Below are positions 1 through 64,000 of a DNA stretch of 64,000 nucleotides, piece after piece (the first letter of the stretch is position 1; each line of letters opens with the position of its first letter). The notes beneath the pieces are model-generated. The model had not been told where the DNA came from and did no database searches. It worked only from the letters and a program-made list of their open reading frames with translations. Position numbers and translations under genes: made by a program. Origin of the DNA: Watersipora subatra (Eukaryota > Bryozoa > Gymnolaemata > Cheilostomatida > Watersiporidae); the NCBI RefSeq assembly GCF_963576615.1, contig NC_088708.1:27535191-27599190 (forward strand), read 5' to 3'.

Positions 1-79
1 CAATAACAGAATAATCTGGTGGGTGATAGTCGTAAAATCTTTATTTTTAATTCATTTGTGTGTCGTAATCAATAAAATG

Positions 80-455
80 ATTACCGTATCTATCGATAGA
101 ATGACTACCGTATCTATCGATAGAGTGACTACTGTATCTATCAATAGAGTGAGTACCATATCTATCAATAGGGTGACTACTGTATACATGTATATCGATA
201 GAGTGAATACCATAGCTATCAATAGAGTGAGTACCATATCTATCGATAGAATGACTACCATATCTATCAATAGAGTGACTATCGTATCTATCGATAGAAT
301 GAGTACCATATCTATCAATAGAGTGATTAACGTATCTATCGATAGAGCAACTACGGTATCTATTGATAGAATGACTAGCGTATCTATTGATAGGACCGTA
401 TCTATCGATGGAGTGACGATCATATCTATCGATAGAGTGACTACCATAGTTTGAA
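80..455. repeat. 24-bp minisatellite
   Basis: About fifteen degenerate copies of a 24-bp unit built around the palindrome TATCGATA, with a GTGACTACC-like spacer. Because the unit is a multiple of three, long frames stay open on both strands (over 140 codons each), encoding an SIDRVTT-type repeat. I read it as non-coding, since there is no start context, splice site or non-repetitive flank. Confidence 0.9.
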
Positions 456-525
456 GAAAATCTGAAGATATGTGCAAAGTTTGACTACGACAAAATGGAA
501 CCAGTTTTTTTCATTTATATCATGA

Positions 526-2496
526 TACCCTACAGGATGAAAATATTCGGGGAGTTAAGTTTCGCGCAAATCGCCTTTTCACGCAAATTCGCGGACTAAT
601 TTATTCGCGGATGAACACAATCTCTCTCTATTAAGAGTTAACTTTATTGCAGCTAGCAATAGAGTTAACCCTTCCCATGCGTACACCACGTGTTTAGGTT
701 TCTATTTAAGCCTGGTTTCCATATGACAGCGTAAGGCGCGCAACAAGGCACGCAACAAGGCGCACGACATCGTGCGTAGGCCGGCTGTGATATGGAAACG
801 TCAACGCACGACGATCGCGCGATGTGCGTACGCTGATCGCAAGGATCCAACAGAATGGATCCTTGCGACGAGTGCGCGCGATGATGTATCCCACAATACA
901 TCGCTCGACCTTTTCAACCTATCCCACAATTCAAACCGAGGGCTGTTTTCCCAAGAAATCAGTCTCCCGTACGAAAGAGTAAGCCCAGTTTTCATATGAC
1001 AGCGCAATATCTCAACGGAGGACTGTTTTTCCGAAGAAATCGGTCTTTCCTACGAGAAAGTAAGGAAATTACCCACCCTGTCCAATGCAAGCATGGCGCC
1101 TACGCGCGATATGGAAACACTGCATCGCAGCCCAAGAAATGCATTGCGTACGATCACTGGGCCGCGCACGATCATTGGGCTGTCATATAGAAACCAGGCT
1201 TTAGCTGACAACTACGAGTCGATCATGCTAAGCTATAAACTTCTTGCTGCGTCCAGAGGTTTTCATGAATATTCATCGCTTTGGAGGCCTCTGATAAACC
1301 AAGAACTTGTGGTAATGAGTTTTTTCAAAACCATTTACTAAATTAATAATTGAATTTTACTTTGGTTCTTTGGTAAAACGCAATATTTATTTTTTTCATC
1401 CCTACCGCTTCATTATTCGTTTTAGTGTGAGAGAGGAGCCCAATAATTTGCACGACCCATTTTCAGTAAAGCTAATAAACGCAACTGCGCAACGGTTGGT
1501 CATCTATCTCATGAAATAAGTAGAGTAAGCAGCTTTTTCATCATACACAGAGGCACAATGACTGCAATAGTGGTGGATGTCATTTCTAGAAGATCACCAA
1601 TCATTCAGGGAGGTCTTGAAATTGAGGTAGCAGTGACCGCAGCTGCTAAGGAGGAGAATATATCTGTTTTAGAAAAGGAATAAGAACACCTTTACGATCA
1701 CAATTTTTTGGCCAACCGGCAGAACGTTGCAATAGTAAGCCACGAGGAGAGTTCTGATGATAACTGCCTTACCAGCCATGTAGTAGCGAGAGAATCGCCT
1801 TTAACATCTACCCAAGACAGTGACAGCGATATAGCGCTGCTATTACCAAAATAACTAGTCAGAGAGCACCATTACACGCTAGTATTTACTTTTCATGAGT
1901 ATCAGTTTAATTTTATTGCCAGACAACTGCCATATGGGCCAAACTGTTTTTATTTACTCCATTCATTGTTTGTAAAGTTTTGTTTGTATTTGAAATATTG
2001 TATTTGTACACTCATATTTGCAATTAATTATAATATATTTATACATAAGCTAATTCATAAGCTAAGCATAATTCAAGCTAAGCTATAAATTTTTGGCTCC
2101 ATCCAGAGGTTTTCATGAATGTTCATCGATTCGGAGGCCTTTGGTGAACCAACAACTTGTGGTAAGTTATGAGTTTTTTTAACGTAAATAACTGCAGATT
2201 TTTTCGATGATGGTGGTGTGCCGAATAACTTGTGACAACATTGAATAGTTTTGTAAAGAAATGTGATGCATTGGCAATGGGGTTAACTCAAAGCCCCGGC
2301 GATTTTTTTAAAATTTGGAGTTCGGCTACGTTTACTACTTCCGCCTAGCGACTAGTTTTTAATTTGAGGCAGTAGTTATTCTCCCTTGTGTTTAACAATA
2401 GAACTAATTATTCGTGAAATTTAGTAATTCGTGGAATCGTCTGTTCGGGAAATCGCGAATTATTAAATCCATCAAATATTTTCATCCTGTAGAGTA
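526..2496. mobile_element. Non-autonomous TIR DNA transposon, copy 1 (TA target site)
   Basis: Inverted termini run from TACCCTACAGGATGAAAA at the left to TTTTCATCCTGTAGAGTA at the right, with TA at each outer edge. It is the same family as the element at 27981-29279, shown by shared internal stretches such as the sequence around 1205-1275 and 2100-2165. It has no transposase frame. A 492-bp Harbinger-like element sits inside it at 709-1200. The TA-bounded ends fit the Tc1/mariner superfamily, but without a transposase this is inference. Confidence 0.8.
709..1200. mobile_element. Nested Harbinger-like MITE with TTA duplication
   Basis: Termini are AGCCTGGTTTCCATATGACA and the near-perfect inverse ending at 1200, flanked by TTA on both sides (706-708 and 1201-1203). 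The related element at 28 kb shows the uninterrupted site with a single TTA at 28157-28159. A 3-bp TTA/TWA duplication is typical of PIF/Harbinger transposons. The interior has two related ~40-bp stretches (about 946-985 and 1022-1062) and no transposase. Confidence 0.8.
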
Positions 2497-3334
2497 GTAT
2501 GTAGCTGACATGGTTTATATGAATAATTCTACAGAATTTAAGGTTAAGCAATGTTTTGCAAGAAAGCTGGACTCCCAACTCTTTCTATTTTAGTTAATCC
2601 TTAATTTTTAGTTTATTCATGTGGAATTGCGATATCCATTATTTATTACTTTCTAAAATAGATGATCAGCTCTGTCATAGCTTCCACAAATATATTAGTT
2701 CTTGAGAATTAAGCTGCGGTGATAAGTAATACCGCAGCTTTCTAGTTTATGAGAGCTAGAATGCCTACCATGCCATTAGTCTAGCTAACCTGTTATTCAA
2801 GCCATTATCATGCTATAGCCAATACAAGCATTGCTATTGGTTTGCTATCAAAATAACTACATACACCAAGTTGTTGTTTTGCGGTTAGTGTACTGTCACA
2901 GGACCTTCTCATATTACTGAACGCTAGGGTAATTCTGTTTTTGTTAACAGGATACAAGTGATAAACATTGAAAATCTTTTACTTACTGCGAGTTTTTAAC
3001 ACTTACAGTTCATCAGTCTGAGCCTCAATGGCTATGTACAATTCTTGCTAAAATCCAAAACACACAATCTCACAGCTTTTGCTTACATTAGCTTCTCAGT
3101 TGCCTTCAGTCAATGTTAGTTGTTCATCAGTTGTTATCCAACTGACACTAAAATCTCTTTTGAATTTCATGAACAGCATATTTGCATTGCGCTGCCTGAT
3201 TTCGATGAAGTGAGCATCCATTCATCGAGTCGATAAAGTCTACCTAAATAAGTATGTAATGAACTATGCATTTGCAGGATGGATATTTACTCCAACACAC
3301 TACCATGGAAATATGCTGTGAATCGGGTACCAGC

Positions 3335-4699
3335 TACCCTAGGACACTTATGCATTCGTGGCATCTAACTTTTGCGTTTTCGCGGTGTCATCCTCTCGCG
3401 AAAGTTTCATGTGCGAAACTATCATAACAAACGAGCAAAAAAGCGAAACTAAATAGTTTTGTTCATTGATACTGTAGAATGGAATTTTATAACGACATTT
3501 ATTTTAACGTTTTTAACGACCACTATATAGCATCGTTAAAATATAAACCAACAAAATAATTTGACTGTCAAAATTTATTACGTTATTATTTTGCAATTAA
3601 TTATGATTATTTTCCCATTAAGAATGATTTATAATGATAGGAATTTGATGTCAATGCACACGCATTAGTAGCATTATCGTTTGCTGGGACATCAATCAAT
3701 GCAGTGAGCACCGTGTGTTGAAAGAAAATAAGACACACTGACACTCGCAGTACTACACAAGCAGCATGGCTCTGGAAAGGTTTGGATTCACCACTGACAC
3801 CTCTTCAATAACTTGTAATTTTTTGAGATTTGTTTTGTTTTAAGTGATGTGACTGATGAGACGTTTTCAAATTAAAATAGGCAAAACATGACCGCAGTTA
3901 AAACGCTCAGAAAAAATACATCTTTTTCTTTTGAGCGTTTTAACAAAGATCAATTTTGCGGATTTTATTTTAAGTTCATTCGGAGGCTTTTACGCTTTCG
4001 ATGGGACATGGCCAAGCGGGTGTTTGATAAAACTTAATCTTCTGCAAACCTTAATAAAAGTCGTTAACAAAAATATTTTGCCTCTGATGATGATAATAAT
4101 GATGCCTAAGAACTACTAGAAGTTGATGTTTGTCTCTATGGCTTGGAATGCAGTGATATTCTACAGCGATAAAAACCGCGTCCATGGCCGTTGGGCAAAT
4201 AACTTTTCGAATAAATGATGTTGAGGTCGAGTTATCTGAAGGAATTTATCATTGCGTTGGAACTGACCAAACAAATCCGTTTGAGTTGACCTTGTGTTTG
4301 AGATGAAATGTTACATTTTATCTGAGGGCGAGTTATCCGAGTTGGACTGTACTTACCGTAAAAAATTCCCAAAAAGTTGGGGCGGCTCAGTCGGCCAGCT
4401 GCCCCAGTGAATACAGGCCTGTTGATAGTCCAACAAATGGCAGCAGGCGATCAAATTGCATTATCGACCTTGCCCACACCATTCTACCTGCGGTTCACAA
4501 TTACAAACTAGTCGCAAATTGAATTTTTTTATTGGTGAACTGAACCTGAGGAATCTAATTATGTTTGTTCCACTGCATTTATTTTCACATCACTATATTT
4601 TCGCACTCATCAGAGCTGCGAAATTAAATTGCTTCGAAATTTTACTCTGTGCGCTACTCACGAAACTAAATACTAGCGAAATATAAGTGTCCTAGGGTA
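3335..4699. mobile_element. Non-autonomous TIR element (TA target site)
   Basis: Termini TACCCTAGGACACTTAT at the left and ATAAGTGTCCTAGGGTA at the right form perfect 17-bp inverted repeats bounded by TA. The interior is 1.3 kb of AT-rich sequence with no recognisable frame. The region between this and the previous element (2497-3334) holds nothing I can identify. Confidence 0.75.
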
Positions 4700-5395
4700 T
4701 CGCAATTTTTCCCTACAGGTTAGATTATAGTCCTTGACATGCTAATGAGTAATAGGAACTGTTGATTTATTAAAAGCCTGATGGATTAACTGAACTAACA
4801 CAGCTCATTACTAAGTATGTGATTTGCAGAGGTGATTCAGAGCAAGTTCCTCAAATGAATGATATGGAACAGCTGCTAAGGTACATAGTAAGCCGATGCG
4901 GTCTCAAGCACCTGATAAGCTGACAATCAGAGGAACATACTCCAGCCTTAGAAGCATGCTGCCCATCATACGGTCTCGTATAATAACACTCGAGAGAAAG
5001 CTTTCAGTAGATAATCCCTTTCTGTACAGTGTTTCAAATGCGCATCAATTAAATGCGATGGTCATAAAAACATTATACAGTACCAGGCATACTTTGCACA
5101 ATCTTAGAAAATTGTATTTCACTATATATTGTAGTACAACACATGAAAAAAAGCTCATTTCACCAGTTTCAAAACGGAGATTATACAGGATTATGATTTC
5201 ACAGAAATGTAGAATGTTCCAAATATAGATGAAGTACCAATTGCATGAAAGATGATTGTTCTCCCTCGTTGCAATGTAAAAGCTTTCCAAATCATGCTCG
5301 TTCAAATGCTGTTCTCATATGATAAAGGTTGTATCGGTAATGTCTCACATCTATGCTTGGTGAGACATAGATCAGGAATGGTGATTCGCGGTTGC

Positions 5396-8300
5396 TTACT
5401 TAATAGCAAGAAATTCAACATCAAATTTTAGAGTAGCATTAGGAGGTATGACTCCTGGGTGGCCCTGTGATCCATAACCATAGTCGGGGGTGCATGTGAG
5501 TACTGCCCTCTCACCAAGGCTCATCTACACAAGATATACAAAAAGGTAATAGCATAGTCACCATTTTTGGGATGCAACTCAATATCGTTTAGTACATACA
5601 TAAAAACTTCAACTTTTGGCAAAATGCACTGCCAGGACAAGGTAAGAGAGAGCAATTTGAAATGACAGCTGATGTCGGGAGTATTTTTACTGCATTCAAT
5701 CACAGCCATATTCATCACATCCGATGTAAATCACATTGAACCTAAGCTCTACAAGATTGCTACGCTAGATGGCTATTAAAGGCGGCTATTAAAGGCGTGA
5801 TAACTGCAGTCTGCACTTAGTGCACTCTTTATGGAACATAATTTACCATTTCATAGTAATCATTTTACTGCCGGATAATCTGACACGCCTTTAGGAAGCA
5901 CCGTTTTGTTTTGCTGAATCTTTCTGAACATCAAACAATTTACTGTTTCAAACTTTTAAAGTTAATGTTGTAGCAATCCTACTGAATCATCATGCAAGTT
6001 AAATAGCACACCGTTAATCCAATTAAAGTGTAATTTGTTCCAATTATTCATAACTGGTAAAAAGATTAACTAGCCGTAACATTCTATTTTATCTGGAACA
6101 CCTTGTCCCAAACTTCATGAATCTAATTTATAGGGTTATTTTAAGATGAATGTTAGCATCTCAAGTTAAATGTTGAATGCGAGTAGTAAAACTTGAACGT
6201 CACCTCTATTTGACATTTTTCATCTTTACGAACCCATAGTAACAAGTGATCAGTAGAAAAGTGTCCACAAAACCATGCTAATAACGACTTGATTACATCA
6301 ACAATAATTAATTCGTTTGTTGTTTCTGTTCCTATCTACCGCAAAACCTCTAATTGAACGCCACCTCCAATTGACCGCCACCCTGAGAGAAGGGTTAAAA
6401 AATAGACCGCCACTCTCCAATTGACCGCCATCTTCATTTGACCACCACTTTGACATTATTTGATCTTTTCGCGTCCACATCAACTGATCAGTAGAAAAGT
6501 GTCCAAAAAACCGTATTAATAATGAATAGTTTATATCAGTAACAGTTAATTCTCTTGTTGTCGAACCCTTGTTGTCAACACTGTAGCAATAATCAATAAC
6601 GGTCTCAGGCTAGTAGTAGCTCTCTGTTGAATACGGTCTTTTTACTTCAAAGTAGCCTACATATATAAAAAAACGGCTTAAATTTGCGATGGTTAATGAA
6701 CTTTTAAAGCAACGCTATAGAAATAATTACTGTCTCAGGCTAATGGTGGTTCCTTGTTTAACGTGGTACTGATACTGCGAAGTACATGTACATATATAAA
6801 AACGGTTTAAATTTATGAAGGTAGATCGAACTTGGAAAGCAATGCTATATAAATAACTACTAACTGTCTCAGACTAATAGTAGTTCCTTGTTTAACACGG
6901 TTCTAATACTTCGAAAGACATGCATATAAAAACCGGTTCGCAAGTTTTGGACCAGAGGTTACGCAAGCAAAATTTTACGCGTTGCACTAGTGCTAAATGC
7001 AGTGCGTGAAAGTTTTGCTCTGCCAAAAGAATTGTTTGGACGCTAATATCGACTAGTTCAGCAGTGCAAAAGAAGAGTTGAGGCCAGAAGATATTGTGGA
7101 AGGTATTGGACAACAAGAAGATGTTCGTTCCATCAAAAGCAACAATCAGAATGCAGCTATCCGAGCAAACGATGCAAATATTTTCGTTTGGAAAACGTTA
7201 ATTTTTGTTTCAGCATGTAATATAAGTATGGTTCGTTTATATCACTTGCTCATGAATATATATTTGCATCATTTGATAGATTATTGTTGTATAACTTATA
7301 AATATGCAGATTTATAGCATGTATTTAATAGCATCCTTGCGGCTATCTTAATACAGTTTACAATAGATCGATACTCCTAACTCCACTTCTATTGCACATA
7401 AAAAGCTAGTTTTGGCTCCAAACTGTGGCGAACATATCAGTGAGTGCAATGAGCTTTTATTCAACAATGTTAAATATAGATATAAAATAAAAATGTCTTT
7501 AAATTTAGAATGAAATAATATTTGAAAATTCCAACAAATTGCAAAGAAAGACACAGGCTATAATATCTTTGCAGGTCAATTGCAAGCAAAAGATATCATT
7601 TGGTAGAAATATTTCTTGGTTTCTCCATGTCCATTTATTAAGAGATCTTTGACAAGTAAGAGCTAAGTTAGCAGATTTATTGCATCCAAAGGGTTTAATA
7701 TCGGTCAACCGGAAAAAGAGGGCAAAATATAGGCAACATTTGCTTTGCCCTAATAAAGCTAAATTTATTTTCTGACAATTCTGACGAGCCATTTGAAAAA
7801 TACACCGCCAGCCTTTATTTGAATGCCGCCTCCAATTGATCGCGACCACAGAGAAAAGGTTTAAAAATAAAGTGCCAAGGCATTCAATCAGAGGTTTTAC
7901 GGTAAGTCCGTTTTCTATTTCCAGGTCTTTAGGTTTTTTGTTAAATACTTTAATTGTAACACCATAGAAATAATTAGTACAGTGCACCCTCGAGATACGA
8001 TTACCCTGATATACGATTTTTTCACCTTACGAAGTCAAACATTGTGATATCTTTACCTCGCTATACGAATTTTATTTCACCATACGAATTTGAGAAAAGT
8101 TTCGCCCGAGTTAAAATTTGGCCGTCGGTGTGCTCATAACACACGTCGAAATAAAAAAGACACCGAAATATAGTTTGCCGAAAACATTCTTAGAACATGT
8201 TTAGAAGAGACACGATGATCGACTTCTCTCATGTCCGCGTGGAAAATTTCATGTAAAATACACAAACGAGAGCAAATATTCATTTGTAGCGTTATTATAG

Positions 8301-11300
8301 CTTTTACTATAAACTTTTAAGTCAGCATACGTATATAACTACAACTATCTACATTTAATTTGTTATCTATGGAATCTGAGACCAATACAAACGTTACAAA
8401 ACGAAGGAAAAATGATTTCCATGTCAACAAAGTTGGATGTCGTAAATAAGGAGAAGGAACCCGTATTATTAACATTGTCAAGGAATATGATCGCAACCAA
8501 TCAGCATTTGCAATTATTATTAAAACAAGAACTCCATTAAGCAAGCACAAGAAAGAGCTTCCGACTGAAGATTTGAATGAGCTAGGTCATGCACGCGATC
8601 AGCATTCAAAAGGAGCAACCATATAGTAAAGGCGAGGATGTGGAAGATACAGAAAATCCCACATTCGCAGAAATATTTCAAGTGTTTAATTTACTGATAT
8701 GGACTGGTACATTAAAACAATGCATGTATAATATATATTATTTATCTCTTGTGTGGCATGTTTTTCATATTTTATTCATTTTGTTTCCTTTTGATTTTAT
8801 GTTATATTTTCTTGTTTAACCATGTCTTTGCATGTGGGCTTGTTATCTTCTACGTGAATATAATTCATTGCATGTATGTATGTAACTCATATAACTAGCT
8901 ACTCAAGTTAGTTGAAGCATCCACATTACTTTTTGAAACTTGCTAAAACCCTGTCCCCCCATAGGGTATAAATACGTACAAACTTTGTATGTATGGTTAC
9001 ATTGATTCTTGTGCACATTTCATGCAAGACAAACTACTGTACCACATTCTCTGGATCCTTTTACAAGCGCTAGCTAGCAATTTTCTGCATTACACCATCA
9101 ATTTTTTCGTAGAAAAATTGGACAGGAATGGACAACTTCTTTTAGCCTGCTAAAAAATTCCAATTCATTACGTTTTAAATTTATTTTAAAGTGTACAGCA
9201 CCATAATTAGCATTGATACGTTTTTGCCTCCTCTCTGCTTTACCCGCTACATGTACCAGCTAAAGCCATGTTACTCCAAAGGTATGTACGTCCAGTATAG
9301 AAAACATAATTTTATTTTTCTTTTCGGTAGCCATTAAATGGTCAAGTGTGCGAGAGGCCGCTTTCTATAACTGCATCGCTCGGCCTTATTGAATTAGGTT
9401 GAAAAAGGTTTCAACCAGATAGGCTAAAGTTTATAGTGAAAGTGAAGATAGGAACTGCTGAAGGATAAAATTTCATGATAAAAAGTTGAAATTCAGTAAA
9501 ATAGTTCAAAATACATACTAAAACTTAGTTTTAAGTGTAGGCATAGCAAGCTAAACTTGAAGTGAATTCAAAGATTATGTTATGCGTACCTTTTGAAGGC
9601 AAGAACTCCTTACCGTACGTACTACATTTGGTACACACATAATTTTGCGTTTTATTGCAGATCATAACCATTAAAATACACTCAATACAATACAGTTACT
9701 GTAGGTAACTATAATTACTAAAGTTAACATACTATTTTGTTGCTAATTGTCAATATGTACACATTTTTATAAAAAAAATTGACGATTTTCACCAGGGGAC
9801 GTTTGCATTGTATAATTACAATTATTTCTATACCCCGATATACGAATTTTTCACCATACGATGCCAACCATGGAACGAATTAACATCGTATCTCGAGGGT
9901 GCACTGTAACTGTCCCTGCTAATAATAGCTCCTTCTTTAACGCAGTCTTGATTCTTCAACGTATGTGAAAAACATTTTAGCAATAACGAACGTATAAAAG
10001 TTTTGCTATGCTAAAAAAATTGTTTGGACGCTAATATCGACTAGTTCAGTGCATAAGAGTTCAGGTTGGTAGACACTGTAGAAAGTATTGTATAGCTAGA
10101 TGATGAAATGGTTTCATACGAAAGTAACAATCAGAATGTAACCTGCCAAGCAAACGATGCAAATATTTGTAACAAAAATATTAATTTTTGTTTCTGCATT
10201 ATAACTATGATTTGTTTATGTCACTGGTTTTTCAATATATATATTTGCAGCATTTGATAGATAATTATTATAAACCTTACAAATTTGCAGATTTATAGCA
10301 TATTATTTGATAGCATGATTGCGGTAATCTGACCTCATCTTACAATGTATCGACGCCCATAACTCCTGTTCTATTGCACATAAAAAACCACTTTTGTCTG
10401 CAAACTGTAGCTAACGTATCGATGAGTGCAATTATGCAACCTTGTTAAATAATTATAGTTATAAAATAAAAATATGCTTTCAAATTTACAATGAAAATAA
10501 AAACTTTAAAGCACCATCAAATTGCAACACAAGTTATAAGATCATCGTAGGTTAATTGCAAGCAATAGATATCAACTGGTAGAGACAGGTATCAGCTTCA
10601 CCCTGCATATTTATTTAGAAATCTACGATGAGTTAGAGGTGAGCTAGCAAATTTTTTGCATTTAAAATGGTTAATGTCGCAGCATCCGAAGGAGAGTGCA
10701 AAATATGAGTGACATTGGATTCGCTCGTGAATGGGTTAAATTTATCTTCTCAACATTCTAACAAGGTGTTTAAAAAATTTATTTTTTAAACACCCTTTAT
10801 TTGAACGTTATCTCTAATAAGGCGCCACTTTAGAAGTGCCATGGCGTTCAAATAAGGCTTTACAGTAAGGTGTTTACCTTAAAAATCCACTACAGCCGCC
10901 TGTGGGAACGGGTGAAAATCGGAATTTTAGCAGAGTAACCTGAGAAATCAAAGGGGCTAAGCAGGAATAATTCTCCGGGTAAAAATTTACAATGGCTTGC
11001 TATGCAGCAGCAGTTCAGGCCCATGACTAACATGAATTCTGTCATTATCATTATGCAGATGATAATCTACTTGTCTAACTAAAGGAACCAGCTACTATCA
11101 CGGATGACTCATCATTACTGCGTTGTTTTCTATTCTCCTGAGATTTTCTAGAACAGAAAATCTTAACAAAAACAAATTCTACTACAAAAATAATTAAGGA
11201 TGCATTGCTGCAGCGCCAATTTTTTGGAACATCTTATAATGCTAAAAATGATCGAAGTTTGTTGTTATTTCAATTTTTTATACTGCTCTGAGATATTTAT

Positions 11301-13256
11301 GCTTATATGAAACATTGCATATACTGTATACAGAAATAGACATGCATAGTCATTGAAATCTATAACATAAAGGGCAGACTGAGGGAAGTTGATCTGAATG
11401 TTTTCAACATAAAATAAAATGCAAAAGTTATTACTTTGTAAAGTTTGTAAAAACACACATGACACACCTCCGATAACAGCAGCAATATGAAACAGGAGAC
11501 TTTCCTGTAATGTTCATCAACGAAAATTATGGAAAATGGCAATAACAAACAAAGCATAGCGTATAATCTGCACAACAGTTGTCAAGTGATTGCAGCCGAT
11601 GCTGATTGTAAAAATCATCCCACTATTTTTAAATTAAAACCTACCAAACTCTCCATCACTAAATTATATAATGATCATAGCTCTCAGTTAAAAGGGTTAG
11701 GGCAGGGAGTTGCCAAAATGCACAGGAGCACAGCTGCTATGGGAACATTAAAACTATTACGCTAAACCTTTTTAGTTGCTAAGTAATTTTAAAGTCAATT
11801 TGGAAATGAAGCAAAACACGTTGAAGTAATGTTAAATTATATAGGCAGAAATGATCAGCGCCATTCGGTGCTTTTTACCTTTGCTACGCCTTCATCCCAA
11901 CCTTTAATGACTTGACCAACACCTAGAGTGAATTCAAAGGGTTTCCCTCGATCTCTTGATGAGTCGAACTTAGTACCATCAGTCAGAGTGCCTAAATTAG
12001 CAATATAAATTTAGGTTTTAAAAACTAAAAGACAATAGAACTATCAGTACAGAAACCAAACATAACCCTATGGAATACTATAAATGTAGCTGTGTTATTG
12101 TAGCCGAAAATTTGTACACAAACGCAGTAGCACATGTATAAATGTGATTTTGAGGTAGATGTAATATAATCTGATATCAGTTAGCGGGTGATGCACATGA
12201 ATTGATTGTCTTAATTAGCTGGGCCAGTCAGCGATGGTATAACCAGGAGTACAAGAAATAGTGCAGCGATTCAAGTGATTTTTACAATTAGTTTATTTTA
12301 TAAAAGATTACGGCTGGTACAAAGAATGTTTATTTTTTCTAACCCTATAATACACCAGCAGAAGTGGGCCTTACTTTATCTCTAAAAAAAGCATAGACTT
12401 AATTTTGTTGCAATATATTCTTCAGCTCAGTATAGTAAAAAACGCTGATAACCTGACTATTTTGATATGCATTGTTCAAAATCCGCCTAAAGGGGTATTG
12501 CCCATGTAATAGTCCAGCCTGTTTATATGACAACAAGCTACTCAAGCCAATATGATTAATACTTACCTGTGTAATGAACTTGAACCACTTGGCCCACTTT
12601 GGCATAAGTAACACCTACAATACAGAGCATAGGCAGGTTAGTAACATGCCAGTTATCATAGTTGTTTGGAAACTAGTAAATTGTTCCATCGCAACTAGTC
12701 GTCAAATCCGCGCTGCTTGCTTGATTAGCTATAGGGACCTTAGTCACCAAATGTAAACACGAAACCTTGAGTTCTTGCACTAACATACAACTTCTACTTA
12801 CTGTACAGAGCCGAAGAATCTGTTGTATATACCAAGTTTTAACTAGATGAGTTTTTCAAAACGTAGCTGCAGTACGAGAACACACGTACTACACTTTTTA
12901 GGGTCAACTACTTGGCTAGTAGCAATTTTTCAGCGACAGTCGGACAACTCAATTGGCAATTGCTGTGAATGTTATCACACCGATATTTGTAGCACCAAAG
13001 CGCTTGCCCATAAATAATGTTATGCATGCGTTATAGAACTATATATGAGCAATCTTTATTGCGGTAATCAATAGTCATATTTTACAATATGTTTTCCACA
13101 AGGTACCACGGCAAGTAAACTGCTTGTATAGAACATTGTAAAATGTTTTCTTCTTAAAGAGCTTTACAAATGTTTAAAAATTAATGATAAGCATGAATTT
13201 TATTATTAAATCAAATTACCATCTCCAGGCTTTGTTGTTGCAACATCAACGCCCAT
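5396..13256 (-). CDS. FKBP1A-like: FKBP12-type peptidyl-prolyl cis-trans isomerase
   Basis: Four minus-strand exons: 13220-13256 (start codon, MGVDV), 12567-12614, 11879-11991 and 5396-5524 (TAA stop). All junctions are GT/AG and the phases match, giving 327 nt or 108 residues, the same length as vertebrate FKBP12. FKBP12 catalyses proline cis-trans isomerisation, binds FK506 and rapamycin, and regulates ryanodine and TGF-beta receptors. With Met as 1, the pocket residues are all present: Y27, F37, D38, F47, V56, I57, W60, Y83, H88 and F100. The stretches KFDSSRDR and GVIPPNATL are diagnostic. There is no signal peptide, TPR or second FKBP domain, so this is the cytosolic single-domain form. 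Intron 3 is 6.35 kb and full of transposons. Exons 2 and 3 are each under 115 nt. Confidence 0.95.
6337..7904. mobile_element. TIR element in FKBP intron 3 (family R)
   Basis: Left end TACCGCAAAACCTCTAATTG and right end CAATCAGAGGTTTTACGGTA are inverted repeats bounded by TA. Immediately upstream (about 6180-6330) is a degenerate second copy of the left-end region, so the locus has a partial tandem duplication. Related sequence recurs at about 9909-10865 and 61390-61982. No transposase is visible. Confidence 0.7.
7978..9908 (+). mobile_element. Tigger/pogo-like element nested in a family R copy
   Basis: Termini TACAGTGCACCCTCGAGATA and the exact inverse at 9889-9908 give 24-bp TIRs bounded by TA. 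Sequence on either side matches one continuous stretch of family R at about 6711-6740, so the element split an older copy. At about 8364-8640 a broken frame on the plus strand resembles the N-terminal helix-turn-helix (CENP-B type) of pogo/Tigger transposases, with KRRK and STKLDVV followed by frame breaks. The catalytic DDE part was not found. Confidence 0.75.
9909..10866. repeat. Family R copy, continued
   Basis: Sequence similar to 6730-7900 resumes directly after the Tigger-like insertion and ends near 10865 with a degenerate GGCTTTACAGTA terminus. From 10867 to 11878 I see no gene and no repeat I can name. Confidence 0.55.
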
Positions 13257-13470
13257 TTTTCTTCTCCAGGTTATGGTGCCGCTACCAAGCCGTCTGAACG
13301 GAATGAATGAACTAATTAAAGATGGCGCTATAGACTAACGTAAGGCATCAGTCGAGTATCGAGAAGTTGCCGCGTTTGGCAATACAATTTCATCTACAGT
13401 AATGAAACCTTATCACAAAAGCTAGGAACGCACGCTAAATGCTAAAAACGCTTATACATCATTAATTAAT

Positions 13471-13990
13471 TTTGGTCAGGTATAATTGCAGTGGCTCAAA
13501 ACCTGGTCAGTTTCTGGGTCGTTTTGTAGGGGTGGAGCTTAATCCGGAAATACAAAAGCTTTAAAGTTAGTCGAACCACTGCAAACGTTTAGTTGTTGAT
13601 AAATCGAGTAGTTATCTTTTTGTTTAACAAAATATCACGTAAGCATCTTTTCCAAGCAAATTTTTAATTACAAATATGAGTTCTTTTAGCAAAATAACAT
13701 AGAGTATTTACATAGCTGTTTATCGTAGTTTTTTCTTGTTAAGAATAAATGGTAACACGCTCACAAAACGGAAAAAATCTTCTCAAAAATACACCATTAA
13801 TTATTCTGTATTCGTTTATATTTGAAAAATAGTTATATATTTTTTTAATATGAATACACTTTTGTAAAGCGGTATTACATAAAATATTGAAAAGTTACGA
13901 TTATGTTCTGAACAAAGAAAATGCATATTAAAACGGTTGTCCACTTTGTTACCATTCTGAGAGCCTAAAATGATTCTATTTTAATTCACT
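13471..13990 (+). repeat. Left arm of a ~0.5-kb inverted repeat with a short coding-like end
   Basis: This segment is repeated in inverse orientation at 18950-19517. At its start a plus-strand frame reads VRYNCSGSKPGQFLGRFV, continues for about ten residues and stops near 13563. The rest (about 430 nt) is AT-rich and non-coding. The same residues are kept in the other arm. Left of 13471 the two loci differ. It lies about 215 bp upstream of the FKBP start codon. Confidence 0.75.
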
Positions 13991-14680
13991 GTAAATATTA
14001 GTATTAGCATCTCGTTAGGCATTGATTGTAAAAATGAAGGCAACAGAAGACATCAGTTTTTTATCTTTACTGTATTTGCTGCAAGCACACACTTTTTTAA
14101 CAACTAACTTTATATTACTACCAAGTCTCAACTGTAGCACATTTTGAAACAACGACAGTATGTAGCTACCTAAGGAACAACCATTTAATTGTGTATCTCA
14201 AATTTTATTTGAACTTGTTACTACAATGGTGCGCTGTCAGTAGCACCGCCAGGCCTAGGCTGTATCTCATCTGTTTGGTTCACAAAAAGTGTAGGAGAGG
14301 AGGCAAGGTAAAGCAAGTTTTTGTAGTCTTCTGCAATGCAGGGCAGTTATATTTTTGGACTAGACAGCCTGCCTGTGATCAGTAGTCCTCAGTAGTCAGA
14401 GTCGCTTACTGCTTGCAATTTGTCTTAAAAAATTAATTGAAATGCACTGCATATTCATATTGCTTCAAGACCTCAGTGGGTCATCATGTATTCATAACTG
14501 AGTTTTTGTATTCATCATTTCATCTTCTATATAGACCTACCTACAGGCCTCCCGTGCCTGTAGTCGGCAATCATGTCGGTAGGTTATCGAAGCCTCGATA
14601 GCTGAATGACATGATCGCTGACGACAGTCAACTTCTACGAGGAGCCTGAGGGCCTACCAAATATATATTTTTAATTGCAG

Positions 14681-17295
14681 TGCATTTAAGCATTATGCCG
14701 CTCCTTCTTGCCTCATTGTTAGACGAGTTTGAGCAAGCTATCAAAGCCCATGAAATCGAATATGGCAACAAGTTTTGCACAAACCATGAGGACGGCATAT
14801 TCAACAAGCATGAAAGACTTTTTGAAGGTAATCTCATATCCTTAAAGCACTTTTTCTTCACTGCCTAATTTGTGATCTTGCGTTAAAAATGAACATTTTA
14901 TACCTCGGATATTTTAGTGTAACCTTGATGTTGAAGTGTAACCTTGATTGTAAAATGTAGGCCTATGCTTGGTTGTTGTGCAATAGAAGTACATGTCAAT
15001 AGTAGCTTATATGTTTTTATGCTGCAGTTTGATGAAGCCCTTTTTGGTTTATTTTTGTACCATGTGATCTATGACGTCACAGGCCCTACTTGAAGCAGAG
15101 TTGACACAATTTTCATCAGTTCACTAGCAACTCACACTGGATACACACCATCTAAGTCTCAGCAATAAAGGATTACTCTCTATAGACACTCAACTCTTAA
15201 GCTTAATTTGACGAAGTGGATATTCGGGTATATACAGACATGCAGTGGATTACGATCAAGCTTATAGTGCAGCCTTGATTAGAAGATATACATGGACTTC
15301 AGTGTACAAGCATTGGCATGCAATTGAGATGACATTAAAAATCATTGTATATATTAATAACTACAATCAAGCAAGCAATAAATGTATCAAGCATCATATA
15401 CATGCAGCAGTTAGTTCCCAATTGAGTGTTAGCAATCAAGTAAGGCTAAAAACCTACAACGTCTTCAGCTAATGAATCTAAAAAATCTGTACCATGTTTC
15501 TTAATTTTAAAATTTTATCTGCTCTAATTTAGCAAGGTGAAGATATTTGGAGAGGTAAGAACGTCATCCATGACAGTCAAAGCTATTTATGTATGTATGG
15601 CGAAGAAAAAGAGTATGGCGAAGAAAAAGAGTATGGCTGCATGTACGGCCCTGAAAGACAGCAAACCCAGAAGGAAAAGTACAAAGAACAGCGGAGGGTA
15701 AGTTACCGGTACACCAAGAATATTTTACTCAGCCTATTATAAGGGATATTTTTGGACAGCAAAACTCGGTCATTGTATGTCCAATATATTTAGACAGGGC
15801 TATCCTTCCATGTCTTTGCAAATGCACAGATAGTATAGTATGGATTTTACATAGAGATGATGAATAATATTTATTACTTTTATGGATTTTAAATTGTTTT
15901 ATTTCTGAAATAGCTATCTTGTAACAAAAGCATGCGTGCACATTTATATTCTTGTAAGCCAAAATCAGAGAATGCAGTAAATCTAAGTCTACACTACTGT
16001 GAGGGTTGCGACATGTCTAAGCTGTATTCGATACTTTGCTTTCGGTCTCACAGTACATCAAAGTTCAAAAACATTTTCTCTTCTTTTATTTCATCTACAC
16101 TCTCATAGAAATTTGGTAGAATTGCAAAGAAACACGGACTTGATTGGAATGCTCAGATACCATATCCTTGACCCAATAGCCAGTGAAGTTTACGGCAATC
16201 TGTCTCATTTTTCTTGAGAATTTCTCATCCCGAGGCCTCACACATGCGCCAGATAGTATTATATCGCAGTTCACACCTTTGGTTAAACTTGGACGTAATA
16301 TTTTATTTTACATTGAATATTTCACACCTAAAATTTGCAAAAACAATCATTAAAAGCAAGATAAAATGAATGCTTATTTTGGAGCTCTGGCAACAAGGCC
16401 TTTGTTTGGACTCTTTTGCCAATTTGAATTTAGTTAGATTGTGCCTACAAATATAAATATGCTATACATGTGCATAAATTCATATATGTTGTCACATGGT
16501 GTCGATATACATAATTTACGTATTGTTTATATTTTTAGTCACAGAATCCAACAAAGAGACCGCATCCTCAAGACAATACATCTGATAGTAACACGGAGGT
16601 ACTCACTCACATAACCAGCAATAAAATTTTAGGCAAATCGTGCAATATTAATTATGGTTAAATGTGGAATTTCATTGGTAGGCGAATCTTCAAGCCATTT
16701 ATAGCCCTAGATTAGTAGCTAGAAAAACGTGAAGTTATAGTAGGATAATGCAGAAGAACCCCTTGTGTAGGCAGGATTAGGTTTCAGAAACAAATTATTT
16801 GCTGCCAACTGCGATATTTGTTAAGTTGCCTGTTCACACCCAGCCAAACGTTCAATGCCTCGAGCATTCTGATTTATAGCTCAAGATAAGGAGGAAACGC
16901 AGTGCTTGCTCAGGATGGGTAGGAGTAAGAGCAGAGGCTATGTGAGCTTCCATAGATGTGGGGAGCATCTACGAAACGCCACAAATGACAGCATTATAGA
17001 TGTAACTCAGACACCTGATGTTACTTTCATACCTAACAGTCCGGTGAGTGGTAATATTCAGTAACTCAGTTTTAAAATTAGAACCCTGTTGCATGATGCT
17101 TTTGTGTCACTTTAGTGTAAGTGCTCAGTGTCTGAATTGGAGAAAGTTGTGCAGCGATGCTCCCAAGTCTTTGATTCCAGATTTGTAAAGCATATCAAAT
17201 CGCTGGCATGCGTTTTGCTCCAAATCAAATCACTTAGAAGGGTGACTGCTCAGCTTTCAAATAAAATGAAATTAAAACCATCATCCACTATGTAA
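14681..17295 (+). CDS. Unrecognised multi-exon gene (5' end not located)
   Basis: Five plus-strand exons can be chained: 14681-14827, 15537-15697, 16539-16598, 16891-17043 and 17116-17295 (TAA stop). Every junction is GT/AG and the phases agree (2-in/1-out, 2-in/0, 0/0, 0/0, 0/stop), giving about 233 residues. Exon 2 could instead start at 15533, and exon 4 at 16880 or 16886. Exon 1 has an acidic helical segment (SLLDEFEQAIKAHEIEYG). Exon 2 has an exact tandem EEKEYG duplication (18-bp repeat) and a charged tail. Exons 3-4 are polar and low in complexity. The last exon has a paired-cysteine start (CKCS) and a basic end. I recognise no domain. A first exon is expected upstream, since exon 1 begins with two bases of a codon. 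The gene lies between the two arms of an inverted repeat and may be a host gene or transposon cargo. Confidence 0.6.
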
Positions 17296-17310
17296 TTGAT
17301 GGTTTTAATT
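17270..17310 (+). other. Hairpin around the stop codon
   Basis: A perfect 14-bp stem (AATTAAAACCATCA at 17270-17283 with its inverse at 17297-17310) encloses a 13-nt loop that contains the TAA stop of the unrecognised gene. Confidence 0.75.
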
Positions 17311-17951
17311 TGATTTAATTTACAAACTGGGTAATCCATTTTTATGGTGCTTTGATGCCAATCTCATGATTGGTGATTTGATGTAATGTGCAAATCTCTA
17401 ATCAGGATTTGGGAGCATCTCTGGAGTTGTTATCAACTCTTTGAGAAATTGATAACAAGGTGCCACAACACCATCCGATTCATAGACTGAGTACTTGGAC
17501 TAATTTCGCTGTTGTCTTGTACAAGTCAACTCTATGGGCTAAGTCGGTTGAGCAATGTAGGATTGGAGAAGATATATGAAGCCAGGAAATAATTGTGAAA
17601 TAAAACTACTGTAAAAACAGTAATAAAGTCAGGAACTAGCAAAAGCAGATTTGTCCGGTTCTTTGAGATCGCCAAATTACCTTCCAGCTAATCACAATGT
17701 CCAATGTAACTTTCCAATCTACTTCATTAAATTAACAAATAGTATTCTTGTCAAAGTCAAAAATTGTCGCAAATAATGCCACTTGAATACTGCATTCACA
17801 GTACTTAACAAGTTCAAGGAGATGTAAATACACATGCTATGATTGTTTTTATTTTAGATCAAGGATCTCCAAGAGGAGTTTGCAGGGAGTAAGAAATGAC
17901 AGAGCAAAAATGCTTCCTGAGGCTTTCTAATACAAGCAATATCTAGATAGG

Positions 17952-18078
17952 CATAGAGCAAGTTTGTTCCCCATAGCTGTGGGTGAACTGGCAATGAAGG
18001 GAAGTCACGCCAGATGGCATCTGGCGTGCCCTCTACCTCATTGCCAATTCATCTGCAGCTATAGAGAACAAACTTGTT
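17952..18078. mobile_element. Fold-back MITE with 9-bp duplication
   Basis: A 127-bp near-palindrome whose centre is GCCAGATGGCATCTGGC. It is flanked by exact 9-bp direct repeats CTAGATAGG at 17943-17951 and 18079-18087. A 9-bp duplication around a long palindrome is typical of MULE-type elements. Confidence 0.75.
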
Positions 18079-18386
18079 CTAGATAGGAATACTTTTATAT
18101 GCAAAATCTCGAACTGTTTCAGCTTGTACTGTGCTCAATTTTGAGTGAATATATTGATCAAATTAAAACATACCTACATACATAAAACATTCAGGATTTT
18201 CAACACTGATTTTTTTTTAAATAAACCAGACTTATATTCACTTATTTTCACATATCTACATGTAGTATATGTAGCCCTTTTCTACTCTGTTATTCTGTTC
18301 TCATTTGTGCTTGTTAAAGGCCTTTTATGGCTTTGGTGCTGATGTGGTAGTAATTAAGTTATGTGCAACATTTTCTTTTTATATCA

Positions 18387-18392
18387 AATAAA
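18387..18392 (+). terminator. Possible poly(A) signal for the unrecognised gene
   Basis: AATAAA lies about 1.1 kb past the stop codon of the gene ending at 17295. Position and motif are the only support. The 3' UTR would include the fold-back element. Confidence 0.3.
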
Positions 18393-18949
18393 GTAAAATT
18401 ATTAAACTTTACGATTTATCATGATAGATTCGTCCGATAACTAAAACAACCTACTTCCCATCATTGTTCCAGTGGTCCATCACCAGACATTTTGTCATTG
18501 CGCATCGGCTTTTCAAACAATGTATGTTGTACAACATCAGCAATGCCAATAGACATACATCATGCTGAAGGTTTTGTGTGTGCTGCCCTCTGATTTTCCA
18601 GAATTGGCTACATTGTGCTTGTGGAGGTAACGGGAAAGCTGCTAACAATGATGCACAACAATTGCCACATGCATTATTTATATTGGAGCAAGAAAATACA
18701 TCATCATGCCAACAAAAAGAAAATATTTTTTGCTCAACAAATCAAGAAAATTTTTTTGGTCACACAATGCTGTACATAAATAATAAATATATAAGCAAAT
18801 TGACAAATGAATACCTACAGAGTGCGGTCATGTTCAAAATCTAAACAAAGTTAGTTGTTGGAGAAGTCGGTGTTTGTAGTAAAGATAAGATAGACTAATG
18901 TCTTCTGTTGCCTTTTCACAATCTTTGTCTTACGATACGCTAACATAAA

Positions 18950-19605
18950 TAGTTACACTAAAATGAAATAGAATCTTCTTTAGCTCTCAGAATGGTAGCA
19001 AAGTAGACAATTGTTTCAATGTGCATTTTATTTGGTTAGAACATAATCACAAATATTCAATAACTTATATAATACCACGTTACATACATGTAAGTGCAAT
19101 CATATTACAACGTATGTAAGACATTTTTCATACACACTGTATAAACGAATACAGAATAATTAATGATGTATTTTTGAGAAGATTTTTTTCCGTTTCGTGA
19201 GCACGTTACTATTTCGTCTTAACACGACAAAACTACGATAAACAACTATGTGAATACGTTATGCTAGTTTGATGAAAGATCTCATATTTTTAATTAAAGA
19301 TTTGTCTAAAACGATGTTTATGCTTTATTTTGTTACAAAAAAATAATAAGATTACAGACTCAATTTCTAACCGACTAAACATTGGCACTTGCTTAAAACC
19401 TCGTCGCTTAGTGCCGGCAAAACATTTGCATTTCCGGATTAAGCTCCACCTCTACAAAACGACCCAGAAACTGACCAGGTTTTGAGCCACTGCAATTATA
19501 CCTGACCATTAATTTTACCTGTATACCTTTTTGTATACGATTTCCAAGTCCATTTCTACAAACATTTTCGAAACGAGCAGACAACTCTATTCTAGAAGCG
19601 AACAT
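18950..19605 (-). repeat. Right arm of the inverted repeat, with a 65-codon frame
   Basis: Inverse copy of 13471-13990, spanning 18950-19517. On the minus strand a 65-codon frame (19605 to 19408) starts MFASRIELSARFEN, outside the repeated part, and continues into the shared VRYNCSGSKPGQFLGRFV segment. A weak likeness to the start of CZIB/C1orf123 proteins and to their C-x-G-x-x-P-x-x-F stretch is visible, but the zinc-binding CxxC core is missing. I treat the identity as unresolved. It may be a pseudogene, a gene-end duplication or mobile DNA. Confidence 0.55.
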
Positions 19606-20792
19606 TTCAGTTCAGCTTTTTTTGACAACAAATTGATGTTGATGGCAAATAAGCGATTGTATGATGTGTGCGTAAGTAAACGTGAATGAAATTATCTACC
19701 ATTTTGTATTTTATGAACACAATTAGTTACCTGTTTCGACCAAGCCATTAAACTTAAGATCGTAATTATATACTTTTCATGAGAGGTCATAAACGGCTAG
19801 AGGGCAAAGCCACACAAGATCTGCTATCCTTTTTAAACATTAGCTGGGCTAAAAGAAGCCATATAAAACATGTTCGCACTTTGTTTTTTTAGTGTTTAGT
19901 GGTGTTTAGTATCAGTGACGCTCATTATGAACTGCGTCTACTAGCTCAACTAGTATGCTCACTACTATACATACCATGTTTGTAACATTGAGAGGTTGCT
20001 GAGATACATTGACAGATGCCGTTAACACTGCATTTTGTTACAAAATCAGGAGATAATAGCAAAAAATTCAATTGAATAAACCCAGAATAGTATAGTTGAA
20101 CTAGATAAACGCGTCAGATAATTTCACTGTTTTAGCCTGTCAAGCACTGAGTTATAAATGATTTGTTCAGAAAAAGGTTTGTGACATAATGGTGCAGCTA
20201 AATCTAACACAGTTGTTGATACATGTGTACAACTCATCACTTATGGTTAGCTTCTTCAGTAATTTAGCTCCTATGGATATTATCCAGCAGCATTACACCA
20301 ACCGACAAGGATGCACATGAAGAGCCAGGAGAGATACAAGCAATCAACGTTATCAATTTATAAGGCTGTGTTGCTAGCAACAATCATTTAGTAGCAATCA
20401 GGAAAAATAGTGCACTAACCATAATTATTGTATTGACTATGTCATCATCATCCTAATTAAGGTTCAATTGCCAGCAACAAACCAACTCTTAAAATAGAGC
20501 TTTATGATACATGATATAAGTTAGAGCTTGTATAAAGATAGTGAAGATGAAACAATTGCCGTGCGTCAACAGCACAAGGCTAGTGGCTTAAAATGCTGCT
20601 AGTAATTTTCAATAGTTTAGGGCAGCACATGTCAGCGAATGGCTGGGACTGACAAATACAAGAGGTGTGTAGGGTATCCACAGTCAACCACTTGTGAATG
20701 CCATGCATATGAATGATATGGGGCTGAAATAACTTCCGAAAGAAGTCTTTGCTAGTACCACCAGTGAATGAAATTATACGAGGATATGTCTA

Positions 20793-23700
20793 TCAGGCAG
20801 CCGTGTCAGTGCCACCCAACACCTCCCGCCTGGCTTGTCGTATTCTATCCAATCTGTTTTGTAGGTGACTCTTCTGTGTTTCTAATTCCTCAATTTGCTG
20901 TTGTGACTCACGAAGCTATAAAAAGAACAAATCAGACTTACAGTACGTACACAAATACATGTACAGCGCGTGTCAAAACATATGCGTGTACTTGAGAAGC
21001 AATCGGTAACAGCAGACCTGAAAGGATATATCATAGCTAATGACCTAAACACTCAACCCTCTGAGAACGGAGACGAGATGTTTTGCTACAGATACAATTG
21101 CACAAGACTGATCCCACCTAACCAATCCTCAACCTCCTAATGTGTAATTGGCACTGACATAAGGTTTGTAGAATTTGTTATAGATGGCCAAAAAAGTCAT
21201 CGTTCTAAAAACAAGCTACATGTTGAAATAAATATGCAGCAAAAGACAAAAGGCCATCATTGGTTGTAACAAATTGGGGAATGAAGCAGCCCAACGGTAA
21301 ATCATCATGCTAAGCTTTGCTGTCAGCTTTTGAAGGGGATGGACTGGTGTGTGTTCACCTAACTCATATACTCATATTTGCTTTGAGGGTTACAAATACA
21401 CAGGAACAAGGCAGCCATAAAGGTGGTGTGACAATGGTCAAATCTCCTTGTTTTGAATCAACAGGACAGATAAAACTTAGGTAAAAAAGAGGGATTTACT
21501 CCTGGAGTCATTCACAATCATTCCATATGCTTACGAATGAGTTCGTAGAGCAGGTCAATGACAAATGTAAACCATTGTCTTTACAGCAGATTATACACAC
21601 AAATAATTAAAATACTTTACGGTATCTTATCACCTCACTCTCTTTTATCTGAAGGGTTTGTAGAACATTTTTAAAGATTAGCTAGTATTCGTGACAAAAG
21701 CGAATCTTACCGCCAATATATTCGCTGGTGCATTGGTAGTGAACCGAATTTCTCTAGTACTGAATGCTAAGGAATGAACTCTGCTACGTGTCATTATTAT
21801 GAGTAGTATGTCATTACTAATGCTACAGTTCAAAATATAACAAAGCTAACTATTATTTGGTTTCTAGCTTTTATCTAATAAACTTGCTTCCATGGTACCA
21901 AAATAATAGGCCTACATGCAAACCATCATGTTTTGCTGCAATATACAATCTGACCTCAGTTTTCTACTACAATCTATTCTAGAAGACTGTTCGAATAGTG
22001 ATTATTTTTCAATTCAGAAGGAATCTTTTCAATCACAAATGATGTGAGCAATTTAATCTGTTCCTCCAAAACTAGAAAACATTTTTAAGCCTTGTTACAT
22101 TACCCTATACCATAAACTGTATATTAAGGAAACAGGTGATATATAAAGTACACCGAGTGTGTTATAAATACGGAAGAACATATTGCAGTATCCGGAGCAA
22201 CTCATACACCAGCTTTGTTTAATCGGATTTGTGTGTCTAATAAAAAACTTTACGTTTTATTCTAATACATCAAAATTTAATTACGCATCAACACATTACA
22301 CAAAATACAGTTGGTATTTCGTAAAGCACCGCAAATACATATGTGTATATCAGTTAAATACTAAATGAGTGAGAATTAATGTACAACTGAGTCACATCAT
22401 GAGGGTTTCTTAGCTCATTTCATTCGTGTTCAAGTGCCAAATTTTTATTTGACATCTGAACAGAGACATCTAAAATTTTTCATTTGGAAACCGATTATTT
22501 GAGATATAAAATGCTTGGACACGGAGGTTGAACTGTAAATATGAACATTCTATATACTTTTATAGGGAGTATTGCGGGCAGCAGTAAAAATACAGACTCA
22601 GCAGTAAACACACCATTTATAAAAGATGAAGGAAATTTATAGCAAAAAAAGTAACATTTTGCTTAGGCTATAGGGAAAGCTAAATTTACAGTAAAAAAAT
22701 TTAGCTTTGCCAAACTTTTGTGACGACAAAATTTAGGCAAACCTAAATCTTGTTGTCACATACCGCAATGCAAAAAAGTTATTATTGTGCAAACTCTGTA
22801 AATTCTCGTGTCACACCACCTTTAATCAAACATTGTAAATCATAACATGATCACACCATGGGCTTGACTTGAGATTTCCGCCTGATCAGTTTCACAAGTA
22901 ACGTCGCCTTGTAATTACTGAGTGAAAATTTCAATTAATTTACATGACATACAAACTGTCAAGCCAACTTACATAGCATCTGTGAAGACATATACAAGAG
23001 TTATATATATAGATAAAAATACCTCTCGTTGCATCTTCCTTTTTTCTACTTTTAACTCATCCTCGGCTTTCTCCGAGTCCTCAGCCATGTCTTTGTATCT
23101 CTTGACTTGGCCCTCTAACCTTGATACCTGTGCAGCAATAGATTAATTCAACAGACAACTCCAAATCATCACGCTGTTTTTTAACCACAGCTCGATCTTT
23201 CAGGGAAAATGTAAATAAAACTGTTGAAAGCTTAGGAATGAAGAATAACCAGAGTGTCACGTAATCTGGAGAAATACCCAAACTGATAGTTGAAGTGTGT
23301 GCACGCGCGTATTTATCTATGCACTATATCTATATATATAATTATATATAAATATATGCATTATATATATAATGTGTATAATTATATATAATTATCATGT
23401 ACAGCACACACAGCTGACAACTAGAAAGACTACAAAGCAATAGATACCTTATCACACGGACAACCAGTCACGCAAACAGCCAATCGGGAATCATATAGTC
23501 CTGAACAGTATTAAGCATACTTACGCTGCTTTCTAAAGCCGTTATGTCAAGTTCAGCTTTCTGCACCTTTAGTTTATATTCACTGATTTGTCTGGTCGAC
23601 TCTCGCTGCAGTTCTACAACCTGCGGACTGTTTGATAGATCTAAGCCATTCACCTGGCCATCTGATGATCGCTTCTGCGGCCGCTTGGAGGCCTGTTCTC

Positions 23701-24666
23701 GTTCGCTGTCAAGATCCTCTCGAACTGTATTCAGCTACATTAGAATGGGCAGGAGAATTGAATTAACCAATAGCTTCACAAACCTATCTTTCGGAAACTG
23801 CTAGAGCAATTAACATTCTGACACAAGGAACGAAGAACACACAAATGTGGACAGCTGCCACAAATAGAAACAAAGAGAGTAACTGACAAACATACTTATA
23901 TTCATCCATACACACACATGTTCATCTATATATACATAGTATATACACATATGTTCATATACACTTGTGTGTGTGTGGGCGCGTGCGTATTTATATATGC
24001 ATTATATCTATATATATATAATTATCTATAAATATACGCATTATATATATATAATGTGTATAATTATATATAATTATCATAAATGTATATTATATAAATA
24101 TTACATACATAAATTATACAAAAAATATATTTATATTATATGAATATTTATATAATATATATATTTATATAATATATATATAATATATATATTTATTATT
24201 ATTTATTTTTATTTATTATTTATATATATACTAATATGTTCATAAATGTGATGCTCCGAATAACATGTCTGTGGTCTACATGTACATATAATAATACATA
24301 CTCACTTATTTAAACTCATACATAGGTAATACATACCTCTCGCTTGAGCTTTGAATTCTCATTCAAAACCGACTTCACTTTATCTTCTGAAAAAGCAAAC
24401 AGAACTGTCTCTCGCAGTTTTATCGTACAAAAAGCAAAAAAGAACAGGAGAAAAATCAACTAAAATCATTTTGCGGTGAGATTAAATGAGAGGATGAGGT
24501 TGTTGGGGTTATCGAGGCAACTTACCAGTCATACTCTTCCTCCCCAAAGTGCTAATAACAAATATATCAGTGTCCCCCAAATCTCTTTTACTCAACTATT
24601 TTAATTTTGAAAAGAAAAGTGAATAGAGTGAAATGCAGCAAAGCTCATAGCAAACATTAACTGCTA

Positions 24667-24726
<60 letters not shown>

Positions 24727-27700
24727 GAAGCAACAGAGTTTGAAATGAAAAAAAGTTTGGAAACGTTACATAAACGTAAGTGATATAGCAACAAAAGTGC
24801 TTCATAATGTAAAAAGATTCCTCATTCAACACAAGCTGGATGTGTTCAAGTTATCTTAATAAGACATAATCATATGTTTTAAAATTCTGGGAGTTACACT
24901 TTCTATCTGCATTATACACCGCGCGGACTAGCTATTCAGCTAGCAGTAGTATATTTATAGCATCCATACACCAATGTTTCAACCTAACAGTTTAGTATTG
25001 TACATGTGATTTCTAAGACTAAATGTATTTACGAGTCTCTAAAATCGTCAGATGCAATGCACTAGGCTGCCTAAATCAGCAGTGTTTAACCACAGGTGAT
25101 TGACCAAGATGACATAATGCTTTGGTGAATACAATAAAGAAATTGCTTTGTGAATAACATTTATACTAATGACAATAATAGTTATTGAACTCAAGTTCCT
25201 GTCAGTGTTGTCATATTGTTAATGTAAGTATAATCGTGTCAACTAGTGATATAACAGTCTTCAGCCAGTCTTCTTTATAGCTTTGACTTTCAACACTTCT
25301 TGCTAGTTCACAAGTCTTACAATGTACCATTAAGTATATCCAAGAACTGAGCTGTAAAAATAGTTCTACGTAAACTGTCTTCTCATAATTCTGAGGTATT
25401 ATATAGGAAAAATTGCATCTTCATGCACTTTGTTCACTAGGTATGGAAAACGTGTCTCCCAAGTATTATGTAGCCATCGCACATTCTATCATACAGAGAA
25501 GAAAATGGCATGTTTTCAACAAGCTCTGGCAATTTTTTATTTGGCACATAGTGAAGCTAATGAGCTGTAAACAGACTCATTCTAATGAAGCACACACAAA
25601 TAATTAATTAGCGTTGCTTAGGTGCTTGAAAGGGAAAGGTTAATTTTAAACGGGAGTCATCCAAATGATTGGAGTTATCGCAACTACAACAACTTTTCTA
25701 ATTGTTGAGAGAGACGATAGAACCCTGAGATGGTTGGTAGTCTACACGATTGTTAGCAGGCATTAAACATCAAATGGCAAGGTAACATAATTGGTTGCAA
25801 AATTTCATGAGAATGTTATACATTTTTTTAATGCGCAGGACTGTCCATAGTAAGACATAATGCCTATAGATTATATAAAATGTATGTACATGTATTAGTT
25901 AGTTGCTATTGAAATATTCCATGTCTCTAGTTCAACTTTTCACTAAAGTTTTTTAAATAAATTCCAACAAATTTATTTCACAACAACCCTCTTTGTGTTT
26001 TTTTGTTAAGAAACCACAAATCCAAGCCGGTCCTGTAACACTGACATGTAAAAATAACATTATGACTGTTCAAGAGACAATAAGCTCAGACTATCCGTTA
26101 TCCAGTAGACCATAATAAATATGAGTACCTGTCACTATATATAGCTTATTTGTTTGACCTAAAAACCAGTGAGTTTATTAGATGACTAACGGGAGTTACC
26201 CGATCGTTTAATGACACGTTAGTCAGCTTATCAGAGACTAACCTCATCATGTACTGAAAGGACTTGCTAACAGAGTCGTATAATAGTAATATAATATTAC
26301 CGATAGAGCCAGGTGTATACGTGTCTAGAATATCCATGATATCTTGTGATACTAATGCTGCTCTTATTGGGCTATAAACAGGCTCATCAGAGTCTCCGTT
26401 ACTCAAGCCATTCTCTTGTGAACTGGGAGTTTGCTCCTCCGCTCCTACATATATTAGCTTATGCTCCTACAATACATCAAATACACAACATGTCCTCAGC
26501 CGAAATAGCTACCAGAAACAATATACATGTACGGCCACCAGGTCATTTCTAATTCCAAAGCGCTATGACTGATATTACGAAACTAGAATATTTAAAGAGA
26601 ATCTTTTGCAAAGCATGAAATTTTGAACTAACAATACATGAATTTATATTTACTTATGCTCAAGCTAAATTGCCTATTGAGTCTACTGCCTTTCTAGTAT
26701 CATAAACCCTCGCCATACAATATTAATTCCTTCCGGTGTTGGCATCATAAGGCGAAAATGCCGTATAGATTGGTATAAAAACCTATAGCTTTTATCTAAT
26801 GCAGACACACCTGGTACGAACATCAAAGTCTTATATACATGTACATATACTCTATATATTAAATATTAGTAACAAATAGTATGTTAGTTACTATAATATA
26901 CTATAGTAACTATAGTTACTTACAGTAACTTATGTAATGTACTTCGTGTATTTAGGGGCTATGATCGCAATAAAATGTAGCATTGCAATGTACTGTGTGC
27001 AGTACGTACCGTAGAGATTTCTTACCGTAACGACAGAAGTATAACATGAACAAAGAATTCAACTTAAATGAATTAAATCTAAATTTTAGTATGTATTTTT
27101 TTAAACTGAACATCAATTTTGTCATTGCCTAAAATTTTATTACTCATCTGTTTCCGGTTTCGTTCTCACTATAACTTGAAACGCTGCACTGAGAGACAGC
27201 AATTTCGTCAGGGAGATTTTCGCCTTACGATGCCAACACCGGAACGAATTAATATCGTATGGCAAAGGTTTGTTATACTAAGAAGGCAATAGACTCTTCA
27301 TCATCAAAACTTAGCAAGCAAGCATCATATATCCCTTTCAGGCATTGTGGGAGAGATGTAGGCAAATAGCATATCGACATCATTATTCCGACGAAATCAA
27401 CACACAAACTGCTAAATTTGAATTTCGAGAGAAATGTTTGTTGATGTCATATGACAAAAAAATGTCATATGGCAGGGGCAAAAAAACATTGTTTTCCACA
27501 TCGTAAGGCGAAAAAAACCATATAACAGGGTAATCCTTACCCAAGGGGGCACAGTATAGCAATCAGAAAGTTCCTCTAACATTTTTTTACACAACAAGTA
27601 TTGTTTTCATGATAGCGTAATCAGTTACCTAACTTCTCTGACCGAGAAAACATTTTCAAGGACAATATTCCCTGTAAGAGAAGACTAATGCACAATATAA

Positions 27701-30700
27701 ACATATGAAAATTGTGCAAGTGGAAGGGGAATACAGTAGGGGGTGTAATAAAAACAACCAAATTGATATCAAATTATACAGCTTTTAGATGAATGCCCGG
27801 TAATAAAAGTCTTTGCACAGAAAATTTATTTTTATTTAACATATAAGAACAGTTACCATTCTAACTTTCAAATTTTATATCATGAAAAAAGTGTTTTGTT
27901 GAAATATACTAAGAGAAAAAATAAAACAACTGTAAAGGTGTTTAAAGGTAACTGTGAAATCATAGCAAGTAATGGCTAAATACCCTACAGGATGAAATTA
28001 TTCGCTAAGTTAAATTTCGCGAAAACTGGCTTTTCATGCATATTTGCGGACTGAATTATTCGCGGATGAACACATGCGCGAATAAATTAATCCGTAAAAG
28101 CAGCTAGCAATAGAGTGAAACCTTCGCGTGCATATACCACGTGTTTAGGTTTCCATTTAGCTGATAAATTTATGTCGATCATGCTAAGCTATAAATTTTT
28201 GGCTGCATCCAGAGGTTTTCACGAATGTTCGTCGATTTGGAGGCCTTTGGTGAACCGACAATTTGTGGTAAGTTAGGAGTTTTTCAACCAAAGAACTGCA
28301 GGAGAGATTTTTTCGATGCTGTGCCGAATAATTTGTGACAACCTTGAATAATTTTGTTAAAAAGTGTGATGCATGGGCAATGGTAGCCTGTCTTGACAAA
28401 CTGTTGTTTTTGCGGAGTTGTCCCCCCTCCCCGTCGAGCGGGCGAGCAACACAACAGCTTGTCACAAGACGTACTGCATTTGATGCATCAGCTGCATTGA
28501 AAGGGAGTTGTTCTCTTTCGTATATGCGGCTTGGCCGCGATGTTATGGCGGTCGCTCCATTGGTAATCATAACGGATTTCGCGCAAAAATTTATGTAAAA
28601 TAAAATAAGATTGCAACGTTTAACCAAAGACCAGTCTCTGTTGTAAACGCTAGTAGAATTTAAGAATAAAATAAATTGAAATCAAAATCTACAAGAACAA
28701 ATAGAACTGACTGATGCAAAAATAGAAATAAAACTGACTGAGCGCACAAATAACGACATGTTTAGTCGCTGTTGTTGCCTAAGTTCTCAAGCTCTACTAA
28801 AGTTTAACGCAGGAACTGGTCGCTGGTTAAACGTTATAATCTTAATTTTTCTACATAAATTTTTGCGCGAAATTCGTTATGACTACCAATGGAGCGACCG
28901 ACATAACATCGCAACCAAGCCGCATAGACGGAAGAGAACAACTCCCTATAAGTGCAGCTAATGCATCAGGTGCAGTACGCCTTGTGACAAGCTGTTGTGT
29001 TGCTCGCCCGCTCGACGGGGGAAGCAACACAACAGTTTGTCAAGACAGGCTAAGGCAATGGGCTCAACTCAAAGCCCCGGCAATGATTTTAAAAGAGTTT
29101 GAAACTCAGCTACGTCTGCTTACTCTGCCTAACGGCTAGTGTTCAATTTGAGGTAGTAGTTATTCTCCCTTGTGTTAAAAACAAAACTGATTATTCGCGG
29201 ATTTTAATAATTCACGGAATTGACTGTACGCGAACTCGCGAATTATTAAATCCATCGAATAATTTCATCCTGTAAGGTAAAGTTCGTTTTGCTACGTCTA
29301 CCATGAAAAATTATTTGGTATACAATTATATGACTTCAATTCATTTTAGTGTTGTAGCGAAAATATTGTAGAGTGGTATAGAAACCATAGCAATTATCTA
29401 GTACAAACATCCCCGGTAAAAATCATCAAAATTTTATATAAGTACTGTACATATTAATAATTAGTAACATAATAATATATTAACCTTAATAACTATAGTT
29501 ACCTACGGTAACTTTAGTGTATTTAGTGGTTACGATCTGCAAGGAAATGTAACATTACAATGTACCGCGTGCAGTACATAATGTGGGAGTACTTACCTTC
29601 GATACAGACGTATAACACGAACATTGAATTTAACTTAAATGAAATCAGCTTACTAAGCATATACTTGAAGCTAAGTTTTAGTGCGTATTTTACTAAACTA
29701 AACTTCAACTTTCCACTAAAATTTTACCGCTTATGTGTTTTCAAATTCGTTCTTACTAGAATATAACGAGTAACGCTGAACTAAACTAACGAGCGACGTA
29801 TCTCTTTCAGGCGTTGCGGGTGGAATTTCGGCAAATAGCATATCAACATTTTTGTTATTTCATCGTAATCAGTACGCTAACTGCCAAATTTTAATTTCGA
29901 GAGAAATTTTTGTTAATATCGCATGACGGAAGACAAATTTGCCCTAGAATGGCGCGGACAAAAAAAGCATTGTGTTTCATAGGGTGAGGCAAAAAATCTT
30001 ATAACAGGGTCATCGTAACCCATGAGCACACTGTATTAATTAATAATTTAACATTTAACAGGATTAAAGTACATGAAAGAGCAACAGGGATGGTACAACC
30101 GGTGTAGCCCCAAGTTTAGGGGCGCTTGTTAACAAATATGCGAACGCAATCTTCGTGAGGTCAAATCCAGTACAAAGCTTATTTTTCAATTTAATCGGTA
30201 TAACTGGACAGACAGCAGACGACAAACTTTGAGATCTATATACATGTATAGATGCACTAACTGGACTCTGCAGTAGAGATGCTGACGTAATCCCACAAAA
30301 AGATGACACGCCTCCACTGGGAGAACAAATTTTAGAAAACAAGCACTAGTCATATAAGCTGACTTGAATGCTTGGTAGGGTTTTGTACAATGGAGAATGT
30401 TGCCAAATATATGCCAGTTGGCTCAGCTCAATGGGCTTCCATTCCCGGAGACATGGATATATAAGAAGAGGGTGACTGATGGGCCTTAAAATGATGGAAC
30501 AAACCTTTAACAACTCATCACGCTGTTTCATCATTTCCTTTAACCGCTCCAACTCCACTTCTTTCATTTTTATAGACCTTTTTTCAGCATCGAGCTGCCT
30601 CTGCTTGTCCTTGAGCTCTCGCTGAATTAAGTATTTAGACTCCTCCATGTCATCTAGCTTGTCCTAGACAACAGGCAGCATTCATTGATTGACTGAGACC

Positions 30701-33700
30701 TGTTACTAGACTGACTGCATAGGAAGCGGTAAGGCAAGCGGTAAGGCAAGCGAGCAGGAGATGAGCCTAGACAGACCATATAGCAATATAATAACACGCT
30801 ATTAGATCTATACTAGCTTTGCTAGTTTGCAATCATCATTTGCCTCATTAACAATTCTAGGAGTGAGTCATTAGCCTGCAGCGACAGTGACAAAACGGAA
30901 TGCAAGCCTCGGCTATGTTCATTCGCACATGTATTTGTACTAGATTTATAGAGTATCATAATCTCTACCCTTGCTTCCTCCAACCATCATCTGGTGTCAC
31001 AAAAAATATAGACAGGAGTGGCATCAAATGAAACTCACATTCCACATGACTATAATAATAAATGTGAAAGATACTTCTAAGCATGACAAATGAATTGAAA
31101 CAATCAGCCAACATCAACCCCAAAACTGTTTGAAGCAAAGTCACGCCTGCCATGAAAGTTATTTATGTATGCTACAGGCAGCAGTTCTATAATTATCACG
31201 GTGTAACCATGTGAATGTCATTGATAATACTGCGGAGAATGCATGAATAATGCTATTTTTTTAAAAGAGAATCAAAAGTTGGCTGATTGCTTAGACAAAT
31301 AGATTTGATCAAAAGTCACTAGAAACTAGGTGTGATTATACAACGCCTGGCTAGAAAGTGGAAAGCAAGGCTTTCTGGCAATTTATGTAGGTTTTCATTA
31401 GTGACAAAAATAAAGCCTGTTTTTAGAAGCCTGTGCTTCTAAAAACAGGCTGAATCCAAGACAGAAACAGGCTGAATCCAAGACAGAAACAGGCTGAATC
31501 CAAGGCAAAAACAGGCTGAATTTTAGCAATGCTTCCTCAATTTTTTGTTTGTTTAACCTCTGTTTCTAAATTGACTAGCACTAACTTTTCCACGACTGTT
31601 TAGACTGCTAACAACTATTTGATGGGCCTATTTGATGGGCTGACAGCTAAAATTATCTAGAAATACAAACACACCCATCAAAATAATCTTAGGAGCTCCA
31701 TTTCACTATGTTAAAAGTTGAGGCCGCTAGATAAAATCAGGCAATGGGTTCAGAAACAACATGCTATCTTTATTAACTAAATAGAATGTCTGTCGCGAAA
31801 TTACAGTTGTTCATGCAGCCTCGATCAATTAATAGAATCTCAGCATTTGACAGGTTCCAATAAGTACTGTGTGAGATAAGTTTCTAGGCGGTAATCAAAT
31901 AATATGACTGCTGCCAGATGCTTCGAAAGCCCTTTGGCTGCATCCTCATCTATTTATGAACAGTAAATCAACAAAACTATCTTTTTTTATAGTACAAACA
32001 AAAATATATCTATGTATTTATAGCAGCACCAGTGACAAAGTACTCTTTAACTGAAAGGAGCGAATGAAATCCAAGCTAGAACTAACATGATTAGAAAAAC
32101 CTGCAGCTGACAAAAAAATTTAATAAAATTCAGATGGTTGGCTAATTTGTTCATCAATGGCTGGACAACTTGATATAAACAACTACAATAATGATAATGA
32201 TAAACCAAGAAATGAAGGAGCAATGCCTGTTTCAACTCTATAACACATAATTGGATTTTCCGACATTCATTTATATACTAAAGTACCAGCTCGACACATT
32301 TGAGAATCTACAATAATTCAGCATGGATGTAGTGATGAATGCGCACATACATAAACGAATCTATTACCTTCAGATCCTCAACAGTGTACATGAGGGCCTG
32401 TTTTTCATTGTCTAGTTGGGCGTTTGTCATCATGGACCTACGGTATTTCTCATCCAGTTCTGTGTACAACGACTGCAATATGAGATCAAATATAAAGTCC
32501 TGTACCTTGTCACTGACAGCACATTGCCAAGTGTAGATAGGTTTGAGCCATTCTACCACAAAACTAACTCTTGCAAATATGACCAGAACCAATGATCACT
32601 TGTGAGCCCAAATATACATCTATAGTGGGCTCAGCCAGAATTAAAAACATGCAGAGGATGCAGTTTGCAAATGATGCCAGAAGTACGACAAGCGTGTGTA
32701 TAATATCAGCCAAATTATGTATACAGAAGCAATTTCTCAAATGTCTGTGTTGAATAATAACTTTAGTTAGCATAGGTAATTCAGCATGCGTCTGTCATCA
32801 GCTGGCCTCAATAGGCTGACACTTGTTATCATATGTGGTCATGTCAGAAATAGCAGACATACCAAGACACCTTGAATGAACTTTTGCAATAGAAACATCA
32901 TAATGCATTGATTCCTCAATGACTGCCTAATAACACCAATAAGCTGGTACAAACTTGTTGACGTGCAACATAAAATCTTAGTAAATATCTATCTCGACAT
33001 CTGAAGTAAAAGCCAATATATGACACTTGAAATTCCTCTAAACATCATAGTTCTCTATGTATATATGAAGGGTGCTGAAAATGAAAAAAAATTAAAAATA
33101 TATATAAACTAAGATTATTAAGGGCATTTATGGATTCCATGCATGTGTCCCAAAATAACCTCCAAAAAATTTTTTAATGACGCTGTTTAGATACTGTGTC
33201 ACCAGCAGAAATAAAAAAATTATTTATTCGCAAATATTCTAATAGCCTCGATAAAGGTACACGAGTAGCTGTCGTGGTGAGTGATTGCTTGAATAAAATT
33301 GGCTGACAGGAAATCTCAAATCAGCAGATTCATTACCCCTGCATAGCTACCAACATTTCAGTTTCAAACACACACAAAGTGTTATCAGATTTCCCTTTTC
33401 TAAGGCCAGGCATGTGTTTATACTGTTAATTTCATCATATGAAGTTTCAATTTACCTGCAAACATGTATAGAATCTGCCACATTTTAATACCACCGTTAA
33501 AATTTTCATCAAAATAATACTCTTCATGAGACAAAAGAATTTTTTTATAGACTTGAATAGCAACCAATTTCTAAGTATCGAATACTTCTGTTTTGAATCA
33601 CTAATATCGTAATGATGTTATGCTTGGAAAACGCACTAGCTATAGAACAATATCTACACAAAGAGCGTTCGAATAGCACACACACCTACACAATGTAAAC

Positions 33701-35626
33701 GCCGGACCACGAGTAGGGGTCAGATCATTTCCTTCAATGATAAGACCTTGGGTATGTGTATGGAATCCGGAAGCACCCTCAAACTATATCCAGCAAGTAA
33801 GTTAAACCATGTATTTTATCAGTCATTCTATCACAGAATCTATGCATTCTATTCAGCCAACACTTCTGTTCACATTTTGTTATGTAATTTTATTATATTG
33901 TATTTTCAGATGATTTAAGCTTTTACAAAAATTTTTTTGCAGTTTTCTATAATGCAGTTGGTCTGATGCTAAATGTAATCAGTTGAAGTCTTGTTATCTG
34001 CTTTGAAGATTTTGGATGAATTAACCAACCATATAAGAACGTATGACAGTTTTAACGCAACAAGCCAACATTTGAAAGGATTAACTTCCTTACCTTGAAG
34101 TTGGACTGCAACAATTAAGGTTCACATGTAAAATAATAAAAAGCCAAGATGATCGAGTGTTAACAAGTCAATATTGTTTAACTTTCCATTTCTCATCAAC
34201 TCAAATTGTGGGGAGAGAACAAGCACCTTATAGTCCTTGCCGACAGAAACGCCATCTATCGAGTCCGTGGAGTCGAGACTGCTTTTCCTAGAACGTGTGT
34301 CATCTTTCGCTGATGCAACTGCCAATGAAGCGGCGTGAGCTCTTGTAGAGGCTGTTGATCTGTCAATTGCATATTGTCTGTCTAGGTTCTCCTCATCCTA
34401 AAATATGTATAGCCATCACTAAAAATCTACATGAGCATGTCTGTTAACAAATAGAGAGTAGTGCAGTACACAACAATTCAATTTTGAGTTTCATACACAT
34501 ACTCTCAAGAGCAGATTAATTGGCAAAGGTCATACAAAGGTCATACAGAGACCATATTACACCTATCAGCTATCTTTCTCAATTCTCTATTAGTATAATC
34601 TTAGATGAAGCACCAACAATGGAAAATTATAGAGAACTAACAGAGCAAAGAAGCAAACATCCAATAGTTATTCTATCTAAAAATTATCTAACGAATAAAT
34701 AGATGCTGATGTTCCGAGCACCTTCCGCAAGTCAACTGAATATCAGAAAACAAGACAACTATCCATGATGAAGATAACTAATTAACTTTGAGCAGTCAAA
34801 ATAAAAACTGAAAATGCATGACAACTATGGACATTTAACTAATAAACACTCCAAACTCTTTAAAGTAAACTTTTTTACGTGTCATTGAAATGGCATCAGC
34901 CAAACATTTACCAGCAAAATACCTCTCAGTGGAGTCATTAGTAGCAAAAATTGGGATTAATCATATGAAGCAATATGATATGATATACATATTGTACGCA
35001 TAAAACAAATGGCTGCCCATGTACTACTAAAAGAGTCAATCAATGTTCCTTTTGGCTAACTAAAATCTTACCTCTCTTTGTTTCTTTTCTAGCTCCTGAA
35101 GGCGAATCCTCCTAGCCTTCTCTCGTTCCTTTCTTTTTTCAGCCAGCATCTCTTCAGCCTATAAAGTCAGGGTAGAATGTAGTTGAATTATTAAGAACAA
35201 AAGGAACAGCGGTGATTTACAAACGTCTGAAAGGTGTTTGCTGTGAATAAAAAGCTTTTTAACAATGTAGATCAGACACTGTTAGTCGCAATACTTGATG
35301 AAGTACACAAAATGAAGTGGTTTGAAAAGTCGTGTGTCTTAAAATCAAAACATTACTCTGAAAATATATCTGTAGCTAGAACTGAGTCAGCCAATCACAA
35401 ATTATCTGACAAGTTGACATTTGAAAGTGTGCCGTAGAAGGGCTATAATTAACGTTTTGAAAAACCCTCTCTCTAAGTTCAGCAAACCCTTTATCAGACT
35501 TTCTTACTCTAAATAAAACAGTGTAAATAATATTGGCAGACTTACCCTTCGGGCAATGCTATCCAAAGCTGCATCTTCTCCTGTGGATGTGTTGAAAGCT
35601 CTGCGCCGACCACTACTTGTTGACAT
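20793..35626 (-). CDS. LRRFIP: LRRFIP-family coiled-coil protein (Flightless-I interacting)
   Basis: Eleven minus-strand exons: 35546-35626 (start), 35072-35158, 34227-34397, 32368-32472, 30505-30663, 27629-27671, 26301-26444, 24337-24386, 23525-23734, 23023-23127 and 20793-20915 (TGA). All have GT/AG junctions with compatible phases, 1278 nt or 425 residues. Vertebrate LRRFIP1/2 bind the leucine-rich repeats of Flightless-I and act in Wnt/Dishevelled and Toll-like-receptor signalling. Diagnostic features are the N-terminal A-E-E-M-L-A-E-K-R and R-I-R-L-Q-E-L-E block (exons 1-2), the serine-rich linker (exon 3), the NAQLDNEK coiled-coil core (exon 4), and [14 protein letters not shown] followed by [15 protein letters not shown] (exons 9-10). 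The start fits the family's short isoform. An AG at 35658-35659 suggests 31 nt of 5' UTR in the first coding exon. About 60 residues of the usual central coil are not accounted for between exons 5 and 6. Confidence 0.93.
20940..23022. other. Last LRRFIP intron, with two adjacent hairpins
   Basis: No exon was found here. At 22676-22708 a 12-bp perfect stem (AAAGCTAAATTT) and at 22720-22759 an 18-bp near-perfect stem (GTGACGACAAAATTTAGG) stand side by side. The rest is unremarkable AT-rich intron. Confidence 0.5.
23290..24235. repeat. AT microsatellites, duplicated on both sides of an LRRFIP exon
   Basis: A ~105-bp stretch (GTGTG/CGCG, then TATTTAT, then long AT runs ending ATAATTATCATG) occurs at about 23297-23400 and again in the same orientation at about 23965-24085. 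The exon at 23525-23734 lies between the two copies. AT runs continue to about 24235. Confidence 0.7.
24669..24720. repeat. (TA)n microsatellite
   Basis: About 26 uninterrupted TA dinucleotides in an LRRFIP intron. Confidence 0.95.
26700..27557. repeat. Tigger-like non-autonomous repeat, copy A
   Basis: Shares long stretches with 29285-30034 in the same orientation (for example around 26880-27050 and 27370-27556). The right end, CAAGGGGGCACAGTATA, resembles the termini of the Tigger-like element at 7978. An inner pair of inverted repeats (26704-26746 and 27228-27270, around CCGGTGTTGGCATC) suggests a smaller element inside. Confidence 0.55.
27629..27671 (-). CDS. LRRFIP: Small phase-adjusting LRRFIP exon
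   Basis: A 43-nt exon preceded by a strong pyrimidine tract and CAG and followed by GTAACT. It enters in phase 0 and leaves one base over, which is what is needed to join exon 5 (ends phase 0) to exon 7 (starts with two bases). Without it or an equivalent exon the reading frame breaks. It encodes about 14 residues ([14 protein letters not shown]). The match to vertebrate LRRFIP is only a loose one, to the HGIILNSE area. Confidence 0.55.
27981..29279. mobile_element. Non-autonomous TIR DNA transposon, copy 2 (TA target site)
   Basis: Termini TACCCTACAGGATGAAATTA and the inverse ending at 29279 (CATCCTGTAAGGTA) mark a second copy of the element at 526-2496. It lacks the nested Harbinger-like insert of copy 1 but carries a different nested element at 28384-29052. 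It lies in an LRRFIP intron. Confidence 0.8.
28384..29052. mobile_element. Nested long-TIR element with 8-9 bp duplication
   Basis: Arms of about 260 bp (28384-28645 and 28800-29052) are inverse copies starting TAGCCTGTCTTGACAAAC. The element is flanked by GGCAATGG at 28376-28383 and again at 29054-29061. Copy 1 of the host element has a single GGCAATGG near 2272, so the insertion site is confirmed. Long TIRs with an 8-9 bp duplication suggest a MULE- or P-like element. No transposase is present in the 155-bp centre. Confidence 0.8.
29285..30034. repeat. Tigger-like non-autonomous repeat, copy B
   Basis: Colinear with 26780-27556, ending in CATGAGCACACTGTA. It abuts the right end of the TIR element at 27981-29279. 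The 30035-30504 stretch that follows holds no exon or repeat I can name. Confidence 0.5.
31405..31525. repeat. Short tandem repeat with palindromic start
   Basis: A palindrome (AGCCTGTTTTTAGAAG with its inverse) leads into four copies of a ~23-bp unit containing AAACAGGCTGAATCCAA, in an LRRFIP intron. Confidence 0.7.
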
Positions 35627-35659
35627 TGTAGCATTAATTTTAGAACAAATAATGAGTCT

Positions 35660-36583
35660 AAAAATAAACGGAACAGTAAAATGGACCAAGGTGAAAAACC
35701 TTTACCATGCTTAAATTGAGCAACAGGCAACCTTTTTACAGTAAAGTACAATACATAACTAGTTCTTTTTCATTGTTCACAATGAGCAAATATGAATAGA
35801 AAATGTGAGCCTATTTACTACAAGCCGAAAATTAAAGTTGGCAATAGTTTATCAGTAAACAGTAGATGGGATTAAGCTGCTTCTGTCGACCTGGATTATT
35901 CTAACATAAAGTTGAAATCATGAAATAAAACTTTTTTGTTTGTTTGGTAAATCATAAAAACCACCAAATTACGCTGCTATGTGTGCAGTAGCTCGAAACG
36001 TCTTTAATGAAAGTGCCGAAAATACCCATTGAGAACAAGCAAAAATGATGTATGCGCTAGTTGAACACTTCACGTTGCACGTAATGGTGAGATTTAGCGA
36101 TTGTCCGCAATTCACGCGACTAACAATTTTGGTAACAGCACAATTGTTGGTAATCGCTACTACTTTTAATTGTTGCAGCAACTGGTGAGGCAACAATACC
36201 ATAAGGCACATTGGTAACTGGCATACGTACGTGGTGCTTATTTGTGATCATTACATTCAACGCGTTTTTATCATTTTGCTTCAACACAAAATGGGATAAT
36301 GCACTGTTGATTTACTAATGGTAAAACAATAATTAATAACTCGTTTAATAGAATGCAAAGTAGTTAGAGCATTCAGGAATAATGTACTGAACCAATTCAA
36401 GATCAGACTTCCGAGATAGTGTGTCGAGTACCCCGGATGCGCTCGAATAAACTTATCTCTTGTTGGTTTTGCGGACATGAAATAGTTAACCTAAAAATGT
36501 TCACGAACAGACAACTTCGTTTTCAAATTATATGAAGACAACTAAGGTGGCCCAGTCCTCGGACAAACAAGCTTTCGACGATG
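35660..36583. other. Upstream region of LRRFIP
   Basis: Promoter and any non-coding first exon of LRRFIP should lie here. No TATA-like or other element can be assigned with confidence, and no coding exon was found. Confidence 0.3.
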
Positions 36584-36591
36584 TCCTAGAC

Positions 36592-36899
36592 CCCAGGGTG
36601 TTCACTCTCTTCTATTCATCTCCAAGGGCTAGTCTGAGGTTTTGTAAAGTGCACCCTTTCCACTGACTTACACATTAATAAAAAACTACCCCTTATCACT
36701 TCATCACCGTAGATTAATTGCCCCTTTTTTGCTCAAGAATACCCCTTTCCACTATGTGGAAAGGGGTATTCATGTACCAAGCTAAAATATACCCATTTTA
36801 ATGAAAATATTTTAGAGTGTCAAGCCACCAAAAAACACCACTAATAGGTGTTTATTCATTGAGCCCTTGGGGATAAAAGTTGAGAGTGAACCCCCTGGG
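36592..36899. mobile_element. hAT-like MITE with perfect 8-bp duplication
   Basis: Termini CCCAGGGTGTTCACTCTC and the inverse GAGAGTGAACCCCCTGGG, flanked by exact 8-bp repeats TCCTAGAC (36584-36591 and 36900-36907). An internal perfect hairpin, AATACCCCTTTCCAC with its inverse, lies at about 36749-36781. An 8-bp duplication fits hAT elements. Confidence 0.8.
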
Positions 36900-36966
36900 T
36901 CCTAGACTTACTTATTGCCTTTATTTTCTTTAGCTATTGTCCAACGAATTTGTTGTTAACGAATAT

Positions 36967-37297
36967 TGTAGTGGAATCTAACCAGGCCCTAACACCGAGC
37001 GTTTTAGCTAGAAGGTCACGAAGTAGTGGCATGCCTTATAAGCTGAGTAATTGCTAATAACTAGTTAAGCTAACAGAATCAAGGCCAGGACGATCCTAGC
37101 TGTTAAGTACCAAGAGTCATGTACCGGACCACCAGTACCGGAGTCATGTTGGCAAAACCAACTGAGATTAAAGGAGGCACAGCCAAGTAAAAGAAGTAGC
37201 ATATACATATAAGGAGGCCAAATGAGACAAAAAAGTCAGAGATCATTCGCAGTTTCTTACATGCTGTTCTTTGTAATGTGCACACATTGAAACATGC
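36967..37297 (+). repeat. 5' LTR fragment
   Basis: Aligns with 41689 to about 42043 of the 3' LTR and then runs into the (TA)n tract at 37301, beyond which the LTR sequence is not seen again. Confidence 0.75.
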
Positions 37298-37300
37298 ATA

Positions 37301-37377
<77 letters not shown>

Positions 37378-37410
37378 TGTGTATATATATGTATATAGGT
37401 ATATATATAC
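37301..37410. repeat. (TA)n microsatellite
   Basis: About 37 uninterrupted TA units to 37377, then interrupted TATG/TATA sequence. It separates the 5' LTR from the LINE fragment. Confidence 0.9.
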
Positions 37411-37414
37411 AAAC

Positions 37415-39345
37415 TGGAAGAGCACATGAGTCACTATATGACCAGTGCTCAGAAAGGAATTGGGCACAACACCTGAGGAGCCAAACATCAGTTACTGGTG
37501 GATCGGACGGTCTGTTAAGACGGCAGGAGAGGGCACACCAATCTTGCCATGGCTTGAATCGACTACAAAAAGGCCTATGACTCAATTCTCTATAGTTGGA
37601 TACTTGAGTGCCTCAGTATGTACAATGTTCACCCTACTCTTGTGGCATTCATCAAAATATCAATGACCAAATGGAAGACGGAACTGGAGGCTAATGGCAA
37701 AAAGCTGGCGAGTGTAAAAATTAAGCGAGGCATCTATCAAGGTGACTCCTTATCACCGCTGCTCTTCTGCATATGCCTAAACCCTCTAAGCAATATGCTG
37801 GAGAAGGCTCAATATGGGTACCAGTTTAAGAGTGGCACCAAGATAAACCACCTCTTCTACATGGATGACATCAAGCTGTACGCTAACAAAGAAGGGAACA
37901 TTGATTCGCTAATACACCTCACTCAGGTATACAGCAAGGACATTGGAATGACCTTCGGTATTGAGAAATGTGGAAGGCTAATTCTTAAGAAAGACCACTC
38001 TATGCTTACAGATGGCCTAAGAATGCCAAATGGTACCATCAAAGATATAGAAGAAGGGTACACGTACTTGAGGATTATGCAAAGCAACATCAACCACGAA
38101 GCCGAAGTACGTCACAAAGCCATTACTGAATACAAGAAACGCCTTCGGCAGGTCCTATGGAGCCAGCTCAATGCCAAGAACCAAGTCATGGCAATAAATA
38201 CCTACGCACTGCCAGTAATAATATATCCAGCAGGCATAATAAAGTGGACTGAGGAAGCCATCAAGGAAACAGATATAGCAACTCGTAAACTGCTGACCAT
38301 GCATAGAGCTCTCCACCCAAAATCTGATACTACTAGATTGTATCTCGATAGGAAAGATGGCGGTAGGGACTCAAAAGTGTACAGCAGACAGTGAAAGCGG
38401 AAGAGCAAAGCATCAAAGCCTATGCAGCCTCCATGGCCACTTCAGATAAGTTGCTAGCTGAATTTCAATCGGCTGCTCTTACAGTGGACCTTCGCCCTGA
38501 TGATGAGGAAATTGACTGGCACATGAAACCTCTTCATGGTGCTTACCACCGACAAATATCTAAGGTTGGCGATTTTCGCCAGACATATATGTGGCTGAAC
38601 AAAAGAAACCTAACGGCCAATACAGAGTCGCTAATCATGGCAGCCCAGGAGCTAGTGCTCCCAACAAGGCAACTCCAGACAAAATCTATCACACTAGAGA
38701 CGATCTTAGATGCAGACTGTGCAAAGATGCACCTGAGACCATCCAACACATCATCAGTGGATGCAAGCAGCTAGCAGGAAACGCATACACTGAGCGGCAT
38801 AATCATGTCGCAGGTGTTGTGTATAGAAGTCTATGTGACGAGTATGGCCTTAATAAACCACAACACTGGTGGGAAGCTCCTGGTAAGGTCAATGAAAATG
38901 ACCGCACTAAGATCCTCTGGGACTTCTACATCCGGACTGACAAGCATGTCCTAGCAAACCAACCAGATATAGTGGTGGTGGACAAGGAGAACTAGAGGGC
39001 TACTATAATCGATATAGCAGTACCCAATGACTACAATATAGCCAGCAAAGAAAAAGAAAAGGTAGAAAAATATCTCCCTCTTGGAGAAGAGATTGAAAAA
39101 TGCTGGGATGTAAGAACAACTGTAATCCCAGTAGTTATTGGGGCACTGGGTGCAATAACACCAGCACATAAAATGTGGCTGGACCAGATACCAACAGCAA
39201 TCAACTCAGGTGAGTTGCAGAAAAGTGCGCTATTGGGAACAGCTAAGATCTTGAGGCGAGTGCTCAAACTCCCAGGTCTCTGGTAGGAGACCCGAGTTAG
39301 AGCAGAAACTACCACCCATACGGGTTAACCGGGGTGAGGAAACAA
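37415..39345 (+). pseudogene. Broken non-LTR retrotransposon with restriction-like endonuclease
   Basis: A 5'-truncated LINE. The reverse-transcriptase region (about 37540-38394) has the palm motifs DYKKAYDS, QGDSLSPLLFC and YMDD. A cysteine-histidine motif follows (C-R-L-C, then H and C, about 38715-38765). After it comes the PD...D/IDIAVP motif (about 38960-39030) of the restriction-like endonuclease found in R2, R4 and NeSL-type elements. Damage: a TGA at 37555-37557 where the family has tryptophan, a frame change near 38390, another between about 38590 and 38770, and a TAG at 38994-38996. AT-rich simple sequence flanks both ends. Clade assignment (R4-like) is inference. Confidence 0.85.
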
Positions 39346-39399
39346 TTTTTTTTATATATACATATATATAAATATAATATATTTATACATGGATATATA

Positions 39400-39700
39400 C
39401 ATGTATGAAGGATTATCATATTGTTTGAAAAAGTGCTCAATAGTAAAACTAGAGCTGACTAAAATCAAATTTGAGTAAAAGTTACCAAAATTGTTGAAGC
39501 ATTTTACTACTAAATAGTTTCGTGCATAGCAAGTGCACTCTTCAGGTAAAATGACCAAAGGTTGGTAAAATGTATAAACGCAAGCTAAGAAATTATAGGT
39601 TTAAAATAAATAGGATTAAAAGACACTATAAACAAATGTTGTATGGTAACAGAATTCATGTAATGTAACCCAGTCTGTGCTTTCGTGCATGTATACATGT
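39400..39700 (-). repeat. Hammerhead-bearing retroelement remnant
   Basis: About 300 bp with no frame, holding the hammerhead at 39500-39553. In animals such type I hammerheads with a tiny stem III are typical of Penelope-like elements and of small non-coding retrozymes. No Penelope reverse transcriptase or GIY-YIG endonuclease is visible nearby, so this would be a solitary fragment. Confidence 0.5.
39500..39553 (-). ncRNA. Type I hammerhead ribozyme
   Basis: Read on the minus strand from 39553, all parts are present in order. Stem I: CATTTTAC (39553-39546) pairs perfectly with GTAAAATG (39507-39500). Core CTGAAGA at 39545-39539. Stem II: GTGCA/TGCAC with loop CTTGCTA (39538-39522), starting with the conserved G-C pair. 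Core GAAA at 39521-39518. A very short stem III (A-C-T with A-G-T and loop ATTT) ends at 39509. The predicted cut is after A39508, in the sequence GTA. Outside stem I, GGTAA (39482-39486) can pair with TTACC near 39564-39568 to close an internal loop. All invariant core residues fit the consensus, with A at the one free position of CUGANGA. Confidence 0.88.
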
Positions 39701-39709
39701 CGATATTAT

Positions 39710-40630
39710 TTCAGGCTCAACCTGTTTGACAGACAATTCCTTTTGCGCACGAACCATGCCTTTCTACAGTGGTTATGTTGAAAAAAGGAGCCTTCCAACC
39801 AGATAGCCAAATGGCAGAAAATCCTGGTCGAGTTTGGGTATACGCTAAGGCACAAAGCCGGTCTCAGCACAAGAACGCTGAGGAGCTCAGCCAGCAGACC
39901 TGTGAAGACTGTCAGCAATTCGTGTCTGTGACTAACAGATAGCTTGCCATGAGAGACCAGAGATCGCTGTAAAGACTCATGGGTAGCCCGTTCACTGTGC
40001 CAAAGGTCACCAGTATCGCCAAGACTCGTTCCATGGCAGCTGGGAGAGTCAGCCTAGGATCAACTGAGATCACCCTGGGATACTGTGGCACGGCTTGGTG
40101 AAGGCTTGGGGAAATGCCAAAGTGAAAGCTGACTCAGATGCAAGGCGCTGGCCAAGGAACTGGTGGCTGCTATGTACCACGCGGTTGAATGAGCTGGGAA
40201 GCTGACTCAGTAGCAGTTGAAATTAAGAGGTTAAGAACTCCGACAGCTGCATAAAATTTGTCTGTTCCTGGTGAATGGTAGCCGTGTACCTGGTGGAGTC
40301 GATGCCGGAAACTCCAAGAGAAAACAAGTGGATTGTGGTACTCACAGACCAATTTGTGAAGTGGCAGAATGCCTTAGCCCTTGCGGAGGCCATGGCTACG
40401 GTGGTGGCGAGGGCATTGGATGAATGGGTGTTTTGCTACATGGGTTCACCAGAGCAGATATACATTGAAAAGAGGCAAAGTTTGAGAGTCAACTATTGAC
40501 TTATCTGTGTTGGCTCTGGCGGGCGAAAAAAACTCCCACCACATCCTCCCACCTCCAAGCCAGTGGTGTTGTTGAACGAAACAACAGACAGCTGGGCGAT
40601 TCTTTGCGAGCATTACTGCTGATTTGAGGT
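39710..40630 (+). pseudogene. Gypsy-type RNase H and integrase remnants
   Basis: At about 39735-39900 frames read RTNHAFLQWL and then, after a shift, IAKWQKILVEFGYTLRHKAG, the end of a Ty3/gypsy RNase H domain. At 40275-40480 ESMPETPRENKWIVVLTDQF and GSPEQIY match the integrase core. At about 40530-40620 GVVERNNRQLGDSLRALL follows in another frame. Stops and shifts separate the pieces. The stretch 40630-41680 probably includes the integrase C-terminal region but holds no frame I can identify. Confidence 0.75.
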
Positions 40631-41688
40631 CAGGAGAAGAGGGACAGGTTGCTCCCTCAGCTGATAAGAGCGTATTGAGGTACATCGCACACAGCAACTG
40701 GAGAGACGGCTAACCTGCTAATACTCGGACGGAAGTTGCAGCTACCTGATCAACTGGAGTTCAGCACACTACTGACCGAGACTCAACTCTCGCATGAATG
40801 CTGAGATGCTGAGGGGGTGCACGCTATCCTCCATGAGGAGCAGATGGCCATCCAGCAGAAAGACTAAAAGGAGCCTCTACTGTATGCATGAGGAAACTTG
40901 GTCTGGCTCCAAAATAAGATAAGAAGACGAGGAAACAGCCCCAAGCTACAAGCCTAGTTTGTGGAGCTGTTCCAGATCATAAAAGCTTAGCTGAACCACA
41001 CTTGTTTGATAGAGCGACAGGACCAGTTTACGGTTCAAAGAGCCAGAGCCAACAGAAGCCATTTCATGTTTGTTCAGAAGAGCTTGGAAAAGCACCCACT
41101 ATCATGGAATCTAGGAGAGGGCCCAACATAAAAAGAGCCAAGAAAGCAGGGGACACAGGTTGTGTGTAATGCCGAGTTGGAGCTGGCAAAAGCAAAGGGC
41201 AGATACCTCTACCAATCCTGCCTTCATCAAAGAACCGGAAGCCAAACAGCAGGAGCTCCAGATGAGACAGGAGCAACAGAAAAATGATATTCCGGGAGAA
41301 CCAGCCCAGCCCTAGAACCTTTCATCAGCTTGGCTGCCAAGCCCAAAAAAGACTCCTGGAGCCATTCAAGATAACCCCTGACGAGCTTGGCTCACTCAGC
41401 CACTGGACCAGTATGGGGAGTGGACGGGGTGTTGATTCTGACACCCAACGGCGCAAAAGGAGACCATTTTGGCCAGGCTGCTTCCTTGAGCAACTCTGAT
41501 TCTAAAGACGGAGAAACTCATGTCGAATCACACCCGGTTGGCGCTTTGCCTTCCACCGATCGACCAGGAGCAGACTAAGATGCGAGAAGTCTAGATAATG
41601 AGGTCGGCAACACCAACCCTAGGTCCGGCTGATTATTCCACTGCCGACGAGTCATCAGGAACGACGTAGTCCCTAATGGGGAGGAGTG

Positions 41689-42149
41689 TGTAGTTGCATC
41701 CAGCCAGGCACTAACACCGAGCGCTCTAGTTGAAAGGCTACGAAGTAGTGGCATGCCTTATAAGCTGAGCAATCGCGTAATAGTCAGCTCAGCTACCTGA
41801 ATCAAGTCGGCAAGGCCATCCCAGCTGTTACGTACAAAGAACTCGGCTCGGCTAAATCAGTCAGATTATGACTTATATATCGGAGCCAAGTCATGTAGGC
41901 AAGACCAACTAAGAGTAAAGGAGGCAGAGCCAAACAAAAGAAGAAACGTATATAGAGGCCAGATGAGCCAAAAGAGTAAAAAATCGCTGGCAGTCTCTTA
42001 CATGCTGTTCTTTGTAATGTGCAAGCATTGAATACATGTATTTATATATTTATGCAAAATATATATCTATCTTATGGCCTTAACACTCGGTGTGTTTGTT
42101 TGACTTATCGGTTTTGTGGAAAGTAAAGGGCCGGGCAGAGTCCTTTACA
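41689..42149 (+). repeat. 3' LTR of the gypsy-type element
   Basis: Begins TGTAGTTGCATC after a purine-rich tract and ends CTTTACA, followed by ATAT. It is colinear with 36967-37297 over its first part. Confidence 0.75.
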
Positions 42150-42374
42150 ATATATTAAGACTAGCTGTGCTACCCGAGTATTAAAAATCAGCTTATAAAC
42201 AATGAGAGGTAATGAGAGTTGTCTGCCACTTGCTATTAGCCTGGCATGATGCCAATGAATATTTGAGTAAGCTTACTAATAAGAGCTACCCCTCTATGTA
42301 ACGCTGTTGTAATGAAAAGCGGTAGCGTATTTGCTCCCATTTAGCGACATATATGGCCTAGTGACACTATCAAG

Positions 42375-42440
42375 CTTGTGTGGCTGAATTGGTAAGGCGT
42401 CGGACTGGTGAATGGGAGGGTCTGAGGTCAAATCTTTTTG
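42375..42440 (+). mobile_element. tRNA-derived SINE head
   Basis: A box TGGCTGAATTGG at about 42380-42391 and B-box-like GGTCAAATC (one base short of consensus) at about 42426-42434, with spacing like that of a tRNA gene. No complete cloverleaf can be drawn, so this is a SINE head and not a tRNA gene. The 3' boundary of the SINE is not clear. Confidence 0.65.
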
Positions 42441-42732
42441 CGGTATGGATTCTTTATTCCAAGATTTTAATAGCTATATATAGACATATACGACGATGGA
42501 TAAATGCACAAACTTTAAGAAATATATATACATAGATACGCAATATACCAAATTAAATTTCAACTGTTCAAAGAGGAATACACCTGACCAACCTCGTGTT
42601 AAACGATTGCATAAATAATCAAACTGAAGTATTTTGTTAACTTTAGGCGAGTTATTTACTCAAACTAATCTTACACTATATGCCACTACGAGACATGATA
42701 TTGGTACTATTTAATAACAGTTGAACAGGTTA

Positions 42733-42738
42733 TTTATT
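42733..42738 (-). terminator. Possible poly(A) signal of cullin-2
   Basis: AATAAA on the minus strand about 390 nt past the cullin stop codon at 43130. Only motif and position support it. Confidence 0.4.
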
Positions 42739-43129
42739 AAATACTCTTGCACATGTACAATAATAAAGAAATATATTTTAAAGATGCAGAAAGTGTTCAT
42801 ATTCAACAATTAACACATACTGTTAATGCATAATCACATAGCATCCACGTAGGTACAAATAGTACAAAGTAATGCATTTTGACAAACTTTTTTGAAAAGT
42901 AACTAAGAAGACACTAAAACATCTTGACCTGCTATGTAATGAATAGAGATGTACAGCTGCATACAAAGGTTTCTCTACTAGCTATGTGTGACAGTAATGA
43001 ATACAGGAGAACAGTAGTAGTACAGGTTGATGGCGTTCTGGTATTAGGCATAGTCTACGAGAAAAGTTCAGAAGTGAGTTTGACAGTCTTTGCGTCCATT
43101 TGGGAAACAAACATACACTCCTTCGGTTA

Positions 43130-60998
<17,869 letters not shown>

Positions 60999-61137
60999 CT
61001 GAAATGTCCAACATACATGTAAGTAGATCTGGTGTGACATCTAGTCAAACTAACAGGTGATCAACGAGGCTGAGGAATACAAGAACAACTGCAAATGTAC
61101 AAGTTATATCATTCTCAGAGTTGATGGAATATGTCAT

Positions 61138-61388
61138 ATATATATATATACATGTATATATATATGTATATATAGCGTATAATAAATATATATCATCAAT
61201 ATATATCATCAATATATATCATATGTATATATATATACATCATATATATATATATATCATAGATATATATACCATATGTATATACATCATATATATATAT
61301 ATATATATGATGTATATACATCATATGTATCATGTATGTATGTATACATGTATATATCATGTATATCATATATGTATATATCATATAA
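61138..61388. repeat. ATATCAT-rich microsatellite
   Basis: Alternating AT runs interspersed with CAT and GTA, in the intron upstream of the first visible cullin-2 exon. Confidence 0.9.
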
Positions 61389-61389
61389 C

Positions 61390-61985
61390 TGTAGCAAACT
61401 GCAAACTGTAGCGAACATATCAGTGAGTGCAATGAGCTTTTATTCAACAATGTTAAATATAGATATAAAATAAAAATATGTCTTTAAATTTACAATGAGA
61501 TAAAAATTGAAAATGCTAACAAATTGCAAAGAAAGACACAGGCTATTATATGATATGATATTATAATAACCTGCTACAATAATACACCTATAATACACCT
61601 ATAATACACCTGCTATAATACACCTGCTATGATATTATAATAATATCATAGCAGGTGAAGTGCAAGCAATAGATATCAACTGGTAGAGATATTTCTCGGT
61701 TTCTCGATGCATATTTATTAAGAGATCTTTGACAAGTAAGAGCTAAGTTAGCAGACTTATTGCATCCAAAGGGTTTAATATCGGTCCACCATAAAAAGAG
61801 GGCAGAATATAGGTGACATCAGCTTCGTACATAATAGGGCTAAATTTGTCTTCCGAAAATCCGGACGAGCCATTTGAAAAATAGACCACCAGCCTCTATT
61901 TGAACGCCGCCTCCAATTGACCGCCACAATAGAGAAGGTTGAAAAATAGCACACCCTGACGTTCAATTAGAGGTTTTACGGTATA
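61390..61985. repeat. Family R repeat, 5'-truncated copy
   Basis: Colinear with about 7410-7904, ending GAGGTTTTACGGTA. It contains an inserted short tandem (ATAATACACCT) and a perfect 37-bp palindrome at 61621-61657 that the copy at 7.5 kb lacks. Confidence 0.7.
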
Positions 61986-63537
61986 TCATATATACATATC
62001 ATCCCACGACCAAACGAGCGGAGCGAAGTGTGGGAGTTTTTATGATAAATGCATGTGTACACAACTTACGAAAATTATTCATCAACAATGAGACAAACCC
62101 TTGTTGAGAAATTTTATCAACAAATTTAAGCATCGTTTTGTAAAGTCGTTGAAGTATAATAACGATACAAAACACATTTAAACCTATTTAAATATGTTAC
62201 CAAGTCTTTGTAAACCGTCGGTATTATCTTAAAACTTACCCACCTGATCGGATTATACACAAATAGACAGATTAATTTAGACGAAAATTGCCACGAAACG
62301 CTTGAAAAGCTCGGTTTAATAAAAGTTAAGACCGAAAATTGAAACGCCAATAAAGCCGTGCGACAGATAGTAGAACTATTTAGCAGTGTGCATTTCACGA
62401 GAAAACCGTGCTCATTTCATCAGTCTATGGCATTTTTTACTTGTAATCGAATTTATTCGAAGGTTTCTGTAATAAACATAGACCGTTTGAGGCGTAGACC
62501 GATCTAAAGGTACAAAATTGTGGTACACAGTTTATCAGCCTGTGTTTTTTGTCCAATCACCGAAAGTTTCATTATTTAAAGCGTTAGCTGAAATTCTTTA
62601 CACTTTATGTACAAGCTAGGGCCGAACTACAACGCCCCTTTATGACGAGAACATTCTTTATTTGGCTACAGTTTTAGACGCGTGAATGCTCATACTCGCT
62701 TTCTGTTAAAGATCACTTATCAAAACCATTCTACATTCAACGCAACCAACTTTCAAACTGTGTATAGTACACAGTAGCTTGCCATTTTACTTCTAATTTT
62801 GCATTTCAGAGTTATAATAAACATAGGTATATTTCTTTATTGTTGTTGAATTACATACATTACAGTAAATTAGGCCTACAGCTTTATAACACTTTTATAA
62901 CAGCTTTTATTTTGCTGCAGTTTGCAGAAATCTTCCAGACGCGTGAACGCTCATAGGTTTTCTATTATTGCTGTATTACTATATTAACAATATTGCTTAT
63001 TCTAATAATATCAGTGCATTTTACTTCTAATATTGGCCAACATTGCATTTCTCCTATTGCAAGGGAGAGATATAAACGTATAATATTTTCCTTTCATTAT
63101 TGCTGTTTGTCATGACCAAACACTTTTTAAATAGATTTTCTAAAAATCTATATAAATAACACAACTTCTCGATATTGCTACCTATGACGTTTTGAAATGT
63201 AAACAAAATTGTGCATTGGTTTTCTATTATTACTATAATAATAACATTGATTATTCTAAGAATATCAGTGCATTTTACTTCTAATATTGGCCAATATTGC
63301 ATTTCTCCTATTGCAGGGGGAAAATATAAACATCTTTTCCATTCATTATTGCTGTTTGTTGTATATAATAACACCCACACCCAGTACATTACAGCTACTA
63401 TTGCAGTTATCCTATTGCACTGCAGGGCCATTTGACTGCTAATATTGCATTTCTCAACCATCAGTACCCTTTCTTTTTTTGCCAATATCTCTGGCCATCT
63501 CTTTGGTCGTGGGCTGTATGACAGTGGAATTTCTAGT
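61986..63537. other. Intron or intergenic DNA with a direct duplication
   Basis: No exon was found. CCCACGACCAAACGAG near 62004 has a partial inverse (TTTGGTCGTGGG) near 63502-63513, which may mark the ends of an unclassified element. Inside it about 150 bp is duplicated directly (about 62958-63110 and 63220-63362). Confidence 0.4.
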
Positions 63538-63617
63538 ACATATATATATATATCATATATATATATCATATATATCACATATATATCATATATACATATT
63601 ACATATATATCATATAT

Positions 63618-63654
<37 letters not shown>

Positions 63655-64000
63655 AATATACCTATATATCATATATAAATTTGGTGAGAATTTTATTAAA
63701 ATTTGACTAAGCATAAAAATTACTAAAGGTTTCATATTACACAAAAGGTTTTATTATCAGATAAAATCCTTTATGCCGACTTTTAACCTATGCTTTATTG
63801 TATATCATATATACATGTATATATAAATCATATATATAAATCATATATATATTATATATATCATTTATATATATATATATCATGTATATATATATATATA
63901 TAAATTGTGTATATATAAATCATATATATATATATCTATATATAGATATATATGTATATATATAGATATTTATATTATATATATACAGCCATTATATATA
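63538..64000. repeat. ATATCAT-rich microsatellite to window end
   Basis: AT dinucleotide runs mixed with ATATCAT, broken by about 140 bp of ordinary sequence at 63680-63800, running off the end of the window. Confidence 0.9.

Follow-up and report, generated by a model that had tools for sequence, protein, structure and literature searches.

The window, meaning here the whole 64-kb stretch of DNA that was analysed, carries a real, intact type I hammerhead ribozyme motif on its minus strand. The best explanation, and a very probable one, is that the motif lies in a relic of a Penelope-type element (PLE). A PLE hammerhead of this sort is ordinary in kind; the part deserving specialist attention is the pattern of junctions in sister families of the same genome. 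The 5' ends of the mini-copies of these families are of two kinds, some lying about 17 nt before the ribozyme core and others at the cleavage site. The simplest reading is that ribozyme-cut RNA may have served as a template in vivo. If this is true, the genome would give evidence both of ribozyme action in vivo and of cut RNA as a usable template, and it would supply families for testing ribozyme-made templates.

The hammerhead motif in the window

The motif was located by direct reading, a descriptor scan and an Rfam alignment. The features around it are as follows.

37404..39345, plus strand: R2-like LINE fragment (RT, broken frames; RVT_1 3.6e-17, R2 retrotransposon protein 3.7e-17), a neighbour outside the ribozyme element, with limits estimated by eye
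39346..39404, no strand: AT-rich microsatellite adjoining the tail, target-like (compare the (TA)n flanks of the fetched mini-copies)
39405..39459, minus strand: 55-nt tail, which relatives carry on just one of their two repeats
39460..39712, minus strand: pseudo-LTR unit (ORF end, 3' UTR, hammerhead), the part common to both inverted copies in relatives
39500..39553, minus strand: type I hammerhead ribozyme motif
39656..39712, minus strand: last 18 codons and stop of a Penelope-like ORF (EIISTCIHARKHRLGYIT-stop), from the translation and the ORF ends of relatives

Read along the minus strand, the motif consists of the stem I 5' strand CATTTTAC (39553-39546, 8 bp), the core CTGAAGA (39545-39539), the 5-bp stem II GTGCA/TGCAC with the loop CTTGCTA (39538-39522), the core GAAA (39521-39518), CTATTTAG (39517-39510), UA (39509-39508), and the stem I 3' strand GTAAAATG (39507-39500). 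The CUGANGA and GAAA cores, three helices with helix I open, and an NUH triplet of a type I hammerhead are all present. If A15.1-U16.1 is counted, as many as four pairs enclose UU in stem III, and the predicted GUA^ cleavage bond lies between 39508 and 39507. The preliminary description had claimed a hammerhead at these bases, with an 8-bp stem I, a 5-bp stem II and cleavage at A39508/G39507; all core letters proved intact, both stems were read directly, and the predicted bond agrees. When folded freely, the motif forms stems I and II, but helix III is replaced by pairing of CUGAA with UUUAG. The folding energy of the 291-nt minus strand was unremarkable (z -0.89).

The covariance check gave a mixed result. 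A scan of 171 bases matched Hammerhead_1 (RF00163) at 23.6 bits and an E-value of 0.0008, with all 45 model positions aligned. This score misses the gathering score of 34 bits, which is a curation threshold and not a biochemical definition. Nothing in the whole window reached a gathering score, and a 2-kb scan at E<=1 returned two microRNA models and no hammerhead, which was probably filtered out. Rfam over the whole genome gave 0 matches, but so did the 14 controls, so this result carries no information; a pattern scan of IMG/VR also gave 0. The preliminary description had named the lack of an Rfam match above threshold as evidence against the hammerhead; at the gathering score such a match is indeed lacking, and the other evidence overrides this.

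A strict descriptor scan of the 64-kb window returned the motif as its single match. No credible second hammerhead was found within 2 kb by a scan tolerating two core mismatches. The sole other match there, at 38249 on the plus strand, is without helix III and lies inside the LINE coding sequence. The nearby TGCACGAAA (39681-39689, minus strand) was also rejected as a second copy, since it is part of the ORF end and has no hammerhead around it.

The window copy and its genomic relatives

The window copy represents the 3' portion of an element truncated at its 5' side. By comparison with the fetched loci, it spans 39712 to about 39405, and it comprises, in order, the ORF end, the pseudo-LTR with the hammerhead, and the 55-nt tail, next to which lies the AT-rich microsatellite. 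The 5' truncation was placed at 39712, where the alignment to most fetched relatives stops. The pseudo-LTR boundary was defined by eight distinct loci with a second copy, in which the shorter copy ends at 39459-39464. The window copy keeps only one repeat and is presumably inert. Its hammerhead starts 102 nt after the ORF stop. The C-terminus EIISTCIHARKHRLGYIT-stop has the counterpart EMISTCRNARRHRLGHIT in L016. The preliminary description had placed no Penelope coding sequence beside the motif; this is wrong, because the last 18 codons of the ORF lie just upstream, encoded on the minus strand at 39712-39656.

Relatives of the copy are abundant in the genome assembly (783.7 Mb). The 291-nt segment around the motif has at least 45 scored matches, including the window itself; this number is a lower bound because scoring covered 40 of the 104 candidates, and in some cases one element contributed both of its arms as separate matches. 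Apart from the window itself, the 44 matches have 83-94% identity to the window segment. The pattern CTGANGAGTGC...GCACGAAA occurs at 965 genomic places, compared with 0 for the controls. Among the first 100 of these places, 26 of the 27 neighbouring pairs within 6 kb are oriented head to head and one is direct; of the head-to-head pairs, 16 have gaps of 21-123 bases and 10 have gaps of 865-4086 bases. Across the genome there are 197 short head-to-head pairs, compared with 2 for a reversed-pattern control. One direct-orientation pair of the window's family was found among the scored matches (C2:52198246 and C2:52198364). Since the relatives are mostly inverted pairs, the proposed search for 200-400-bp tandems carrying the motif would miss them.

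The relatives have the organization of a PLE: the pseudo-LTRs contain the hammerhead and are often in head-to-head inverted orientation, and one end carries a short tail. The two repeats of an element are unequal, as the tail is on one side only. Homologous ORF pieces adjoin the repeat in L010, L016, L011, L035, L032, and L014. A PLE has a single ORF with a Penelope-type RT and a GIY-YIG endonuclease, and these pieces are assigned to such a putative protein by motif (FDVVEFYPSI, YIG, RxxH). Sequence searches of Pfam, PHROGs, and PDB gave no significant match for RT or GIY-YIG domains in the pieces; the AlphaFold model of the endonuclease part was poor (pLDDT 43.6), and a fold search with it returned no significant matches. 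The putative PLE coding identity therefore relies on the motifs. The preliminary description had taken the motif for a solitary relic, either of a Penelope-like element or of an animal retrozyme; the relic and the Penelope-like element are retained, and the retrozyme is not.

Several other features were observed around these repeats. The tail may lie next to either end of the ORF (C2:474307-476440 in L014, versus C1:79238579 in L016 and L069), as if the interior were inverted between the repeats. The 3' end of the R2-like LINE (39184-39406 in the window) abuts or nears PLE repeats, usually via a (TA)n stretch; the same was seen at repeats of three families in L017, L029, L049, L068, L070, and L083 (families A, B, and C, defined below). 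The R2-like LINE and the PLE repeats may share a target preference. Direct repeats at 36967-37325 and 41689-42070, which are 73% identical, flank the nested elements and may be the LTRs of a gypsy-type element. Beyond 39712 lies a putative gypsy-type RNase H remnant, recognized by eye from its motif. Minisatellites of 28 bp occupy 47147-47879 (26 copies) and 57865-59539 (59 copies).

The ribozyme across repeat families

At least four repeat families share the core but have different stems: family A, which is that of the window, and families B, C, and D. Seven representatives were typed. Pairing is kept at all 12 pairs wherever neither letter is missing, and 9 of the 12 are changed on both sides; these representatives were chosen as pairing motifs, and one (E) is a retrozyme-like hammerhead. 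A fetch pattern without a stem I requirement is free of this preselection, so the stronger statement is that stem I has at least 4 bp in 23 of the 30 loci L039-L068, among which some were fetched twice or are two members of one pair, and one is the window. The strands of helix III are perfect or near palindromes (CTATTTAG, CAGACCTG, CAAATTTG, and CTTTAAG). In the available parts of two papers, a dimer mode is reported for hammerheads with a weak helix III (PMC7229834, PMC6155905), and the near-palindromic strands would suit such a mode.

Within family A, the ribozyme is no better conserved than its flanks (0.934 vs 0.931-0.952), as expected for decaying copies. An intact motif is found in 4 of 36 aligned family A copies, including the window copy, and the per-column majority sequence of the family is an intact hammerhead. 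Over 253 positions, the window copy departs from the family majority at 3.6%, compared with 5.6% for the median copy. At two loci of family B, the ORF terminates at the UGA within the ribozyme's CUGA core (L044 1501-1504, L013 1911-1908); thus translation would end inside the ribozyme.

Alternative origins of the motif

Other origins of the motif were weighed against a PLE hammerhead. The probability of a chance match is negligible. An order-1 Markov sequence of 43 Mb contained no match as strong, and an order-3 Markov sequence of 360 Mb contained one, which corresponds to 1.8e-4 per 64 kb; extrapolated from the latter rate, about two such motifs are expected by chance in the 784-Mb genome. 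However, the motif belongs to a multi-copy family, and sister families carry different paired stems. The genomic matches, the places of the core pattern, and the intact family majority, taken together, refute a chance origin. Descent from a non-autonomous animal retrozyme, with short direct tandems and a small circular RNA, is highly unlikely. The helix III is small-looped, as described for invertebrate retrozymes, the segment is AT-rich and solitary, and retrozyme-like tandems do exist in the same genome; however, no direct tandem partner of the segment occurs in the window, and some of its inverted relatives have coding sequence in between. Animal retrozymes are short direct tandems, each with a hammerhead and no ORF, which is not the arrangement found here. 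This origin was rejected on the retained end of a protein-coding ORF, the inverted relatives, and the different hammerhead of the tandems.

The motif might also be a structural palindrome in the terminal inverted repeats of a DNA transposon or a PLE, without a catalytic role, which is improbable. Paired copies are nearly always inverted head to head, and the family A ribozyme is not conserved above its flanks, both of which would fit such a palindrome. It would not account for the letters of the catalytic core being kept across families with different stems, or for junctions clustering at the predicted cleavage bond. The unequal repeats, with a tail on one side only, and the resemblance of the ORF pieces to PLE proteins by motif also argue against it.

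Junction positions of the mini-copies

Junctions between the two arms of the mini-copies were mapped relative to the ribozyme. Family C has 85 places whose junctions lie upstream of the ribozyme, and a search with the same arms found 23 places with shorter gaps (control 0 in both cases), which suggests that most junction copies come from uncut templates. Of the 85 places, 50 were listed: in 35 of these the furthest arm reaches at least 17 nt upstream of CTGA, and in the other 15 it ends 8-14 nt upstream; the upstream reference stopped at 18, and by eye the bases farther out vary from locus to locus.

The second set of 5' ends lies at the cleavage site. In family B, 8 of 11 loci have the furthest arm ending precisely on the base that follows the cut (control 0), in a search able to detect symmetric ends between about 17 nt downstream and 12 nt upstream; the remaining three loci end 3 nt downstream, and 12 and 17 nt upstream. 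In the family C set of 30 loci, 21 end 0-3 nt upstream of the cut, seven of these exactly, while seven end further upstream and two downstream (control 0). The last family C search reached 29 nt downstream of the cut, and only 1-2 nt upstream for symmetric ends. Among its 15 loci, the furthest arm lies at 0-3 nt in 13 and at 21 and 26 nt downstream in the other two; nine of the 15 loci are common to the 30-locus set, and the controls gave 0. The nearer arm could be seen in 13 loci, at positions between 26 nt downstream and 2 nt upstream; the value of -21 for C5:29052284 reflects a 1-nt indel, the earlier measurement being -5.

Against a uniform null, which is crude, binomial probabilities are 2e-10 for family B, 2e-12 for family C, and 2e-10 for the last search. 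Overlap of the arms leaves many junction ends uncertain by 1-4 nt, and some loci share junctions (C6:11362639 with C6:15467856, which also share a flank, and C7:59325386 with C7:59399340). The tail was seen by eye on one side in 15 of 16 fetched junction loci, which are flanked by AT-rich repeats. The same type of junction search in family A found 0 junctions of the cleavage-site kind.

A possible mechanism and its alternatives

In a live element, transcription would pass from the ORF across the pseudo-LTR. The hammerhead might fold alone, as a dimer via the near-palindromic helix III, or with the aid of the element's protein, and once folded it would cut 5' of G39507. Reverse transcription would begin at the tail, and the first cDNA strand would reach the 5' end of the available RNA. 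Two classes of template are proposed: uncut RNA, which would start roughly 15-18 nt before the ribozyme core, and ribozyme-cut RNA, with the cleavage site as its 5' end. The second arm would be joined at a variable point. It seems rather likely that Penelope hammerheads cut RNA in vivo before or during reverse transcription and that the 3' product is inserted, so that the junctions of the two classes of mini-elements would be a readout of ribozyme activity over evolutionary time.

The cleavage-site junctions could instead be due to deletion of a palindrome at the DNA level, or to the RT stopping or jumping at the folded hammerhead, an account judged somewhat unlikely but worth serious weight. 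Long palindromes are deletion-prone, the overlap at many junctions blurs their ends, and a few family C junctions join the leader (TTTTAGTA) to ACGC, like a jump over the ribozyme at GTA. However, palindrome deletion offers no evident reason for one arm to lie at the bond in 13 of 15 loci while the other varies. A stalled polymerase is unlikely since it should halt before the 3' strand of stem I, and the furthest arm ends just past it. The use of cut RNA as template is the simplest account of these junctions.

Comparison with known elements

A 2014 paper by Cervera and de la Pena reportedly described hammerheads of Penelope-like elements. No report of cleavage-site junctions was found by titles and the starts of abstracts; an earlier report is possible, as that paper, a 2017 paper on the dimer, and the Terminon paper were outside the search.

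According to the sections available of PMC11167929, the PLE hammerheads of PAc from Anolis likewise have a type I core in a pseudo-LTR, a tail, and AT-rich targets. The ORF of PAc starts inside the hammerhead, whereas in family A the hammerhead lies 102 nt past the ORF stop, and in the two family B loci CUGA supplies the stop codon. The same sections report no RNA-seq reads of PAc starting or ending at the cleavage site; in contrast, such ends are found here as genomic junctions. In the anole element, cleavage needed the element's protein and was dispensable for insertion in vitro. The majority of putative uncut templates here agrees with PAc, and the cut minority adds to that picture. Hammerheads of PLEs are usually without helix III, as described in the available portions of PMC6155905 and PMC7761336; unlike these, the helix III here has 3-4 pairs with a near-palindromic strand.

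The Penelope elements of the rotifer Adineta vaga have head-to-head inverted pseudo-LTRs, an optional short tail, and palindromic junctions with microhomology (PMC3846280, in its available text). The relatives here share this layout, and the AT-rich flanks as well. A word search of the available text found no mention of a hammerhead, whereas the junction positions here relate to the ribozyme.

Animal non-LTR retrozymes, as presented in the available parts of PMC7229834, have a type I hammerhead and AT-rich sequence in common with the window copy, and tandems similar to theirs occur in this genome. They differ in being direct tandems of a few hundred bp and non-autonomous, and the retrozyme-like hammerhead of this genome differs from that of the window. 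This retrozyme-like hammerhead, CTGATGAGGCTNCAATAGCCGAAACAG, has 613 + 619 = 1,232 genomic matches and was seen at L021 1090 and 1350. In many of the 100 matches listed, the copies are spaced by ~259 bp in direct orientation.
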